Source of the DNA: Streptomyces xanthii
GTDB taxonomy: Bacteria > Actinomycetota > Actinomycetes > Streptomycetales > Streptomycetaceae
Assembly: GCF_014621695.1 (NCBI RefSeq)
Contig: NZ_CP061281.1
Location: 806,001-870,000, forward strand
DNA length: 64,000 nt
Direction: 5' to 3'
Shown here piece after piece: positions 1 through 64,000 of the stretch. The notes beneath the pieces are model-generated. The model had not been told where the DNA came from and searched no databases. It saw only the letters and a list, made by a program, of their open reading frames with translations. How positions within the stretch are numbered: the stretch's first letter is position 1; the number at the start of each line of letters is the position of its first letter. A program made the translations under genes and the position numbers.

Positions 1-620
1 ACGGCTGGCCCGAAGCCGCGTACTGCCGGGAGAAGGCCTACCTCGAGCGGGCGCTGGACGCCTTCGAACTGGCTCACCGGGAGGTCCGGGTGGTGCGGAT
101 GCGGCCGGCGTTCATGTTCAAGGAGGGCTCGGCGAGTGAGCAGCGGAGGCTGTTCGCGGGGCGCTTTGTTCCGGGGTTCCTGGGCCGCCCCGATCTGCTG
201 CCGGTGATGCCGGACATCGCGGGTCTCCGCGTCCAGACGCTGCACACCGAGGACGCGGCCCGCGCCTTCGTCACGGCCGCGCTGGGCACTGCGCGAGGCC
301 CCTTCAACCTGGCGGCCGACCCGGTGCTGGACGCGCACGTGCTGGGCGTCAAGTTCGACGCACGCACGGTACGGCTCCCCCGTTCGCTGGCCCGCTCGGC
401 GATGGCCGCCGCCTACGGGCTGCACCTGGTGCCGTCGTCGCCGCAGCTGTTCGACGCGGTGCTGCGCCTGCCGCTCATGGACTGCTCGCGCGCCCACGCC
501 GTACTGGGCTGGCAGCCGCGGAAGACCGCGCTGGCGGCGGTCGACGAACTGCTGCACGGCATGCGCACCGGCGCGGGCGAACCGACACCCCCGCTGAGGG
601 GAACCGTCTTCGGCACCTGA
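1..620 (+). CDS. NAD-dependent epimerase/dehydratase, C-terminal part (5' end outside window)
   Basis: The reading frame is open from the first bases, so the gene starts left of the window. The visible part opens with GWPEAAYCREK, where Y-C-R-E-K fits the YxxxK catalytic pair of extended short-chain dehydrogenases. A substrate-binding lobe follows (VRMRPAFMFKEGS, then a VQTLHTEDAARAFVTAAL stretch typical of epimerases acting on nucleotide sugars or similar substrates). The NAD-binding Rossmann half is not in the window, so substrate and cofactor preference cannot be judged. The fold call is firm and the exact reaction unknown. Confidence 0.85.
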   Translation, partial: GWPEAAYCREKAYLERALDAFELAHREVRVVRMRPAFMFKEGSASEQRRLFAGRFVPGFLGRPDLLPVMPDIAGLRVQTLHTEDAARAFVTAALGTARGPFNLAADPVLDAHVLGVKFDARTVRLPRSLARSAMAAAYGLHLVPSSPQLFDAVLRLPLMDCSRAHAVLGWQPRKTALAAVDELLHGMRTGAGEPTPPLRGTVFGT

Positions 621-739
621 GAACCGTCCGCGTCACCCTTCGCGCTGCGGCGCTGTTCCGGCTGCCTCCATGCTGCGGCCGGAGGAATGTGGGTACCCGC
701 CTCCAGTCCTGACCGACTTCGGCCCCTGTGGAGGACCGC

Positions 740-934
740 ATGACGAAGGAACGCGCACGCGCGCCCCGAGACGACGGTGACGACCGCGGTGACGCCCGCA
801 AGGACACGGCACCCGCCGACGGGGGCGCCGAGGAAGGGCTCAAGGAGTTCCTCCTCGCCCGGAAGGACGACGGTGAGGCCGCGGACGCGCTCACCCCCAA
901 CGAGAAGGCGCAGAAGTCCGCCCGGAAGGACTGA
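740..934 (+). CDS. small charged hypothetical protein
   Basis: A 64-residue, highly hydrophilic protein rich in Asp, Glu, Lys and Arg, with no signal peptide or membrane segment. The ATG is preceded by GGAGG five bases upstream, which favours it over an in-frame GTG four codons earlier. The middle (EEGLKEFLLARKDDGEAADAL) could form a helix. It lies 46 bases upstream of the oxidoreductase gene and may be cotranscribed. No family is recognised and function is unknown. Confidence 0.6.
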   Translation: MTKERARAPRDDGDDRGDARKDTAPADGGAEEGLKEFLLARKDDGEAADALTPNEKAQKSARKD

Positions 935-980
935 GCCGACAGGAGCGAGCCGCGCACGCCGCCGAGCCGAGGAGACCTCC

Positions 981-3416
981 GTGGACCGGATCGCGCACCC
1001 CTGGGGTCCGCGGACCCCGTACGCCGCCGGCAGCCCGTGGCCGCGCCGGACCGACCGGCATCTGGCCCCCGGCACGCGTGAGGAGGACGTGGAGCGGTGG
1101 GTGCCCTCCGCTTCCCTGCTGCATTCCAACGGCGACGCGATGGACATCGCCGTGGCGCGAGGCGAGATCGTCGGCGTACGGGGCCGCGCGTCCGACCGCG
1201 TCAACCACGGCCGCCTCGGGCCGAAGGACCTGTTCGGCTGGCAGGCGAACGCCCCCCGCGACCGGCTGACCCGGCCCCTGGTGCGCGAGCGCGGCCGCCT
1301 CGTCGACTGCGACTGGGACCGGGCCATGAACCTGATCGTGCGGCGCTCGAAGGAGCTGCTGGAGCGGCAGGGCCCCGACGCCGTCGGCTTCTACACCTCG
1401 GGGCAGCTGTTCCTCGAGGAGTACTACACGCTCGCCGTACTGGCCCGGGCCGGCATCGGCACCCCCCACCTCGACGGCAACACCCGCCTGTGCACGGCGA
1501 CGGCGGCCGAGTCCCTCAAGCAGTCCTTCGGCTGCGACGGCCAGCCGGGCTCGTACACGGACGTCGACCACGCCGATGCGATCGCCCTGTTCGGGCACAA
1601 CGTCGCCGAGACCCAGCCCGTCCTGTGGATGCGCATGCTGGACCGGCTGGAGGGCCCCACTCCGCCCCGCCTCCTGTGCGTGGACCCCCGCCCCACGCCG
1701 GTGGCCCGGCGCGCCACCGTGCACCTGGCCCCGCGGCTCGGCACCAACGTCGCGCTCCTCTCCGCTCTTCTGCACGAGACGATCCGCACCGGCCGCGTCG
1801 ACCGCGTCTTCGTCGAGCGGCACACCATCGGCTACGAGGAGCTGGCCGCCCGCGTCGAGCGGTGCACCCCGCGCTGGGCCGCCGGCATCTGCGATCTGCC
1901 CGCCGCCGCGATCCAGGAGGCCGCGGAGCTGGTCGGCGGCGCCGAGCGGCTGCTGTCCACCGTCCTTCAGGGCGTCTACCAGTCCCACCAGGCCACGGCC
2001 GCCGCCGTCCAGGTCAACAATCTGCACCTGCTCCGCGGCATGCTCGGCCGTCCCGGCGCCGGCGTCCTGCAGATGAACGGCCAGCCGACCGCCCAGAACA
2101 CCCGGGAGTGCGGCGCCGACGGCGACCTGCCCGGCTTCCGGAACTGGCAGAACCCGCGGCACGTGGCCGACCTCGCCCGCGTCTGGAACGTGGACCCGGA
2201 GCGCATCCCGCACGACGGCCCGCCCACGCACGCGATGCGCATGTTCCGCGAGGCCGAGGAGGGATCGCTGCGGATGCTGTGGATCAGCGGCACGAATCCC
2301 GCGGTGTCGCTGCCCGAACTGGAGCGCGTCCGCGCGATTCTCGGCCGGGACTCGCTCTTCACGGTGGTGCAGGACCTGTTCCTGACCGAGACGGCGCACC
2401 TGGCGGACGTGGTGCTGCCCGCCGCGACGTGGGCGGAGAAGCGCGGCACGTTCACGAACGCGGACCGGACGGTGCATCTGTCGGAGAAGGCCGTCGACCC
2501 GCCCGGCGAAGCCCGCCCCGACCTGGACATCTTCCTCGACTACGCGGAGCGCATGGGTTTCACCGACCGGGACGGCGCGCCGCTGGTCGCCTGGCACGAC
2601 GCGGAGTCGGCGTTCGAGGCGTGGAAGCGGTGCAGCGCGGGCCGCCCGTGCGACTACAGCGGACTCACCTACGCCCGGCTGCGCGACGGCGACGGAATCC
2701 AGTGGCCCTGCCCCGATGCGTCCTCCCCCGGCACCGAGCGCCTGTACACGGACGGATTCCCCTGGGCCGCTCCCGAAGTCTGCGAGAGCTACGGCAAGGA
2801 CCTGGCGACGGGCGATCCGGTCGGCCCCGCGACGTACCGGGCGCGCAACCCGCACGGCAAGGCCCTGCTGCGGGCCGCCGACCACACGCCGCCGGGCGAG
2901 GACACGACCGCCGAGCATCCGCTGCAACTCACCACGGGCCGCACGCTCTACCACTTCCACACCCGGACGAAGACGGGTCGGGTGCCGCAGCTGAACGCCG
3001 CCGCGCCCGACGTGTGGGTGGAGATGAGCCGCCGCGACGCCGACGAACGTGGCCTGGCGGAGGGCGACTTGGTGGACGTCTCCACGCCGCGGGGGTCGGT
3101 CCGCGCCGCGCTGCGGGTCACCGGCCTGCGCGACGGCGTGGTCTTCCTGCCCTTCCATTACGGCTATTGGGACACGGGCGGCGCCCCCGAGGACGCCGAC
3201 GCCCGGCGTGCCGCGAACGAGACCACGATCACCGACTGGGACCCGGTCTCCAAGCAGCCCCTCTTCAAGATCGGCGCGGCCCAGGTGACCCTCGTGACGC
3301 GGGCCGGCGGCCACCCCTCCCCCGCCCCCACGAACACCGCCTCGGCCCCCGACGACCCCGAGCCCGTCCCGCCCACCACGGGCGGCCCCGCCGCCGAAGC
3401 CTCCTCCGACGCCTAG
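981..3416 (+). CDS. molybdopterin oxidoreductase family protein without N-terminal Fe-S cysteines
   Basis: An 811-residue member of the DMSO reductase/assimilatory nitrate reductase superfamily, which binds bis-molybdopterin guanine dinucleotide. The GTG start is chosen for the GAGGAG-type site just upstream and because the protein aligns from MDRIAHPWG. Cys171 in NTRLCTATA fits the molybdenum-ligand position of NapA/NasC. MPT-binding stretches are visible, e.g. WISGTNPAVS and QLTTGRTLYHFHTRTKTG. The place where relatives carry CxxCxxxC reads WVPSASLLHSNGDAMD, so no [4Fe-4S] cluster should bind near the N terminus. The last 40 residues are Pro/Ala-rich and probably disordered. No signal peptide: cytoplasmic. 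Substrate unknown; formate or nitrate chemistry is only inferred from family membership. Confidence 0.85.
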   Translation: MDRIAHPWGPRTPYAAGSPWPRRTDRHLAPGTREEDVERWVPSASLLHSNGDAMDIAVARGEIVGVRGRASDRVNHGRLGPKDLFGWQANAPRDRLTRPLVRERGRLVDCDWDRAMNLIVRRSKELLERQGPDAVGFYTSGQLFLEEYYTLAVLARAGIGTPHLDGNTRLCTATAAESLKQSFGCDGQPGSYTDVDHADAIALFGHNVAETQPVLWMRMLDRLEGPTPPRLLCVDPRPTPVARRATVHLAPRLGTNVALLSALLHETIRTGRVDRVFVERHTIGYEELAARVERCTPRWAAGICDLPAAAIQEAAELVGGAERLLSTVLQGVYQSHQATAAAVQVNNLHLLRGMLGRPGAGVLQMNGQPTAQNTRECGADGDLPGFRNWQNPRHVADLARVWNVDPERIPHDGPPTHAMRMFREAEEGSLRMLWISGTNPAVSLPELERVRAILGRDSLFTVVQDLFLTETAHLADVVLPAATWAEKRGTFTNADRTVHLSEKAVDPPGEARPDLDIFLDYAERMGFTDRDGAPLVAWHDAESAFEAWKRCSAGRPCDYSGLTYARLRDGDGIQWPCPDASSPGTERLYTDGFPWAAPEVCESYGKDLATGDPVGPATYRARNPHGKALLRAADHTPPGEDTTAEHPLQLTTGRTLYHFHTRTKTGRVPQLNAAAPDVWVEMSRRDADERGLAEGDLVDVSTPRGSVRAALRVTGLRDGVVFLPFHYGYWDTGGAPEDADARRAANETTITDWDPVSKQPLFKIGAAQVTLVTRAGGHPSPAPTNTASAPDDPEPVPPTTGGPAAEASSDA

Positions 3417-3476
3417 CCGCCCCGTTGGCGTCACGGGCCGGTGGTCGCGCCACAGGACGCGGCCACGTGGTCACGG

Positions 3477-4661
3477 TCACGGCCGGAACAGCGTCTTCAC
3501 CATGCCGTCGGTCTTGGCCTGGAACATCTCGTACGCGCGGGGTCCGTCCTCCAGCGGCAGGTGGTGCGTGGCGAACGTGTCCACCCCGAGCGGGTCCTCG
3601 TCGGTGAGCAGCGGCAGGATGTCCCCGACCCAGCGCTTCACGTTCGCCTGCCCCATGCGCAACTGGATCTGCTTGTCGAACATGGTCAGCATCGGCAGCG
3701 GGTCCGCCGCTCCGCCGTACACGCCGGAGACCGAGATCGTGCCGCCCCGGCGGACGATGTCGACGGCGGCGTACAGGGCGCTGAGGCGGTCGACGCCGGC
3801 GCGTTCCATGACGCGTGCGGCCAGGGCGTCGGGGAGCAGGTTCACGCCCCATTGGGCCGCCTTCGGGACCGGGCCGCCGTGTGCTTCCATGCCGACGGCG
3901 TCGATCACCGCGTCGGTGCCGCGCCCGTCGGTGAGCTCACGGACGGCCCGCCCGATGTCCTTGCCGTGTTCGCGCAGGTCGAGAACGGTGGCGCCGTCCT
4001 GCCGTGCCCGGGCGAGCCTCGAGTCCACCAGGTCGACGCCCACGACGAGGCCCGCGCCCCGGTGCAGGGCGATGCGCGCGGCCATCGCGCCGATCGGGCC
4101 CAGGCCGAGCACGGTGACGCTGCCGCCGGGCGGGATGTCCGCGTACGCGACCGCCTGCCAGGCCGTCGGCAGGACGTCGGAGAGGAAGACGTACCGGTCG
4201 TCCGGCGGGCCGTGCGGGACCCTGACGGGCAGGTCGTTGCCGAACGGGACGCGCAGGAACTCGGCCTGTCCGCCCGGGACCTGGCCGTAGAGCTTGGTGT
4301 AGCCGAAGAGCGCGGCTCCCATGCCGCGCTCCTTCACCTGCGTCGTCTCACACTGGGAGTGCAGCCCGAGTCCGCACATGTGGCAGTGCCCGCACGAGAT
4401 GTTGAACGGCACCACGACCCGGTCGCCCACGGCGAGTTCCGTCACGTCCGCGCCGATGTCCTCGACGACGCCCATGGGTTCGTGTCCGAGGATGTCGCCG
4501 GGATCCAGGTAGGGCCCGAGGACTTCGTAGAGGTGGAGGTCGGATCCGCACAGGCCGGTCGAGGTGGTGCGGACGAGGATGTCGTCGGGTTCCTGGAGCA
4601 CCGGGTCCTTCACGTGGTCCACTCGCACGTCCCGTTTGCCGTGCCAGGTCAGTGCGCGCAT
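3477..4661 (-). CDS. zinc-dependent alcohol dehydrogenase, glutathione-independent formaldehyde dehydrogenase type
   Basis: A 394-residue medium-chain dehydrogenase. Cys38 (GLCGSD) and His60-Glu61 (GHEPMG) are catalytic-zinc positions. Cys90, Cys93, Cys96 and Cys104 form the structural-zinc set (CGHCHMC). The nucleotide-binding loop VTVLGLGPIGAMAA lies near residue 175. The insert VGMEAHGGPVPKAAQWGVN before the C-terminal NAD-domain strands is characteristic of formaldehyde dehydrogenases with tightly bound NAD. The ATG is chosen because AGGAG lies upstream and the product begins with the standard MRALTWHGK; a longer frame exists but adds a low-complexity leader. Likely role: oxidation of formaldehyde or other small aldehydes and alcohols. 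Confidence 0.9.
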   Translation of the reverse strand: MRALTWHGKRDVRVDHVKDPVLQEPDDILVRTTSTGLCGSDLHLYEVLGPYLDPGDILGHEPMGVVEDIGADVTELAVGDRVVVPFNISCGHCHMCGLGLHSQCETTQVKERGMGAALFGYTKLYGQVPGGQAEFLRVPFGNDLPVRVPHGPPDDRYVFLSDVLPTAWQAVAYADIPPGGSVTVLGLGPIGAMAARIALHRGAGLVVGVDLVDSRLARARQDGATVLDLREHGKDIGRAVRELTDGRGTDAVIDAVGMEAHGGPVPKAAQWGVNLLPDALAARVMERAGVDRLSALYAAVDIVRRGGTISVSGVYGGAADPLPMLTMFDKQIQLRMGQANVKRWVGDILPLLTDEDPLGVDTFATHHLPLEDGPRAYEMFQAKTDGMVKTLFRP

Positions 4662-4692
4662 GGGGCTCCTCCGTCTCGGTCGCTGTCCCTGC

Positions 4693-4821
4693 TCAGTGCC
4701 TGCCGTGGGCGGTGTCGGACGCGCCGCCGAAGAGGCGGGCGACGGCACGGAAGGGCAGGGTGACGACGGTGGCGATGGCGCCGCCGATCGCCCGGAGGAC
4801 GTCGGCGATGGCTTTCAGCAT
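4693..4821 (-). CDS. 42-residue LPFR-type membrane-associated microprotein
   Basis: A short ORF with an excellent ribosome site (GGAGGAG, then seven bases, then ATG). The product begins MLKAIADVLRAIGGAIATVV and continues TLPFRAVARLFGGAS. The first 20 residues form a hydrophobic, amphipathic helix, followed by a basic LPFRAVARLF segment and a polar tail. Similar 40-residue peptides with an LPFRA.ARLFGGAS core are familiar from Streptomyces, but no function is known to me. It lies upstream of the dehydrogenase gene on the same strand with 31 bases between, so the two may be cotranscribed. Confidence 0.7.
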   Translation of the reverse strand: MLKAIADVLRAIGGAIATVVTLPFRAVARLFGGASDTAHGRH

Positions 4822-4870
4822 GGCGAGCTCCTCCGCCTGGTGTGCTGTGTGTGGGGGGGGGACCGGTGGG

Positions 4871-5041
4871 TCAGTCCTCGCCCCGGACGATGTTCGGTTC
4901 GCGTTCACGCTTCGGCGTTCCTTCGATGACCGCCGTCGCCTGGACGCACGTGCGGATCGCGCTCTTGCGGAGCCGCCGTGCCTTGGCCCAGCCCGTCTCG
5001 GGTCGCTCGGTGATCGCGGCATCTCTCACTTGCGCGGCCAC
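4871..5041 (-). CDS. possible small basic protein
   Basis: A 56-residue reading frame from a GTG, with GGAAGGGG about ten bases upstream. The product is basic and soluble, with a central RPETGWAKARRLRKSAIRTC segment and a charged end (GTPKREREPNIVRGED). It fills an otherwise empty gap and lies in the same direction as the LPFR peptide gene. No family was recognised, and another start 23 codons upstream is possible. It may not be a real gene. Confidence 0.35.
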   Translation of the reverse strand: MAAQVRDAAITERPETGWAKARRLRKSAIRTCVQATAVIEGTPKREREPNIVRGED

Positions 5042-5265
5042 GGCTTTCCATCCCCTTCCGGATCCTGCGTCCCACCCTCGAAGCGGGTGCCGGTGGCGTC
5101 GTTGCGCCACTCATCTGCAGCCGGGTCCCCGTCGTCCGCACGGTCAAACGCGGCGCGTGGCCCGCCGTCCGGTGACGTTTCGCCCCGTACCCCAGGGGCA
5201 CTCCGAGCAGCACGGGAAAGATCGGCGGACAGCGCGTCCCACCCCCTACCAGCGCGAGGTCTCTC

Positions 5266-5778
5266 ATGAGCGACCAGGAAGACCGCACCGATCCGGACGG
5301 CCGGGGCAGGGCGGACGACGCCTACCAGCCCACCGGCGGCAACGAGGAGCAGGAGGACGCTGCGGCGCTCGATCTGCAGAACGCGGTGGACGAGCGGACG
5401 TACGACGACATGGTCGACGAGGGATACTCGCCGCCCGAGAAGCCGCTGGGTGTCACCAAGAAGGGCACGACGGCGGCCGAGCAGCGCGAGGGCGAGACTC
5501 TCGACGAACGGCTGCGGCAGGAACGCGGCGAGCAGGAGCCGCCCACGGGCGACGGTGTCGGCGATCTGCCCGGCGGCGAGGGCGAGCCGGTCGACCCGGA
5601 GGCCGGGGACCGCAGGTCCGGACGGCTCGTGGCACCTGACGAGGGTGCTCACCCGGATGCCACGAAGGAGTCCGCCGCGGCCGACCGGGGCATCGACGGC
5701 GGCGCGGCCGGAGCCGAGGAGGCGGCGGTGCACGAGATCCACGACGTGGACCTGCCGCCGCTCCCGGACGACCGTTAG
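5266..5778 (+). CDS. DUF5709 family protein
   Basis: A 170-residue acidic, disordered-looking protein. The conserved core is visible around residues 45-85: DERTYDDMVDEGYSPPEKP, then LGVTKKGTTAAEQREGETLD, typical of the actinobacterial DUF5709 family. No membrane segment or cysteine. It is the first gene of a tight run: the nucleotidyltransferase begins 17 bases downstream, followed by two ATGA-coupled genes. The family has no established function. Confidence 0.85.
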   Translation: MSDQEDRTDPDGRGRADDAYQPTGGNEEQEDAAALDLQNAVDERTYDDMVDEGYSPPEKPLGVTKKGTTAAEQREGETLDERLRQERGEQEPPTGDGVGDLPGGEGEPVDPEAGDRRSGRLVAPDEGAHPDATKESAAADRGIDGGAAGAEEAAVHEIHDVDLPPLPDDR

Positions 5779-5795
5779 GAACGAACGGAGCTGAC

Positions 5796-6494
5796 ATGAC
5801 TCCGAACGCGGAGGGCGTCACGCCCCACCTGTCCGATGCGGTGACGGCGCTGCGGCCGGTCACTCCCGTGGGGCCTCCCGCCGAACTGCCCCCCGACCTC
5901 AACCAGGCCATTCTGGAGGCGGCCAAACAAGTGGCCTCCGTGCTGAAGAAGCAGGGCCATGATTTCGCCCTCGCCGGCAGCGTCGCGGTCTTCGCGCACG
6001 GCGGTGCCGGGAACCTCCAGCACGACGTGGACTTCTGCATCAGGCCCGAGGACGCCGAGGCGGTCGCGGCCACGCTCGAGAACGCCGGCCTCGCCGTCCA
6101 CGTACCGCCCGAGGACTGGCTCATCAAGGCCAAGTGTCTCGGCCAGGACGTCGACCTCATCTTCGAGCTGGCGCACGAGCCGGTGACGCCGGAACTGCTG
6201 GCCCGTGCGACGGAGTTGCCGCTCGACTCGGTACGTATGCCGGTGCTGGCGCCGACCGATCTGCTGTGCGCGCTGCTGTCCGCGTTCTCCGAGCACTACT
6301 GCGATTTCGGGGCCGTGCTGCCGATGGCGCGGCAACTGCGGGAGAAGATCGACTGGCAGCGGGTCGACCGGGAGTGCGGGGACGCGCCCATGCCCGACGC
6401 GTTCCTCTATCTGCTGGAGCGTCTGCAGATCATCACGCCCCGGATCCGCGCCCTGGACGAGGAGGAACAGTCGGCACCGGGGAGGCACCCATGA
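5796..6494 (+). CDS. nucleotidyltransferase-fold protein
   Basis: A 232-residue protein with the polymerase-beta-like pattern: Gly61-Ser62 in LAGSVAVFAHGG, then Asp77 and Asp79 in LQHDVDF. These match the GS...DxD metal and nucleotide site of minimal and DUF6036-type nucleotidyltransferases. A helical C-terminal half follows, with a substrate-binding-like LAPTDLLCALLSAFSEHYCD stretch. It may transfer a nucleotide to a protein, RNA or small molecule, or bind nucleotide only; the partner is unknown. Its stop overlaps the start of the next gene by ATGA, so the two are translationally coupled. Confidence 0.75.
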   Translation: MTPNAEGVTPHLSDAVTALRPVTPVGPPAELPPDLNQAILEAAKQVASVLKKQGHDFALAGSVAVFAHGGAGNLQHDVDFCIRPEDAEAVAATLENAGLAVHVPPEDWLIKAKCLGQDVDLIFELAHEPVTPELLARATELPLDSVRMPVLAPTDLLCALLSAFSEHYCDFGAVLPMARQLREKIDWQRVDRECGDAPMPDAFLYLLERLQIITPRIRALDEEEQSAPGRHP

Positions 6495-6745
6495 CGGCGC
6501 CCGGCAGCATCGAGTACCGCATCGCCCGTCTTCACGAGCATCTCGCGGAGGGCGCAGCGGGTGAGCTCGGCCTCCGCATCGAGGCCGGTGGAACGCGGGT
6601 GACGGTCATCGGCTCCGTGCCCACCGCCCGCTGCCGCGCCGAACTGATGGAGACCGTGCGGCGGGAACTGGCCGACCTCACCGTCCACTTCGACCTCGTG
6701 GTCACGGAGGCGTCGGTGCCGACCGGGCAGGAAGAGCTGCCATGA
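6491..6745 (+). CDS. small BON-like domain protein
   Basis: An 84-residue protein starting inside the stop of the nucleotidyltransferase gene (ATGA). It has an alpha-beta pattern: helix EYRIARLHEHLAEG, strands GLRIEAGGTRVTVIGSVP, helix AELMETVRRELADL, strand VHFDLVVTEA. The strand-G-xV-helix order resembles a BON domain. No signal peptide, so probably cytoplasmic. Its stop overlaps the metallophosphoesterase start by ATGA. It may act as an adaptor between the two enzymes; that is inference from gene order only. Confidence 0.7.
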   Translation: MTAPGSIEYRIARLHEHLAEGAAGELGLRIEAGGTRVTVIGSVPTARCRAELMETVRRELADLTVHFDLVVTEASVPTGQEELP

Positions 6746-7470
6746 CGCGCGTAGCGGCCGTGGGCGACATTCACATGGGCCCGGACAGCCAGGGTCTGCT
6801 GCGGCCCGCGTACGAGACGCTGCCCGAGCACGCCGACCTGCTGCTGCTGGCCGGTGATCTCACCCGGCACGGCACACCGGAGGAGGCCCGGGTCGTGGCG
6901 CGCGAGGTCGAGGGGCTCCCGGTGCCGGTGATCGCCGTCCTCGGCAATCACGACCACCACGACGAGCGGCCGGACACCGTCCGCGCCGTGCTCCGCGACG
7001 CGGGCGTCCACGTCCTGGAGGGGCAGGGGACGGTCGTCGACGTGGACGGCGTACGGGTGGGGGTCGCCGGGACCAAGGGGTTCGGCGGTGGTTTCGCCGG
7101 GCGGTGCGGCAGCGAGTTCGGTGAGCCGCTGATGAAGGAGTTCATCCGGTACACCCGCCGCTGCGCCGAGGGACTGCGCACCGCGCTGGAGGAGTTGGCG
7201 GAACAGGACTGCGCCGTCCGCGTCGCGCTCACACACTTCTCACCGGTGCCGGACACGCTCGCCGGGGAACCGCCCGAGATCTATCCGTTCCTCGGCAGTT
7301 ATCTGCTGGCGGAGGCCATCGACGCGGCGGGCGCCGACCTCGCGGTGCACGGGCATGCGCACGCGGGCACGGAGCACGGGATGACCGGCGGCGGCGTCCC
7401 CGTACGCAATGTGGCGCAGCCGGTGATCCGGAAGGCATTCAGCGTGTACAGCTTCCCCGATGCGGCCTGA
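6742..7470 (+). CDS. calcineurin-like metallophosphoesterase
   Basis: A 242-residue soluble phosphoesterase. All dimetal motifs are present: GDIHMG near residue 8, LAGDLTRHG near 37, VLGNHDHHDE near 70, LTHFSPVP near 163 and HGHAHAG near 203. The protein has essentially full family length and lacks a signal peptide. It overlaps the BON-like gene by ATGA and is last in the unit beginning at 5266, just before a strong hairpin. The substrate is unknown; cyclic nucleotides or phosphoesters made by the upstream nucleotidyltransferase-fold protein are a testable idea. Confidence 0.85.
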   Translation: MTRVAAVGDIHMGPDSQGLLRPAYETLPEHADLLLLAGDLTRHGTPEEARVVAREVEGLPVPVIAVLGNHDHHDERPDTVRAVLRDAGVHVLEGQGTVVDVDGVRVGVAGTKGFGGGFAGRCGSEFGEPLMKEFIRYTRRCAEGLRTALEELAEQDCAVRVALTHFSPVPDTLAGEPPEIYPFLGSYLLAEAIDAAGADLAVHGHAHAGTEHGMTGGGVPVRNVAQPVIRKAFSVYSFPDAA

Positions 7471-7570
7471 TCCGCCCGCTGTTGCCGGCCGGGACGTTTA
7501 CGCGTCGCGCATCGGGTCACCCGGGTGACAGGCCGGACGGGACGGCCGTGAGGGAGTGTGGGGACACATG

Positions 7571-7598
7571 TGGAGGCGCCGCGACTGCGGCGCCTCCA
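7571..7598. terminator. bidirectional hairpin terminator
   Basis: Perfect inverted repeat: arms TGGAGGCGCCGC and GCGGCGCCTCCA around the loop GACT. It lies between the convergent metallophosphoesterase gene (+) and CsbD-like gene (-), so it can end transcription from both sides. No U-tract follows, as is usual in Streptomyces. Confidence 0.8.
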
Positions 7599-7614
7599 TC
7601 ATGATGCGTGGGCC

Positions 7615-7788
7615 TCAGCGGCCGGACCGCCTCGCCCGGTCGGCCACCTTCGACGCGGCCTCCTGCATCTGACCGTGGGCCTGCTCGGCGCGTCCTTCCG
7701 CCCGCATGCCCTGGTCGTCCATGGCCTTTCCGGCGGCCTCCTTCATCTTGCCCTTGACCTGCTTCGCCTTGGCTTTGGACTTACTCAT
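7615..7788 (-). CDS. CsbD-like stress protein
   Basis: A 57-residue hydrophilic protein beginning MSKSKAKAKQVKGKMKEAAG. The KAKQVKGKMKEAAGK segment and the later AEGRAEQAHGQMQEAASK repeat match the CsbD family of small, helical, general-stress proteins. The start is set by GGAGTG in front of the ATG; the longer frame adds only a low-complexity leader. Family members are commonly under stress sigma factors; no promoter box is called here. Confidence 0.85.
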   Translation of the reverse strand: MSKSKAKAKQVKGKMKEAAGKAMDDQGMRAEGRAEQAHGQMQEAASKVADRARRSGR

Positions 7789-7980
7789 GGTGAGCACTCC
7801 TTTACGTTGAGTGGTGGGAGTGCTTCCACCTTGCGCCGCCCTGCCGGAGCCCGCAACCGAGACGAACACGCAGGGTCAGAACGCGGGGAACGCGGCCGCC
7901 CAGGTACACGGCGCCGAGTTCCGCGGCGGTGAGGCGCAGGCCGGGGCGGGCAGCGGGGGCTACCGCCGGGCGGGACGCGA

Positions 7981-8008
7981 GAGGGGCCCGGATCTTCCCG
8001 GGCCCCTC
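7981..8008. terminator. hairpin terminator of the purine permease gene
   Basis: Perfect stem with arms GAGGGGCCCGG and CCGGGCCCCTC around a six-base loop, beginning 29 bases past the permease stop on the minus strand. Confidence 0.75.
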
Positions 8009-8036
8009 ATCACATCAACTCAGCACTGCCATACGG

Positions 8037-9506
8037 CTACTTGACCCCGAGGAGCTGCTCGATCGGGTCGATGGCGAAGTAGACGAGGAAGAGGACCGAG
8101 GTCCCCCACAGCAGCCAGTGCACCTCACGCGCCTTGCCGAGCGCCGTCTTGATGATGACGTAGGCGAGGAAGCCGGCGCCGATGCCGTTGGTGATGGAGT
8201 ACGTGAACGGCATGACGGCGATGGTGAGGAACGCCGGGATGGCGATGTCGTAGCGGTCCCAGTCGATGTGCTTGACCTGCGTCATCATCAGGAAGCCCAC
8301 GGCCACGAGGGCGGGGGCGGCCGCCTGGAGCGGCACGATGGTGAGTACGGGGGTCAGGAACAGCGCGAGGGCGAACAGGCCACCGGTGAAGAGGTTGGCG
8401 AAGCCCGTGCGGGCGCCTTCGCCGACGCCCGCCGCCGACTCGATGTAGGTCGTCGCGGAGGACGCGGACGCTGCGCCGCCGGCCACGGCGGCGGCGCCGT
8501 CGATGAGGAGCACCCGGCCGAGGTTGGGAACCTGGCCGCGCTCGTCGAGGAGGCCGGCCTCGGCGGTCACGCCGACGACGGTGCCCATGGTGTCGAAGAA
8601 GTCCGACAGGATGAGCGTGAAGACGAGCAGCAGCACGGTGACGACGCTGACCTGGCCGAACGCGCCGAACACGTCGAAGTTGCCGAGCAGTCCGAAGTCG
8701 GGGGACGCGACGACGGAGTCCGGGATCGCGGGCGTGGTCAGACCCCAGGTCTTGATGTCGGCGAGCTGGTCGAGGACGACGGCGAGCACGGTCATCGCGA
8801 CGATGCTGATGAGGATCGCGCCCTTGACCTTGCGGGCGAGCAGCACGATGGTCAGCACGACGCCGAGCGCGAAGACGAGCATGGGCCAGCCGGTGAGGCT
8901 GCCGGTGCCGAGCTGCACGGGCACGGTGGTGTTGGCGGCGTCGGGGACGCGGGTGACGAAGCCGGCGTCGACGAAGCCGATGAAGGCGATGAACAGGCCG
9001 ATGCCCACGCTGATGGCCTGCTTGAGCGGCTGCGGGATGGCGTGCATGACGGCTTCGCGCAGTCCGGTCAGGACCAGCACGCAGATGATGAGCCCCTCGA
9101 GCACGATCAGACCCATCGCGTCGTCCCACGTCATGAGCGGGGCGAGCTGGAAGGCCACGACGGCGTTGAGACCGAGGCCCGCGGCGAGGGCGAGCGGGAG
9201 GTTGCCGCCGACGCCCATGATGACGGTCATGACGGCGGCGACGAGCGCGGTCGCGGTGACGAGTTGGGCCGGGTCGAGCTGGGCGCCGGTCTTGTCCTCG
9301 GCCGCGCTCAGGATGATCGGGTTGAGCACGAGGATGTACGCCATCGTGAAGAACGTGGCGACACCACCGCGTATCTCACGGCCGTACGTCGAACCGCGTT
9401 CGGTGATCCGGAAGTAGCGGTCGAGCGGACCGCCGGGGGTGCGGGGAGGGCTGCCGGCCGGGGGATGCGCGTCGTACGGTGCGCCGGTCGCGCTGGGGGA
9501 ACTCAT
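8037..9506 (-). CDS. NCS2-family purine permease (AzgA type)
   Basis: A 489-residue membrane transporter with about 12-14 hydrophobic spans. AzgA-branch features are clear: TMAYILVLNPIILSAAEDK after a short cytoplasmic N terminus, GLGLNAVVAFQLAP, SDFFDTMGTVVGVTAEAGLL and SSATTYIESAAGVGEGARTG. This branch imports adenine, guanine or hypoxanthine by proton symport. AGGAG lies seven bases before the chosen ATG; about 43 further in-frame upstream codons are not needed. It is divergent from an HTH regulator gene, and the shared intergenic region carries two inverted repeats. Substrate choice among purines cannot be read from the sequence. Confidence 0.9.
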   Translation of the reverse strand: MSSPSATGAPYDAHPPAGSPPRTPGGPLDRYFRITERGSTYGREIRGGVATFFTMAYILVLNPIILSAAEDKTGAQLDPAQLVTATALVAAVMTVIMGVGGNLPLALAAGLGLNAVVAFQLAPLMTWDDAMGLIVLEGLIICVLVLTGLREAVMHAIPQPLKQAISVGIGLFIAFIGFVDAGFVTRVPDAANTTVPVQLGTGSLTGWPMLVFALGVVLTIVLLARKVKGAILISIVAMTVLAVVLDQLADIKTWGLTTPAIPDSVVASPDFGLLGNFDVFGAFGQVSVVTVLLLVFTLILSDFFDTMGTVVGVTAEAGLLDERGQVPNLGRVLLIDGAAAVAGGAASASSATTYIESAAGVGEGARTGFANLFTGGLFALALFLTPVLTIVPLQAAAPALVAVGFLMMTQVKHIDWDRYDIAIPAFLTIAVMPFTYSITNGIGAGFLAYVIIKTALGKAREVHWLLWGTSVLFLVYFAIDPIEQLLGVK

Positions 9507-9600
9507 CGAGTCTCCTGCATCTGCACGTGTCGCGGGCACGACACATGGGCGGACATGGGGAATGCATCCGGAATCAAGGACAGTTGGGAGGATCCTCTGA

Positions 9601-9622
9601 CATCGCGACAGGTGTCGCGATG
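9601..9622. promoter_or_regulatory. perfect 10+2+10 palindrome upstream of the purine permease gene
   Basis: Arms CATCGCGACA and TGTCGCGATG around GG, with no mismatch. The site lies 95 bases before the permease ATG. Dyad length and position suit a dimeric repressor operator, possibly for the adjacent double-HTH protein. It could also fold as an RNA hairpin in the permease leader. Confidence 0.55.
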
Positions 9623-9791
9623 CACGAACGCACATGCGAAGCGCTGAGGATCATACGGACAACCGCCGTGGCGGGCGGGACGGAAGCTGTTCCATCGGTC
9701 AGTAGTTGCAAGGATGTTATGGAGATCCCACGAACCGGGCCCCGCCAGGGCCGCATGCGGCCGGACACGCTTGGTGACCCTCACAAAATGC

Positions 9792-9812
9792 ACTGTTGAC
9801 TGAACACACAGT
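9792..9812. promoter_or_regulatory. inverted repeat ACTGT-N11-ACAGT
   Basis: Five-base arms 11 bases apart, 35 bases ahead of the HTH regulator start. This suits autoregulation, but short arms make chance occurrence possible. Confidence 0.35.
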
Positions 9813-9834
9813 AGCCAAAACACATATGCCCCTC

Positions 9835-9840
9835 TATCAT
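9835..9840 (+). promoter_or_regulatory. -10 box TATCAT for a leaderless regulator mRNA
   Basis: TATCAT fits TANNNT and ends seven bases before the GTG at 9848, so transcription would begin at or next to the start codon. No ribosome site is present, consistent with leaderless translation. Confidence 0.55.
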
Positions 9841-9847
9841 CCCGGCT

Positions 9848-10549
9848 GTGCCTGGTCCCCCCTCCCCCCATGCCCCGCCCCCACCCTTCGACGCGGTGGC
9901 GGCCCGCCGTATCCGCGAGTCGCTCGGCATGGCTCCGGGCCATGTCGCGCACGGCCTGAGCTCCTCCTTCGGCCTGACGTACATCACGCCCGGGACGGTC
10001 ACCGCCTGGGAGCGGGGCCTCGCCTCACCGAGCCCCGCCGAACTGACCGCGCTGGCCAGCGTGTTGTGGTGTGATCCGACCCAACTCATCGGTACGCCGC
10101 GCGCGTTGCGTGAGCACCGCCTGATCCGCGGTTACGCGGCGACGGACGTGGCCCGCGCGGTCGGCATGGATCTCGGCGTGTACGAGGAGGCCGAGCGCAC
10201 CGGCGTCTGGCCCGGCGACGACCGGCAGACGAAGGCGCTGGCCTCGGTCCTCGGGCTGTCCCAGCGCGACCGCATGTCCGTCACCGGCGACAACGGCCGG
10301 CTCGCCGAACTCCTCGGCGAGGCGGTGAGCACCCGCTGGCAGGCCCACGCCCGCGCGATCGCCAAGCTCACGGGTCTCGACCGACGCGCCCTCGCCGAGC
10401 CGCTGCGCACGATGCACCAGGAGTACCAGCACCTGATGACGGCCACCCTCAGCCGCGCGACGACCGCGGCGGCGTCCGGGGAGCAGGGGCGCGCCTATCT
10501 GGAACGGGTCACCGACCGCTTCTGGGACCTGCTGGAGGCGCAGGGCTAG
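9848..10549 (+). CDS. DNA-binding protein with two helix-turn-helix (XRE-like) segments
   Basis: A 233-residue protein beginning at a GTG with no ribosome site but a TATCAT box directly ahead. After a Pro-rich N terminus there are two XRE-like units: ARRIRESLGMAPGHVAHGLS with TPGTVTAWERGLASPSPAEL (about residues 18-75), and LREHRLIRGYAATDVARAVG with LGVYEEAERTGVW (about 88-125). The C-terminal half is helical and may dimerise or sense a ligand. Divergent orientation from the purine permease suggests it regulates that gene; this is inference. Confidence 0.75.
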   Translation: MPGPPSPHAPPPPFDAVAARRIRESLGMAPGHVAHGLSSSFGLTYITPGTVTAWERGLASPSPAELTALASVLWCDPTQLIGTPRALREHRLIRGYAATDVARAVGMDLGVYEEAERTGVWPGDDRQTKALASVLGLSQRDRMSVTGDNGRLAELLGEAVSTRWQAHARAIAKLTGLDRRALAEPLRTMHQEYQHLMTATLSRATTAAASGEQGRAYLERVTDRFWDLLEAQG

Positions 10550-10580
10550 TCGTTCGGCGCACCCTGAAACCCATCCGCCG

Positions 10581-11258
10581 TCACCGCCCTCGGCGCCGCC
10601 CGCCGCCGAGGGCGACGCCGAGGCCGTGGGCCATCTGCCCGGCGATCCACGCGGCGTACTCCTCACCGCTCCAGCCGCATGTCAGCACCAACGACCGGTA
10701 ATGGGCGGGGTCGTTGTACATCCACACGACATCCACGGCGCGCTCCCGCTCGAGGGCGGGCGGCGCGGAGGCGAGCGCCTCGAGCCGGTCGACCACCATG
10801 GCGGCTCCGGCGCGCCGGTTGCGCTGCATCGTGTCCCAGAGGGCGGCCGGCTCGGCTCCCCCGTCCGCCGCGCGCCGGACCACCTCGAAGATCTCCGCCG
10901 CGCGTTCGCCGATGACGCGGCACACCTCGGCGTAGGCGCGCAGCACCGCTTCCGGGGTGCGGGCGTCCCACACCGGCCGGAACCAGGGCCGCTCCGCCAC
11001 GGGGACCGGTTCGTCGTCACCGGCCAGCGCCTGGTCCACCGCCTCGCGCAGCAGCGCGGCCTTGGATCCGTACGCGGCGAAGACGGTCGGCCGGGCCACC
11101 TCGGCGCCGGCGGCGATGTCGGCGAGGGACGTGGCGGCGTAACCGCGGGCGACGAAGAGGCGGGTCGCGGCCGCGAGGACCGCCTGCCGGGTCTGGCGGG
11201 CCCGCTGCTCCCGCAGCGGCGAGGCGTACCGACGCCGCACATCGTCTCGGGCTCCCAT
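10581..11258 (-). CDS. TetR family transcriptional regulator
   Basis: A 225-residue regulator. The N-terminal HTH is clear: RARQTRQAVLAAATRLFVAR, then GYAATSLADIAAGAEVARPT and VFAAYGSKAALLREAV, at about residues 18-72. The helical ligand domain follows and is not diagnostic. No ribosome site precedes the ATG, but TAGAAT lies eight bases upstream, suggesting a leaderless mRNA. It is divergent from a cupin gene with 66 bases between, and probably represses it and itself through the AGACA-C-TGTCT dyad. Confidence 0.88.
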   Translation of the reverse strand: MGARDDVRRRYASPLREQRARQTRQAVLAAATRLFVARGYAATSLADIAAGAEVARPTVFAAYGSKAALLREAVDQALAGDDEPVPVAERPWFRPVWDARTPEAVLRAYAEVCRVIGERAAEIFEVVRRAADGGAEPAALWDTMQRNRRAGAAMVVDRLEALASAPPALERERAVDVVWMYNDPAHYRSLVLTCGWSGEEYAAWIAGQMAHGLGVALGGGRRRGR

Positions 11259-11266
11259 AATTGGAC

Positions 11267-11272
11267 ATTCTA
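11267..11272 (-). promoter_or_regulatory. -10 box TAGAAT for the TetR gene
   Basis: On the minus strand TAGAAT ends eight bases before the TetR ATG. It fits TANNNT and explains the missing ribosome site. Confidence 0.5.
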
Positions 11273-11286
11273 GCTTAGTATTGAAT

Positions 11287-11297
11287 AGACACTGTCT
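11287..11297. promoter_or_regulatory. operator-like dyad AGACA-C-TGTCT between TetR and cupin genes
   Basis: Perfect five-base arms around one central base. It is 30 bases upstream of the TetR start and 28 bases upstream of the cupin start, where one dimer could control both promoters. It is short for a TetR operator, so flanking imperfect symmetry (AATTGG to the left, CCAAATT to the right) may also matter. Confidence 0.45.
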
Positions 11298-11324
11298 CTC
11301 CAAATTGTGGAGCAGGAGGCGGCC

Positions 11325-11822
11325 ATGTCGTCGTCCGTCAACCGTCCTTACCTCCTGGGAAGCACCGAGGGCGAAGCGCTGTGGTTCCTCGGGAATCTGG
11401 TCACCCTCAAGGCCTCCGGAGCACAGACCCGGGGCCGGCTCACCGTGGCGGAGTTCCTCAACCCGGCCGGCTTCGCACCCCCGCTGCACCGGCATCTGGA
11501 AGAAGACGAGATGTTCTACGTCCTGTCGGGAACCGCCCGCTTCCTGTGCGACGGGCAGGAACTGGAGGCCCGCCCCGGGGACTTCGTGCTGCTGCCGGTC
11601 GGCGTGCCGCACACCTTCGTGGTCGGCGCCCAGGAGCCGCTGCGCTGTCTGCAGATCACCACACCGTCCGGCTTCGAGGACTTCGCGGCGGACGTCGGGG
11701 CACCGGCACGGGAGCGGCGCCTCCCCGATCCCGGCCCCTTCGACCCGGCGGCCCTCGGGCACGCCGCCGCCCGCCACCACATCGAGATCCTCGGCCCACC
11801 GCCGGGCATCCCGGCCACTTGA
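11325..11822 (+). CDS. cupin-domain protein, quercetin-dioxygenase-like
   Basis: A 165-residue single cupin. The metal site is visible: His55-x-His57-x4-Glu62 in LHRHLEEDE and His96 in GVPHTF. AGGAGG lies five bases before the ATG, which is preferred over a GTG six codons upstream. Single-cupin relatives bind Fe, Mn, Ni or Zn and include dioxygenases and isomerases; the reaction cannot be named. It is divergent from a TetR gene, suggesting induction by a small aromatic or toxic compound. A 48-base perfect hairpin follows the stop. Confidence 0.85.
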   Translation: MSSSVNRPYLLGSTEGEALWFLGNLVTLKASGAQTRGRLTVAEFLNPAGFAPPLHRHLEEDEMFYVLSGTARFLCDGQELEARPGDFVLLPVGVPHTFVVGAQEPLRCLQITTPSGFEDFAADVGAPARERRLPDPGPFDPAALGHAAARHHIEILGPPPGIPAT

Positions 11823-11836
11823 GCGCAGACGTCGCT

Positions 11837-11884
11837 CCAGGGCCCGGGCGGGGTGGTGCCGGCACCACCCCGCCCGGGCCCTGG
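11837..11884. terminator. 48-base perfect palindrome, probable terminator
   Basis: Twenty-four complementary bases on each side, with no unpaired centre; the middle reads GGTGGTGCC-GGCACCACC. It lies 15 bases after the cupin stop and 113 bases before the carotenoid oxygenase start. As RNA it would make a very stable hairpin ending cupin transcription. Its perfect symmetry would also allow cruciform formation. Confidence 0.75.
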
Positions 11885-11997
11885 GCCGACTGTGTCGCGG
11901 GCGGCGGAGGAGGAGCGTTGCTTCCCGTCAGGGTTGTTCCCGTCGGTACGAGTGCCGTCGGCGGGGACCGGTATCGACCACGGGACGGGGAAGCATG

Positions 11998-13503
11998 ATG
12001 GCCAGTCACACACGGCGGGGTCTCCTCAAGGGCGCGGCGGTCGCCGCGGCGGGCGGCGCGGTCGGGAGCGGTCTCGGGACCGGCTTCTTCACGGCTGCGG
12101 CGCGGGGCAGCCACATGGCCGGGGGCACGAGGGAGGCGAGGCCGTTCCTGGAAGGTGCCTTCGCTCCGGTCACCGAGGAGTTGACCGCCTTCGACCTGGA
12201 GGTGACCGGCCGCATCCCCCGCGATCTCGACGGCCGCTACCTGCGCAACGGCCCCAACGCCCTGGGCCTGGAGGACGTCCGCGCCCACCACTGGATGCTC
12301 GGCGACGGAATGGTGCACGGGGTCCGGCTGCGCGACGGGCGCGCCGAGTGGTACCGCAACCGCTGGGTCCGCTCCTCCCGGGTGACGTCGAAGCTGGGCG
12401 AGCGGTACCCGGGACAGGTGCCGCCGGACGACTTCGCGTGCAACACCTACGTGATCCCGTACAAGGGCCGCGTCCTGGCGCTGCAGGAAGGCGGTCCCCT
12501 GCCGTACGAGCTGGACGGGGAGCTGGGGACGGTGCGCCCGTACGACTTCCGCTCCACGCTCGAGGGCGCGTTCACCGCGCACACCAAGTACGACGCGGCG
12601 GCGGACGAGTTGCACGCGATCGCGTACTACCCCACCTGGGACCACGTGCGGCACATCATGATCGACCGGACCGGCCGGGTGGCACGGACCACGCGGGTTC
12701 CCGTCACGGACGCGCCGATGATGCACGACTTCGCGCTCACCGAGAAGTACGTGGTGATCGTGGACGTGCCGATCACCTTCGACGCCGCCGCGGCGGAGGC
12801 GGGCGCGATCGTGCCGTATGTGTGGAACGACGGACACCCCATGCGCATCGGCCTGTTGCCCCGTGCCGGTGGCACCACGCGCTGGTTCGAGATCGACCCC
12901 GTGTACTACTCGCACACGCTCAACGCCTACGACCACGGCGACTCCGTGGTGATGGAGTACATCGGGTTCCCCGCGCCGTTCCACGCCGCCGGGCGCGGCA
13001 TGGGCGGGCCGTGCGCGACCGGGTCCCCGACGCTGGACCGCTGGACGATCGATCCGCGCGCGGGCCGGGTCCGCAGCAGTCGCCTCGACGACCGCCCGCA
13101 GGAGTTCCCCCGCATCAACGAATCCCTGGTCGCGCACCGGCACCGCTACGCCTACACCGCGAGCGCGGCCGAGATGTGGCGCGCGTACGAGACGGCCGAC
13201 GGGGTGCCGCCCGACGAGAAGTTCACCAACCATCTGATCAAGCACGACATGCTGCGCGGCAGCACGCAGCTGATCCGCTTCCCCGACGGCGCGGCGGTGA
13301 GCGAGCCGGTGTTCGTCCCGCGGCGCGGGGCCCGGGACGAGGACGACGGCTACGTCCTGTCGTACGTGAACGACCCGGGCCGGGGCGCGACCGACCTGGT
13401 GATCCTCTCGGCCCAGGACTTCGGCGGGCGCCCGCTGGCCCGGATCCACCTTCCCGGCCGGGTACCGCTGGGATTCCACGGCAGCTGGGTGGCGGACGCC
13501 TAG
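11998..13503 (+). CDS. Tat-exported carotenoid oxygenase family protein
   Basis: A 501-residue member of the carotenoid/lignostilbene cleavage dioxygenase family. The four iron-binding histidines are apparent: His195 (FTAHTKYD), His243 (MMHDFAL), His306 (SHTLNAYDHGD) and His494 (GFHGSW). The N terminus MASHTRRGLLKGAAVAAAGG is a twin-arginine signal, so the folded enzyme is probably exported. The second of two adjacent ATGs is used because GGGGA lies at better spacing. Likely substrates are carotenoids or stilbene-like aromatics. No carotenoid biosynthesis genes are nearby. Confidence 0.9.
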   Translation: MASHTRRGLLKGAAVAAAGGAVGSGLGTGFFTAAARGSHMAGGTREARPFLEGAFAPVTEELTAFDLEVTGRIPRDLDGRYLRNGPNALGLEDVRAHHWMLGDGMVHGVRLRDGRAEWYRNRWVRSSRVTSKLGERYPGQVPPDDFACNTYVIPYKGRVLALQEGGPLPYELDGELGTVRPYDFRSTLEGAFTAHTKYDAAADELHAIAYYPTWDHVRHIMIDRTGRVARTTRVPVTDAPMMHDFALTEKYVVIVDVPITFDAAAAEAGAIVPYVWNDGHPMRIGLLPRAGGTTRWFEIDPVYYSHTLNAYDHGDSVVMEYIGFPAPFHAAGRGMGGPCATGSPTLDRWTIDPRAGRVRSSRLDDRPQEFPRINESLVAHRHRYAYTASAAEMWRAYETADGVPPDEKFTNHLIKHDMLRGSTQLIRFPDGAAVSEPVFVPRRGARDEDDGYVLSYVNDPGRGATDLVILSAQDFGGRPLARIHLPGRVPLGFHGSWVADA

Positions 13504-13539
13504 TCGGGCCCCGGCGCGGCGCCGGGCGCGGGTTCCCGC

Positions 13540-14133
13540 TCAGGCGCCGCGCCAGATGTTGTCGAACGCGGCGTTCTCGACGGACCGGCGCTGCCGCTCC
13601 GCCTCCAGTTCCAGTTCGGCGCCGCCGACCGCGGCCAGCACCGTCACCACCTGGTCCGACAGGCCCGAGGCGTCGACCGCCGACTCGTCCCCCTGCCGCA
13701 GCGCGGCGACCAGGGCCTGGAGCACCGGCTCACCCGCCTCCCAGCGGGCGACGGCGACCTCACGCGCCGCCGACGCGAGGGTCTCGGGCGGGCCGGGCCT
13801 GAAGCGGTGCGGCTTCCTCGTGACCAGGCCCTCGGCCCGGAGCCCGGCCACGTACTCCTTGGCCAGCCCGTTTCCCCGACGCCACAGCCAGTCGTCGACC
13901 AGCTCGAACGGTTCCTCGCGCACCAGCGACGACACGGCCTGCCGCATCAGCTCGTCGTCCTGCGCGGGCGCGAGCCCCGGCACGATGCGCTCCTCTCGCA
14001 CGGCGGCAGCCTCCGCGCGCACGAGGTCGACGAGCTCCCCGCCGGCAAGAGCGAGCGACAGGGCGCCCTGGTCCGCGGGAACACCGTGCTCCCGGTCCAA
14101 GGAGATGAGCAGCAGGTCCCGTGCGGTGTTCAT
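13540..14133 (-). CDS. GPP34 (GOLPH3/VPS74-like) family protein
   Basis: A 197-residue protein of the GPP34 fold, known in eukaryotes for binding phosphatidylinositol-4-phosphate at the Golgi and common in Streptomyces with unknown role. Diagnostic features are MNTARDLLLISLDREHG, a basic mid-region WLWRRGNGLAKEYVAGL, a following VTRKPHRFRPG turn, and the helical AVGGAELELEAERQRRSVEN end. GGGAGCG precedes the ATG. It starts 179 bases from a divergent membrane metallophosphoesterase. Membrane phospholipid binding is a plausible role by family analogy only. Confidence 0.85.
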   Translation of the reverse strand: MNTARDLLLISLDREHGVPADQGALSLALAGGELVDLVRAEAAAVREERIVPGLAPAQDDELMRQAVSSLVREEPFELVDDWLWRRGNGLAKEYVAGLRAEGLVTRKPHRFRPGPPETLASAAREVAVARWEAGEPVLQALVAALRQGDESAVDASGLSDQVVTVLAAVGGAELELEAERQRRSVENAAFDNIWRGA

Positions 14134-14312
14134 GAGCGCTCCCTCTGACGGTGTCGGCCAGCGTACGAGGCCTCGCCCCGGATCGCTCCGGAGGCGCGGA
14201 CGGACGCGGCATCCTGCCGGGCTCCGACGGCAGCCGGAAACCTGGCCCCGGCGGCCGCCGGATACAGTGCGCGTCGGCAGCCCCGTCGCCCGGTTGCCCG
14301 AGGAGGGGAAGC

Positions 14313-15527
14313 GTGACCGACACCCACGAGAAGCGTTCCGTCGACAGCGCGGCGCGCGAGGCACGGCAAAGACGACTGCGCCGCCTGCTGGGCCTGCTCC
14401 CGCTGATCGCGCCCGTCCTGCTGTGGACCGTGCCCTGCTGGCTCCTGCTGTACGCCGGTCAGGGCTGGCCCGTCCCCGTCACGGCGGCCGGAACGGTCCT
14501 GTTCGCCCTCGGCCTGACCGGCATGCCGCTCGCGATGGTGCGCGGCCACGGCAAGCGGCAACAGGACCGGGCGGCGATCGTCGGGGACACTCTGCTGGGC
14601 ACGAGCTGGACGCTGTTCACGTGGTCCGTCCTGCTCGGCGTCCTGCTGCGCCTCGCCCTGAGCGTGGCCGGTGTCGGCGACGGCCAGGACCGGGCCCGGA
14701 TCGTCGCCTGGGCGACCCTCGGCACGGCCGCCGTACTCCTCGCCTGGGGATACGCCGAGGCCCGCCGGGTACCGCGGGTGCGCCGGCTCGACATCGAACT
14801 CCCGCGCCTGGGCGCCGGCTTGGACGGCACCCGTGTCGCCCTCATCACCGACACGCACTACGGGCCCCTGGACCGCGCCCGCTGGTCGGCCCGGGTCTGC
14901 GACACGGTGAACACCCTGGACGCCGACCTGGTCTGCCACACCGGCGACATCGCGGACGGCACCGCCGAGCGGCGCCGTGCCCAGGCCGCCCCGCTCGGCA
15001 CCGTACGGGCCACCCGTGCCCGGGTCTACGTCACCGGCAACCACGAGTACTACAGCGAGGCCCAGGGCTGGGTCGACCTCATGGACGAACTGGGCTGGGA
15101 GCCGCTGCGCAACCGCCATCTGCTCCTCGAGCGCGGCGGTGACACCCTCGTGGTCGCGGGCGTGGACGACGTCACCGCCGAGTCCTCCGGTCTGGCGGGC
15201 CACCGCGCCCATCTCGCCGGAGCGCTGGACGGCGCCGACCCCGAGCACCCGGTCCTGCTCCTGGCCCACCAGCCCAAGTTCGTCGACGAAGCCGCGGCCG
15301 GCGGCGTCGACCTCCAGCTGTCCGGCCACACCCACGGCGGGCAGATCTGGCCCTTCCACCACCTGGTCCGCATCGACCAGCCGGCCCTCGCCGGCCTCAG
15401 CCGCCACGGCGACCGCACCCTCCTCTACACCAGCCGCGGCACCGGCTTCTGGGGCCCGCCGTTCCGCATCTTCGCCCCCAGCGAGATCACCCTCCTCGTC
15501 CTGCGCTCCCCGCAGCCGACCGCCTGA
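14313..15527 (+). CDS. membrane-anchored metallophosphoesterase
   Basis: A 404-residue protein with four hydrophobic segments (about residues 24-50, 55-75, 90-115 and 127-147), then a calcineurin-type domain: ITDTHYGPLD, HTGDIADGT, VTGNHEYYSEAQGW, LLAHQPKF and LSGHTHGGQIWPF. The last motif and layout match the YkuE-like branch acting at the membrane, which includes enzymes on lipid-linked pyrophosphates such as UDP-diacylglucosamine relatives. AGGAGGGG precedes the GTG. It is convergent with the CdsA-like gene (29 bases between stops), so a shared phospholipid theme is possible but unproven. Confidence 0.85.
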   Translation: MTDTHEKRSVDSAAREARQRRLRRLLGLLPLIAPVLLWTVPCWLLLYAGQGWPVPVTAAGTVLFALGLTGMPLAMVRGHGKRQQDRAAIVGDTLLGTSWTLFTWSVLLGVLLRLALSVAGVGDGQDRARIVAWATLGTAAVLLAWGYAEARRVPRVRRLDIELPRLGAGLDGTRVALITDTHYGPLDRARWSARVCDTVNTLDADLVCHTGDIADGTAERRRAQAAPLGTVRATRARVYVTGNHEYYSEAQGWVDLMDELGWEPLRNRHLLLERGGDTLVVAGVDDVTAESSGLAGHRAHLAGALDGADPEHPVLLLAHQPKFVDEAAAGGVDLQLSGHTHGGQIWPFHHLVRIDQPALAGLSRHGDRTLLYTSRGTGFWGPPFRIFAPSEITLLVLRSPQPTA

Positions 15528-15556
15528 CAGCACGGCCGGCCCCAGCCCCCGGTCGG

Positions 15557-16360
15557 TCAGCTCAGCACCAGCAGCACCGCCAGGGCGACGAGGAGGGAGT
15601 CGATCCGGTCGAGGATGCCGCCGGAGCCGGCCAGCCACCGGCCGGCGTCCTTGGCGCGCGCGCCCCGCTTGACCATCGACTCCAGCAGGTCCCCGAGGGG
15701 GCCGCCGACCGCGACGGCCACCGCCGTCTGCCACGTCAGGCAGGACAGCACGGCCAGCGTGAGCAGACCGGCCGCGGCCCCGGCCAGCGTGCCGCTCCAC
15801 CGTTTGGCGGGCGACAGCGGGGAGAGCCGGGGTCCGCCGAAGCGGGGGCCCGCCGCATAGGCGACGATGTCGGCGATCGACACCGCCACGAACAGGACGA
15901 GGCCGACGGCGCCCGAGGACACGAGCCCGGCCAGGACCCCCAGCCACACGAGCCCCAGCAGACCCGCTCCCAGGCGGCGCAGCCCGTGCTCCGCGTCACC
16001 CGAGAACAGCGGCACCCCGGCGATCGCCAAGGCCCCGGCGGCCGCCACGCGGATCACCTCCCCGGGGGCCAGCCAGGCGGTGACCACAAGGGCGACGAGC
16101 GCCGCGCCCAATACCGCCCGGTCGATCGGGCCGAGCCGCAGCAGCCCGCCGAACTCCGCCACCGCGATCACGCCCACCACGGACGCGAGCACCGCGATCC
16201 CCGGCGGGCCGAGCCAGAACGCGGCGGTCACCAGGGGCACTCCGAGCGCCCACACGCACCAGCGGACCATCAGTTCGCGGCGCCGGGTCGCCGCCACCGC
16301 GACGCCTCCGGCCGCCAGGGCCCCGCCGAGATAGGGCACGAGACCGGCGACCGTCGTCAC
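15557..16360 (-). CDS. CdsA-like phosphatidate cytidylyltransferase
   Basis: A 267-residue polytopic membrane protein with about eight hydrophobic spans. The C-terminal CDP-diglyceride synthetase signature is present as KRxxxxKDxxxxLAGSGGxxDR, but AGSGG replaces the usual PGHGG. The family makes CDP-diacylglycerol from CTP and phosphatidic acid at the membrane. The GTG start overlaps the stop of the upstream fusion gene as GTGA, so translation is coupled. Most streptomycetes also carry a housekeeping cdsA; this copy, tied to an unusual fusion enzyme, may serve a special lipid. That link is inference. Confidence 0.82.
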   Translation of the reverse strand: MTTVAGLVPYLGGALAAGGVAVAATRRRELMVRWCVWALGVPLVTAAFWLGPPGIAVLASVVGVIAVAEFGGLLRLGPIDRAVLGAALVALVVTAWLAPGEVIRVAAAGALAIAGVPLFSGDAEHGLRRLGAGLLGLVWLGVLAGLVSSGAVGLVLFVAVSIADIVAYAAGPRFGGPRLSPLSPAKRWSGTLAGAAAGLLTLAVLSCLTWQTAVAVAVGGPLGDLLESMVKRGARAKDAGRWLAGSGGILDRIDSLLVALAVLLVLS

Positions 16361-18120
16361 CGGGAGACCGTCCCCGACGCGCCCGACACCACGACGGCCG
16401 GTGCGCGCAGCGCGTCCAGGGCGCTGCGGCAGGCCGCCACGATCCGCGCGTTCTCCGCGGTGTCGCGGACGGCGATCCGGACGGTCCGCCCCTCGTACGC
16501 CGGGGACATCGGCGACAGGTCGCGCAGGAACACGTCGTGCCGCCGGCACTCCCGCACCAGCTGCGCCGCGCTCGGCCCGTGAGGCGGCAGGGTCACCGTG
16601 AGGAAGTTCGCCACCCCCTCGTCGACCGCGGAGAAGCCGTCCAACTCACCAAGGTCGTGCGCCAGTTGGCGGCGCAACTCGTGGGTGCGGGCCCAGCGCT
16701 CCGCGTAGTGGCCGGGGTCGCGCAGGGCCGTCACCGCGGCCAGCTGGGCCGGCAGGCTCACGGGCCACGGCGGCGTCCAGCGGCGCAGCTCGCCGGCGGT
16801 CTCCGGACAGGCGACCAGATAGGCGGCTCGCATCCCCGACAGGGCGTACATCTTCGACAGCGAGGTGCAGACGACGACCCGGGCGTCGGCCGAGGCCAGT
16901 CCGGCCAGCGAGTCCGCCGGATCGACGTAGCCCAGGTAGGCCTCGTCGATCCACCAGCGGGTCCGGTCGGGCGAGGCCTCGATCACCGCGCGCAATGCGT
17001 CGGCCGGGGCGTGGCGGCCGGTCGGGTTGTTCGGGTTGACGACGACCACGAGGTCGTACCGTCCGTCGCGGGTCGCGGCGGCGAGCCGGGCCGGGTCGAC
17101 CAGCCAGCCGTCCTCCCGGCGCAGCTGGAGCCGGTCGACCTGGCAGCCGATCACCCGCTCGGTGACATGGGCGTACTCCCCGTAGCCCGGGTCGAGGAGG
17201 AGCACCCGGCTCGCCGGGGTCAGCCAGCGGCCGAACGCGCGGAAGATCAGATCGGACGAGCCCGCCCCGACGACCAGTGACTCCACCGGCAGCCCGCGGA
17301 CCCGGGCGAGCTCCGCGAGCAGTCCTTCCGCGCCGGTGGGCGGCGAGGTCCGGGCCGACCACCCCGGGTCCTCCGACAGGACGGCGCGGACCGCCGGAGA
17401 GGGCGGGAACCAGGCGTCCAGCACGTCCGCGGCGACCACCTCGTGACGGCGGTTCAGGGTCCGGAAGTCGGTGCCGATCGCCGAGAAGAACGCCCCGCCG
17501 TGCTCGCAGCCGTCCGCACGCGGTGCGAAGGGCATGTCGAGCCGCCAGTCGAGGTCCGTCCGCAGCCGCTCCAGGATCCGGCCGTGGCGCTGCGCGACCG
17601 TCCTCGTCAGCTCGGCCACGGACCCGCTGAGGACCTCGAACGAGACGGCTCCCGAGCGGATGGTGCGTCCCATCGGGCGCAGCCCGGCGGCGAGATACAT
17701 GTCGAGCAGCTCCGTGCGTCCCATCGCCACCACCCGGCGGCCGCCCCGTGCGGCGGCCCAGCGCAGCGCCGCGTACATGAGCAGCGGGGCCGCCGCGGTC
17801 GACCGCCACCTCTGCTCGACGGTCAGCACCCGGATCTCGAACGGTGCCTCATCGGTCAGGACCGGCAGCTCCTCGCGCGTCAGGTACTTGTCGAGGGAGT
17901 AGCGGCCGACCCACGGCGGGGTGAGGCTGACGAAGCCGATCCGTCTCTCGCCGCGCGCGGCCACGAGATAGACGTTGTCACCGTCGAGCCCGTCGCTCAG
18001 TCTTCCCGACGGGTCCACCGGATGCTGACCGAGTTCCTCCGCGTACACGCGGTGGCGCAGCTCGTGGATCCAGTCGAGGTCGCCAGGCGTGGCCGTGCGC
18101 ACCTGCAGGGCGTGTTCCAT
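16357..18120 (-). CDS. fusion: GNAT/N-acyl-amino-acid-synthase-like domain + PLP aminotransferase (HisC/CobD-like)
   Basis: A 587-residue two-domain protein. Residues 1-165 look like a GNAT or FeeM/LuxI-type acyltransferase: LRHRVYAEELGQ at 21-32, acidic GLDGDNVYLVAA at 44-55, FEIRVLTVEQRWRSTAAAP at 94-112. Residues 225-575 are a fold-type I aminotransferase: VVGAGSSDLIFRAF (283-296), NPNNPTGR (362-369), IDEAYLGYVD (391-400), the PLP lysine Lys423 in SLSKMYALSG and Arg548 in VRIAVRD. AGGGGGG precedes the ATG. A perfect 18-base palindrome lies 64 bases upstream. The gene is coupled to the CdsA-like gene by GTGA. Each domain keeps its key residues, so both may be active; the product is unknown. 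Confidence 0.85.
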   Translation of the reverse strand: MEHALQVRTATPGDLDWIHELRHRVYAEELGQHPVDPSGRLSDGLDGDNVYLVAARGERRIGFVSLTPPWVGRYSLDKYLTREELPVLTDEAPFEIRVLTVEQRWRSTAAAPLLMYAALRWAAARGGRRVVAMGRTELLDMYLAAGLRPMGRTIRSGAVSFEVLSGSVAELTRTVAQRHGRILERLRTDLDWRLDMPFAPRADGCEHGGAFFSAIGTDFRTLNRRHEVVAADVLDAWFPPSPAVRAVLSEDPGWSARTSPPTGAEGLLAELARVRGLPVESLVVGAGSSDLIFRAFGRWLTPASRVLLLDPGYGEYAHVTERVIGCQVDRLQLRREDGWLVDPARLAAATRDGRYDLVVVVNPNNPTGRHAPADALRAVIEASPDRTRWWIDEAYLGYVDPADSLAGLASADARVVVCTSLSKMYALSGMRAAYLVACPETAGELRRWTPPWPVSLPAQLAAVTALRDPGHYAERWARTHELRRQLAHDLGELDGFSAVDEGVANFLTVTLPPHGPSAAQLVRECRRHDVFLRDLSPMSPAYEGRTVRIAVRDTAENARIVAACRSALDALRAPAVVVSGASGTVSR

Positions 18121-18183
18121 GTGTGTCCCCCCTGAGACGGTCTTGCTTTCGGCCTCAGCATGGAGGAGTCCGGCGGGCGGCAC

Positions 18184-18201
18184 CTGAGTACGCGTACTCA
18201 G
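18184..18201. promoter_or_regulatory. 18-base perfect palindrome upstream of the fusion gene
   Basis: CTGAGTACGCGTACTCAG is fully self-complementary. It is 64-81 bases upstream of the fusion gene's ATG, at a usual operator distance. The adjacent +-strand membrane-protein gene starts 192 bases away. The cognate regulator is not evident in the window. Confidence 0.55.
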
Positions 18202-18392
18202 CCGGGCGGCACGGGAGTTGGCAGCGGTCCAGGTCAGAGCCGAGTCCGGCGGACGCCGGGTCCGGGTGACGGGCCCGGGCGCCGCCGGTGTCCGCCGCTC
18301 CACGAACGCTCCCGCCGTGCCCGACGGCGTGACATGATCGCGCCCTGATCTGGTCCGGACCGAGCCGGTCCGGGCGCACTGGGAGGGGTTCC

Positions 18393-18704
18393 GTGCATCT
18401 GTTCATCGCCGTCTTCGGCATGCTGGTCGCCGCGCTCATGGCCGCATCCGGCGTGGCCGCCCTCGCACGCGGCTGGGTCCTGCCCCTGAACCGGGGACGG
18501 GTGCTGCGAACTCGCCTCTACGGCGCGGGTCAGCTGGTCGTCGCCGTCGCTCTGTGCTGGCAGATGGCCGTCCTGACGCGCCTCGTTCCCCGGCCCGACA
18601 GCGCGCCGACGCTGGCGGGGAGCGCGCTGCTGCTGATCGGCCTGTTCATGATCATGTTCAGTCAGCGCATCGGCGGAGGACGCTCCCGCTCCGGGGCGGC
18701 GTAG
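18393..18704 (+). CDS. small membrane protein, three spans
   Basis: A 103-residue protein starting at GTG behind GGGAGGGG. Three hydrophobic segments are visible (about residues 2-25, 46-60 and 75-90), with basic loops such as RGRVLRTRLYGAG and a C-terminal RIGGGRSRSGAA. No catalytic motif. It is divergent from the fusion gene and may share its promoter region. A conserved-hypothetical membrane protein; function unknown. Confidence 0.75.
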   Translation: MHLFIAVFGMLVAALMAASGVAALARGWVLPLNRGRVLRTRLYGAGQLVVAVALCWQMAVLTRLVPRPDSAPTLAGSALLLIGLFMIMFSQRIGGGRSRSGAA

Positions 18705-18707
18705 CGG

Positions 18708-18741
18708 GAAGGGCCCGGCCCCGGCGGGGACCGGGCCCTTC
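18708..18741. terminator. bidirectional hairpin terminator
   Basis: Arms GAAGGGCCCGG and CCGGGCCCTTC, with a second inner CCCC/GGGG pairing in the 12-base centre. Lies between the convergent membrane-protein gene and the YeeE/YedE operon. Confidence 0.8.
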
Positions 18742-18778
18742 GGCCGGCCTCACGGTGTGCGGGACCGGCCCGGTCCGC

Positions 18779-19195
18779 TCACAGGCCGCAGGATCCGCGG
18801 TCCAGGTGGAAGTAGCGGGCGTTGGCCCAGCGGCACAGCCGGATGCCGACGACGACGCCGACGACGGTGACCAGCGCGGGCAGGTAGCCCCCGGCGACCT
18901 GGATGATCGGGATGGCCGGGCAGCCGCCGGAGATCGCCCAGCCGGTGCCGAACAGCACGGCTCCGGGGACGACACCCGCGTGGATGCGCCCAGGAGTGCG
19001 CCGGATCCGGAGCAGCGCGAACGCGCACACGATGATGCCGACGGCCCCCGCGAAGGTGAGGAACATCCGCAGGTCCTGGAAGGTGAACATGCGGTTCAGC
19101 TCGGCGTAGTCGCCGAAGCCGATGTGGGAGACGGTGTAGCCGAGCGCCAGCCCCGTGATGATGTTCGCGAGCAGAATCGCGCCGCGGGTACGCAT
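18779..19195 (-). CDS. YeeE/YedE-family transporter, C-terminal half protein
   Basis: A 138-residue membrane protein with four hydrophobic spans. The sequence GWAISGGCPAIPIIQVAGG carries the conserved cysteine of the YeeE/YedE (TsuA-like) sulfur-compound transporter family. Together with the gene just upstream it makes a full two-half transporter. Its ATG overlaps the upstream stop by one base (TGATG), so the halves are translationally coupled. Family members move thiosulfate or related sulfur or selenium species; substrate here is inferred. Confidence 0.82.
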   Translation of the reverse strand: MRTRGAILLANIITGLALGYTVSHIGFGDYAELNRMFTFQDLRMFLTFAGAVGIIVCAFALLRIRRTPGRIHAGVVPGAVLFGTGWAISGGCPAIPIIQVAGGYLPALVTVVGVVVGIRLCRWANARYFHLDRGSCGL

Positions 19196-19836
19196 CAGAC
19201 CACCTTCCACAGGAGGAACGAGACCGCGACGGCGGTGCCGAAGAACACGGCGGTCGCGACCAGGCTGACCGGGCGCAACCGCCCGCAGCCGTTGAGCCCG
19301 TGGCCCGAACTGCAGCCACCCGCAAGGCGCGTTCCGAATCCGACGAGCACGCCTCCCACGAACAGCAGGACGGTCATGGTGACCGGGTTCGCGGTGACGA
19401 CGTCGCGGAATCCGGGGCCCATGTCGAGGCGCAGACGGAACTGCCCGGAGGTGACCGCGGCGATCAGCCCGCCGATGAAGATCGACACCAGCAGGGCGGC
19501 CTGGGTGACGAGCGGGGCCGGGGTGGGGGCCGCGGTGTCGTCGCTCTCGGTCGGCTCGGCGTCCGGTCGGGCCGGCTGCGAGGTCCCGTACGGGGTGGGC
19601 GGCGCGGCCGGGTTGGTCCCGAAGTGCTCGGCCGTCGCCGCGGCGAGTGCCTCGGCGAGCTCCCGCCGGTCGGTGAACTCCTCGTCCATGCGCTCGAGTC
19701 GGCGCTCCCGGCGCCAGTGCAGGACGCGATCCCACGCCGAGGAGACCCCGAACGAACGGTCCGTGGTCAGGGCGTAGTTGACGGTGATCAGAGCGAGCCC
19801 GGCAGCGCCGGCCCACCAGGGCCAGTAGCCGCTCAT
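19195..19836 (-). CDS. YeeE/YedE-family transporter, N-terminal half protein
   Basis: A 213-residue membrane protein. A first span (YWPWWAGAAGLALITVNYAL) is followed by a roughly 80-residue charged, Pro-rich cytoplasmic segment not expected in a minimal transporter half, then three spans. GFGTRLAGGCSSGHGLNG holds the signature cysteine. It starts inside the stop of the upstream gene (ATGA) and couples to the downstream half by TGATG. The two halves likely form one channel-like sulfur-compound carrier. Confidence 0.82.
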   Translation of the reverse strand: MSGYWPWWAGAAGLALITVNYALTTDRSFGVSSAWDRVLHWRRERRLERMDEEFTDRRELAEALAAATAEHFGTNPAAPPTPYGTSQPARPDAEPTESDDTAAPTPAPLVTQAALLVSIFIGGLIAAVTSGQFRLRLDMGPGFRDVVTANPVTMTVLLFVGGVLVGFGTRLAGGCSSGHGLNGCGRLRPVSLVATAVFFGTAVAVSFLLWKVV

Positions 19837-20342
19837 GCGGGGCCTCCCATCCATTCGGCGAGTCGGGCCCACACGCCGCGCTTGGCCCGGGAGCCCTGAC
19901 CGTCCCGACGGGGCGGACGGTCGCGTTCCGAGGTCGACGGCCGGTGGGCCGACGCCGAGATCGTCGGGGACGCGGGGCCGAAGCGGGCCGGCGCCTCCGG
20001 TTCCGCGGTCACGGGTTCCACCGGCCACGCGGGCGCCGGCGGGGACCCGTATGCGCTCACCTGCGGCCGGGGACCGTGCCGCGGCGGACCGCCCTGGCGG
20101 GGTACCCGTGCGGGCCCGGCGGCGCCGCCCCCGTCCGCGCTCTCGTCCATCTCCTCCAGGTGCCGCGCGCGGGCCCCGTTGGGCAGCAGGCTGATCGGTA
20201 CGCGCTCACCGGTGAGGGACACCTGGTAGCGGGCGCAGCCCAGCCATTGGTCCTCGCTGTCGCAGTAGTAGTCGCGCCATCCCTGCAGACTCGCCCGGAG
20301 TAAGGGGAAAAGCGGGCATCCCGCGGCGTGCGAGCAACTCAC
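19833..20342 (-). CDS. cysteine-containing soluble protein of the YeeE/YedE operon
   Basis: A 169-residue protein. Its first 60 residues are compact and carry four cysteines: VSCSHAAGCPLFPLL (Cys3, Cys9) and YYCDSEDQWLGCARYQVSL. The rest is Pro/Arg/Ala-rich and probably disordered. AAGGGAG precedes the GTG. It is first in the three-gene YeeE/YedE operon and overlaps the next gene by ATGA. A role in handing over or sensing a sulfur species via the cysteines is a guess from context; no known family recognised. Confidence 0.65.
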   Translation of the reverse strand: MSCSHAAGCPLFPLLRASLQGWRDYYCDSEDQWLGCARYQVSLTGERVPISLLPNGARARHLEEMDESADGGGAAGPARVPRQGGPPRHGPRPQVSAYGSPPAPAWPVEPVTAEPEAPARFGPASPTISASAHRPSTSERDRPPRRDGQGSRAKRGVWARLAEWMGGPA

Positions 20343-20753
20343 GTTGCTCCCTTCTGACCGGCGCCCACCATCCCCGCTCCATGGGGACGGCTGCCGTTCT
20401 CGGTCTCTTGCCCTGCCACGCCCAAGTCGACGGCGTCGAACGGGCGTTGATGGCCTGTCACGGTGCGGAGCAGTGCGTTCCTGCCTCGACCGGGCGTGAT
20501 GGAACCACTGTTTCGGTATCGCGAGCAAATGCGGGACACGCCCTTGTCTCCTTGACTTCACCGGGTGCGCGATGTCACGCAATATCGGGCCTGCCGCCCC
20601 CATGTCGTGGCCCTTTCCGCACGCAGAAGTAGCCCTGATGTGAAGGTCGTGCACACATGGGCGCCCATTGCGCTGAAACAGTGAATTGGTCTGTGACCAA
20701 ACTGTTGATATTACTGGTCGTTAACGAGAGCGCGAAGCGAGGAGAGAGAAACC
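20343..20753. other. divergent intergenic region, YeeE/YedE operon / CxxC peptide gene
   Basis: A 411-base gap without a convincing ORF. The right third is unusually AT-rich for this genome and holds the inverted repeat at 20686-20700 followed by GATATT, likely the promoter of the CxxC peptide gene. The left part seems to be the leader and promoter zone of the YeeE/YedE operon. Confidence 0.65.
20686..20700. promoter_or_regulatory. inverted repeat TTGGTC-TGT-GACCAA
   Basis: Perfect six-base arms with a three-base centre, 54 bases ahead of the CxxC peptide GTG. The arms resemble half of the GntR/DasR-type TGGTC..GACCA box, but the spacing is three, not two, so identity of the regulator is uncertain. 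Confidence 0.4.
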
Positions 20754-20963
20754 GTGTGCCGACGAGTGGTCTGCCCGTCCTGCCGGAAGGCGACCTACGA
20801 GGGTTGCGGAGGCCACGTGGAGCAGGTGCTCGCCGGTGTGCCGAGCGCGCAGCGGTGCGCGTGCGAGCGGACGAGGCCGGGGGCCGCGCAGGCCCCGCGT
20901 CCGGGTGTGCCGCAGTCGAGCCGGTGGGCCCGGCTCAAGGCGTGGATGAAGAGCACCGCCTAG
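20754..20963 (+). CDS. 69-residue CxxC zinc-ribbon-like peptide
   Basis: The product starts MCRRVVCPSCRKATYEGCGG, with cysteines at 2, 7, 10 and 18 and two more in QRCACERT; such spacing suggests a zinc or Fe-S knuckle. The C-terminal third is Pro-rich and ends with a basic helix (SRWARLKAWMKSTA). GGAGAGAG precedes the GTG. Similar short CxxC peptides are common in Streptomyces; no function is established to my knowledge. Confidence 0.72.
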   Translation: MCRRVVCPSCRKATYEGCGGHVEQVLAGVPSAQRCACERTRPGAAQAPRPGVPQSSRWARLKAWMKSTA

Positions 20964-21000
20964 AACCGGCCCACGCAGGAGCGACTGACCGCGACTGAGG

Positions 21001-21741
21001 TCAGCCGACGCACAGCCCGAGAAGGCAGATCTCCACGGGCGAGTTCGCGGGCTGAGACGCGTCGTCCGTCGTGGGCGCCGGCTGCCGCCCCTCCACCGGG
21101 CCGGACGGCTCGGGAGCCGCGCCACCGGCGGCCGGCCCGGCGCTCCCCGCCTCAGGAGTCTCCGTCGCCGCCGGACGACGGCGGACCGGATCGGTGACCT
21201 CGGACGGCGCGACCGTCGACGCCGCGCGCGGCGCCGCCGATACGGGCTGCTCCCGAGGCTGACCGGACATCGGCGGGCGAGAAGCGGAAACGGCGGGCGC
21301 CGGCTGCCGGGGCCGCCGGGCGGACTCCGACGCCGACGCGACGGGGCTCTTCTCGTGCTCCTGCTTCTGCTCGGCACCTGTCTCCGGCCTCTCCGGAGCG
21401 ATGGCCGCCTGGACCCGGCCGCCGGAGTGCCCGTCCATCGCGGCAATGGTCAGCCCGCCCCCGACAAGCGCGACAGCGCTCGCGACCGCGGCTCGCCGCT
21501 TGTTCCTCCGCCACTGGACCAGCCGGCGACGCCGCGCCGCACGCCCGGGCCGAGCGACCGGCACGTGCTCGGGCTCAGAGGCGGGCGCGGGCGCGGCATG
21601 CGTGACGGCGTCCACGGCCGCCGGCTCCGAGCCGATACGGCTGGCGACGGCGGGCGGCGCGATGTCAGGGGCGTAGGCGCCGCACCCGGGGCACACCAGC
21701 GCACCGTTGAGGTACCGACGGCATGAGGAGCAGTAGTCCAT
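21001..21741 (-). CDS. SCO2400-like zinc-ribbon membrane protein
   Basis: A 246-residue protein. The N terminus MDYCSSCRRYLNGALVCPGC is a CxxC...CxxC zinc ribbon at residues 4-20. A basic stretch (RPGRAARRRRLVQWRRNKRR) leads to one membrane helix (AAVASAVALVGGGLTIAAM), then about 140 Pro/Ala/Ser/Glu-rich residues, presumably outside the cell. The layout matches the Streptomyces SCO2400-like family. The zinc ribbon would be cytoplasmic. A protein-binding role is plausible but unknown. The ATG is chosen so the ribbon begins the protein. Confidence 0.78.
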   Translation of the reverse strand: MDYCSSCRRYLNGALVCPGCGAYAPDIAPPAVASRIGSEPAAVDAVTHAAPAPASEPEHVPVARPGRAARRRRLVQWRRNKRRAAVASAVALVGGGLTIAAMDGHSGGRVQAAIAPERPETGAEQKQEHEKSPVASASESARRPRQPAPAVSASRPPMSGQPREQPVSAAPRAASTVAPSEVTDPVRRRPAATETPEAGSAGPAAGGAAPEPSGPVEGRQPAPTTDDASQPANSPVEICLLGLCVG

Positions 21742-21988
21742 CTCCGCTTTCCGGCCTTCCTGGTTCGCGGGGCCGCCGGTCTGCACGCCACACACCAGTC
21801 GAATTCACATCCCCGTTTCTCTCTCCTTCTGCGTTCTGCGGGCGCGTGAGCGTTACACCGAGAACTGATTCCCGGTGCATCGCGCCGCCCGGTCGACGGA
21901 ATTCGTATGAACCGTGCGGAGAATATGAAGAAAAAGGGGTGACGCCTTCACCGAGAGCTTTTCTCGTGCCCCTTCCCGAGCCATGCGC

Positions 21989-23413
21989 TCAGCCCCGATA
22001 CGCCTCCAGCAGTCGCAGCCAGACCTCGCTGACCGTCGGGTAGGCCGGGACCGCGTGCCACAGGCGGTCGATGGGGACCTCTCCCGCGATCGCGATCGTC
22101 GCGGAGTGGATCAGTTCGCCCACGCCGGGGCCGACGAAGGTGACGCCGAGGAGGATCTCGCGGTCGAGGTCGACGATCATGCGGGCCTTGCCCGTGTAGC
22201 CGTCGGCGTAGAGGCCCGCGCCGGCGACGTTCGCGATGTCCTGGTCGACGGCGCGGACGCGGTGGCCCGCCGCCTCCGCCTCGGCGAGGGTGAGGCCCGC
22301 GCTCGCCGCCTCGGGGTCGGTGAAGACGACCTGCGGGACGGCGGCATGGTCGGCGGTGGCGCTGTGCGCGCCCCAGCGGTCGGTCTCCAGGAGCGGGACG
22401 CCCTGGGCGCGGGCGGTGATCGCGGCGCCGGCGATGCGGGCCTGGTACTTGCCCTGGTGGGTGAGGAGCGCGCGGTGGTTGGAGTCGCCGACCGCGTACA
22501 GCCAGTCGTGGCCCTCGACACGGAGCGAGTCGTCGACGGGCAGCCAGGAACCCGGTTCGAGTCCGACGGTCTCCAGGCCGATGTCGTCCGTGCGCGGTGC
22601 GCGGCCGGTCGCGAAGAGGATCTCCTCGGCCTCGACGGCCGAGCCGTCGTCGAGCGTGGCCGTGACGATGCCGCCCGAGCGTTCGACGGCCTTCACGGAG
22701 ACGCCCGTACGGATGTCAGCGCCCGCCTCGCGCAGCGCGTCCGCGACCAGTTCGCCCGCGAACGGCTCCATGCGGCCCAGCAGTCCGTCGCCGCGCACCA
22801 GCACCGTGACCCGCGAGCCTAGCGCCTGCCAGGCCGTGGCCATCTCGGTGGCCACGACGCCGCCGCCGACCACGATCAGCCGGTCCGGGACCGTGCCGGA
22901 GCTGGTCGCGTCGCGGCTGGTCCACGGCTTGACCTCGGCGAGGCCCGGCACGTCGGGGAGGGCGGCGCGCGTGCCGGTGCAGACCGTCACGGCGTGCCGT
23001 GCGGTGAGCGTGGTGACCGTGCCGTCGTCGGCGGTGACGGTGACCGTGCGGGGTCCGGCGAGGCGGCCGTGGCCTCGGTACAGGTCGGCGCCGATGGACT
23101 CCACCCAGCGGACCTGGCCGTCGTCCTTCCAGTGGGAGGTGTAGGAGTCCCGGTGGTCCAGGACGGCCTGGGCGTCGAGGGGGCCCTGCACGGCCTGGCG
23201 CAGGCCGGGCACGCGGCGGGCGTCGGCGCGGGCGATGACCGGGCGCAGCAGCGCCTTGCTGGGCATGCACGCCCAGTACGAGCACTCGCCGCCGACCAGT
23301 TCGCTCTCCACGACCGCCACGCTCAGGCCCCCGGCCCGCGCCCGGTCGGCGACGTTCTCCCCGACCGGTCCGGCTCCCAGTACTACAACGTCGTACGCGA
23401 TGGCTTCCGTCAT
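21989..23413 (-). CDS. FAD-dependent pyridine nucleotide-disulfide oxidoreductase
   Basis: A 474-residue class I disulfide oxidoreductase. FAD site VVVLGAGPVGENVADRA (9-25), redox-active Cys44-x4-Cys49 in GGECSYWACMPSK, NAD(P) site VVGGGVVATEMATAW, and second FAD stretch WLYAVGDSN. The C-terminal active-site region reads AYPTVSE, where dihydrolipoamide dehydrogenase has AHPTLSE, so the usual base histidine is tyrosine. Such enzymes reduce a disulfide, a quinone or a metal ion. It is divergent from the thioredoxin gene (143 bases between), hinting at a thiol-redox role. Confidence 0.88.
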   Translation of the reverse strand: MTEAIAYDVVVLGAGPVGENVADRARAGGLSVAVVESELVGGECSYWACMPSKALLRPVIARADARRVPGLRQAVQGPLDAQAVLDHRDSYTSHWKDDGQVRWVESIGADLYRGHGRLAGPRTVTVTADDGTVTTLTARHAVTVCTGTRAALPDVPGLAEVKPWTSRDATSSGTVPDRLIVVGGGVVATEMATAWQALGSRVTVLVRGDGLLGRMEPFAGELVADALREAGADIRTGVSVKAVERSGGIVTATLDDGSAVEAEEILFATGRAPRTDDIGLETVGLEPGSWLPVDDSLRVEGHDWLYAVGDSNHRALLTHQGKYQARIAGAAITARAQGVPLLETDRWGAHSATADHAAVPQVVFTDPEAASAGLTLAEAEAAGHRVRAVDQDIANVAGAGLYADGYTGKARMIVDLDREILLGVTFVGPGVGELIHSATIAIAGEVPIDRLWHAVPAYPTVSEVWLRLLEAYRG

Positions 23414-23556
23414 GGTGCCCAGTCTGGTGGCAGGTGTGCACGCGGGCCACATGGGTACGAGCGCGGAATACGTCCGCGACGCGGACCGTTGTGCACAGCG
23501 GCATTGCCCCCACGGCTTCGCCCCCCCGAACCAGGAAGCAGGAAGAGGGAAACACC

Positions 23557-23961
23557 ATGAGCAGCACCACCGTGGAGCTGACCAAGGAGAACTTCGATCA
23601 GACGGTCACGGAGAACGGATTCGTGCTGATCGACTTCTGGGCGTCCTGGTGCGGGCCCTGCAAGCAGTTCGCCCCCGTCTACGAGAAGGCCGCCGAGGCC
23701 AACCCCGACCTGGTCTTCGGCAAGGTCGACACGGAGGCGCAGCCCGAGCTGGCCGCCGCGTTCGGCATCCAGTCGATCCCGACCCTGATGATCGTCCGTG
23801 ACCAGGTCGCGGTGTTCGCCCAGCCGGGCGCGCTGCCGCAGGAGGCCCTGGACGACGTGATCGGCCAGGCGCGCAACCTGGACATGGACGAGGTCCGCAA
23901 GTCCATCGCCGCGCAGCAGGAGCAGGAGCAGCAGGGGCAGTCCCCCTCCGACCAGGGCTGA
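23557..23961 (+). CDS. trxA: thioredoxin
   Basis: A 134-residue thioredoxin with active site WCGPC (Cys32, Cys35), the buried acidic FGKVDTEAQPELA stretch and cis-proline in IQSIPTLMIV. The C-terminal tail (AAQQEQEQQGQSPSDQG) is an extra polar extension beyond the normal 105-110 residues. AGAGGGAA precedes the ATG. It is cytoplasmic, reducing protein disulfides; the divergent flavoprotein may supply or share electrons. A 22-base perfect stem terminator follows. Confidence 0.93.
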   Translation: MSSTTVELTKENFDQTVTENGFVLIDFWASWCGPCKQFAPVYEKAAEANPDLVFGKVDTEAQPELAAAFGIQSIPTLMIVRDQVAVFAQPGALPQEALDDVIGQARNLDMDEVRKSIAAQQEQEQQGQSPSDQG

Positions 23962-23969
23962 GCCGGCGC

Positions 23970-24020
23970 ACAGCGCGAAGGGCCGGACCCCACCACCCGG
24001 GGTCCGGCCCTTCGCGCTGT
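23970..24020. terminator. bidirectional 22-base-pair hairpin terminator
   Basis: Perfect 22-base arms (outer part ACAGCGCGAAGG/CCTTCGCGCTGT) around a seven-base loop, between convergent trxA and the LacI-family gene. Its right end lies one base from the LacI-family gene's stop codon. Confidence 0.85.
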
Positions 24021-24021
24021 C

Positions 24022-25113
24022 TCAGGTGGACTCGCGGGCGATCGCCGTGGCGCCAAGGACGTCCCGTACGAGGGGTTCGGCGGCCGGGTCGCGGACCAGC
24101 CGGTCGACGAGCTCGGCGATCTCCCGGCCCGAGGGCAGGTCGACGCGGACGGTGCTCAGACGCGGCCGCAGCAGCCGCCCCAGCATCAGGTCGTCCGCCC
24201 CCATGACGGCTACGTCCCCGGGCACGTCGGCGCCCGCGTCCTGGAGGGCGCGCATCAGCAGCATCGCGTACTCGTCGTTGTACGCGAACACGGCGCCGGG
24301 CCCGCCGTCGCGCAGCTCGCGGGCGAGCCGGGCCGCGTCCTCCTCCTCGTACGAGAGCGGGAGCGGGACGGCTTCGGCGCCGGTGGCGCGGACACCTTCG
24401 AGGCGGGGCTCGGCGTAGGCGTCCAGGCCGTGCTCGCGCGGCATGACGACGCCGATCCGGTCGTGGCCGCGCGAGCGCAGGTGCTCGGCGGCGGCGCGGC
24501 CGACCGTGCGCTGGTCCATGAGCAGGGCGTGGGCGCCCTCGACAGGTTCGGGGCCGAGGGTGAGGACGGCCTTGGTGCCGGAGCGCCGGAGGACGGCGGT
24601 GCCGTCGGGTCCGATGCCGGTCGGGGCGAGGACGGCGACGGGGCGCAGTTCGGCCCAGGCGCGGGCGGCGTCCTCGCCGGTCAGGCCGACGCTGCCGTAC
24701 TGGACGACGGTGTGGTCGAGGCGGCTGAGCGCCCACTGGAGTTCGTTGAGGAACGCGCTGTGGAGCGGGCCCGCGGGCATCTCCGGCGTGGGCAGCAGAA
24801 CGATGCGGGTGTGGCCCGCGCGCAGGCTGCGGGCGGCGGCGTGCGGGACGTAGCCGAGTTCTCTGGCGGCCTCGCGGACGCGGTGCCGGGTGGGTTCGCT
24901 GATGCGGACGGCGCCGGTGTTGTTGAGGACGTAGCTGACGGTGGCGCGCGAGACCCCGGCCAGGCGCGCCACGTCGGCGCTCGTCGGCACGGAGGGCGCC
25001 ACCGGCTCGGCGGGCTCGGCGGAGTCGCCGGACGTGAAGGACTCTCCGGACCTGGAGGAGGCGTCGGACGAGGGCGGGCGTGGGTCGGGCTGCTGGTTCG
25101 GTATCTGCACCAT
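24022..25113 (-). CDS. LacI family transcriptional regulator
   Basis: A 363-residue repressor. A Pro/Ser/Glu-rich N-terminal extension of about 42 residues precedes the HTH (SADVARLAGVSRATVSYVLN, about 45-65) and hinge helix. A periplasmic-binding-type sugar domain follows with RIVLLPTPEM, GPGAVFAYNDEYAMLLMRAL and VAVMGADD. Start choice is uncertain because GGAAGG sits close to an ATG four codons upstream. It is divergent from an amidase gene, whose TAACGT box overlaps an AACG-TG-CGTT dyad with the LacI-type CG core, so the amidase may be its target. Confidence 0.87.
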   Translation of the reverse strand: MVQIPNQQPDPRPPSSDASSRSGESFTSGDSAEPAEPVAPSVPTSADVARLAGVSRATVSYVLNNTGAVRISEPTRHRVREAARELGYVPHAAARSLRAGHTRIVLLPTPEMPAGPLHSAFLNELQWALSRLDHTVVQYGSVGLTGEDAARAWAELRPVAVLAPTGIGPDGTAVLRRSGTKAVLTLGPEPVEGAHALLMDQRTVGRAAAEHLRSRGHDRIGVVMPREHGLDAYAEPRLEGVRATGAEAVPLPLSYEEEDAARLARELRDGGPGAVFAYNDEYAMLLMRALQDAGADVPGDVAVMGADDLMLGRLLRPRLSTVRVDLPSGREIAELVDRLVRDPAAEPLVRDVLGATAIAREST

Positions 25114-25184
25114 GACCCCCGGCATCCTTCCAGACCGCCCCGCGGCGACGGCCCCCGGGCGTGCCGTTGCGCGCCCGGACCGCT

Positions 25185-25194
25185 AACGTGCGTT
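25185..25194. promoter_or_regulatory. AACG-TG-CGTT dyad overlapping the amidase -10 box
   Basis: Four-base arms AACG/CGTT around TG overlap TAACGT (25184-25189), the likely -10 element of the amidase gene. LacI-family operators often have AACG-type half sites, so it may be the target of the divergent regulator. Confidence 0.35.
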
Positions 25195-25222
25195 CACCAC
25201 AGGGGAATTGGAGGTGCCGTCG

Positions 25223-26626
25223 ATGGCCACGGACACGCTGCCGGGTCTGCGGGACGCCGCACGGGCCCTCGCCGAGGGGACGACGTCCTCGCGCGCGCTG
25301 GTGGAACGGTCGCTGGAGCGGATCGAGGCCGCGCAGCCGGTGCTCAACGCGTTCCGGCTGGTGCGGGCCGAGGCCGCGCTCGCCGAGGCGGACACGGCGG
25401 ACAAGCGGCTCGCCGCCGGGGAGCGGCTGCCGCTGCTCGGGGTGCCGGTGGCCGTCAAGGACGACATGGACGTGGCCGGGGAGCCGACCGCGTTCGGCTG
25501 CGCCGGCGACTTCCCGCCGCAGGTGCGGGACGCGGAGGCGGTGCGGCGGCTGCGCGCGGCGGGCGCGGTGATCGTCGGCAAGACCAACACGTGCGAGCTG
25601 GGCCAGTGGCCGTTCACGGAGGGTTCCGCGTTCGGCGAGACCCGCAACCCGTGGGCGCCGGGGCACACGCCGGGCGGCTCGTCCGGTGGTTCGGCCGCCG
25701 CCGTCGCCGCGGGCCTGGTGCCGGCGGCGCTGGGCTCGGACGGCGCGGGCAGTGTGCGGATCCCGGCGGCGTGGACGCATCTGGTGGGCATCAAGCCGCA
25801 GCGCGGGCGCATATCGACGTGGCCGTGGGCGGAGGCGTTCCAGGGCATCACGGTGAACGGGACGCTGGCGCGCACGGTCGGTGACGCCGCGCTGCTGCTC
25901 GACGCGGCGAGCGGCGCGCACGACGGCGATCTGCACCGCCCGCCCGCCGTGGAGGCGGCCGAGGCGGCGCGCCGCGATCCGGGACGGCTGCGGATCGCGC
26001 TGTCGCTGCGGATGCCGTTCACGGCGACGCCGAAGCGGCTGGACCCGCAGGTCAGGTCGCGGGTCGTGGCGCTCGCGGAGCGGCTCGCGGCGCTCGGGCA
26101 CGACGTGGAGGAGGCGGATCCGCGCTACGGGCAGATCGGTCTGGCGTTCGTGCCGCGGGCGACGGCCGGGATCGCCGAGTGGGCGGAGCGGGTGCCCGAT
26201 CCCTCGCTCCTGGACCCGCGGACCCGGGAGGCGGCCCGGATGGGCCGGGCGCTCGGCGGGGGGCCGCTGCGGCTCGCCCGGCGCGCCGAGGCGGCCCTGC
26301 ACCGGCGGGTGGGCGCGGTGTTCGACACGTACGACGTGGTGCTCGCGCCGACGACGGCGACGCCCGCGCCCCGGATCGGCGCGATGGCGGGGCTCAGCGG
26401 CTGGCGCACGGACCGGGCGATGATCGCCGCGTGTCCGTACGCGTGGCCGTGGAACGTGCTGGGCTGGCCCGGGGTGAACGTGCCCGCGGGTCTGGCCGGC
26501 GGCGGCCTCCCGGTGGGCGCGCAGCTGCTCGGGCCCGCCCACAGCGAGCCGCTGCTGATCTCGCTGGCGGCTCAACTGGAGGCGGACCGGCGCTGGTTCG
26601 AGCACCGGCCGCCCGACTGCCGCTAG
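25223..26626 (+). CDS. amidase signature family enzyme
   Basis: A 467-residue amidase. The Ser-cisSer-Lys triad is visible: Lys79 (AVKDDMDV), cis-Ser154 in GGSSGGSAAAVAAG and nucleophile Ser177 in GSDGAGSVRIPAAWTHLVG. GGAGGTG precedes the ATG. Family members hydrolyse amides such as indoleacetamide, peptide amides or acylamides; this one resembles the aspecific actinobacterial branch, without features of GatA. The stop overlaps the stop of the convergent GH18 gene, both within CTAG. Probably controlled by the divergent LacI regulator. Confidence 0.9.
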   Translation: MATDTLPGLRDAARALAEGTTSSRALVERSLERIEAAQPVLNAFRLVRAEAALAEADTADKRLAAGERLPLLGVPVAVKDDMDVAGEPTAFGCAGDFPPQVRDAEAVRRLRAAGAVIVGKTNTCELGQWPFTEGSAFGETRNPWAPGHTPGGSSGGSAAAVAAGLVPAALGSDGAGSVRIPAAWTHLVGIKPQRGRISTWPWAEAFQGITVNGTLARTVGDAALLLDAASGAHDGDLHRPPAVEAAEAARRDPGRLRIALSLRMPFTATPKRLDPQVRSRVVALAERLAALGHDVEEADPRYGQIGLAFVPRATAGIAEWAERVPDPSLLDPRTREAARMGRALGGGPLRLARRAEAALHRRVGAVFDTYDVVLAPTTATPAPRIGAMAGLSGWRTDRAMIAACPYAWPWNVLGWPGVNVPAGLAGGGLPVGAQLLGPAHSEPLLISLAAQLEADRRWFEHRPPDCR

Positions 26627-27795
26627 GACTCCTCCAGGGTGCGCCACAGTGCGGGTTCCTCGAAGCCGAGGGCCCACAGGACCGTGTCGCGCACCCCGTA
26701 CCTGTGCAGCACCGGCAGATGCTCCGCGACACCGCGCGCGTCCTGGTACCAGACGTCGTGCTGCTCGCCGTCCTTGGTGTAGGTGAAGTGCGGGGTGCGG
26801 GACTCGGGGTCCAGGGTGTACGCGGCACCGACCTCGCGGCGCAGCGCCTCGGCCTGCCGCGAGGTGACGTGCCCGGCGCGGCCGGCCCTGCCGCGCGTCC
26901 AGTCCCAGCCGTAGGCGGGCAGCCCCATCTCCAGCTTTTCCAGGGGGACTTCGGCGGTGGCGCGGGTCAGGATCTCGTCGTACCACTGCGGGGTGGAGAG
27001 GGGGCCTGGCGTGCCGCCGGCGTCGTGCAGGTTGTACGCCATGACGCGCAGCCGGTCGGCGGCCGCCCCGAGGCGCTTGTAGTCCCAGATGCGGCCGGTG
27101 GAGCGGGTCTTGGGGCTGACGGTGACGACGCACTGTTTGTCCACGGCGTGCAGGCGGGCGCAGAGACCGGTGACGAAGTCGGCGAAGCCGTCACGTACGG
27201 CCGGGTACGTGGCCTCAGGGGTCGGCGCGATGGACTCGTAGTCGATGTCGAGCCCGTCGTAGGCGCGGCTGCGGACGACGGTGAGCAGGGTGTCGATGTG
27301 CGCGGCGCGCTGCTCCGGGCTGGTCATGACGGCGGCGAGGGCGCCGGGCGGCAGTTGTTCCATGACGGTCGGGACGACCTGGACCCCCCGGGCCCGCAGT
27401 CCGTCGATGATCGTCCGGTCACCGGCGCCCGGGAACCCGGCGACCTCGCCGGCGGAGCGGGTCTCGTACCAGAAGGGGCTGACGGTCCGCAGTTGCGCGG
27501 CGTGCGCGAGGGCCGACCGGTAGGCGTTCTCCTGGTCCCAGTACGGGAGCCAGGCGGAGACGGTGCGGGTCTTCTCGGGGACCGAAGGCGAGGGTGCCGG
27601 TTGCGAGGACCCCGAAGGCCGGGGAGCCGGAACCGAGGGCGGCGCCGGGTCCGACGAAGCCGTACGGGCGGCCGCCGGCGCGGGCAGAAGCGCCAGAACG
27701 GCCAGGACGGCAAGGGCCTTTGGGACCCAGCGGGATGTCCGGCCCGCCCTGACGGTGCGTCGCGGGCGCGGAGCGGGGGTGTGTCGTCGTGCCAT
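26623..27795 (-). CDS. secreted glycoside hydrolase family 18 protein
   Basis: A 390-residue exported protein. A basic leader and hydrophobic segment (ALAVLAVLALLPAPAAA, about 27-43) form a signal peptide or membrane anchor, followed by a 30-residue Pro/Ser linker. The GH18 barrel carries YDGLDIDYE with catalytic Glu187, and VMAYNLHDAG and MGLPAYGWDW strands. This spore-germination/chitinase-like branch acts on N-acetylglucosamine polymers such as chitin or peptidoglycan. No carbohydrate-binding module is seen. It is convergent with the amidase and shares the CTAG overlap. Confidence 0.86.
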   Translation of the reverse strand: MARRHTPAPRPRRTVRAGRTSRWVPKALAVLAVLALLPAPAAARTASSDPAPPSVPAPRPSGSSQPAPSPSVPEKTRTVSAWLPYWDQENAYRSALAHAAQLRTVSPFWYETRSAGEVAGFPGAGDRTIIDGLRARGVQVVPTVMEQLPPGALAAVMTSPEQRAAHIDTLLTVVRSRAYDGLDIDYESIAPTPEATYPAVRDGFADFVTGLCARLHAVDKQCVVTVSPKTRSTGRIWDYKRLGAAADRLRVMAYNLHDAGGTPGPLSTPQWYDEILTRATAEVPLEKLEMGLPAYGWDWTRGRAGRAGHVTSRQAEALRREVGAAYTLDPESRTPHFTYTKDGEQHDVWYQDARGVAEHLPVLHRYGVRDTVLWALGFEEPALWRTLEES

Positions 27796-27853
27796 GGTCC
27801 GAGCGTGTCGGCCCGGGGGTGGACCCGCCGCGCGGATTGCGCCGTCCAGGCTC

Positions 27854-27859
27854 TAACGT
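27854..27859 (+). promoter_or_regulatory. -10 box TAACGT for the PemK/MazF-like gene
   Basis: TAACGT fits TANNNT and ends seven bases before the GTG at 27867, which has no ribosome site. A leaderless mRNA is likely. Confidence 0.45.
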
Positions 27860-27866
27860 GACCCGC

Positions 27867-28340
27867 GTGACTGCCTTCAGGGATGACCCCGCGACCGACG
27901 CCGACACCTTCGCACAGCACCCGGGACGGGGCGGTGCGACCGCCACCGTCGAGGCCGAGCCGCGCGGGATCGGGCGGGTGCGCACCGAGTACGCGCCCGC
28001 GCACGACGGCGATCCGGACCCCGGGGAGATCGTGTGGACCTGGGTGCCCTACGAGGAGAACGACGGGCGGGGCAAGGACCGGCCCGTGCTCGTCGTGGCC
28101 CGTGAGGCGGCCGGCACGCTGCTCGCGGTGCAGTTGTCGAGCAAGCGGCACGACGACGACCGCGAGTGGGTGGCGATCGGCTCGGGGCCCTGGGACCGCG
28201 AGGGGCGGCCCTCGTGGGTGGACCTGGACCGGGTGCTGCGGGTGCACGAGCGCGGGATGCGGCGCGAGGCGTGCGCGCTGGACCGCGGCCGCTTCAACCT
28301 GGTGGTGCTGCGGCTGCGGGAGCGCTACGGCTGGCGCTGA
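27867..28340 (+). CDS. PemK/MazF-like protein without a recognisable antitoxin
   Basis: A 157-residue protein. The core ROUGHLY from residue 50 has the PemK/MazF pattern: GEIVWTWVPYEENDGRGKDR, then PVLVVAREAAGTLLAVQLSS, matching the first strands of MazF RNases, and a WVDLDRVLRVHERGM segment. The first 50 residues are an extra hydrophilic region. Starts at 27858 or 27867 are possible; the later fits a TAACGT box for leaderless expression. No small antitoxin ORF sits next to it, and the convergent neighbour is a PARG-like protein with a 16-base overlap. Whether it still cleaves RNA is unknown. Confidence 0.72.
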   Translation: MTAFRDDPATDADTFAQHPGRGGATATVEAEPRGIGRVRTEYAPAHDGDPDPGEIVWTWVPYEENDGRGKDRPVLVVAREAAGTLLAVQLSSKRHDDDREWVAIGSGPWDREGRPSWVDLDRVLRVHERGMRREACALDRGRFNLVVLRLRERYGWR

Positions 28341-29167
28341 CCGGCGTCCCGTACGGGCGTCAGGACCCGCTCGAACGCCGAACGGGTCGTGGCGCCCCGG
28401 GTCCGGTCGAGGACACCGAACACGATCTCGTCGAAGGCGCCGGCGAAGCGTCCGGTGAGCAGGGCGCGGAACGCCTCGGCCACCTGCGCCGGATCGTTCT
28501 GGAACACGCCGCAGCCCCAGGCGCCGAGGACGAGTCTGCGGTAGCCGTGCGCGGCGGCGACCTCGAGGACCCGCTCGGCACGGGAGGCGAGCGCGGCGGG
28601 GATCTGTGCCACCCGATCGGGTGTGCGGGCCGCGATCACGCCCGCGTTCGGCGCGGGTGAGGTGAGGAAGCCGACCTCGTACGGCGTCTCCAGGAGGCGT
28701 CCGGTGTCGTCGCGGAAGACGGGCACCGCCGGGGCGTGGATCACCCGGTCCGTGTAGAAGACGTCCCGGTCGGCGCGGTGGTGGGCGTAGAACTCGGGGA
28801 CCTCGACGAGGCAGGCGTAGAGCGCGGAGGCGCGGCAGACGGCCTCTTCCTGGGCCTGCGCGCCGTTCAGGTATCCGCCGCCCGGATTGCGGGCCGAGGC
28901 GAAGTTCAGGACCGCGACCGGCTCGGGGCGGGCGGCCGTCATGCGGCGGGCCGCGTCCAGGCTGCTCTCGCCGGTGACCGTGATCTCGGCCCGGCCGTCC
29001 CGGGGCAGCGCGGCGGGCACGGGCTCGGGACCGTACAGGCGGGTGCCCGCTCTGGCGCGGGCCACCACGTCCGCGATGCGGACGACGCGTCCGGTCCCCG
29101 TCGTGTACTCCCCCGCGCCGATGATCTTCTCCGTGTCCTGCGCGATCCCGCGCAGCCGGGCGCTCAT
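28325..29167 (-). CDS. TIGR02452/DUF2263 PARG-like macrodomain protein
   Basis: A 280-residue protein of the bacterial poly(ADP-ribose) glycohydrolase-like family. The catalytic signature is complete: GGG at 96-98 in NPGGGYLNG and QEE at 106-108 in AQAQEEAVCRASALY. The first 40 residues match the family's N-terminal helix (MSARLRGIAQDTEKIIGAGE). The C-terminal VLGAWGCGVFQNDP loop is also conserved. GGGGGAGC precedes the ATG. It probably hydrolyses ADP-ribosyl links or related ADP-ribose species in the cytoplasm. Its 3' end overlaps the PemK/MazF-like gene by 16 bases. Confidence 0.88.
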   Translation of the reverse strand: MSARLRGIAQDTEKIIGAGEYTTGTGRVVRIADVVARARAGTRLYGPEPVPAALPRDGRAEITVTGESSLDAARRMTAARPEPVAVLNFASARNPGGGYLNGAQAQEEAVCRASALYACLVEVPEFYAHHRADRDVFYTDRVIHAPAVPVFRDDTGRLLETPYEVGFLTSPAPNAGVIAARTPDRVAQIPAALASRAERVLEVAAAHGYRRLVLGAWGCGVFQNDPAQVAEAFRALLTGRFAGAFDEIVFGVLDRTRGATTRSAFERVLTPVRDAGQRQP

Positions 29168-29394
29168 GCCCGCTCCCCCGTCGTGCTCATGAACCGATCG
29201 TGAGCTTCCGGTGGCCGCCGGTGCAACAGGTTTTCCCGTCCTGGCGGACGCGCGAGGCGCACTCTTGTGCGATCCGCCGCGACCGTCTTGGGTGGGACGG
29301 GCGCCGCCGCACCGGCGGCGCCGGCACGGGCCCGAATCGACGGCGCGGTCCCCACCGGGGACCATGGAAGCGAACCGACCAGGAGGATCCCCGC

Positions 29395-30684
29395 ATGACC
29401 GAGGGAGACTGTACGACGCTCGGTGACCTGGTCACCGAGACCGAGGCGGAGGCCCTGGTACAGGGCATCTGCTTCAAGACCGGCCCACCGCGCGCGGTGG
29501 GTGTGGAGCTGGAGTGGATCGTCCACGAGACGCACCGCCCCCGCCTCCCGTTACCGCCCGAACGGCTCGACGCGGCCTATGCCGCGCTGCGCGCCCTGCC
29601 GCTGAGCTCGGCGCTCACGGTGGAGCCCGGCGGCCAGCTGGAGCTCAGTTCGCTCCCCGCCGCCACCCTGACGGAATGCGTCTCGGCCGTACAGGCCGAT
29701 CTGACCGCCGTCCGCACCGCACTCCGCGCCCACGGCCTCGTCCTGGCCGGCCACGGCACGGATCCGTGGCGCCCGCCCCGGCGGCTGCTGCGGCGCCCCC
29801 GCTACGACGCCCTGGAGGCCTCCCTCGACCGGGCGGGACCGGCCGGCCGCTCCATGATGTGTTCCTCCGCGTCGGTGCAGGTGTGCCTGGACGCCGGGTA
29901 CGAGGAGCCGGGTCCGCTGGGGTACGCGCGGCGCTGGGTGCTCGGCCATCTGCTGGGCGCCGTGCTCGTCGCGGCCTTCGCCAACTCACCGATGCTGTCG
30001 GGCCGTCCGACGGGCTGGCGGTCGACGCGGCAGCTCCTGTGGGCGCGGATCGACGCGGGCCGTTCCGCGGCGCCGTCCCCGGACGGGGAGCCGCGGGAGG
30101 CATGGGCGCGGCGGGTGCTCGACGCGCCCGTGATGTGCGTGCGCAGCGCCGACGGGCCGTGGGAGGTGCCGGAGGGGCTGACGTTCCGGGACTGGGCGCG
30201 CACGGGGGAACCGCGCCGGCCGACCCGCGACGATCTCGACTACCACCTGACGACGCTGTTCCCTCCGGTGCGCCCGCGCGGCCATCTGGAACTGCGCATG
30301 ATCGACGCGCAGCCGGGCGAGGACGGCTGGCTGGTGCCGCTCGCGGTGACGACGGCGCTGTTCGACGATCCGCAGGCCGCGGAGACCGCGTACCGGGCGG
30401 TGAAGCCGCTGGCCGAGCGGGCCGGGGAGCGTCCCGCTCCGCACAATCCGCTGTGGCGCGACGCGGCCCGTCTGGCGCTGACCGATCCCGAGCTGCGGGA
30501 GGCGGCGACGGCCTGTTTCGCGGCGGCGCTCGAGGCGCTGCCCCGGCTCGGCGCGGGCGCGGAGGTGCGGCGGGCGGTCGAGGACTTCCACCGCCGCTAC
30601 GTGCTGCGCGGCCGCTGCCCGGCCGACGACGTGCTCGATCCGCTCACGCAACCGCCTGTCCAGGGGAGGACCGTCCGCTCATGA
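29395..30684 (+). CDS. egtA: ergothioneine biosynthesis glutamate-cysteine ligase EgtA
   Basis: A 429-residue member of the glutamate-cysteine ligase 2 family, making gamma-glutamylcysteine, the sulfur donor used by EgtB. GVELEWIVHET (about 37-47) carries the acidic ATP/metal residues. LTVEPGGQLELSSLP (about 80-95) is the family motif. RSMMCSSASVQVCLD and the RGHLELRMIDAQPGEDGW region match the conserved core. AGGAGGA precedes the ATG. It is first of the overlapping egtABCD operon (ATGA with egtB). Confidence 0.93.
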   Translation: MTEGDCTTLGDLVTETEAEALVQGICFKTGPPRAVGVELEWIVHETHRPRLPLPPERLDAAYAALRALPLSSALTVEPGGQLELSSLPAATLTECVSAVQADLTAVRTALRAHGLVLAGHGTDPWRPPRRLLRRPRYDALEASLDRAGPAGRSMMCSSASVQVCLDAGYEEPGPLGYARRWVLGHLLGAVLVAAFANSPMLSGRPTGWRSTRQLLWARIDAGRSAAPSPDGEPREAWARRVLDAPVMCVRSADGPWEVPEGLTFRDWARTGEPRRPTRDDLDYHLTTLFPPVRPRGHLELRMIDAQPGEDGWLVPLAVTTALFDDPQAAETAYRAVKPLAERAGERPAPHNPLWRDAARLALTDPELREAATACFAAALEALPRLGAGAEVRRAVEDFHRRYVLRGRCPADDVLDPLTQPPVQGRTVRS

Positions 30685-32045
30685 CCACCGAGGAGAACCG
30701 CACCGACTTCCTCACCGATCCTGAGGCGCTGCGCGTCCGCGCGGTGGAGGCCCTGGAGGCGGCGCGCCGTCGCACCACCCTCCTGACGAGCTGTGTGGAG
30801 GATCCCGAACTGACCGCGCAGCACTCCCCGTTGATGTCGCCGCTGGTCTGGGACCTGGCTCACATCGGCAACCAGGAGGAGCAGTGGCTCCTGCGGGCGG
30901 TCGCGGGCCAGGAGGCGATGCGGCCCGAGATCGATCCGCTGTACGACGCCTTCGAGCACCCGCGTTCCGAGCGGCCGAAGCTGCCGCTGCTGGCGCCGGA
31001 GGAGGCGCGCGGCTATGCGGCGGACGTGCGCGGGCGGGCGCTGGACGTGCTGGAGAAGGCGGCGTTCGACGTGGACGGCCCGGCCCGGCTCACCCGGGCG
31101 GGGTTCGCGTTCGGCATGATCGCCCAGCACGAGCAGCAGCACGACGAGACGATGCTGATCACGCACCAGCTGAGGACGGGCGCGGCGGCCCTGACGGCTC
31201 CGGATCCGGAGCCGGCCGCCGCGCCGTTCGCGGGCCCTGCCGAAGTGCTGGTGCCCGGGGGCCCGTTCACGATGGGCACGTCGGCGGAGCCGTGGGCGCT
31301 GGACAACGAGCGGCCCGCGCACACGCGTGAGGTGGCCGCGTTCCACATCGACACGACACCGGTCTCGAACGCCGCGTACATGGAGTTCCTGGCCGACGGC
31401 GGCTACGAGGATCCGCGCTGGTGGGACCCGGCCGGCTGGGCGGCGGTCCGTGAACACGGCCTGCACGCGCCGCTGTTCTGGCGGCGCGAGGCGGGCGACT
31501 GGGTGCGCCGCCGGTTCGGCGTGACGGAGTTGGTGCCGCCGGACGAGCCGGTGCTGCATGTGAGCTGGTACGAGGCGGACGCCTACGCCCGCTGGGCGGG
31601 GCGGCGGCTGCCGACCGAGGAGGAGTGGGAGAAGGCGGCCCGGCACGATCCGGTGACGGGCCGCTCGCGGCGCTATCCGTGGGGCGACGCCGATCCGACG
31701 CCGGAGCGCGCCAATCTCGGCCAGCGGCATCTGCGTCCGGCTCCGGTCGGCAGCTGTCCGGAGGGTGAATCGCCGCTCGGAGTGCGGCAGTTGATCGGGG
31801 ACGTGTGGGAGTGGACGTCCAGCGACTTCGCCCCGTATCCCGGGTTCGTGGCGTATCCGTACCGGGAGTACTCGGAGGTGTTCTTCGGGCCGGAGTACAA
31901 GGTGCTGCGGGGCGGTTCGTTCGCGGTGGCCGATGTGGCCTGCCGGGGCACGTTCCGCAACTGGGACTATCCGGTGCGGCGGCAGATCTTCTCCGGGTTC
32001 CGCACCGCCCGCGACGCCGGACCGGTCGCCCGGGAGGCCCGCTGA
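30681..32045 (+). CDS. egtB: ergothioneine biosynthesis sulfoxide synthase EgtB
   Basis: A 454-residue non-haem iron enzyme joining gamma-glutamylcysteine (or cysteine) to N-alpha-trimethylhistidine with oxygen. An N-terminal DinB-like domain gives the three-His iron site: His61 (LAHIGNQEEQW) and His150/His154 (AQHEQQHDET). The C-terminal formylglycine-generating-type domain begins with VLVPGGPFTMGT and contains LPTEEEWEKAA and LIGDVWEWTSSDF. Overlaps egtA (ATGA) and egtC (TGATG). Confidence 0.95.
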   Translation: MTTEENRTDFLTDPEALRVRAVEALEAARRRTTLLTSCVEDPELTAQHSPLMSPLVWDLAHIGNQEEQWLLRAVAGQEAMRPEIDPLYDAFEHPRSERPKLPLLAPEEARGYAADVRGRALDVLEKAAFDVDGPARLTRAGFAFGMIAQHEQQHDETMLITHQLRTGAAALTAPDPEPAAAPFAGPAEVLVPGGPFTMGTSAEPWALDNERPAHTREVAAFHIDTTPVSNAAYMEFLADGGYEDPRWWDPAGWAAVREHGLHAPLFWRREAGDWVRRRFGVTELVPPDEPVLHVSWYEADAYARWAGRRLPTEEEWEKAARHDPVTGRSRRYPWGDADPTPERANLGQRHLRPAPVGSCPEGESPLGVRQLIGDVWEWTSSDFAPYPGFVAYPYREYSEVFFGPEYKVLRGGSFAVADVACRGTFRNWDYPVRRQIFSGFRTARDAGPVAREAR

Positions 32046-32800
32046 TGTGCCGTCATCTGGCCTATGTGGGGCCGCCGGTGGCGCTGGGTGAGGTGCTCGA
32101 CGCTCCACCGCACAGTCTGTTCCGGCAGTCGTGGGAACCGCGCCGGCAGCGGCACGGCACCGTCAACGCGGACGGGTTCGGGGTCGGCTGGTACGCGGAG
32201 GGCGACCCGGTGCCGGGCCGCTACCGGCGGGCCGCGCCGATCTGGGGCGACCAGTCGTACGCCGATCTGGCCCGGGTGGTCCGCTCGGGCGCGCTGCTCG
32301 CCGCCGTCCGGGACGCGACGGTGGGCGGCGCCGACGGCGAGGCGGCCGCCGCCCCGTACGCGGCCGGTCCCTGGCTGTTCAGTCACAACGGCGCGGTGCC
32401 CGGCTGGCCGCGTTCGCTGACCCCGCTCGTGCACACCCTGCCGGCGGCCGACCTGCTGTCGCTGGAGGCCCGCTGCGACGCCGCGTTCCTGTGGGCGCTG
32501 GTGCTGCAGCGGCTGCGCGCCGGTGATCCGGGGCCGCAGGCGCTCGCCGACACCGTCGTCGAGGTCGCCGAGGCGGCGCCGGGTGCCCGGCTCAACTTCC
32601 TGCTGACCGACGGCGAGACGATCGCCGCGACCGCCTGGGGCGACACCCTCTGGTACCTGGCCGAGCCCGGGAACCGCACCGTCGTCGCCTCCGAGCCCTA
32701 CGACGACGATCCGCACTGGACCGAGGTGCCCGACCGCACGCTGCTCGCGGCGAACCGCACCGACGTCCTGCTGACCCCGCTCAAGGAGCCATCCGCGTGA
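32045..32800 (+). CDS. egtC: ergothioneine biosynthesis amidohydrolase EgtC
   Basis: A 251-residue class-II glutamine amidotransferase-fold protein. Cys2 after the initiator Met (MCRHLAYVG) is the N-terminal nucleophile, and VNADGFGVGWY and FSHNGAVPGW are family motifs. It removes glutamate from the gamma-glutamyl sulfoxide intermediate made by EgtB. The start overlaps the egtB stop (TGATG), and the end overlaps egtD (GTGA). Confidence 0.94.
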   Translation: MCRHLAYVGPPVALGEVLDAPPHSLFRQSWEPRRQRHGTVNADGFGVGWYAEGDPVPGRYRRAAPIWGDQSYADLARVVRSGALLAAVRDATVGGADGEAAAAPYAAGPWLFSHNGAVPGWPRSLTPLVHTLPAADLLSLEARCDAAFLWALVLQRLRAGDPGPQALADTVVEVAEAAPGARLNFLLTDGETIAATAWGDTLWYLAEPGNRTVVASEPYDDDPHWTEVPDRTLLAANRTDVLLTPLKEPSA

Positions 32801-33762
32801 GCCCGTTCCAGCTGACCCGCACCCTGCCCGAGCACGCCACGGAGGCCGCGCTGCGCTCCGACGTGCTGCACGGGCTGACCCGCACGCCCAAGACGCTGCC
32901 GCCGAAGTGGTTCTACGACGCGCGCGGCAGCGAGCTGTTCGACCGGATCACCGAGCTGCCCGAGTACTACCCGACCCGGGCCGAGCGGGAGATCCTGCTT
33001 GCGCGAGCCGGTGAGATCGCCGCCGCGACCGGCGCCCGCACCCTGGTCGAGCTGGGTTCCGGCTCGTCGGACAAGACGCGGCACCTCCTGGAGGAGTTCA
33101 GCGGCCTGGAGGCGTACGTGCCGGTGGACGTGAGCGAGAGCGCGCTCCGGGGCGCCGGGAGGACGCTGCTCGCCGAGCATCCCGGGCTGACCATCCACGC
33201 GCTGCTCGCGGACTTCACGGCCGGCCTCACGCTGCCGGACACGCCGGGGCCGCGCCTGGTGGCGTTCCTCGGCGGCACGATCGGGAACCTGCTGCCCGAC
33301 GAGCGCGCCGCGTTCCTCGCCTCCGTACGGGACATGCTGGCGCCCGGTGACTTCTTCCTGCTGGGCACGGACCTCGTGAAGGAGCCGTCGGTGCTGGTGG
33401 CGGCGTACGACGACGCGGCGGGTGTGACGGCCGCGTTCGACAAGAACGTGCTGTCGGTCGTGAACCGGGAGCTCGGCGCCGACTTCGATCTGGACGCGTT
33501 CGCGCACGTCGCGGTGTGGGACGCGGAGCACGAGTGGATCGAGATGCGGCTGCGGGCCGAGAGCGCGCAGTCCGTGAAGATCCCCGCGCTCGATCTGGCG
33601 GTGGACTTCGCGGCCGGCGAGGAGATGCGCACGGAGGTGTCGGCGAAGTTCCGGCGCGCCGGGGTCGAGCGGGAGCTCGGGGCCGCGGGTCTGGAGACGG
33701 TGCGCTGGTGGACGGACTCCGAGGGCCGCTTCGCCCTGTCCCTGAGCACGCCCGCCGTCTGA
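32797..33762 (+). CDS. egtD: L-histidine N(alpha)-methyltransferase EgtD
   Basis: A 321-residue SAM-dependent enzyme converting histidine to hercynine by three methylations. Early KTLPPKWFYDARGSELFDRI and ELPEYYPTRAEREIL segments, the SAM site LVELGSGSSDKT, FLGGTIGNLLPDE and the late WIEMRLRAES are standard for EgtD. The GTG start overlaps the egtC stop (GTGA). It is the last gene of the operon; egtE, for the C-S lyase step, is not next to it. The stop is 4 bases from the stop of a convergent lipoprotein gene. Confidence 0.95.
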   Translation: MSPFQLTRTLPEHATEAALRSDVLHGLTRTPKTLPPKWFYDARGSELFDRITELPEYYPTRAEREILLARAGEIAAATGARTLVELGSGSSDKTRHLLEEFSGLEAYVPVDVSESALRGAGRTLLAEHPGLTIHALLADFTAGLTLPDTPGPRLVAFLGGTIGNLLPDERAAFLASVRDMLAPGDFFLLGTDLVKEPSVLVAAYDDAAGVTAAFDKNVLSVVNRELGADFDLDAFAHVAVWDAEHEWIEMRLRAESAQSVKIPALDLAVDFAAGEEMRTEVSAKFRRAGVERELGAAGLETVRWWTDSEGRFALSLSTPAV

Positions 33763-33766
33763 CGGC

Positions 33767-35041
33767 TCAGGGGCCCCGTTCGTCGAGGCGGCGGGTGATC
33801 TCGCGGGACGCCTGCCGCGCGGCGGGGCCGGGGGCGGCGCCGCGCAGGACGTCGGACATGTACGTCTTGATGGGGTTGTCCGCCTCGACGGTCGCCCAGA
33901 GCGGGGACGCCGGGGTGGCCCGGCCGTGGGCGGCGCCGACGGCCATGGCGGCGACGCCCGGTTCTCCGGCCACGGCCGGGGCGAGGGTCGTCTTGTTCGG
34001 CACGTAGTCCATGGTCCTGGCCAGGTCGGTGTTCCACTTCTCCCCGGCGAGGGCCTTGATCACTTCGAGGGCGCCCGAGCGGTCGTCGGTGTTCGCGGGG
34101 ACGACGAGGTCCGAGCCGCCGGTGAACACGGCGCCCGCGCGGGCGGCGGTCTTGCCGGGGATCGGGAAGTAGCCCAGTCTGCCCTTGAGTTCCGGATTCT
34201 TGGCGAGGATCGCCTGGGTGGCACCGGGCACGGAGATGATCTGCGCGATGTCGCCGCCCGCGAACTCCTCGGCCTGCGGCGGGTGTTCCTCGTCGGCGTC
34301 CTTCGGGCCGTCGCCGAGGGCCTGCAGCTGCTGGTAGAAGGCCATGCCGCGCAGGGCGGCGGGACTGTCGAGGGCGCCGGTCCAGGTGCCGGCGGACTCG
34401 CGGGCGAGCTCGCCGCCCTCGTCCCAGATGAACCCGGAGAGCGTGTACCAGTCCTGTCCGGCGAGGTAGATGCCCTGCTGCCCCGGGGTGTCGAGGCGGC
34501 GGGTCAGGGTGAGCCATTCGTCACGGGTCTTCGGCGGCCGCTTGATGCCGGCTCGGGCGAAGAGGTCCTTGTTGTAGATCACGACGCGGTTGGCGGCGTA
34601 CCAGGGGACGCCGTACTGGCGGGCGCGGTCGACGCCGGGTTCGGCGAGGCCGGGGAGCCAGTCGTCCATGCCGAGGTCGCGGGCCGCCTCCAGGGACAGG
34701 TCGAGGAGGCCGTCGGTGTCGATGTACGTGGGCAGTTGGGTGTTGCCGACCTCGATGACGTCGGGGCCGCCGGCGCCCCCGGCCTTGAGCGCGGTGGTGA
34801 CCTTCTGGCCGATGTTCGTCCACTCCTGGACGCGGATGTCGAGGCGCAGGTCGTCGTGCTCGGCCTCGAACCGGCGGGTGAAGCGGTCGACGAAGGCGTC
34901 GGACGCGCTGCCTTTCATCAGCCAGACGGTGACCGTGCGCGGTTCGGCCGTGCCGCCCGGGAGGGACCCGCACGCCGTGAGGAGCGTGCCGGTCACGACG
35001 GCGAGGGAACTCAGGGACAACAGGGCTCGACGGGATCTCAC
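33767..35041 (-). CDS. sugar ABC transporter substrate-binding lipoprotein
   Basis: A 424-residue extracellular solute-binding protein. The signal peptide ends in a lipobox (TGTLLTACGS, Cys24), so it is anchored to the outer face of the membrane. The mature part has family-1 features: PDVIEVGNTQLPTYI, YGVPWYAANRVVIYNKDLF and GYFPIPGKTAARAG. The GTG start is chosen to give a normal signal length, but no strong ribosome site is seen. No permease or ATPase genes are adjacent, so it is an orphan receptor unless its partners lie elsewhere. A DasR-like box upstream suggests control by aminosugar status. Confidence 0.87.
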   Translation of the reverse strand: MRSRRALLSLSSLAVVTGTLLTACGSLPGGTAEPRTVTVWLMKGSASDAFVDRFTRRFEAEHDDLRLDIRVQEWTNIGQKVTTALKAGGAGGPDVIEVGNTQLPTYIDTDGLLDLSLEAARDLGMDDWLPGLAEPGVDRARQYGVPWYAANRVVIYNKDLFARAGIKRPPKTRDEWLTLTRRLDTPGQQGIYLAGQDWYTLSGFIWDEGGELARESAGTWTGALDSPAALRGMAFYQQLQALGDGPKDADEEHPPQAEEFAGGDIAQIISVPGATQAILAKNPELKGRLGYFPIPGKTAARAGAVFTGGSDLVVPANTDDRSGALEVIKALAGEKWNTDLARTMDYVPNKTTLAPAVAGEPGVAAMAVGAAHGRATPASPLWATVEADNPIKTYMSDVLRGAAPGPAARQASREITRRLDERGP

Positions 35042-35125
35042 GCGGGGTCGCTTTCTGCCTGAGGACAGGGGTGGTTCGCCCGACGTGGGGGACGAGCGCG
35101 CGGCTCGAACGGGTGTGACCGGGAT

Positions 35126-35141
35126 TTTGGTATGGACCAAT
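35126..35141. promoter_or_regulatory. DasR-like (dre) box
   Basis: TTTGGTATGGACCAAT matches 11 of 16 positions of the palindromic DasR consensus ACTGGTCTAGACCAGT recalled from the literature, including TGGT and GACCA half sites. It lies 85 bases upstream of the binding-protein start, where it could repress that promoter and respond to glucosamine-6-phosphate. Confidence 0.5.
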
Positions 35142-35250
35142 GGCCCGGTCAAGGGGTACGGAGAAGTAGCCGGACCGGTTCGCGCGCACGCACGGTGACC
35201 GGCACCGTCTCCCCGTGGCGGACCCGGCCGCCCTGGGGCACGGTGGAAGC

Positions 35251-35466
35251 ATGTCGAACCACACGTACCGCGTCACCGAGATCGTCGGCACCTCGCACGA
35301 AGGCGTCGACCAGGCGATCCGCAACGGCATCGCACGGGCCTCCCAGACCCTGCGCAACCTCGACTGGTTCGAGGTCACGCAGGTGCGGGGCCAGATCGTG
35401 GACGGCCGGCCGGAGCACTATCAGGTCGGCCTCAAGGTCGGGTTCCGCCTCGACGGGGAGGAGTGA
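35251..35466 (+). CDS. dodecin family flavin-binding protein
   Basis: A 71-residue dodecin. Family pattern: YRVTEIVGTSHEGVDQAIRN, then RNLDWFEVTQVRGQIVDG, then YQVGLKVGFRL. The tryptophan in DWFEV stacks on flavin in dodecins, and the protein forms a hollow dodecamer that stores or buffers FMN/riboflavin. GGTGGAAG precedes the ATG. It stands alone, divergent from the lipoprotein gene and convergent with the HAD gene. Confidence 0.92.
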   Translation: MSNHTYRVTEIVGTSHEGVDQAIRNGIARASQTLRNLDWFEVTQVRGQIVDGRPEHYQVGLKVGFRLDGEE

Positions 35467-35481
35467 CCCCGGGGCCGTGCC

Positions 35482-35973
35482 TCAGGTGCGGCCCTCACGC
35501 TCCTGCGCGTCCTTCAGCGCCGCCGACGGGCTCGCCCAGCGGGCCCGTACGACGGTGAACCCGGCGCGCTCGGCCTCCAGGCACACCAGCTCGTCGTCGT
35601 CCACCAGCATGCGCACGGTCCGGCCGCGCGCCAGCCGGCGCAGCGTCGCGAGCTTCGTGACGCGGGCCGGCCTGCGGTCTGCGTTGCGCCGCATGTGCAG
35701 CGCGCCCTCGGGCAGCCCGTGCCGGGTGAGCCAGGCCAGCGTGTCCGCGCGGCACCGCTCGGGGCGCCCGGTGAGATAGACGACCTCGCACTCCTGCGCG
35801 CTCTTGCGGGCCAGCGCCACGCCCTCGGGGAGCGGCGGGTCGAGCGGCGCGGCCGCGAAGAACCCGGCCCAGTCCCGCGGCTTGCGCTCCAGGTACTTCT
35901 GCCGGTGCGCGGTGTCGGCGAGCGTCCCGTCGAGGTCGAACACGGCCAGGTCACGGCGTACGTCGGAGGTCAC
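35482..35973 (-). CDS. HAD-superfamily phosphatase, polynucleotide-kinase-3'-phosphatase-like
   Basis: A 163-residue HAD protein with motif I FDLDGTLADTAHR, motif II YLTGRPERCRADT, and motif IV LVDDDELVCLEAERAG. A small cap (KPRDWAGFFAAAPLDPPLPEG) suits class III acid phosphatases and the phosphatase part of polynucleotide kinases. Substrate unknown. The GTG has no ribosome site, but TAAAGT lies six bases upstream, pointing to leaderless expression. Confidence 0.82.
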   Translation of the reverse strand: MTSDVRRDLAVFDLDGTLADTAHRQKYLERKPRDWAGFFAAAPLDPPLPEGVALARKSAQECEVVYLTGRPERCRADTLAWLTRHGLPEGALHMRRNADRRPARVTKLATLRRLARGRTVRMLVDDDELVCLEAERAGFTVVRARWASPSAALKDAQEREGRT

Positions 35974-35979
35974 CGGGCC

Positions 35980-35985
35980 ACTTTA
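35980..35985 (-). promoter_or_regulatory. -10 box TAAAGT for the HAD phosphatase gene
   Basis: On the minus strand TAAAGT ends six bases before the GTG, consistent with a leaderless transcript. Confidence 0.5.
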
Positions 35986-36059
35986 GTTCGCGCGGCGGCC
36001 TCTGAGGGACGCACGGGAATCATCTCCGCGCCCGCGCGTTGAACCAGGACGTGACCACC

Positions 36060-37058
36060 GTGCCCGACACCGTTCGCTTCTCCGTCCTCGACCGTTCCCG
36101 CACCCGCGAGGGCTCGACCGCCGCACAGGCGCTGCGGGACACCGTCGCGCTCGCTCAGGACCTGGAGCGGCTCGGGTACCACCGTGTCTGGGTGTCGGAG
36201 CATCACGGGGTGCCGGGCGTCGCCGGTTCCGCGCCGACCGTGCTGGCCGCCGCCGTGGCCGCCGCCACCCGCACGATCCGGGTCGGGACGGGCGGTGTGA
36301 TGCTGCCCAACCATCAGCCGCTGGTGGTCGCCGAGCAGTTCGGGGTCCTCGAGTCGCTGTTTCCGGGGCGGATCGACATGGGGCTCGGCCGGTCCGTCGG
36401 GTTCACCGACGGGGTGCGCCGCGCGCTCGGGCGGGACAAGGACTACGCGGACGACTTCGCGGGGCAGCTCGACGAGCTCCTCGCGTTCTTCACCGGCACC
36501 TCCCCCACCCGGGTGCACGCCCGGCCCTCGGAAGGGCTCACCGTGCCGCCGTTCGTGCTCGCGATGGGCGAGGGCGCGACGATCGCCGCCCGCGCGGGCC
36601 TGCCGATGGTCATCGGCGACTTCCGCAACCGGTCGAAGATGCTGCGCGGCATCGACCGTTACCGCGCGGAGTTCCGCCCCTCCCCCTGGGCGGCCGAGCC
36701 GTACGTCGTGATCTCCGGGACGGTCGCCGTCGCCGGCAGCGAGCCGGAGGCGCGGCGGCTGCTGATCCCCGAGGCCTGGTCGGCGGCGCACTCCCGCACG
36801 CACGGCACGTTCCCGCCGCTGCCGCCCGCGGAGCGGATCACCGCGCTCGACATGACGCCCAAGGAGCGCGAGCTGTACGAGTCCGGGCTGCACGGCCACA
36901 TCGTCGGCACGGAGCAGCAGGTCGCGGACGAGCTGGCGGCCGTGATCAAGGAGAGCGGCGCGCAGGAGGTGCTGGTCACGACGAGCACGTACGACCGTGA
37001 GGGGCTGCTGGAGTCCTACCGCAGACTCGCCCGGGTCGCCCGCCTCGCCGCGGCCTAG
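36060..37058 (+). CDS. LLM class flavin-dependent oxidoreductase (MsnO8-like)
   Basis: A 332-residue luciferase-like (beta/alpha)8 oxidoreductase using reduced FMN or F420. Motifs include RFSVLDRSRTREGSTAAQAL, HRVWVSEHHGVPGVAGSAPT, RTIRVGTGGVMLPNHQPLVV and RIDMGLGRSVGFTDGVRRAL, which match the MsnO8-type LLM group. The start is uncertain: the GTG at 36060 lies 10 bases after AGGA, whereas the GTG at 36051 is too close to it. Substrate unknown. Downstream UvrA-like gene begins after 76 bases on the same strand. Confidence 0.85.
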   Translation: MPDTVRFSVLDRSRTREGSTAAQALRDTVALAQDLERLGYHRVWVSEHHGVPGVAGSAPTVLAAAVAAATRTIRVGTGGVMLPNHQPLVVAEQFGVLESLFPGRIDMGLGRSVGFTDGVRRALGRDKDYADDFAGQLDELLAFFTGTSPTRVHARPSEGLTVPPFVLAMGEGATIAARAGLPMVIGDFRNRSKMLRGIDRYRAEFRPSPWAAEPYVVISGTVAVAGSEPEARRLLIPEAWSAAHSRTHGTFPPLPPAERITALDMTPKERELYESGLHGHIVGTEQQVADELAAVIKESGAQEVLVTTSTYDREGLLESYRRLARVARLAAA

Positions 37059-37134
37059 GATCGTGGGGTTTGTCCCAGCCCCTCGGGACGCACCCGTCCC
37101 GCCCGCACCAGCACGTACGACCGGAGCTCCGCCC

Positions 37135-39507
37135 ATGCCGCACGCCGCCCCGCCCGATCCCCGCCACGACGGCTTCGTCCGGGTGCGGGGCGCCCGCGAG
37201 CACAATCTGCGGGGAGTCGACGTGGACATCCCGCGCGACGTCCTCGCCGTGTTCACCGGGGTGTCCGGCTCGGGCAAGTCCTCGCTGGCGTTCGGCACGG
37301 TGTACGCGGAGGCGCAGCGCCGCTACTTCGAGTCCGTCGCCCCGTACGCGCGGCGTCTGATCCACCAGGTGGGGGCGCCTCGGGTCGGTTCGATCACGGG
37401 GCTGCCGCCCGCGGTGTCGCTCCAGCAGAGCCGCTCCGCGCCGACCTCCCGGTCCTCGGTCGGCACGGTCACGACGCTGTCGAACTCGCTGCGGATGCTG
37501 TTCTCGCGGGCCGGCGACTATCCGGAGGGCGCCGAGCGGCTGGACTCCGACGCCTTCTCGTCGAACACGGCGGCGGGCGCCTGCCCGGAGTGCCACGGCC
37601 TGGGTCTGATCCACCGCACGACCGAGGAGCTGCTCGTCCCCGATCCGTCCCTCTCCGTCCGCGAGGGCGCGGTCGCGGCCTGGCCGGGTGCCTGGCAGGG
37701 CAAGAACCTGCGGGACATCCTCGACACGCTCGGCCACGACGTGGACCGGCCCTGGCGGGAGCTGCCACAGGCCGACCGGGACTGGATCCTGTTCACCGAC
37801 GAGCAGCCGGTGGTGACGGTGCATCCGGTGCGGGACGCGGACCGGATCCAGCGCCCGTACCAGGGCACGTACATGAGCGCCGACCGGTATGTGATGAAGA
37901 CGTTCGCGGACTCCAAGAGCGCCACGCTGCGGGCGAAGGCGGAGAAGTTCCTGAAGAGCGAGCCGTGCCCGGTGTGCGGCGGGGCCCGGCTGCGCAAGGA
38001 GGCGCTCGCGGTCACGTTCGCGGGCCGCACGATCGCGGAGCTGGCCCGGATGCCGCTGTCGGAGCTGTCCGCGCTGCTCGACCTGCCGGACGGCGTGTCG
38101 GAGACGGCGCGGGTGCTGACCGAGGACCTGCGGGCCCGGATCGCCACGGTGACCGAGCTGGGGCTCGGCTATCTGGGCCTGGACCGGCCGACGCCCACCC
38201 TGTCGGCGGGCGAGCTCCAACGCCTGCGGCTGGCAACGCAGTTGAGGTCGGGGCTCTTTGGCGTGGTGTACGTGCTCGACGAGCCGTCGGCCGGGCTGCA
38301 CCCCGCCGACACCGAGTCCCTGCTGACGGTGCTCGACCGGCTGAAGGACGCGGGGAACTCGGTGTTCGTGGTCGAGCACCACCTCGACGTGATGCGCCGC
38401 GCGGACTGGCTGGTCGACGTCGGCCCGCTGGCGGGCGAGCACGGCGGGCAGGTGCTGCACAGCGGCCCGGTGGAGGCGCTGCGGGAGGTCGAGGGGTCGG
38501 CGACGGCCCGCTTCCTCTTCGACGACTCACCGGTGACGCCACGCCAGCCCCGTACACCCACCGGCTGGTTGAAGATCGGCCCGGTGACGCGGCACAACCT
38601 CCGCGACGTCACGGCCGAACTGCCGCTCGGGGCGTTCACGGCGGTCACGGGTGTGTCCGGCTCCGGCAAGTCGACGCTGATCGGCGAGATCACCGAGGAA
38701 CTGGAGGGCGTGGGGCGGCTCGTGGTCGTCGACCAGAAGCCGATCGGCCGCACCCCGCGCTCCAACCTGGCCACGTACACCGGACTGTTCGACGTCGTGC
38801 GCAAGGTGTTCGCCGCCACGGACGAGGCGAAGGCCCGCCGGTACGGTGTCGGCCGGTTCTCCTTCAACGTGGCGGGCGGGCGCTGCGAGACCTGCCAGGG
38901 CGAGGGCTTCGTCAGTGTCGAGCTGCTGTTCCTGCCGAGCACGTACGCGCCGTGCCCGGACTGCGCGGGGGCCCGCTACAACCCGCCGACCCTCGAAGTC
39001 ACCCACCGGGGGCGGAACATCGCGGAGGTGCTCGACCTGACGGTGGACGCGGCGGCGGAGTTCTTCGCGGACGACGCGGCGGCGAGTGCCGTCCTGCGCA
39101 GCCTGCGGACCTTGCGGGAGGTCGGCCTCGGCTATCTGCGGCTCGGCCAGCCCGCGACCGAGCTGTCCGGCGGCGAGGCCCAGCGGATCAAGCTGGCCGG
39201 TGAGCTGCAGCGGGTGCGGCGCGGGCACACCCTGTACCTGCTGGACGAGCCGACGACGGGTCTGCATCCGGCGGACGTCGAGGTGCTGCTGCGCCAGCTG
39301 CACGGGCTCGTCGACGCGGGGAACTCGGTGGTGGTCGTCGAGCACGACATGAGCGTGGTCGCCGGCGCCGACTGGGTCGTGGACCTGGGGCCCGGCGGCG
39401 GTGACGCGGGCGGGCGGATCGTCGTGGCGGGCCCGCCCGCGACGGTGGCGGCGGCGCCGGTCAGCCGCACCGCGCCCTATCTGGCGCGGGCGCTGGGCGG
39501 CGGCTGA
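37135..39507 (+). CDS. short UvrA-like ABC ATPase (excinuclease paralogue)
   Basis: A 790-residue ABC ATPase pair related to UvrA but about 150-200 residues shorter than UvrA1. Walker A sites are FTGVSGSGKSSLAFG (about 41-55) and VTGVSGSGKSTLIGE. Signature motifs are LSAGELQRLRLATQL and LSGGEAQRIKLAGEL, with Walker B VLDEPSAGLHP and LLDEPTTGLHP. Zinc-module cysteines are CPECHGLG, CPVCGGAR, CETCQGEG and CPDCAGAR. Short UvrA2/DrrC-like proteins protect against DNA-damaging drugs without UvrB in some producers. GGAG precedes the ATG. Overlaps the convergent acyl-CoA synthetase gene by 31 bases. Confidence 0.88.
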   Translation: MPHAAPPDPRHDGFVRVRGAREHNLRGVDVDIPRDVLAVFTGVSGSGKSSLAFGTVYAEAQRRYFESVAPYARRLIHQVGAPRVGSITGLPPAVSLQQSRSAPTSRSSVGTVTTLSNSLRMLFSRAGDYPEGAERLDSDAFSSNTAAGACPECHGLGLIHRTTEELLVPDPSLSVREGAVAAWPGAWQGKNLRDILDTLGHDVDRPWRELPQADRDWILFTDEQPVVTVHPVRDADRIQRPYQGTYMSADRYVMKTFADSKSATLRAKAEKFLKSEPCPVCGGARLRKEALAVTFAGRTIAELARMPLSELSALLDLPDGVSETARVLTEDLRARIATVTELGLGYLGLDRPTPTLSAGELQRLRLATQLRSGLFGVVYVLDEPSAGLHPADTESLLTVLDRLKDAGNSVFVVEHHLDVMRRADWLVDVGPLAGEHGGQVLHSGPVEALREVEGSATARFLFDDSPVTPRQPRTPTGWLKIGPVTRHNLRDVTAELPLGAFTAVTGVSGSGKSTLIGEITEELEGVGRLVVVDQKPIGRTPRSNLATYTGLFDVVRKVFAATDEAKARRYGVGRFSFNVAGGRCETCQGEGFVSVELLFLPSTYAPCPDCAGARYNPPTLEVTHRGRNIAEVLDLTVDAAAEFFADDAAASAVLRSLRTLREVGLGYLRLGQPATELSGGEAQRIKLAGELQRVRRGHTLYLLDEPTTGLHPADVEVLLRQLHGLVDAGNSVVVVEHDMSVVAGADWVVDLGPGGGDAGGRIVVAGPPATVAAAPVSRTAPYLARALGGG

Positions 39508-41024
39508 CCGGCCGCGTCCGCGACCGCGCGCCGCAGCACGCCCTTGGCGAGTTTGCCGGTCGGGGTGCGCGGCAGTTCGGGCACGAACGCGACCTGGCGC
39601 GGCACCTTGTAGTGCGCGATGCGGTCCCGCACATACGCGATGAGGTCGCGCCCCAACTCAGGTCCGGCATCGGTGCCTTCGGCGGCCTGGACGAAGGCGT
39701 GGACCGCCTCCCCCATCTCCTCGTCGGGCACGCCGATGACCGCGACGTCGGCGACGGCCGGATGCAGCACGAGGCAGTCCTCGATCTCCTGCGGGTAGAT
39801 GTTCACGCCGCCCGAGATGATCGTGAAGGCCCTGCGGTCGGTGAGGTAGAGGTAGCCGTCCTCGTCGACGTGGCCGATGTCGCCGGTCGTGGTCCAGTTC
39901 GGGTGCTCGGGGTGCTGGGCCTCGCGGGTGCGGCCGTCGTCGCGGTGGTAGCGGAAGGGGAGTTCCTCGCGCTCGAAGTAGACCGTGCCGGTCTCCCCCG
40001 GCGGCAGCACCTTCCCGGCCTCGTCGCAGATCCGCAGCTCCCCCAGGAGCCCGCCCCGCCCCACCGAGCCGGGCCGCGCGAGCCACTCCCGGGGGCTGAT
40101 GAAGGTGATGCCGTTGGCCTCGGTCGACGCGTAGTACTCGTGCAGGACGGGCCCCCACCAGTCCATCATCCGCCGCTTGACCTCGACGGGGCAGGGCGCC
40201 GCCGCGTGGATGGCGACCTTCATCGACGACACGTCGTACGCGGCGCGCTCCGCGTCGGGCAGTTTGAGCATGCGGACGAACATGGTCGGCACCCACTGGC
40301 TGTGCGTGACCCGGTGCCGTTCGATCGCGGCCAGCGACTCACGTGCGTCGAAGGTCTTCATCAGGACGACCGTGCCGCCGGTCGCGGTGACGGTGTAGCA
40401 GAACCGCAGCGGGGCCGCGTGGTAGAGCGGCGCCGGGCACAGGTAGACGGTGTCCTCGTCGAAGCCGTACATGGGCTGGAAGAGCAGCTGGTACGTGGAC
40501 GGGTCGGTGCGGATGTCGCCTTCGGGCAGGTCGGGTTCGATGCCTTTGGGGCGGCCAGTCGTGCCGGACGAGTAGAGCATGTCGGCACCGCGCGGCTGCA
40601 CGGCGGGCGGTTCGGGGGACGCGGCGGCCAGCGCGCGGTCGTAGCTGCCGTCGTCGAAGCCGAGCCGGTGCCGCACCTCGGGCACGAGCTCCTCGACGCG
40701 GTCGCCCATCGCGTCGAGCGCCCCGGAGACGACGAGCGCGCTCGCCCCGCAGTCGCGCACGATGTACGCGGCTTCCTCGGCGGTGAGGTGGTGGTTGACG
40801 GCGGTCAGGTAGAGGCCGGACCGCAGCGCGGCCCAGTAGACCTCCAGGACGCGCGGGTCGTTGTCGGACAGCAGGGCCACGTGGTCGCCTCTGCGCAGGC
40901 CCGCGGTGCGCAGGTGGTCCGCGAGGCGCAGCGAGTTCTCCTCTAGGCGCCCGTAGGTGAGGGTGACGGTGCCGTCGGCCGTGACGACGGCCGGCCTGGC
41001 TCGGTCGTACGCTCCCGGATACAT
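39477..41024 (-). CDS. AMP-forming acyl-CoA synthetase
   Basis: A 515-residue ANL-family adenylating enzyme. P-loop-like MLYSSGTTGRPKGI (about 163-176), YYASTEANGITF, TTGDIGHVDEDGYLYLTDR, hinge and C-terminal IISGGVNIYPQEIE, and catalytic lysine in PRTPTGKLAKGVLRRAV. This layout is common in fatty-acid or aryl-acid CoA ligases of actinobacteria; the acyl substrate cannot be read. The ATG has no ribosome site; a TACCGT box six bases upstream suggests leaderless mRNA. It overlaps the UvrA-like gene tail to tail. Confidence 0.88.
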   Translation of the reverse strand: MYPGAYDRARPAVVTADGTVTLTYGRLEENSLRLADHLRTAGLRRGDHVALLSDNDPRVLEVYWAALRSGLYLTAVNHHLTAEEAAYIVRDCGASALVVSGALDAMGDRVEELVPEVRHRLGFDDGSYDRALAAASPEPPAVQPRGADMLYSSGTTGRPKGIEPDLPEGDIRTDPSTYQLLFQPMYGFDEDTVYLCPAPLYHAAPLRFCYTVTATGGTVVLMKTFDARESLAAIERHRVTHSQWVPTMFVRMLKLPDAERAAYDVSSMKVAIHAAAPCPVEVKRRMMDWWGPVLHEYYASTEANGITFISPREWLARPGSVGRGGLLGELRICDEAGKVLPPGETGTVYFEREELPFRYHRDDGRTREAQHPEHPNWTTTGDIGHVDEDGYLYLTDRRAFTIISGGVNIYPQEIEDCLVLHPAVADVAVIGVPDEEMGEAVHAFVQAAEGTDAGPELGRDLIAYVRDRIAHYKVPRQVAFVPELPRTPTGKLAKGVLRRAVADAAGQPPPSARAR

Positions 41025-41030
41025 GCGGCG

Positions 41031-41036
41031 ACGGTA
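41031..41036 (-). promoter_or_regulatory. -10 box TACCGT for the acyl-CoA synthetase gene
   Basis: On the minus strand TACCGT ends six bases before the ATG. A CTGACG -35-like hexamer lies 19 bases further upstream (41056-41061). Confidence 0.5.
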
Positions 41037-41063
41037 CCCGCAAGAGGTGACGGTACGTCAGGG

Positions 41064-41098
41064 GTGTGCCGGAGGTTGTCCGTTCCCTCCGGGCACAC
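41064..41098. terminator. hairpin terminator after the nucleotidyltransferase gene
   Basis: Arms GTGTGCC-GGAGG and CCTCC-GGGCACAC pair with one bulged base around a ten-base loop, 11 bases past the nucleotidyltransferase stop on the minus strand. Confidence 0.6.
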
Positions 41099-41109
41099 GT
41101 CCCCGGGTG

Positions 41110-42402
41110 TCAGCCGAGCCGGTCCAGGATGTCCGGCCAGAGGTGGTCGCGGCTGCGCCATCCCTGCCAGCGTTCGTCGCCGTACAGGACGAGGGCCAGG
41201 GCCTCGTCGAGGGTGACCGTGTCGCGGCCGAGGATCTCGCGCACCACCACGACGGCCGCCCGCGCCCCGGCCGTCCCGGCCCCGGCGAGCCGGCCCAGCG
41301 CGCGGGCGGGTTCGGTGGGGTCCGTGGCGCGGACCCGGTCCACCAGCGGGGTCAGCCAGCGCGCCCAGCGCTCGTACGGGGGCAGGTCCGCGTTCTGTTC
41401 GGCGCGGGCGATCACCGGTTCGAGGGCCGCGGCGAGCCGGGCGTAGTACGCGTCGACCGTGCCGGTGACGTGCGGGTACTCGACCTGGAAGTGCTCCCAG
41501 CCCACGTTCGCGAAGTCATAGATCTCGTTGAGCCACCAGCGTCCGCCGGGGCACAGCAGCACGTCGCCGGACAGGACGAACGCCGACCGCAGCACGTCGA
41601 AGTCGACGGGGCCCAGTTCGGAGAGGAGCACGGCGTCGTACAGGTCCTTGCCCTGCGGATGCATGTCGCTGATCAGCCACACGATCTTCCATGCGAGGGA
41701 GAGACCGGGGGTGACGGTCAGCAGGGTGCTGGGCGGGCCGTCGCCGAGCGGGTTCAGGGTCGTGCGGATTGCGGGCTCGGCGAGCGGCTCGTCGTACACG
41801 ACGTCGATCTGCACGGTGCCGCCGGCGGTGCCGGGCGCCGTCCAGGGGAGCAGAAGCCGGTGTCCCGGCACCCGGTCGTACGTCCAGATGTCCTCGGTGA
41901 CCGCCCCGGCCGCGTCGATCCACACCAAGGAGTCCGGCCAGGCGGCGGACGCCGCCTGTGCCGCGGCGGCGATCTGCGGGAACAGTCCGGCCGCCTCGGG
42001 GCCCTCGAACGCCCATCCCTCGGGCGCGACGAAGTCCAGGTCGCCGGGCTCCCGGGCGTCCTCCCCGCACCAGGTCGCCATCAGCACGCTGCCGCGCAGG
42101 ACGAGGCGGGCGCCGAGGGGGCTGTCCGCCACGGCCGCCAGCACGAGGTCGAGGGCGGTGCGGCGGGCCCGGAACCAGGTGTTCGCCTCGCGGTCGTCGG
42201 TGAAGCGGGGGTCGCCCGCGCGGTAGGCGTTCGGGTACTGGGTCAGCGCCGGGTCGAAGACCGCGGGCTGGGTGAGGCCCTCGGGGGCGGGGAGGAGTGT
42301 GCGGGGCACTGCGTGGCCCGGGCGGGTGTGTCGGTCGGTCGGGGCGGTGTGGGGGATCGGGGCGCCCGGGGTGAGGGCGCGGGTCCAGGGGTCGGGTTTC
42401 AT
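41110..42402 (-). CDS. nucleotidyltransferase (AbiEii/MenA-like fold)
   Basis: A 430-residue protein. The nucleotidyltransferase motif is clear: Gly104-Ser105 in LVLRGSVLMATW and Asp121/Asp123 in PGDLDFV, as in AbiEii/MenA-type enzymes. A later SLAWKIVWLISDMHPQGKDL segment matches the conserved lysine-rich helix (KxxWL...GKDLYD) of that fold. Length exceeds minimal toxins; the N-terminal 80 residues and a roughly 120-residue helical C terminus are extra. GGAG precedes the ATG. The start overlaps the stop of the unknown upstream gene (ATGA). Whether it modifies tRNA, as MenT enzymes do, is unknown. Confidence 0.8.
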   Translation of the reverse strand: MKPDPWTRALTPGAPIPHTAPTDRHTRPGHAVPRTLLPAPEGLTQPAVFDPALTQYPNAYRAGDPRFTDDREANTWFRARRTALDLVLAAVADSPLGARLVLRGSVLMATWCGEDAREPGDLDFVAPEGWAFEGPEAAGLFPQIAAAAQAASAAWPDSLVWIDAAGAVTEDIWTYDRVPGHRLLLPWTAPGTAGGTVQIDVVYDEPLAEPAIRTTLNPLGDGPPSTLLTVTPGLSLAWKIVWLISDMHPQGKDLYDAVLLSELGPVDFDVLRSAFVLSGDVLLCPGGRWWLNEIYDFANVGWEHFQVEYPHVTGTVDAYYARLAAALEPVIARAEQNADLPPYERWARWLTPLVDRVRATDPTEPARALGRLAGAGTAGARAAVVVVREILGRDTVTLDEALALVLYGDERWQGWRSRDHLWPDILDRLG

Positions 42403-43181
42403 GCGGGGCTCCTCTCCGGAGCGGGGGTGTCGTGAGCGCTCGGGTTCGGCCGCTTCGTCGCGGGCGGGCGGCCGGTGGTGGCTTGTCGCGCAGTTCCCCG
42501 CGCCCCTGAAGTGCGCACTGCGTGCGCCACTTCAGGGGTGCCGGTCAGCCAGCCCGCGTCCAGGTCCAGGTGGGTGTCGTGGAACACGTACTCGCGTTCC
42601 GTCTCCGCCACTTGGGCGTCGGGCAACTCGGCCAGCAGGGCTTCCAGGCGGCGGTGGGCCGTGCTCGCGCCCACCGCGTGGCAGCGCTGGGTCACGAAGC
42701 GCTCCTGCATTCCATCGGGTCTGATGCGGCGGGCATTGCGGGAGAGGTGGGCGCCGTGGGTGACGACGCGGGCCGCGAGAGCGTCCAGGTCGGCCTCGGC
42801 CGGGAGCAGGAGCTTGACGTGGTGCTCGAAGTGGAGGTGGCTCGGGGCGAGTCGGGCCTCGGCGTCGGTCTGCGGGACGCCGGACGCCCACGGGGTCGTC
42901 TCCGCCTTGGTCCGCAGGACCGGGAAGCCGGCGTGCGCGAGGGCGGCCGCGGTCTCGGCCACCGTCGTGCGGAGCCAGGCGTCGGCGCGGCCGTGGCCGC
43001 GGAGGGTGACCATGGGCTGGGAGGGGTGGTGGCCGCGGGCCAGGACGATGTGGGTGAAGCCGAGTCCGTGCGCGGCGGCCCAGTCGGCGAGGCGTCCGAC
43101 GGCGGACTCGTCCCCGGCGTCGACGGTGAGATGGGCCTCCAGGTCCCCCTCGTGGCGGGCCGGGCCGTGCTGCGTGATCAT
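42399..43181 (-). CDS. unknown protein coupled to the nucleotidyltransferase
   Basis: A 260-residue protein with no family recognised with confidence. It has an alternating alpha-beta pattern with many histidines: FTHIVLARGHHPSQPM (about 44-59), LAPSHLHFEHHVKLLLP (about 113-129) and AHLSRNARRIRPDG. The body resembles two ferredoxin-like halves. The C-terminal 45 residues are Pro/Thr/Arg-rich and are encoded partly by a dispersed genomic repeat (42486-42538), so they may be a late extension. It ends with ATGA overlap onto the nucleotidyltransferase gene, so a joint role is likely, possibly antitoxin, chaperone or second enzyme. Confidence 0.7.
   Translation of the reverse strand: MITQHGPARHEGDLEAHLTVDAGDESAVGRLADWAAAHGLGFTHIVLARGHHPSQPMVTLRGHGRADAWLRTTVAETAAALAHAGFPVLRTKAETTPWASGVPQTDAEARLAPSHLHFEHHVKLLLPAEADLDALAARVVTHGAHLSRNARRIRPDGMQERFVTQRCHAVGASTAHRRLEALLAELPDAQVAETEREYVFHDTHLDLDAGWLTGTPEVAHAVRTSGARGTARQATTGRPPATKRPNPSAHDTPAPERSPA
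42486..42538. repeat. copy of a dispersed Streptomyces-type repeat with hairpin
   Basis: Bases 42486-42508 are identical to 47767-47789 and to the reverse complement of 47877-47899. The GTTCCCCGCGCCCCTG core is followed by a hairpin with CCCCTGAAGTG/CACTTCAGGGG arms. It lies inside the 3' end of the coding region at 42399-43181. Confidence 0.8.
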
Positions 43182-43325
43182 CCGCGCAGCGTACCGACGG
43201 GGCTGCGGCGCCGTCGCCGGGATTTCCGGGGCCCGACGCGATGACGGGACCGGGGGTTTGAGCACCACTCCCGGTCCCGCCCACCCCGCGCTGTTCGCGG
43301 GACGTTCTGTGCGTTGCTGCGAAGG

Positions 43326-44068
43326 TCAGCGGCCGACCTTGCGGTTGGCGCGCAGCCACTCCTTGTTCATGCTGGTGATGGAGAAGAGCGGGATGCCCTT
43401 CGGGCAGGCGGTGGCGCACTCGCCGGTGAGCGTGCAGCCGCCGAAGCCCTCGTCGTCCATCTGCGCCACCATGTCCAGGACGCGGGTCTCGCGCTCGGGG
43501 GCGCCCTGCGGAAGGACGTTGAGGTGGTTGATCTTCGCCGAGGTGAAGAGCATCGCCGCGCCGTTCGGGCAGGCGGCCACGCAGGCACCGCAGCCGATGC
43601 ACTCGGCGTGCTCGAACGCGAAGTCGGCGTCGGGCTTGGGCACCGGGGTGGCGTGCGCCTCGGGGGCGGCGCCGGTCGGGGCCGTGACGTAGCCGCCGGC
43701 CTGGATGATCCGGTCGAAGGCCGAGCGGTCGACGACCAGGTCCTTGACGACCGGGAAGGCCGAGGCGCGCCAGGGCTCGATGTCGATCGTGTCGCCGTCC
43801 TGGAAGGACCGCATGTGCAGCTGGCAGGTGGTGGTGCGCTCGGGGCCGTGCGCGTCGCCGTTGATGACGAGCGAGCAGGCGCCGCAGATGCCCTCGCGGC
43901 AGTCGTGGTCGAAGGCGACGGGGTCCTCGCCCTTGACGATGAGTTCCTCGTTGAGGGTGTCGAGCATCTCCAGGAACGACATGTCCTTGGAGATGCCGTC
44001 CACCTCGTACGTGGACATGGCGCCTTCGGCGTCGGCGTTCTTCTGGCGCCAGACGCGCAGGGTGAGCT

Positions 44069-44072
<4 letters not shown>
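43326..44072 (-). CDS. sdhB: succinate dehydrogenase/fumarate reductase iron-sulfur subunit
   Basis: A 248-residue protein carrying three Fe-S centres: [2Fe-2S] Cys58, Cys63, Cys66 and Cys83 ([12 protein letters not shown]...TTC); [4Fe-4S] in [15 protein letters not shown]; and [3Fe-4S] in [10 protein letters not shown] and CATACPKG. It moves electrons from the flavoprotein to the membrane quinone site. Its start overlaps the flavoprotein stop (ATGA), as expected in an sdhCAB operon. It fits the Bacteroidetes/actinobacterial FrdABC-like, trihaem-less branch. Confidence 0.94.
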
Positions 44073-46018
<1,946 letters not shown>

Positions 46019-46022
46019 GTCT

Positions 46023-46730
46023 TCAGCTCACCAATCCGGTCATGACGCCCACGGGCACGGCGACGAAGCCGGCGGTGAGCAGTACGGCGAGGACGTTGCC
46101 CGTGGTCTTCAGGACGCGGTCGCGGGTGCGGCTGCCGACGCCGAGGGTCTGCGCGGCGCTCCAGAACCCGTGCTGGACGTGGAAGCCGAGGGCGACAACG
46201 GCGACGATGTAGACGACGTTGCTCCACCAGGTCGAGAACGTGTCGATGATGTTCTGGTACGGGTGGAGGTGCTCGTAGCCGCCCGGGTGCACGGTGCCGG
46301 TCGTCAGGTCGAGGATGTGCCACACGATGAAGAGGCCGAGGATGATCCCGCCCCAGCGCATGGTGCGGGTGGCGTAGCTCGAACGGGCCTTCTTGTGGAC
46401 GTACTTGCTGGGGCGCGCCTTGATGTCGCGGCGGCTGAGCTGGTACGCCGAGGTGGCGTGGGCGACGACGGCGGCGACGAGGACGACGCGCACGAGCCAC
46501 AGGCCCCACTCGTGGTGGAGGACGGGGGCGCCCATGGTGCGCAGCCAGACCGCGTAGTGGTTGATCTCCTCGGGGCCGAAGAAGATCTTGAGGTTTCCGA
46601 TCATGTGGGCGACCAGGTACAGCAGCATGACGATGCCGCTGACCGCCATCACGGTCTTCTTGCCGACGGTGCTGTCCCAGAGCGTGCGCGTCATCGACGG
46701 CCGTCGGTCCGTCCGTGTTGCCAGAGCCAT
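46023..46730 (-). CDS. sdhC: succinate dehydrogenase cytochrome b subunit
   Basis: A 235-residue membrane protein with five hydrophobic helices, of the b556-type single-subunit anchors. Likely haem histidines are in [34 protein letters not shown] and GFHVQHGFW. No ribosome site precedes the ATG. TACCGT seven bases upstream and TTGGAC 19 bases beyond it form a plausible promoter for a leaderless mRNA. It is the first gene of sdhCAB. Confidence 0.92.
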
Positions 46731-46737
46731 GTCACTG

Positions 46738-46743
46738 ACGGTA
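46738..46743 (-). promoter_or_regulatory. -10 box TACCGT (with TTGGAC -35) for sdhC
   Basis: On the minus strand TACCGT ends seven bases before the sdhC ATG. TTGGAC (46763-46768 on the other strand) lies 19 bases upstream of it. Confidence 0.55.
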
Positions 46744-46789
46744 GGGGCCGGGGACCCGATCGGTCCAAGACATGGTGCGCCTCATTTCC

Positions 46790-46804
46790 ATAGGCATTGC
46801 CTAT
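46790..46804. promoter_or_regulatory. LysR-type operator ATAGG-N5-CCTAT
   Basis: Perfect five-base arms, 15 bases total with a T-N11-A core, between divergent lysR and sdhC. It is 60 bases upstream of the sdhC start and 23 bases upstream of the lysR start, a normal LysR recognition site position. Confidence 0.6.
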
Positions 46805-46813
46805 CCAGGGAAC

Positions 46814-46819
46814 TATCCT
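46814..46819 (+). promoter_or_regulatory. -10 box TATCCT for the LysR gene
   Basis: TATCCT ends seven bases before the ATG at 46827, where no ribosome site is seen; a leaderless mRNA is likely. Confidence 0.5.
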
Positions 46820-46826
46820 GGGGTTC

Positions 46827-47717
46827 ATGCAGTTCCAGCAGCTCCAGTACTTCGTCGCGGTCGCCGAGACCCGGCACTTCACGCGCGCCGCCGAGCTCGT
46901 GCACGTGGCGCAGCCCTCGCTGTCCCAGCAGATCCGCGCCCTGGAGCGGGAGCTCGGCGTCGACCTGTTCCTGCGGGCGCGGGGGAACATCACGCTGACC
47001 GACGCCGGTGAGGCGCTGCTGCCGCTGGCCCGGCGCATCCTCGCCGACGCCGACACGGCGCGGCACGAGGTGCAGGAGCTGGCGCAGCTGAAGCGCGGGC
47101 GGGTGCGGCTGGGGGCGACGCCCTCGCTGTGCACGGGCCTGCTGCCGGACGTGCTGCGCGCCTTCCACGACCGCTACCCCGGCATCCAGCTGCTCATCGA
47201 GGAGTCCGGTTCGCACGACCTCGTACGGGAGCTGGCGCGCGGGGCGCTGGACCTGGCCCTGGTCGTGCTGCCGCTGCCGGCGCCGGCGCCCGCGCTGACG
47301 ACCGTTGAGCTGCTGCGGGAGGAGCTGGTGGTGGTGTCCTCGCCGGACGCGCCGCGGCCCGGGCGGGGGCGGGCGTCGGTGCGGATCTCCGACCTGGAGG
47401 GGGAGCGGCTCGTCATGTTCCGGCACGGGTACGACCTGCGGGAGCTGACCGTCGCGGCGTGCCGGGCGGAGGGGTTCGAGCCGGATTTCGCGGTGGAAGG
47501 GGGCGAGATGGACGCGGTGCTGGGGTTCGTCCGGGCGGGACTGGGGGTCGCGGTCGTGCCGCGGATGGTCGCGGCTCGGGCCGGGGCGGATCTTCGGGTC
47601 ACGCCCCTGGCGCGGCCGGGGTTGCACCGGACCATCGCGCTCGCGCACCGGTCCGATGTGGCGCCGCCGCGGGCTGCGCGGGAGCTTCAGCGACTGCTCT
47701 TCGCGCGGGACACGTAA
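46827..47717 (+). CDS. LysR family transcriptional regulator
   Basis: A 296-residue regulator. The winged HTH is textbook: MQFQQLQYFVAVAETRHFTR, then AAELVHVAQPSLSQQIRALE and RELGVDLFLRARGNITLTDA. The co-inducer domain follows with VRLGATPSLCTGLLPDVL and VEGGEMDAVLGFVRAGLGVA. It is divergent from sdhC, with an ATAGG-N5-CCTAT box between, so it likely controls sdhCAB and itself. Effector unknown; a C4-dicarboxylate is plausible. Confidence 0.93.
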   Translation: MQFQQLQYFVAVAETRHFTRAAELVHVAQPSLSQQIRALERELGVDLFLRARGNITLTDAGEALLPLARRILADADTARHEVQELAQLKRGRVRLGATPSLCTGLLPDVLRAFHDRYPGIQLLIEESGSHDLVRELARGALDLALVVLPLPAPAPALTTVELLREELVVVSSPDAPRPGRGRASVRISDLEGERLVMFRHGYDLRELTVAACRAEGFEPDFAVEGGEMDAVLGFVRAGLGVAVVPRMVAARAGADLRVTPLARPGLHRTIALAHRSDVAPPRAARELQRLLFARDT

Positions 47718-47766
47718 GAGCTCGGGGCGTCTTGTCTCGTCTCGGGCCGCGGGCCGGTGGGGCTTC

Positions 47767-47899
47767 TCGCGCAGTTCCCCGCGCCCCTGGAAGGCAGCGG
47801 CTTCGCCGCGCCTTCCCCCGATGACAGGCGCCCCGCGCCCTTGTCGGGGAGATGCGGCGCGAAGCGCCATGCATCTCAGGGGCGCGGGGAACTGCGCGA
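47767..47899. repeat. inverted pair of the dispersed repeat, likely terminator region
   Basis: The 23-base unit at 47767-47789 recurs as its exact reverse complement at 47877-47899, enclosing 87 bases with further short hairpins (e.g. GAAGG...CCTTC). It sits between the convergent LysR and GGDEF/EAL genes and would fold into one long, branched hairpin, so it may end both transcripts. A third copy lies at 42486. Confidence 0.8.
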
Positions 47900-47943
47900 T
47901 CAGCCCCCACCCACCCGCAGACGAAGTCGCCCGACCGACGGAG

Positions 47944-50091
47944 TCAGCTCGTGGCATCCGCCAGGGCCAGGTCGTGGAGGCGGTCCGGCGGGCCGGGGCG
48001 CGCGTAGTACCAGCCCTGAGCCGTGTCACAGCCCAGCTCGCGGAGCTGCTCCGCCTGCGCCCCCGTCTCGACACCCTCCACCGTGACCGCGAGGTCCAGG
48101 CTGTGGGCCAGCGAGACGATGCCCTCCACGATCTTCAGGTCGACCGGATCGGCGGGGAACTGCTGCATGCCCTGCGTGAAGGAACGGTCCAGCTTGAGCA
48201 CGTTGACCGGAAGCCGCCGAAGGTTCGCCAGGTTCGAGTACCCCGTGCCGAAGTCGTCCAGGGCTATGTCGACCCCCATCTCGGAGAGCCGGCGCAGCGG
48301 CTTGAGGAGGTCGTCGTCCGCGCCGATGAGCGCGGACTCGGTGACCTCCAGGCACAGCGCGCCCGGTTCGAGACCGGCCCGTTCCAGGATGTCCACGGTG
48401 TCGGAGACGAGTCCGGGGTGGGTGAGCTGCATCGGCGACAGGTTCACGTTGATGCGCAGGGGCCCCGCCTCCGCGTGCCGCTCCTGCCAGGCGCGGGCCT
48501 GCCGTACGGACTCCTCCAGGACCCAGCGGCCGAGCGGCACGATGAGCCCGGTGTGCTCGGCGAGCGGGATGAATCGGTCGGGCCCGAGCACCCCGTGCTG
48601 CGGGTGCAGCCACCGCACCAGCGCCTCGGCGCCGCGCACGCTGCCGTCGCCGAGGTGCACGAGCGGCTGGTACTCGATGAAGAACTCGCCGCGGTCCAGC
48701 GCGGCCGGCAGCGCGGTGGTGAGCCCGTGCCGGGTGATGGCGCGCGCGTCGGCCTCCGGGTCGGCGAGCTCGAAGCGGTTGCCGCCCGCGGACTTGGCCC
48801 GGTACATGGTGATGTCGGCGCTGCGCAGCACCTCGGCGGGGCTGCGCTCGGCGGCCGGGCCCTCGACGATGCCGATGGAGCCGCGCACGGAGAGTTCGCG
48901 GCCGTCGATGCGGATCGGGGTGGCGAGGGCGTGCATGATGCGGCCCGCGAGATCGTCGACCTCGGTCTGGGTGTCGGGGCCCGTGGTGAGGGCGACGAAC
49001 TCGTCGCCGCCGAGCCGGGCGACCATCTCGCCGGGCGCGGTGGCGCAGGCCTGGAGCCGGTCGGCGACCTCGACCAGGAGGCGGTCGCCGACGGCGTGGC
49101 CGAGGCTGTCGTTGACGGTCTTGAAGCCGTCGAGGTCCAGGTAGCACAGGCCGAAGCGGGCTCCCTCGCCCGCGCCGAGCACCTTCTCCAGGCGTTCGAA
49201 GAAGAGGGTGCGGTTGGGCAGGCCGGTGAGCGCGTCGTGGGTGGCCTCGTAGCGCAGGCGCAGATTGAGCAGCCGACGCTCGGTGGTGTCCTCCATCAGC
49301 GCGAGCTGGTACTGGGGGACGCCGTCGGCGTCGCGCAGCAGCGACACCGTCAGATTGGTCCACAGGGCGGTGCCGTCGGGCCGCTGGAAGGCCTTCTCGA
49401 CGCGGTAGTGCTCGCGCTCGCCGCGCACCAGCTCGTGGTAGAGGTGCCACACCTGCGGGGCGTCCTCGGGGTGCGTCCACTCGGTGGTGTTGCGTCCGCG
49501 CAGCACGCTCTCGCTGCCGCCGAACATCCGCACCAGTGCGTCGTTGACCTCGAGGACGGTGCCGTCGAGGGAGGCGATGCCGATGCCGATGGCGGCGCCG
49601 TGGAACACCGCGCGGAACCGGGCCTCGCTCGCGTGCAACGCTTCGGCGACGGCGCTGCGGGCGTCGAGCGCGGCCCGCGAGATGGCCTCCTGCTCGACCC
49701 GGGTGCGCTCGCGCAGTGCGGCCGCGAAGCCGGCGGCCACCTCGTGCTGGATCCGGGAGCAGCGGGCGCGCAGGTCGTCCTCGCGGCCCGGGGTGTCGGC
49801 CTCCTCGCCGCAGTAGAGGACCAGGTAGGCCTCGACCACGTCCAGGGTGCGGCTGAGCGCGTCCGGGTCGGTGCAGTGGGCCTCGACGAGGCCCGCGCCG
49901 ACGGCCCTGGCGCGCGCGGCGTCCAGGGTGTGTGCGGCGAGCGCCTCGCGCAGGATGTGCGCGAGCGGCGCGAGTTCGTCCTCGAACTCGGGCCGCGTCA
50001 GCGAGGTCGCCGTCACCGGGTAGATGGCCCGGCTCCAGATGGTGGCGAACCTGCGCAGTCTGTCCTCCGGTCCGCCCGGCTCTTCACTCAC
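47944..50091 (-). CDS. rmdA: PAS-GGDEF-EAL c-di-GMP enzyme, probable RmdA
   Basis: A 715-residue soluble protein. Residues 1-150 are helical; a PAS domain spans about 153-275 (AVFHGAAIGIGIASLDGTVL, then LALMEDTTERR). The GGDEF domain is intact (RLGGDEFVAL, GGDEF 361-365; LDLDGFKTVNDSLGHAVGD). The EAL domain has GAEALVRWLHP (Glu489) and DDFGTGYSNLANL. Both synthesis and hydrolysis of c-di-GMP are therefore possible. Architecture and lack of membrane spans match Streptomyces RmdA, a regulator of morphological differentiation. The GTG start overlaps the methyltransferase stop (GTGA). Confidence 0.85.
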   Translation of the reverse strand: MSEEPGGPEDRLRRFATIWSRAIYPVTATSLTRPEFEDELAPLAHILREALAAHTLDAARARAVGAGLVEAHCTDPDALSRTLDVVEAYLVLYCGEEADTPGREDDLRARCSRIQHEVAAGFAAALRERTRVEQEAISRAALDARSAVAEALHASEARFRAVFHGAAIGIGIASLDGTVLEVNDALVRMFGGSESVLRGRNTTEWTHPEDAPQVWHLYHELVRGEREHYRVEKAFQRPDGTALWTNLTVSLLRDADGVPQYQLALMEDTTERRLLNLRLRYEATHDALTGLPNRTLFFERLEKVLGAGEGARFGLCYLDLDGFKTVNDSLGHAVGDRLLVEVADRLQACATAPGEMVARLGGDEFVALTTGPDTQTEVDDLAGRIMHALATPIRIDGRELSVRGSIGIVEGPAAERSPAEVLRSADITMYRAKSAGGNRFELADPEADARAITRHGLTTALPAALDRGEFFIEYQPLVHLGDGSVRGAEALVRWLHPQHGVLGPDRFIPLAEHTGLIVPLGRWVLEESVRQARAWQERHAEAGPLRINVNLSPMQLTHPGLVSDTVDILERAGLEPGALCLEVTESALIGADDDLLKPLRRLSEMGVDIALDDFGTGYSNLANLRRLPVNVLKLDRSFTQGMQQFPADPVDLKIVEGIVSLAHSLDLAVTVEGVETGAQAEQLRELGCDTAQGWYYARPGPPDRLHDLALADATS

Positions 50092-50903
50092 GCCTTGCGC
50101 CCCACTCCCACATAGCCCGCGAAGGTGTACGGGTCCTCGTCCTCCGGCGCTGTCTCGGGCCGCCACACCGGCATCGGCACGATGCCGGGCTCCACGACCT
50201 CGAACCCGTCGAAGAAGCGGCCGATCTCCGCGGGCGTGCGCATGATCAGCGGGTTGCGCACGGTGTCCCGGTAGACGCCGACGGTGCCGCCCGCCTGCTC
50301 CTGCGAGATGGGCATTCCCTGGTAGGAGGCGTGCGTGACGACGAGCATGCTGCCGGGGGCCAGTGCCTCGGCGAGCTCGGTGACCGCGCCGTACGGGTCG
50401 TCGGCGTCCTCGATGAAGTGGAGGACGGCGACGAGCAGGAGGGCGACGGGCCGGTCGAGGTCGAGCAGTCCGCGCACCTCGGCACTGGCGAGGATGTCGC
50501 GGGGCTTGCGCAGGTCGGCGGAGAGGACGGCGGTGTCCGCGTTGCCCTCCAGGACCGCGCGGCTGTGCGCGACGGCGACCGGGTCGTGGTCGACGTAGAC
50601 CACGCGGGCGCCGGGGCTCGCCTTCTGCGCCACCTCGTGGACGTTGCCGAACGTGGGGATGCCGGAGCCGATGTCGAGGAACTGGGTGATGCCCTCGTCG
50701 ACGGCGTGGCGCACGGCCCGCCGCATGAACGCCCGGTTCGCCTGCATGATCTTCGGCAGGCCCGGCATGAACTCCATGGCCTTGCGCGCGGCTTCCCGGT
50801 CCACCTCGAAGTTGTGCGAACCGCCCAGGTAGTAGTCGTATATCCGGGAGACGCTGGGCACCGAGATGTCGATGCCCTGCGGGGCCCAGGCAGGACGCTC
50901 CAT
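50088..50903 (-). CDS. DUF574-type SAM-dependent methyltransferase
   Basis: A 271-residue member of the actinobacterial DUF574 (Methyltransf_19) family. Conserved starts: GIDISVPSVSRIYDYYLGGS and HNFEVDREAARK; SAM site FLDIGSGIPTFGNVHEVAQK; YVDHDPVAVAHSRAVL; and VLHFIEDADDPYGAV. GGAGAG precedes the ATG, and an in-frame TTG four codons earlier is not needed. It is upstream of and coupled to the GGDEF/EAL gene by GTGA. The substrate of this family is unknown. Confidence 0.9.
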   Translation of the reverse strand: MERPAWAPQGIDISVPSVSRIYDYYLGGSHNFEVDREAARKAMEFMPGLPKIMQANRAFMRRAVRHAVDEGITQFLDIGSGIPTFGNVHEVAQKASPGARVVYVDHDPVAVAHSRAVLEGNADTAVLSADLRKPRDILASAEVRGLLDLDRPVALLLVAVLHFIEDADDPYGAVTELAEALAPGSMLVVTHASYQGMPISQEQAGGTVGVYRDTVRNPLIMRTPAEIGRFFDGFEVVEPGIVPMPVWRPETAPEDEDPYTFAGYVGVGRKA

Positions 50904-51188
50904 CAATCTCTCCAAGGCGTAGGCGAGCCGGTGTTCGAGCTGAGGCTACTGATCAGGTGCCAAAGGAGCGAGTCAAAACGGAAATTGACCGTCCGTTCTC
51001 GGTCACTGCCTGCGGCACGTGCCAATTGCACAGAGCCCGAAATCACCCCGAAACCATCGCTTTCCCAACCCAAAAGGAACCGGCCCGTTCCCCGCACATG
51101 ACCTTCACTGGCCATGGAGGAACGGACCGGCGTTTCGTCAAATCCCCGCCGACTCTACTGTGCCTCGCTCGCGGAGCGCACGGGCCCC

Positions 51189-51210
51189 GCCCCGAAGGTC
51201 ACTTCGGGGC
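51189..51210. terminator. hairpin terminator overlapping a lipoprotein stop codon
   Basis: Arms GCCCCGAAG and CTTCGGGGC around GTCA. The stop codon of the lipoprotein gene lies within the loop and first stem bases. Confidence 0.7.
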
Positions 51211-52155
51211 GCCGACGGGCTTTCCGTCCGGGCCCGCCGCGTACCAAGTGCCGCCCACCCCCTGGCCGTTGGTGTCGCCCGGCTTCTTGTCGCCGGAAAA
51301 CGTGTAGACCGGCCAGCAGTTCAGGGTCTGCTGCTTCGTACCGTCGGGTCGGGTGAAGGTCATGTATCCCTTGAGCGGAATGCCCTTGGTGTCGTTCTTG
51401 GCGACCGGCGCGACGGCGGGCCACTTCTCGGCGCAGGCGCCCACGCAGTTCGACTTGATGGGCCAGGCGGAGTCCTTGAGGAAGCGGTAGACGGTCCTGC
51501 CCTCCCGGTCGACGACGATCTCTCCGAGCTTCGGGTCCTTGCGGGTGGAAAGGCCCTTGAGGTCCGCCGGGCGGGCGGCCGCCGCAGGGCTCGCCTTCTT
51601 GCCGTCGGGCGCCGCCGCATACCAGACGCCGCCCACGCCCTGCCCCTTCGCGTCGCCCGGCTTGGCGTCCTTCGCGTAGCGGTACATGGGCCAGCCGTCG
51701 AGGGTGAGCTGCTTGGTGCCGTCGGCGGCGGTGACCTCACCGAGCAGGGAGGGGTCGACGCCGGGCGCCGCCTTCGCGCCGTCGGCGGGCACGGCCGGCC
51801 AGGCCTTGAGGCACGCGTCGTCGCAGTTCGACTGCGGTGGCTGCGCGGTGTCCTTGTCGAAGCGGTACAGGGTGAACCCTGCGCTGTCGGTGACGACGCC
51901 GCCGAGCTTCTTGCTGTCCCAGACGGCGAGCTGTCCCGCGGACTCGGTCTTGGCGGCCGTGTCCCCCGACGAGCCGTAACCGTCGGAGCCGTAGCCGTCC
52001 GCGCCCGATCCGTAACCGCCCTGCGCGGGCGCCGCGTCGCCCACGTTCTGGCTCGTACCGGTCACGTCGCCCCGGTCCTGACCGCATGCCGTCGTCAGGG
52101 CCAGCAGGGCCGCGGCCGTCGCCACGAACGAGGCGCTGCGCCAGGAGGTCTTCAT
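51199..52155 (-). CDS. lipoprotein with four YxFxxD-type repeats
   Basis: A 318-residue lipoprotein; signal MKTSWRSASFVATAAALLAL followed by lipobox TTAC (Cys24). After a Gly/Tyr/Ser-rich spacer (GGYGSGADGYGSDGYGSSGD) there are four repeats of about 65 residues, each with the COG4315 motif: LYRFDKD, MYRYAKD, VYRFLKD and VYTFSGD. Each repeat has paired cysteines or a KAWPAV/EKWPAV and GVGGxWYAAxPDGK end. GGGAG precedes the ATG. Surface or redox roles have been proposed for relatives; function is unknown. Confidence 0.88.
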   Translation of the reverse strand: MKTSWRSASFVATAAALLALTTACGQDRGDVTGTSQNVGDAAPAQGGYGSGADGYGSDGYGSSGDTAAKTESAGQLAVWDSKKLGGVVTDSAGFTLYRFDKDTAQPPQSNCDDACLKAWPAVPADGAKAAPGVDPSLLGEVTAADGTKQLTLDGWPMYRYAKDAKPGDAKGQGVGGVWYAAAPDGKKASPAAAARPADLKGLSTRKDPKLGEIVVDREGRTVYRFLKDSAWPIKSNCVGACAEKWPAVAPVAKNDTKGIPLKGYMTFTRPDGTKQQTLNCWPVYTFSGDKKPGDTNGQGVGGTWYAAGPDGKPVGAPK

Positions 52156-52380
52156 CGTCAACTCCCGCTGATCTTCTGGGTGTTGCCCGGAACCGGTCGG
52201 GTCCGCGCATGACCGTGGATACGGACGCGGACGCGGGGTGCGTTCAACACGGCGCGAGATTTCTGACTCCTACGGGCGACGGCACGCCCGGCAAACCTCG
52301 CGCGCCCCCGCGCCCCACGATCGGAGTAATCGCAACCCGCCCGGGCGTGTCCGCGCCGGACGCTGCCGAGGATCACCGTC

Positions 52381-52947
52381 GTGCATCGATCGAAGCGGGC
52401 CGGATCGGCCCTGGTCACCCGCGTCCTGGCGGTGGTCGTGACGGCCTGGCTGTGCGGCGCGCCCGCGAGCGCGGCGGCGCTCGTCCCGGCCGACGCCTGC
52501 GCGTGGGCCTCCGTGGACGGGGGCGCCGAGGGCGGCGCCGTCGCGGTCGCGGGCGACGGCGCGCAGTGCAGCCCGTCACCGACCCCGCCGCCACCGAAAC
52601 CACCGCCGAAGCCCACCCCCAAGCCCCCGCCTCCCCCGCCGCCCCCTCCTCCGCCACCGCCGCCACCGCCACCACCTCCGCCGCCCCCTCCGACGACCCA
52701 TGCTCCCGAGCCCGCTCCCCCACCGCCGCCGCCTCCGCCGCCGCCGAAGCCCGTACCCAAGCCGAAGCCGAAGCCGCCCCCGCCCCGGTCGGCGCCGCCG
52801 AAGCCGAGCCCGACGCCCGTCCACTACCCGGCCTACCGCCCGAAGGCGCACCGCGCGCCCCCGAGCGGCGGTCCGTCGCTCGTGACGCTCACCCTGCTCA
52901 TCACCGCGCCCGCCGTGCTCGCGGTCGCCGCGCTCCGCCCCCGCTGA
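52381..52947 (+). CDS. poly-proline exported membrane protein
   Basis: A 188-residue protein. A signal peptide (VTRVLAVVVTAWLCGAPASA) is followed by about 25 residues with two cysteines, then about 85 residues almost wholly Pro with Lys and Ser, including 23 consecutive prolines (52624-52692). A C-terminal membrane helix (LVTLTLLITAPAVLAVAAL) ends in RPR. The layout suggests a rigid spacer through the cell wall. GAGGATC precedes the GTG. No enzymatic motif. The DUF4239 gene begins 18 bases downstream, so the two are likely cotranscribed. Confidence 0.75.
   Translation: MHRSKRAGSALVTRVLAVVVTAWLCGAPASAAALVPADACAWASVDGGAEGGAVAVAGDGAQCSPSPTPPPPKPPPKPTPKPPPPPPPPPPPPPPPPPPPPPPPTTHAPEPAPPPPPPPPPPKPVPKPKPKPPPPRSAPPKPSPTPVHYPAYRPKAHRAPPSGGPSLVTLTLLITAPAVLAVAALRPR
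52624..52692 (+). repeat. run of 23 proline codons
   Basis: Twenty-three consecutive CCN codons using all four proline codons in mixed order, so it is not a simple trinucleotide expansion. Translation of such a run normally needs EF-P. Confidence 0.95.
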
Positions 52948-52965
52948 CCTCTGTGGAGACAAGAG

Positions 52966-53727
52966 ATGTCGGAATGGCTTGTACTCGCCCTCGCGATGAT
53001 CGCGGTGTGCGCCGTGGTCCTCGTCGTCCAGGTGCTGCAACAGCGCCGGATCGGCGACGACGACGACCCGTCGGAGACCCCCGACGTCATCGAGTACATG
53101 ACGATGATGATCGGCGTGGTGTACGCGATCGTCCTGGGTCTGGCCATCGCCGGGGTCTGGGAGGCGCGCAGCGCGGCCCAGGACCACGTGCGCAACGAGG
53201 CCCAGGCGCTGCACGAGGTCCACGAACGGGTCCGGGTGTACCCGGCGGACGTACGCACCCGGATCCGGGCGGATGTCGACACGTATGTCAGCCATGTCGT
53301 GACGACCGAGTGGCACGCGATGCGCACCAAGGGTGAGCTCACCGACCGGGGCACCGAACTGCTGGACCAGGTGCGGCACGACGTCACCGACTACAAGCCG
53401 CGCAACGACTTCGAGGCCCAGGCCTATCAGCCGCTGCTCGACCAGGTGACGGCGGCCGACGACGCCCGCAACGCCCGGGCGGACTCGACCGGGGCGACGA
53501 TGCCGGGGGTCGTCTGGTTCGGCCTGATCGTCGGCGGGCTCGTCACGATCGGCATGATCTTCGTGCTGCAGATCCGGCGCACCCCGCGCGAGCTGATCCT
53601 CGCCGGGCTCTTCTCCGCCCTGTTCGCGTTCCTGCTGTTCCTCATCTGGGACTTCGACGCCCCCTACAGCCGGGGTGTCGCGGCAACGGCCGAACCGTTC
53701 CTGATGCTGTTCCCCGGCGCCGGGTGA
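52966..53727 (+). CDS. DUF4239-type membrane protein
   Basis: A 253-residue protein with an N-terminal membrane helix (LVLALAMIAVCAVVLVVQVL), a second near 48-66 (MTMMIGVVYAIVLGLAIAGV), an approximately 110-residue soluble helical domain (EVHERVRVYPADVRTRIRAD), and two C-terminal helices (WFGLIVGGLVTIGMIFVLQI; ELILAGLFSALFAFLLFLIW). This four-span layout with a bestrophin-like domain is typical of DUF4239. GGAGA precedes the ATG. Function unknown; a channel-like role is possible. Confidence 0.82.
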   Translation: MSEWLVLALAMIAVCAVVLVVQVLQQRRIGDDDDPSETPDVIEYMTMMIGVVYAIVLGLAIAGVWEARSAAQDHVRNEAQALHEVHERVRVYPADVRTRIRADVDTYVSHVVTTEWHAMRTKGELTDRGTELLDQVRHDVTDYKPRNDFEAQAYQPLLDQVTAADDARNARADSTGATMPGVVWFGLIVGGLVTIGMIFVLQIRRTPRELILAGLFSALFAFLLFLIWDFDAPYSRGVAATAEPFLMLFPGAG

Positions 53728-53774
53728 GGCGGCTCCGGGCTGCGGCCCGGGGCCGTACGGAGCACTCTGGGGGC

Positions 53775-54029
53775 ATGACCGCATGGCAGACCCCCATCGT
53801 CGTCCACCCGCCCGCGCCGGAGGGCGGCCGGCACGTCACCGTGCGCGGGCGTCCGGTGGGGCTGGCCCACAGCGACCGGGATCTGACGGAGCTGCTGCGC
53901 CGGGCCGGGCTCGGCGAGGCGGACACAACGCTGGACGACCCGCACCTCGTGGAGTGGCGCGGCGCGGGTCCGCACGTGTGGCACGCGGCGGGGACCGACG
54001 GGCCGTCAGTCCGCGCCGACCTCCCCTGA
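53775..54029 (+). CDS. small conserved hypothetical protein
   Basis: An 84-residue soluble protein, strand-rich: IVVHPPAPEGGRHVTVRGRP, then helix SDRDLTELLRRAGLGEAD, then LVEWRGAGPHVWHAA. No signal peptide. A CTGGGGG-type site precedes the ATG. It lies 47 bases after the DUF4239 gene and could belong to the same transcript. No recognised family. Confidence 0.6.
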   Translation: MTAWQTPIVVHPPAPEGGRHVTVRGRPVGLAHSDRDLTELLRRAGLGEADTTLDDPHLVEWRGAGPHVWHAAGTDGPSVRADLP

Positions 54030-54174
54030 CCGGCCCACACGCGTTGCCCCGTTCGTACGACACCGATCGCGCGCCGCACGGCGTGTCCCTAGCGTTTCGG
54101 GCATCGAGGTGCTTGTCCCCAGTAGTACGCGGAACCGGTCCGCGGCTGCCCCTCGTGGACCCGGAGGATCTCCC

Positions 54175-54690
54175 ATGCGCGCGATACGTACCGCTTCGGC
54201 CGCCGCTCTCTGCCTGACCGCCCTGTCGCTGACGGCCCTGCCGGCCGCGGCGGGCGACTCCGACACGTTCCGGGTCGGCATCACGCCCACGACGGTCGCC
54301 GCCGGCGGGCAGATCACTCTCACCTCGCACGGCTGCGACCGCCGCACCGAGGTCACCGCCGGGATCTTCGACACAGTCTCGATCGGCAAGGGCGGCGGCT
54401 CGGCGAGCGCGACGGTCGACTGGGACGCCAAGCCGGGCGCCGTCTATCCCGTCACCTTCTCGTGCAAGCGCGGCCCGACGCGGACCCTGCACCTCACGGT
54501 CGCGGGCGGCAGACCCATTGAGCCCACCCCCGAGCCGATCCATCAGGGGCACGGCGTGCGGGCCGGGATCGGCGGCAGCCTCGGCGGTCTCGACATGAAG
54601 GAGATCGGCCTCGGCTCGGCCCTGATCCTGGGCTCGCTGGCCACCGCCTACCACCTCGCGCGGCGCCGCACGGGCGACGACGGCGCCTGA
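54175..54690 (+). CDS. exported Ig-like protein with C-terminal membrane anchor (paralogue 1)
   Basis: A 171-residue protein: signal peptide (ASAAALCLTALSLTALPAAA), one beta-sandwich domain (FRVGITPTTVAAGGQITLTS, CDRRTEVTAGIFD, ASATVDWDAKPGAVYPVTFS) with two cysteines, then HGVRAGIGGSLGG, a hydrophobic helix (GLGSALILGSLATAYHLA) and a basic RRR tail. This resembles a sorting-signal layout but lacks LPXTG. GGAGGATC precedes the ATG. A second protein of the same build is encoded at 54804-55298, and a class F sortase next to that. Confidence 0.8.
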   Translation: MRAIRTASAAALCLTALSLTALPAAAGDSDTFRVGITPTTVAAGGQITLTSHGCDRRTEVTAGIFDTVSIGKGGGSASATVDWDAKPGAVYPVTFSCKRGPTRTLHLTVAGGRPIEPTPEPIHQGHGVRAGIGGSLGGLDMKEIGLGSALILGSLATAYHLARRRTGDDGA

Positions 54691-54700
54691 CGCGGCGACG

Positions 54701-54749
54701 AAAGGCCGGTGCCCCGCGGACCGTGACGGTCCGCGGGGCACCGGCCTTT
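54701..54749. terminator. bidirectional 23-base-pair hairpin terminator
   Basis: Perfect 23-base arms (ends AAAGGCCGG/CCGGCCTTT) around a TGA loop, between the two convergent Ig-like protein genes. A short T run follows on the + strand. Confidence 0.88.
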
Positions 54750-54803
54750 TCGCGGCCTCGCGCGGCAGGCCCCGTGAAGGGGGCCGGGGCCCGCCGCGCC
54801 GGG

Positions 54804-55298
54804 TCAGACGCGGTTCTCGGCGCGGCGGCGCATCCAGAAGACACCGCCGCCGACCAGCGCGACGGCCACGAGGCCGCCGCCGATCGCCATGTCGGTGCGG
54901 GTGGCGCCGGTCTCGGTGGAGCCGCCGAGACCACCGCGGACGCCGCCGTTGATGACGGTGAACGCGGCCGGCTTGGTCACGGTCGAGCCGCCGCAGGAGA
55001 CGGTGATGTCGTGCGCGCCGGGCGTGGCGTTGTGCCGGATGCGCGCGGTGGCGGTCGCGGTGCTGCCCGTGGACCGGGTGAAGCTGGTGGTGTCGAACGC
55101 GTTCGACGAAGCGGTGCCGCCCTCCTGGCACTTGGTCGAGTCGACGGTGATGGTCAGCTCTCCACCGCGCGGGATGACGCTCGGCGTGGCCGTGATGTTG
55201 GACGGCGTCGGGTCGGACCAGGCGGACGCGGCGGGGGCGGCGAGACCGACGGCGGCGACGGCGACGGCGGACACCGCCAGAGCACGGGTGGTACGCAT
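54804..55298 (-). CDS. exported Ig-like protein with C-terminal membrane anchor (paralogue 2)
   Basis: A 164-residue protein: signal peptide (ALAVSAVAVAAVGLAAPAASA), a beta-sandwich (ITATPSVIPRGGELTITVDS, ATATARIRHNATPGAHDITV) with a cysteine pair, then GGVRGGLGGST, a hydrophobic helix (IGGGLVAVALVGGGVFWM) and a RRRAENRV tail. It shares domain order and the GVRxGxGGS segment with 54175-54690. GGAGGATT precedes the ATG. It is divergent from the class F sortase gene, which may act on it. Confidence 0.82.
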   Translation of the reverse strand: MRTTRALAVSAVAVAAVGLAAPAASAWSDPTPSNITATPSVIPRGGELTITVDSTKCQEGGTASSNAFDTTSFTRSTGSTATATARIRHNATPGAHDITVSCGGSTVTKPAAFTVINGGVRGGLGGSTETGATRTDMAIGGGLVAVALVGGGVFWMRRRAENRV

Positions 55299-55645
55299 GG
55301 AAATCCTCCGCGGAAGACGTCCCCGGGGAACGGTCCCCGGGAATTTCGGCGAGAACGCCTCCCAGACGAACCCTCAGATGCCGTGCACGGCACCGCATTT
55401 CGGGAATCGGCCGTCCTGGTGAGGCGACACGCCGAGGGAATTCCGTACAAGCAGACAATCCCGCAGGTCACACACCGTCAGAAAAATCCTGTGCGGGAGA
55501 ACTCGGATGGCGCACCGGGGCCGCCCCGGCCGGTGGGCCGCCACCCGTTCGCCCTCGCCCCGTCGCCCGTCGTGCGCGCTCGACTTAGCGTGCTGGTACG
55601 CGCAACGGACACGGTCTCGCCGCCGCGTCCAGAGGGGATGAGCGA
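55299..55645. other. divergent intergenic region, Ig-like protein / class F sortase
   Basis: A 347-base gap with no convincing gene. It is less GC-rich than coding DNA near 55430-55510 and holds the arms TCCCGCA (55459-55465) and TGCGGGA (55492-55498), 26 bases apart. Promoters for both flanking surface-protein genes are expected here; no box was clear enough to call. Confidence 0.6.
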
Positions 55646-56308
55646 ATGTTCAAGCCAGCCTTCGCCGAAGAGGAGCGACCCAGGAAGCGAGCCCCGTGGG
55701 GCGTGATAGCGCTGGTGCTGCTCACCGGTCTGGCGCTGATCCGCAACGGTTCGGGAGAGTTCGACGTCGGTCCGCCGCAGCCCGCGCCGGCCGCCGCGGC
55801 GGACACCCGGATCCCCGCGGCGCTCAAGTCCGCGGGCGCCCCGCAGCCGCTGCCGTTCTCGATGGCGGACCGGGTGCGCATCCCGGCGATCCGGGTGGAC
55901 GCTCCGGTCACCGCGGTCGGTCTGGACGCGGAGGGCTGGGTCGACGCGCCACCGCCGCAGGACCCGAACCTCGCGGGCCAGTTCACGGGCTCGGTCTCAC
56001 CGGGTGAGCAGGGCACGGCCATCGTGGTCGGGCATGTCGACAACATGCAGGGCCCGGCCGTGTTCTACGGGCTCGGCTCCGTGAAGAAGGGCAACCACGT
56101 CGAGGTGCTGCGCCGGGACGGCAGGACGGCCGTCTTCGAGGTGTACGGGATCGAGGTGTTCGAGAAGGCGAACTTCCCGGGCGAGAAGGTCTACGGCCCG
56201 ACGGGCACCCCCGAGCTGCGGGTGATCACCTGCGGCGGCGGCTTCTCGAAGCAGAACGGCTACGACGGAAACGTCGTGGTCTTCGCCCGCCTGGTGTCCG
56301 TGCGCTGA
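55646..56308 (+). CDS. class F sortase
   Basis: A 220-residue transpeptidase with an N-terminal membrane helix (WGVIALVLLTGLALI), a Pro-rich linker and a sortase barrel. Catalytic residues are visible: His130 (VVGHVDN), Cys196 (VITCGGGF) and Arg215 (FARLV). Short loops and the TCGGGF site fit actinobacterial class F. AGAGGGG precedes the ATG. It probably anchors surface proteins to the cell wall; nearby candidates are the two GVRxGxGGS proteins. The stop codon is the loop of a terminator hairpin. Confidence 0.9.
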   Translation: MFKPAFAEEERPRKRAPWGVIALVLLTGLALIRNGSGEFDVGPPQPAPAAAADTRIPAALKSAGAPQPLPFSMADRVRIPAIRVDAPVTAVGLDAEGWVDAPPPQDPNLAGQFTGSVSPGEQGTAIVVGHVDNMQGPAVFYGLGSVKKGNHVEVLRRDGRTAVFEVYGIEVFEKANFPGEKVYGPTGTPELRVITCGGGFSKQNGYDGNVVVFARLVSVR

Positions 56309-56323
56309 GCGCACGGACACCAG
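56291..56323. terminator. hairpin terminator with the sortase stop codon as loop
   Basis: Perfect 15-base arms (CTGGTGTCCGTGCGC and its complement) around TGA, which is the sortase stop codon. It also serves the convergent deacetylase gene. Confidence 0.85.
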
Positions 56324-56329
56324 GTCGGC

Positions 56330-57205
56330 TCACAGGCCCCGGCGGCGCGGCACGGTCAGGCGGTAGCCGTCGTCGAGCAGCCGGGGCAGGTACCTGTGCA
56401 GGGCGGCGACGCTCTGCGCGCGGTCGCCGCCGGCGTCGTGGTTGAGGACCACGACGCCGGGCGCGGCGCCGCCCAGCACCCGGGAGACGATCGTGCGGGT
56501 GCCCGGCGTGGTCCAGTCGAGGCTGTCGACGGTCCAGGCGAGCGGCTCCATGCCGAGCTCGGCGCCGAGGCGGAACGCGGAGCGGTTCCAGGCGCCGTAG
56601 GGGGCGCGGAACCAGGCGGGGGCCTCCCCCGTCGCGTCCTGGACGACCTCGCAGGTGCGCTCGATCTCGGGGCGCATGCGCGCGCGGGTGAGCTTCGTCA
56701 GGAGCGGATGCGTCCAGGTGTGGTTGCCGATGACGTGGCCGTCGTCGGCCATCTCGCGCAGCAGGTCCTTGTTCTCCACGGCCATCTCGCCGCACACGAA
56801 GAACATGGCGCGCACCTCGTGGCGCCGCAGGGTGCGCAGGATCTCGGGGGTGAAGCGCGGGTCGGGGCCGTCGTCGAAGGTGAGCACCATGGCCCGCTCG
56901 TCCGGTCCGAAGTCCATGCTGAGCAAGGGCGCGCGCCGGACCGCGAGGCGCTGCGGGGCGGTGCGCTGGGGCCCGTACCCGCCGATCGGCCGCAGCCGGT
57001 AGGCGGAGGGTGCGAGGGGCCGGGCGGCGGGGGCGCCGGCGGCGGGGGCCGCGCTCGGGCTCGCGCCGGACGGGCCGCCCGCGCGGTCGGTCGCGGAGCA
57101 GCCGGTGAGGGCGGCCACGGCGACGGCGGTGAACCCGCGCAGGAAGGTGCGCCGGCCCGAGGCCGCATGCCGGGCCGGAGCCGCGGTGTCCTGATCTGTT
57201 TTCAT
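56330..57205 (-). CDS. polysaccharide deacetylase, Tat-type lipoprotein
   Basis: A 291-residue NodB-homology enzyme. Motifs: TFDDGPD (Asp111/Asp112), HxxxH in NHTWTHP (His162/His166), RAPYG (Arg200), DSLDW and VVLNHD. The leader SGRRTFLRGFTAVAVAALTG combines a twin-arginine signal with lipobox LTGC (Cys36), so the enzyme is a lipoprotein on the outer face. It removes acetyl groups from N-acetylated glycans such as peptidoglycan or chitin oligomers. GAGG precedes the ATG. Convergent with the sortase gene. Confidence 0.92.
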   Translation of the reverse strand: MKTDQDTAAPARHAASGRRTFLRGFTAVAVAALTGCSATDRAGGPSGASPSAAPAAGAPAARPLAPSAYRLRPIGGYGPQRTAPQRLAVRRAPLLSMDFGPDERAMVLTFDDGPDPRFTPEILRTLRRHEVRAMFFVCGEMAVENKDLLREMADDGHVIGNHTWTHPLLTKLTRARMRPEIERTCEVVQDATGEAPAWFRAPYGAWNRSAFRLGAELGMEPLAWTVDSLDWTTPGTRTIVSRVLGGAAPGVVVLNHDAGGDRAQSVAALHRYLPRLLDDGYRLTVPRRRGL

Positions 57206-57320
57206 GCTTAATGCCTCGCACGCGCCCCGCCGTGCGCCCCCCGCGACACCTGCGGGCGCGGGCGAAAGCACCCGTTCAGCCGGGGCCGTCCGACCGGTGC
57301 CCCCACCAGGGACTTTCGGC

Positions 57321-57326
57321 TAGCCT
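57321..57326 (+). promoter_or_regulatory. -10 box TAGCCT for the universal stress protein gene
   Basis: TAGCCT ends six bases before the GTG at 57333, which lacks a ribosome site; a leaderless transcript is likely. Confidence 0.5.
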
Positions 57327-57332
57327 CTCGGC

Positions 57333-57794
57333 GTGAACGAACAGCAGCCCCCACAGTTCGAACGCGGCACGGACGGCCCGAAGGTGATCCTCGTCGGCAT
57401 GGACGGATCGGACTCCTCGTTCCGCGCCGCCGCCTACGCCGGCGGCCTGGCCCGGCGGCAGAACGCCCTGCTCGCGGTCGTGTACGTGCAGCCCGTGATG
57501 GCGGCCGGGACCGCCCTCGGGGTGCCGGTCGCCGAGGTGACCGACGAGGTCGCGGAGGGGCTCATCGCCGAGATCCGCGCGGCCGCGGAGCGGGTGAAGG
57601 GCATATACGACGTGCGCTGGGAGTTCCACACCTTCCGCGGCGACCCGTACAACGGCCTGGTCACCGCCGCCGAGAAGCTGACGGCGGACGCGGTGGTCGT
57701 CGGGGCCTCGGAGCAGGCGGGACACCGGATCATCGGCTCGGTGGCGGTGCGCCTGGTGAAGGCGGGGCGCTGGCCGGTGACCGTGGTGCCGTAG
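57333..57794 (+). CDS. universal stress protein
   Basis: A 153-residue UspA-fold protein. VILVGMDGSDSSFRAAAYAG opens the fold, and ADAVVVGASEQAGHRIIGSV is the ATP-loop region; it does not exactly fit G-x2-G-x9-G(S/T), so ATP binding is uncertain. The closing strand is WPVTVVP. No membrane segment. GTG start without a ribosome site, with TAGCCT just ahead. The APC permease gene follows after 100 bases. Confidence 0.86.
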   Translation: MNEQQPPQFERGTDGPKVILVGMDGSDSSFRAAAYAGGLARRQNALLAVVYVQPVMAAGTALGVPVAEVTDEVAEGLIAEIRAAAERVKGIYDVRWEFHTFRGDPYNGLVTAAEKLTADAVVVGASEQAGHRIIGSVAVRLVKAGRWPVTVVP

Positions 57795-57894
57795 AACCGG
57801 GGGCGCGGGCCGGGGCGTGCCTTCTTCCGAACACGCCCCCACAGGTGCATCATGAGCGGCCGTCAGCCGTCGCACCTGCGAAGAGGTGAACCCC

Positions 57895-59322
57895 ATGGCC
57901 AAACTACGGATGGGACAGGGCGTACTGCGCCGCAAGCCCATCGAACAGATCGAGGACACGGAGTCCGGGGCGGGTGGCGAGTCGGCACAGCTGACCCGCA
58001 CGCTCGGTCTGACGCAGCTCACCGCCATCGGCGTGGGCGGCATCATCGGCGCGGGCATCTTCACGCTCGCGGGCACGGTCGCGAACGAGAAGGCCGGCCC
58101 CGCCGTGCTGATCTCGTTCCTCATCGCGGGTGTGGCGAGCGCGGCGGCCGCCCTGTCGTACGCCGAGTTCGCCGGCCTGATCCCCAAGGCCGGCTCCGCC
58201 TACACGTACGGGTACGCGGTGCTCGGCGAGCTGGTGGGCTGGTTCATCGGCTGGGACCTGCTCCTGGAGTACACGGCGATCGTCGCGGTGGTGGCCATCG
58301 GCATCTCCGGCTATTTCAGCTTCCTGCTCGGAGAGATGGGCCTGGAGCTGCCGAAGTGGATGCTGGGCGCGCCCGGTACGGGTGACGGGCACAAGGTCGA
58401 CCTGTTCGCGGCGCTGCTGTGTCTGCTGATCGCGTATCTGCTCACGCTCGGCATCAAGAACGCGGCCCGTTTCGAGACGGTCGTCGTGGTGCTGAAGGTC
58501 CTCGTGGTGATCGTGGTGATCGCGGTGGGCTTCTTCCACATCGACACCGGGAACTACACGCCGTTCTTCCCGTTCGGGGTGAGCGGGGCGTTCACGGGCG
58601 CCGCGACGGTGTTCTTCGCCGTGTTCGGCTACGACGCGATGTCGACGGCGGCCGAGGAGTCCAAGGACGCGCAGCGGCACATGCCGAAGGCGATCATCTA
58701 CTCGCTGGCCATCTCGATGGTGCTGTACGTGCTGGCCTGCCTGGTGCTGACGGGCATGCAGAACTACAAGGACATCGACCCGGAGAGCGGCTTCTCGACG
58801 GCGTTCAAGTCGGTCGGTCTGAGCGGGCTCGCGGACGTGATCGCGGTCGGCGCGATCATCGGCATCCTCACCGTGATGTTCACGTTCATGCTGGGTGTGA
58901 CGCGCGTGTGGTTCTCGATGTCGCGTGACGGGCTGCTGCCGAAGTGGTTCGCGAAGACGCATCCGACGCGGCACGTGCCGACGCGCGTGACGTGGATCGT
59001 CGGGTTCGCGTCGGCCGCCATCGCCGGGTTCCTGCCGATCGGCGAGGCGGCCGAGCTGACCAACATCGGCATCCTGCTGGCGTTCGTCGTGGTGTGCGTC
59101 GCGGTGATCGTGCTGCGCTACCGGCAGCCGGAGCTGCCGCGCACGTTCCGCACGCCGGGCATGCCGTTCGTGCCCGCGATCGGGGTCGTCTTCTCGATCT
59201 GGCTGATCACGTTCCTGGAATGGCAGACGTGGGTGCGGTTCGCCGTCTGGTTCGTGGTCGGGCTCGTCATCTACTTCGGATACTCGTACAAGAGGTCCGA
59301 GCTGAACCGCACCGAGTCCTAG
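57895..59322 (+). CDS. APC-family amino acid permease
   Basis: A 475-residue transporter with about 12 membrane helices. Signature IGVGGIIGAGIFTLAG (helix 1), ALSYAEFAGLIPKAGSAYTY (helix 3) and GYDAMSTAAEESKDAQRHMP fit the cationic amino-acid transporter (CAT/YfnA-like) branch. GAGGTG precedes the ATG, which is used rather than one three codons earlier. It probably imports amino acids by proton symport; the exact substrate is unknown. Its stop is six bases from the stop of the convergent solute-binding gene. Confidence 0.92.
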   Translation: MAKLRMGQGVLRRKPIEQIEDTESGAGGESAQLTRTLGLTQLTAIGVGGIIGAGIFTLAGTVANEKAGPAVLISFLIAGVASAAAALSYAEFAGLIPKAGSAYTYGYAVLGELVGWFIGWDLLLEYTAIVAVVAIGISGYFSFLLGEMGLELPKWMLGAPGTGDGHKVDLFAALLCLLIAYLLTLGIKNAARFETVVVVLKVLVVIVVIAVGFFHIDTGNYTPFFPFGVSGAFTGAATVFFAVFGYDAMSTAAEESKDAQRHMPKAIIYSLAISMVLYVLACLVLTGMQNYKDIDPESGFSTAFKSVGLSGLADVIAVGAIIGILTVMFTFMLGVTRVWFSMSRDGLLPKWFAKTHPTRHVPTRVTWIVGFASAAIAGFLPIGEAAELTNIGILLAFVVVCVAVIVLRYRQPELPRTFRTPGMPFVPAIGVVFSIWLITFLEWQTWVRFAVWFVVGLVIYFGYSYKRSELNRTES

Positions 59323-59327
59323 TCACC

Positions 59328-60977
59328 TCACGCGTCACCGGCCTCGAGGGACTTCTGGAACTCCTGCTTCATCTTGTCGAGTCCCTTGGGGCCCCACTCC
59401 GACCAGAACGGCTTCCACTCGCTGATCTTGCGGCGTCCGGCGACGATGTCGTTGACCAGGTCGTTGGCCTCGGTCGACAGGCGCCCGTAGTGCTCGGTGT
59501 ACGCGTCCGAGTAGTGGCCGACGGTGGCGTTCTGGACGGCCGTGCGCAGGAGCTCCTGCTCGACCCCGTACATGTCCTTGACGTCCTGGACGCCGTGGCT
59601 GCCGGGGAAGACGGACGGGGCGAGGACGAAGGGGGCCGTGGTGGCGGTGGCCAGGCCGCTCCACAGGCCCTCGACCTCCTGCTTGCCCTTCTTGGTGCGC
59701 TGCGGGAAGCCCTTGTCGTCGTAGGTGAAGTCGCTGCCCTCGGCGCCGAACTCCAGGAACTCGCGTTCCTTGGTTCCGTAGGGCGCGGCGAGGTAGTTCA
59801 GGATCTCCAGCATCATCCGGACGCGCTTCTCGCTGCCCTTCTTGATCGCCGTGTATCCGATGGTGCCGAACGCGTGGTAGTGCGCGTTGGCCTTGGCGCC
59901 GTCGGCGTCGAAGGGGATGAGGATCTCGGCGGCGAGGGCCGGGTCGTTGGTGCGGGTGTCCTTGCGGGCGCCGGTGGGGTTGGCGTAGACGCAGGCGCCG
60001 ATGCGGCCCTGGGCGAGCTTGAGGTAGGCGTCGGCCATCTTGGGGTCTCCGGGGTAGAAGACTCCGGCCTTCTTGAGCTTGACGACGAAGTTGAGCGCTT
60101 CGAGGTACTGCTCGGACTCCATCCAGAAGGTGACCTTGCCGCTCTTGTCGCGGCCCCACTTGTTGGGTGCGCCGTAGCACTGGCTGAGGACGCTGACGGC
60201 GTTGCCGTAGATCGGTTCGAGGGCCCAGGTGTTGCCGCCGGTGACCTCCTTGCACTTGTCCATGAACTCCTCGGTGCTCTGCGCCGAGAAGCCGTCGGCC
60301 TTCGCCCAGATCTTGGGGTTGCCGCCGTAGACCTGGCCGAGGGCGGGGTAGGGGCTGGGGGCGCCCCAGATCTTGCCGTTGACGACGGCGGTCTTCCAGT
60401 GCGCCGGGGTCATGTTGGCGAGGTTCGGGTAGTCCTTGACCGCGTCGCCGGAGACGTACTCCGTGATGTCGGCCATCTTGGACTCCAGGAGCTGCGCGAT
60501 GTGCTGCAGGCCCTGGTTGGGCGGGATCCACATGAGGTCGGGCAGATCGCCGCCGGCGACGATCGCGGGGAACTTCTCCTCGTAGCCGGGGTCGGTGCCG
60601 AGGATCGCGGACAGGTCGACGCCGAGCTTGGAGCTGACCTGCTTCCAGTGGGCGTTGGAGCCCTTGGGCAGCGGGGGCTGGACCCAGATCTCGGTGAGCA
60701 TCGAGACCTTGGAGCCGTCGCCGGGGACCTTCGCGACGCTCTGCGCGAGTTCCTTCGGGTAGGAGAGGAAGCCGGCGGACAGGCCCTTCGCGTTGGGCGG
60801 CAGGTCGGGCTTGACGCCGGTGAAGGGGACGTAGGCGGGCAGTTTGACCTTGGCGGAGGCGGCCTCGCCCTTGCCGGCGGTGGAGCTTCCGCAGCCGGTG
60901 AGGAAGGAGGAGGCGGCGCCCGCCGCGACGGCGGTGCTCAGGCCGAGGAAACGGCGTCGGGACACACCGGTGCTCAT
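59328..60977 (-). CDS. extracellular solute-binding lipoprotein of a sugar ABC importer
   Basis: A 549-residue binding protein. The leader SRRRFLGLSTAVAAGAASSF is a twin-arginine signal, followed by lipobox LTGC (Cys29). The mature part matches the large family-1 binding proteins of CUT1-like importers (LPDLMWIPPNQGLQHIAQL; GKIWGAPSPYPALGQVYGGN; WKPFWSEWGPKGLDKM). GGAG lies six bases before the ATG. Downstream of two permease genes in the same direction (73 bases between). Probably takes up oligosaccharides; no ATPase gene is seen, so a shared MsiK-type ATPase is likely. Confidence 0.9.
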   Translation of the reverse strand: MSTGVSRRRFLGLSTAVAAGAASSFLTGCGSSTAGKGEAASAKVKLPAYVPFTGVKPDLPPNAKGLSAGFLSYPKELAQSVAKVPGDGSKVSMLTEIWVQPPLPKGSNAHWKQVSSKLGVDLSAILGTDPGYEEKFPAIVAGGDLPDLMWIPPNQGLQHIAQLLESKMADITEYVSGDAVKDYPNLANMTPAHWKTAVVNGKIWGAPSPYPALGQVYGGNPKIWAKADGFSAQSTEEFMDKCKEVTGGNTWALEPIYGNAVSVLSQCYGAPNKWGRDKSGKVTFWMESEQYLEALNFVVKLKKAGVFYPGDPKMADAYLKLAQGRIGACVYANPTGARKDTRTNDPALAAEILIPFDADGAKANAHYHAFGTIGYTAIKKGSEKRVRMMLEILNYLAAPYGTKEREFLEFGAEGSDFTYDDKGFPQRTKKGKQEVEGLWSGLATATTAPFVLAPSVFPGSHGVQDVKDMYGVEQELLRTAVQNATVGHYSDAYTEHYGRLSTEANDLVNDIVAGRRKISEWKPFWSEWGPKGLDKMKQEFQKSLEAGDA

Positions 60978-61050
60978 GATCGACTCCACACGGGTTCGGG
61001 GACGGAGGTACGGGGGCAGGGGCCGGAGGGGCCCTGGATCGCGGGCCGGC

Positions 61051-61971
61051 TCAGCCCTTGATCGCGCCGGTGAGCACGCCCTTGCTGAAGTACTTCTGCA
61101 GGAAGGGGAAGAGCAGCAGGATCGGCAGCAGCGCGAGCATGACGACGGCCATGGAGATGGACTGCGGCGGCGCCATGTGGGTCACCCCCAGCTGGTCGGA
61201 GGTGATGGCCTTGCCCTGGACGACGTAACTGCGCAGCACCACCTGGATGGGCCACTTGCCGGAGTCGTCGAGGTAGAGCATCGCGTTGAAGAAGGCGTTC
61301 CAGTACGTGACGGCGTAGAAGAGGCCGACGACGGCGATGACGCCCTTGGACAGCGGCATGACGATGCGGGTGAGGACGCGCCAGTCGCCGGCGCCGTCGA
61401 TGCGGGCGGCCTGGTAGAGCTCCTCGGGGATGTTCATGAAGAAGGCCCGCATGACGACGAGGTTGAAGGCGTTGATCAGGCCGGGCAGGATCAGCGACCA
61501 GTACGAGTCGCGCAGCCCCAGCTCCTTGACCAGGACGTACATGGGGATCATGCCGGGCGCGAAGAGCAGGGTGAACAGGACCATGAGCAGGACCGGCTTG
61601 CTGCCGGGGACGCCGCGCTTGGACAGGGCGTAGGCGAGGCCGACGGTCGTCAGGAGCGACAGCGTCGTGCCGACGACGGTGATGCCGATGCTGACGAGGA
61701 CGGCCCGGGTGACGAGGCCGCCGGACAGGATCGTGGTGTACGCCTCGAAGGTGGGGTCCGTCGGGAAGAGGACGAAGCCGCCGGACGCGGTGATCTCCTC
61801 GCGGGAGGCGAGGCTCGTGGACAGGACCGTGAGGAACGGCAGGATCATCACGGCGCAGATGACGGTGAGGACGACGGCCTTGGCGCTCTTGCCGAGCGGG
61901 CTCGGCGGCTCCTCCCAGGCGGGGCGGGCGTCCTCCGGCCGGGGCTTCAACAGCGGCAGGGAGAAGGTCAC
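61051..61971 (-). CDS. carbohydrate ABC transporter permease (MalG-like)
   Basis: A 306-residue permease with six membrane helices. The EAA loop is EELYQAARIDGAGDWRVLTR, followed by IVMPLSKGVIAV. Its N terminus (AVVLTVICAVMILPFLTVLS) and end (PILLLFPFLQKYFSKGVLTG) match LplC/YtcP-type subunits. The GTG start overlaps the stop of the upstream permease gene (GTGA). It forms the channel with the next-listed permease and is served by the solute-binding protein downstream. Confidence 0.92.
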   Translation of the reverse strand: MTFSLPLLKPRPEDARPAWEEPPSPLGKSAKAVVLTVICAVMILPFLTVLSTSLASREEITASGGFVLFPTDPTFEAYTTILSGGLVTRAVLVSIGITVVGTTLSLLTTVGLAYALSKRGVPGSKPVLLMVLFTLLFAPGMIPMYVLVKELGLRDSYWSLILPGLINAFNLVVMRAFFMNIPEELYQAARIDGAGDWRVLTRIVMPLSKGVIAVVGLFYAVTYWNAFFNAMLYLDDSGKWPIQVVLRSYVVQGKAITSDQLGVTHMAPPQSISMAVVMLALLPILLLFPFLQKYFSKGVLTGAIKG

Positions 61972-62966
61972 TTGCTGTACACCCCTTGCTCTCCGAAGGC
62001 GTGGGCGAGCTTGTTGGCGCCCCAGATCATGAGGGCGCCGACGACACCCTTGACCAGGCCCGCGGCGGCGCCGACGCCCCAGTCGCCGTAGACCACGCCG
62101 TGGTAGTAGACGTACGTGTCGAGGACCTCGGCGGCGCGGGCACCGACCGCGTCGCGCTGGAGCAGGAACTGCTCGAAGCCGACGGACAGGACGTCGCCGA
62201 GCCGCAGCACGAGCAGCATGATCGTGACGCTGCGGACGGCGGGCAGGGTCACGTGCCACATGCGGCGCCAGCGGTTCGCGCCGTCGACGGCGGCGGACTC
62301 GTACAGGCTCTGGTCGACGTTGGCGAGCGCCGCGAGGTAGATGATCATGCCCCAGCCGATGTCCTTCCAGATGACCTGGGAGGTGATCAGCAGGGGGAAG
62401 GCGTGCGGGTCGGTCATCACGTCGAGGGCCGAGAAGCCGTGGTCGCGCAGGAAGTTGGAGACGAGGCCCGCGCCGCCGAGTACCTGCTGGAACAGGGCGA
62501 CGACCAGCACCCAGGAGATGAAGTGCGGGAGGTAGACGACGCTCTGCACGAACTTCTTCACGCGGCTGGAGACCAGGCTGTTGAGCAGCAGGGCGAGGGC
62601 CAGCGGGGCAGGGAAGAAGAAGACGAGCTGGAGGGCGGCGAAGGCGAGGGTGTTGCGGACGGACTCCCAGAAGGCCGGGTCGGCGAAGAGTTCCTGGAAG
62701 TTGGCGAGGCCGACGAGGGCGCTGTCCTTGAAGCCGATGAAGGGCTGGTAGTCCTCGAAGGCGACGATGTTGCCGAGCATCGGGACGTAGAAGAAGACGA
62801 CGAAGAACAGCAGGCCGGGCGCCATCAGGGCGAGCATCACCCAGTTGTCGCGCAGCCGGCGCGCGAGCGGCGGACGGCTCCTGAGGGTGCGCCCCCCGGC
62901 CCGTGCCGGGGCGGGCGCGGGCGGCGAGGCGGCACGGACGCGCCGTTCAGTTGCTGGGGAAGACAC
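61968..62966 (-). CDS. carbohydrate ABC transporter permease (MalF-like)
   Basis: A 332-residue permease with six membrane helices after a 45-residue cytoplasmic, Arg/Pro-rich N terminus. The EAA loop is QSLYESAAVDGANRWRRMWH, then VTLPAVRSVTIMLL. MLALMAPGLLFFVVFFYVPM opens helix 1, and its sequence resembles the LplB/YtcR branch. GGGAG lies five bases before the chosen GTG; an upstream frame extends but lacks coding character. Overlaps the next permease gene (GTGA). Confidence 0.9.
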   Translation of the reverse strand: MSSPATERRVRAASPPAPAPARAGGRTLRSRPPLARRLRDNWVMLALMAPGLLFFVVFFYVPMLGNIVAFEDYQPFIGFKDSALVGLANFQELFADPAFWESVRNTLAFAALQLVFFFPAPLALALLLNSLVSSRVKKFVQSVVYLPHFISWVLVVALFQQVLGGAGLVSNFLRDHGFSALDVMTDPHAFPLLITSQVIWKDIGWGMIIYLAALANVDQSLYESAAVDGANRWRRMWHVTLPAVRSVTIMLLVLRLGDVLSVGFEQFLLQRDAVGARAAEVLDTYVYYHGVVYGDWGVGAAAGLVKGVVGALMIWGANKLAHAFGEQGVYSK

Positions 62967-63161
62967 GCGTACTCCCACCGACGGGACGGGTGCGGCCGCC
63001 CGGAGCGCCGAGACGCCGGGAAGGCGGCCACCAATAAAGAAGGCAACTTTCTGAATTGGAGAGTCATCATGGAAGCGGCGGGAGGGCACGTCAACCGCCT
63101 GCCGGTCCCGGGGAGTTGGACTCTTCGTCGGTGAGGCTTGGACTTTTCTGCGGGGAGCCCG

Positions 63162-64000
63162 TCAAACAGGCCGTTCGACGTGGTCCAGGGCGAGGCGGGC
63201 CGCCCCGATCGCGGTGGACTCCTCACCCAGCGTGGAGGTCCGCACTTCGGGCGGGCACGGGGTGAGCGCGGCGAGCCGCTCGGCGAACGGCTCGCTCAGC
63301 AGCGTGCCGGCCCGCGAGATCCCGCCACCGAGCACGACGGCCCGCGGGTCGAGCACGGCGACGTGCCGGGCGAGGCTGTCGGCGAGGGCGTGCGCGAAGG
63401 CCCGCAGGGTGTAGGCGGCGCCGCCGTCACCGGCCGCGGCGGCGCGCACGACGGCGCGGGCCGCGTTCTCCCGGGTGGGGCGCGCCTCTCCCCCGTGCCC
63501 GGCGAACCAGTCGAGAAGCCGCTGGTAGGGCACGGTCCAGCCGTCGCCCGCGACCATCTCGCCGGCGGCGCCGTGGTGACCCCGGTGCAGTTCGCCGCGC
63601 AGCCACAGGCCGATGCCGAGCCGATTGCCGACGTACAGGTACAGGAAGTCGTCGGTGTCCGCGGCGACGCCCGCGGTGCCCTCGGCGAGGGTGGCGAGCT
63701 GGATGTCGTTGCCGACGACGACCCGGCCCGGGGCGTGGCCCGTGAGTGCGGCGCTCAGGTCGACGCCGCTCCAGCCGGGCAGCGAGTCGCTGACGGTGAC
63801 GACACGGCCCGCGGGGTCGACCATGCCGCTGGTGCCGACGCCGGTGGCGAGCGGGCGCAGGCCGGCCGCGGCGGGTCCGGCGAGACAGCGGGCGACGGCA
63901 GTGCGCACGGCGTCGAGCCGCCGGGCCGCGCTCAGTTCGGGGGTGACCGGCAGCCGGTGGGAGGCGACGGTGCGGCCGAGCAGGTCGGTGGCGAGCACGA
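63162..64000 (-). CDS. ROK-family protein, 5' part outside window
   Basis: The frame is open to the right edge, so the start lies outside; 279 residues are visible. The ROK fold is clear: GVGTSGMVDPAGRVVTVSDS, GRVVVGNDIQLATLAEGTAG, FLYLYVGNRLGIGLWLRGEL and AVVLGGGISRAG. The ROK zinc/catalytic stretch (GxxGxAGExGH...CxCGxxGCxE) reads GHHGAAGEMVAG here, lacking the histidine and cysteines, so kinase activity is unlikely and a sugar-responsive repressor is favoured. An N-terminal HTH would be expected off-window. It is upstream of the ABC importer in the same direction. Confidence 0.82.
   Translation of the reverse strand, partial: VLATDLLGRTVASHRLPVTPELSAARRLDAVRTAVARCLAGPAAAGLRPLATGVGTSGMVDPAGRVVTVSDSLPGWSGVDLSAALTGHAPGRVVVGNDIQLATLAEGTAGVAADTDDFLYLYVGNRLGIGLWLRGELHRGHHGAAGEMVAGDGWTVPYQRLLDWFAGHGGEARPTRENAARAVVRAAAAGDGGAAYTLRAFAHALADSLARHVAVLDPRAVVLGGGISRAGTLLSEPFAERLAALTPCPPEVRTSTLGEESTAIGAARLALDHVERPV

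Follow-up and report, generated by a model that had tools for sequence, protein, structure and literature searches.

The window, a 64,000-nt stretch of Streptomyces xanthii DNA, contains a gene whose product joins a domain predicted to have the fold of FeeM- and LuxI-type N-acyl synthases to a CobD-like PLP domain, followed by a gene for a CdsA-like membrane cytidylyltransferase. This second gene accompanies the fusion in most related loci and marks the system as a lipid module of two genes. We propose that the pair is a portable pathway in which an amino-alcohol phosphate would be N-acylated and then activated with CTP on the way to an amide-linked phospholipid, and we put the probability of this reading at about 0.4. 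In our judgement, the pair is much likelier to be a unit dedicated to N-acyl lipid metabolism in general than to follow any one chemical route.

The fusion gene and its CdsA-like partner

The features of the locus are as follows.

15557..16360, minus strand: CdsA-like membrane CTP:lipid-phosphate cytidylyltransferase, 267 aa (PF01148, 109.4 bits, cut-off 24)
16357..18120, minus strand: gene for the 587-aa fusion of a FeeM/LuxI-like GNAT N-acyl synthase domain with a CobD-like PLP domain
16411..17445, minus strand: fold-type-I PLP domain, residues 226-570, with NPNNPTG, D392, K423, R431, W452 and R548-x-A-x-R552
17494..17502, minus strand: HGG motif, residues 207-209, common to CobD and invariant in 18 sequences
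17521..18120, minus strand: GNAT domain of the acyl-homoserine-lactone (AHL) synthase/FeeM type, residues 1-200
18127..18133, minus strand: ribosome-binding site AGGGGGG, 6 nt 5´ of the ATG at 18120
18185..18200, strand not applicable: TGAGTACGCGTACTCA, a palindrome ~81 nt 5´ of the start codon and a putative operator or promoter element

A preliminary description had placed the open reading frame at 16357-18120. These coordinates hold for the minus strand, translation of the plus strand being interrupted by an internal stop, and the 587-residue protein contains Lys423, NPNNPTGR (residues 362-369) and Arg548 as described. Lys423 and Arg548 were invariant in an alignment of 18 sequences, the other 17 of which are 50-93% identical to the window protein. 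Of 292 further genomes that sample the order, 28 (~10%) carry the fusion whole or in part, a count that includes fragments in G038 and G249, a copy in two frames in G161 and a match in G039 that begins at residue 53, with residues 1-59 detected there as a separate piece. Eight more full-length fusions were found outside the genus, in three families, in a class sample of 394 genomes; the single TGA in L044 and L047 is the natural stop. Because so many of the other sampled genomes of the order carry it, the fusion is not a product of chance or misassembly.

The view that neither domain is degenerate was borne out: the median dN/dS was 0.23 for the GNAT domain and 0.22 for the PLP domain (84 pairs), and neither is therefore decaying. 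The medians for the linker and for the CdsA-like partner were 0.28 (82 pairs) and 0.26 (84 pairs), respectively, and both fusion domains as well as the partner are under purifying selection. Among the best 80 of the 322 matches listed, named relatives at 87-92% identity were from Streptomyces, with one exception from Actinacidiphila. Six of the eight near-full-length plasmid matches coincided with annotated genes, every one labelled 'histidinol-phosphate transaminase' and none with a function shown.

The start of the CdsA-like gene overlaps the stop of the fusion by 4 nt (GTGA). The preliminary description made no mention of this gene. Across 85 related loci (80 from genome contigs and five from plasmids), a CdsA-like gene directly follows the fusion (≤400 nt) in 78. 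Of these, 73 preserve an overlap of exactly 4 nt, as GTGA in 63 and ATGA in 10. A contig end cuts off L096, where the apparent start of a CdsA-like gene is visible. The six loci without a CdsA-like gene behind the fusion are L039, L103, L118, L127, L128 (only 262 nt left after the fusion) and L134. In the genomes or record behind these six we found no cassette-type CdsA copy elsewhere: the L039 plasmid record gave zero CdsA matches, the genomes of L103, L127, L128 and L134 one match each at 40-43% identity, taken as housekeeping, and the L118 genome a 46% CdsA paralogue and a 37% match. Identities to the window's fusion and to the window's CdsA-like protein correlated at 0.97 over 85 loci, which comprised the 78 and seven more (L041-L047). 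The two genes are thus co-inherited.

The partner is a variant of its family. At the GHGG position, the 78 cassette proteins have GSGG (71), GAGG (5) or GTGG (1), with one unreadable, and GHGG is present in all eight of the CdsA proteins taken as housekeeping. GHGG lies within the C-terminal signature, the PROSITE PS01315 pattern, and this pattern is missing from the window's CdsA-like protein. The same protein scored 54.8 bits on NF008635, for which the equivalog cut-off is 385. The host has its own GHGG-type CdsA and also a second paralogue, which has GFGG, is 49% identical to the cassette CdsA and adjoins genes for a CDP-alcohol phosphotransferase and an acyltransferase. By analogy, this arrangement may recall E. 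coli ynbAB, YnbB being a described CdsA paralogue (PMC7018664). With the CDP-diacylglycerol synthases CdsA and YnbB, the cassette protein has PF01148, KR-x4-KD and GG-xx-DR-x-D in common; it differs from them in the change of GHGG to G(S/A/T)GG and in that its nearest relative in the genome is the second paralogue, not the housekeeping CdsA.

The two domains of the fusion protein

The preliminary description had assigned the N-terminus to a FeeM/LuxI-like acyltransferase fold, and structure prediction with fold searches agrees. Modelled alone, the N-terminal domain was predicted as a GNAT fold (pLDDT 85). Residues 1-200 had AHL synthases and FeeM among their best fold matches and are predicted to have the same fold as FeeM and the LuxI-type AHL synthases. 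AHL synthases head both fold lists, FeeM is close by in VIA, and generic GNATs also rank high. This structure comparison rules out a simple aminotransferase that is merely longer at its N-terminus. At the level of sequence profiles, the window protein scored 21.5 and 24.0 bits on FeeM (PF21926), below the gathering cut-off of 27, and its N-terminus 20.7 bits on Acetyltransf_1, at the cut-off. The most divergent homologue, L138, lies above the cut-offs for both FeeM (36.6 bits) and Acetyltransf_5 (25.0 bits). All 37 members examined matched FeeM at E≤0.1 and none matched an autoinducer-synthase Pfam family at that threshold; there were no AHL synthases among the six PDB profile matches at E≤5. 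Beyond the fusion and its fragments, no stand-alone GNAT relatives were found at E≤1e-4 in the 394 class genomes, with eight candidates scored per genome, and in a phylum sample of 396 only G000 and G008 matched. In fold, then, the N-terminal 200 residues are predicted to be like FeeM and the PF13444 N-acyl amino acid synthases and like LuxI-type synthases; the window protein is distinguished from them by the fused PLP domain, the FeeM score below cut-off and the coupled CdsA-like gene.

The C-terminal domain had been described as a complete HisC/CobD-like aminotransferase. Its completeness stands, as the PLP site is intact, and the resemblance leans to CobD over HisC. Aminotran_1_2 matched residues 251-562 with 120.9 bits (cut-off 19.7), and NPNNPTG (one position variable), D392, K423, R431 and R548 are conserved in the 18-sequence alignment. 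The closest solved relative by sequence was CobD (E of 8e-28 with the sequence and 4.7e-33 with a profile). Foldseek, run on the full-length model, put a HisC structure at the top and CobD directly below it; this was a low-confidence model whose PLP domain dominated the results and had low pLDDT in places. SMUL_1544, a decarboxylase according to its PDB title, ranked high and has the same arginine pair as the fusion. On the CobD model TIGR01140 the fusion scored 184.2 bits, under the equivalog cut-off of 290.55 and close to two true HisC proteins (172 and 188), with two true CobD proteins at 330 and 343; on the HisC model TIGR01141 it scored 159.1, under the cut-off of 276.55, where two true HisC proteins reached 288 and 294.

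Three fusion proteins were aligned with two HisC and three proteins of the CobD type. The fusions had the CobD-type HGG, Trp452 before V/I-S/N, and R-x-A-x-R (second arginine, R552). The two HisC have neither the tryptophan nor the second arginine and no HGG, though one has NGG near its start. The motifs SxNxNP and YPD are replaced in the fusion by DAWFPP and SPPT; the host's own CobC also departs from SxNxNP and has HHG in place of HGG. Compared with CobD, a threonine-phosphate decarboxylase, the fusion thus has the PLP site, HGG, Trp452 and RxAxR in common, but falls under the equivalog cut-off and has neither SxNxNP nor YPD. The host genome encodes its own CobC and HisC, both over a family cut-off, and no cobalamin genes were seen in the annotated neighbourhoods of the fusion. 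These scores and the host's own enzymes rule out a housekeeping HisC or CobD. Judged by its sequence, the PLP domain appears to be far from both families, leaning to CobD, and is probably a CobD/HisC-type enzyme for a small phosphorylated substrate that is a member of neither. Its CobD-type residues hint at decarboxylation, but the loss of two motifs and the middling CobD score are reasons for caution in transferring the CobD reaction.

Neighbourhood, spread and upstream palindrome

Apart from the CdsA-like gene, no neighbour family occurred in more than 13 of the 85 loci upon clustering with a coding filter, a poor filter that detected the CdsA-like gene itself in only 37 loci, and none in more than 17 of 85 in an unfiltered six-frame comparison within 6 kb. 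With no other widely recurring neighbour, two genes seem to suffice, and the pair seems self-sufficient; a larger gene cluster was rejected for the same 85 loci. Approximately 10 loci (L081, L082, L085, L090, L098-L100 and others) lie in one common chromosomal neighbourhood. The pair occurs on chromosomes and plasmids, beside parAB and unrelated genes on Streptomyces plasmids, and elsewhere near glycosyltransferase genes or an IS5 transposase. A role in anti-phage defence was also considered and dropped, as PADLOC gave zero matches. Among the best 80 of the 322 matches listed, the Actinorhabdospora filicis fusion is 85% identical to that of the window and many Streptomyces copies are 70-78% identical; because the former is closer to the window than many copies from Streptomyces itself, horizontal transfer of the pair is suggested. 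Deletion also removes the pair: G609 keeps only a remnant, in which the GNAT N-terminus runs straight into the CdsA C-terminus, and both genes are intact in its congener G400.

The palindrome TGAGTACGCGTACTCA is expected 0.01 times in the window with one mismatch allowed. Of the 82 loci whose sequence extends far enough, 68 have a 14-nt palindrome, GAGTA-N4-TACTC, ≤300 nt upstream, the actual distance to the start codon being 65-107 nt; flanking sequence from the same loci (1.64 Mb) contains it 0 times. Allowing one mismatch raised the count to 78 of 82, and 4 of 1640 mononucleotide shuffles had such a site. Of the ten sites with a mismatch, however, seven are more distant (148-250 nt). The palindrome is missing from four copies in other genera and from the G609 remnant. 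Across 12 whole genomes of Streptomyces, some carrying the cassette and some not, a looser pattern had 6-13 copies per genome and a reversed control pattern 0-6. In four of four genomes, one copy (with a mismatch in one) lies between genes that we read from their translations as accE-like and maf-like, near a small ORF, clearly recognizable in two genomes. The cassette may thus use a core regulator.

Proposed pathway and alternatives

What the analysis establishes is the architecture, namely the fusion, the fold of its N-terminus, the intact PLP site, the coupled CdsA-like gene, the conserved palindrome upstream and purifying selection; the substrates, the direction of the pathway and its end product we infer. 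The PLP domain would either decarboxylate O-phosphoserine or O-phosphothreonine, giving phosphoethanolamine or aminopropanol phosphate, or aminate dihydroxyacetone phosphate (DHAP), giving serinol phosphate. The FeeM/LuxI-like domain would N-acylate the amine with a fatty acyl group from acyl-ACP or acyl-CoA, and the product, an N-acyl amino-alcohol phosphate, would be an amide analogue of lysophosphatidate. The dedicated CdsA paralogue would activate this lipid phosphate with CTP, perhaps after O-acylation by the host, and housekeeping CDP-alcohol phosphotransferases would convert the CDP-lipid to an amide-linked phospholipid. The initial step is plausible since enzymes for both reactions exist. 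The PLP enzyme Cj1436 of the Campylobacter capsule pathway decarboxylates phosphoserine and Cj1437 converts DHAP to serinol phosphate by transamination (PMC11800397); the likeness of the two to the fusion's PLP domain is one of published description rather than of compared sequences. RtxA of Bradyrhizobium elkanii is described as aminating DHAP and, like the fusion, as joining that aminotransferase domain to a second enzyme, which resembles O-acetylhomoserine sulfhydrolase and, unlike that of the fusion, is not an acyltransferase (PMC3222319).

FeeM and the AHL synthases make free N-acyl compounds. The fusion could likewise make a free N-acyl amine or amino acid, a signal or surfactant, with the CdsA paralogue only raising the supply of CDP-diacylglycerol or independently making a phosphatidyl headgroup lipid. 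Work on N-acyl serinols by Cohen et al. in 2017 reportedly included a serinol synthase with a possible aminotransferase domain. Gut N-acyl serinols are described in a review, and the fusion stands without a CdsA-like gene behind it in six of the 85 loci. Nonetheless, we consider a free product somewhat unlikely, as the stop-start overlap (4 nt, 73 of the 78 loci), the near-perfect co-divergence and the altered GHGG suggest a dedicated, shared substrate. Of the expectation that the locus makes an N-acylated amine, perhaps a signal, the amine remains likely, but not the free signal, as the CdsA-like partner points to a phosphorylated product.

A transaminase joined to an N-acetyltransferase could instead act on a small metabolite or antibiotic, for tailoring or self-protection, with no fatty acyl group involved. 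The GNAT fold is broad, and the generic GNATs high in the fold lists are accompanied by SbzI, a carrier-protein-dependent N-acyltransferase; some loci also have secondary-metabolite-like neighbourhoods. This is unlikely all the same, given the AHL synthases at the top of both lists with FeeM close by in VIA, a membrane lipid enzyme as the usual partner, the lack of a widely conserved biosynthetic neighbour and a plasmid context without a biosynthetic cluster.

Two-gene systems for aminolipids are also known. The OlsB/OlsA and GlsB/GlsA systems for ornithine, glycine and glutamine lipids resemble the pair in having two genes, with N-acylation first and a second enzyme completing a membrane lipid. 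They differ in that a PLP domain is not mentioned for them and that their second enzyme is an O-acyltransferase, not a cytidylyltransferase (PMC11631085). By extension from olsB/olsA, the PLP domain could form an unusual amino acid by transamination of a 2-keto acid, and N-acylation of that amino acid would give an aminolipid resembling ornithine lipids. We regard this as improbable, because a PlsC-like O-acyltransferase rather than CdsA would be expected as the second gene and the CobD-type residues suggest a phosphorylated substrate. The public label 'histidinol-phosphate transaminase' notwithstanding, it is hardly credible that the protein is just another HisC or CobD whose extra N-terminal part has no significance, or that it results from an assembly or frame error, given the predicted GNAT fold of the N-terminal domain alone, the conservation of that domain in dozens of species with a dN/dS of 0.23, scores far under both cut-offs and the host's own HisC and CobC.

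Among the titles and abstract openings covered, which come mostly from outside the subscription journals, we found neither a GNAT/FeeM-PLP fusion paired with CdsA nor a named pathway with an acyltransferase-PLP pairing, in agreement with the preliminary description. The parts belong to known families, and the combination of a FeeM-like domain, a CobD-like domain and a variant CdsA appears new in the literature covered and offers a real chance of a new class of lipids. More tentatively, this could be an undescribed class of bacterial phospholipid with a fatty amide on an amino-alcohol phosphate in place of the glycerol ester, made by a self-sufficient cassette that has its own CDP-lipid synthase and operator and spreads among actinomycetes.

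To our knowledge, amide-linked phosphate lipids are rare outside sphingolipids; if the proposal is true, a two-gene cassette both builds and activates one. The pathway would account for a gene pair that public records of Streptomyces currently misassign to histidine biosynthesis. Should the product be a free N-acyl amine, there would still be an unassigned actinomycete metabolite, and the conserved palindrome provides a handle on the control of the cassette.

Surroundings of the cassette in the window

The cassette, consisting of the gene for the GNAT-PLP fusion and the overlapping CdsA-like gene, is found near the following features:

11959-13500, +, protein of the carotenoid oxygenase type (365.6 bits, RPE65 family)
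13540-14364, -, protein with a GPP34 (Golgi phosphoprotein 3-like) domain
14151-15527, +, calcineurin-like phosphoesterase, convergent with the CdsA-like gene
18185-18200, TGAGTACGCGTACTCA, a perfect palindrome preceding the cassette

Neighbour clustering across 85 loci did not recover the calcineurin-like phosphoesterase among the recurring cassette neighbours. The carotenoid oxygenase-type protein carries an apparent twin-arginine signal, as read by eye. A looser form of the palindrome pattern was present at 6-13 sites per genome in 12 Streptomyces genomes, with one such site between the accE-like and maf-like genes in all four genomes examined for this interval.

Broken and split copies of the pair

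A deletion remnant of the pair was detected in genome G609, where the GNAT N-terminus is joined directly to the CdsA C-terminus; G400, from the same genus, retains the intact pair:

L143:7518-7757, deletion remnant (G609)

In G161 (loci L035/L032), the fusion is made up of two overlapping frames with a break near residue 172-177, reflecting either a frameshift or natural fission.

Public annotation and a second CdsA paralogue

Public records (for example NZ_CP139046.1, NZ_CP108277.1 and NZ_CP108851.1) label the fusion 'histidinol-phosphate transaminase' and give it a GO term for histidine biosynthesis, an annotation that is probably wrong. The genome containing the window (G000) also encodes a second CdsA paralogue:

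L157:8917-11716 (G000:C1, about 2.26 Mb), locus of this paralogue and its neighbours

The neighbours at this locus encode a CDP-alcohol phosphotransferase and an acyltransferase resembling PlsC. The region is a candidate gene cluster for an unusual phospholipid, separate from the cassette that the genome also carries.
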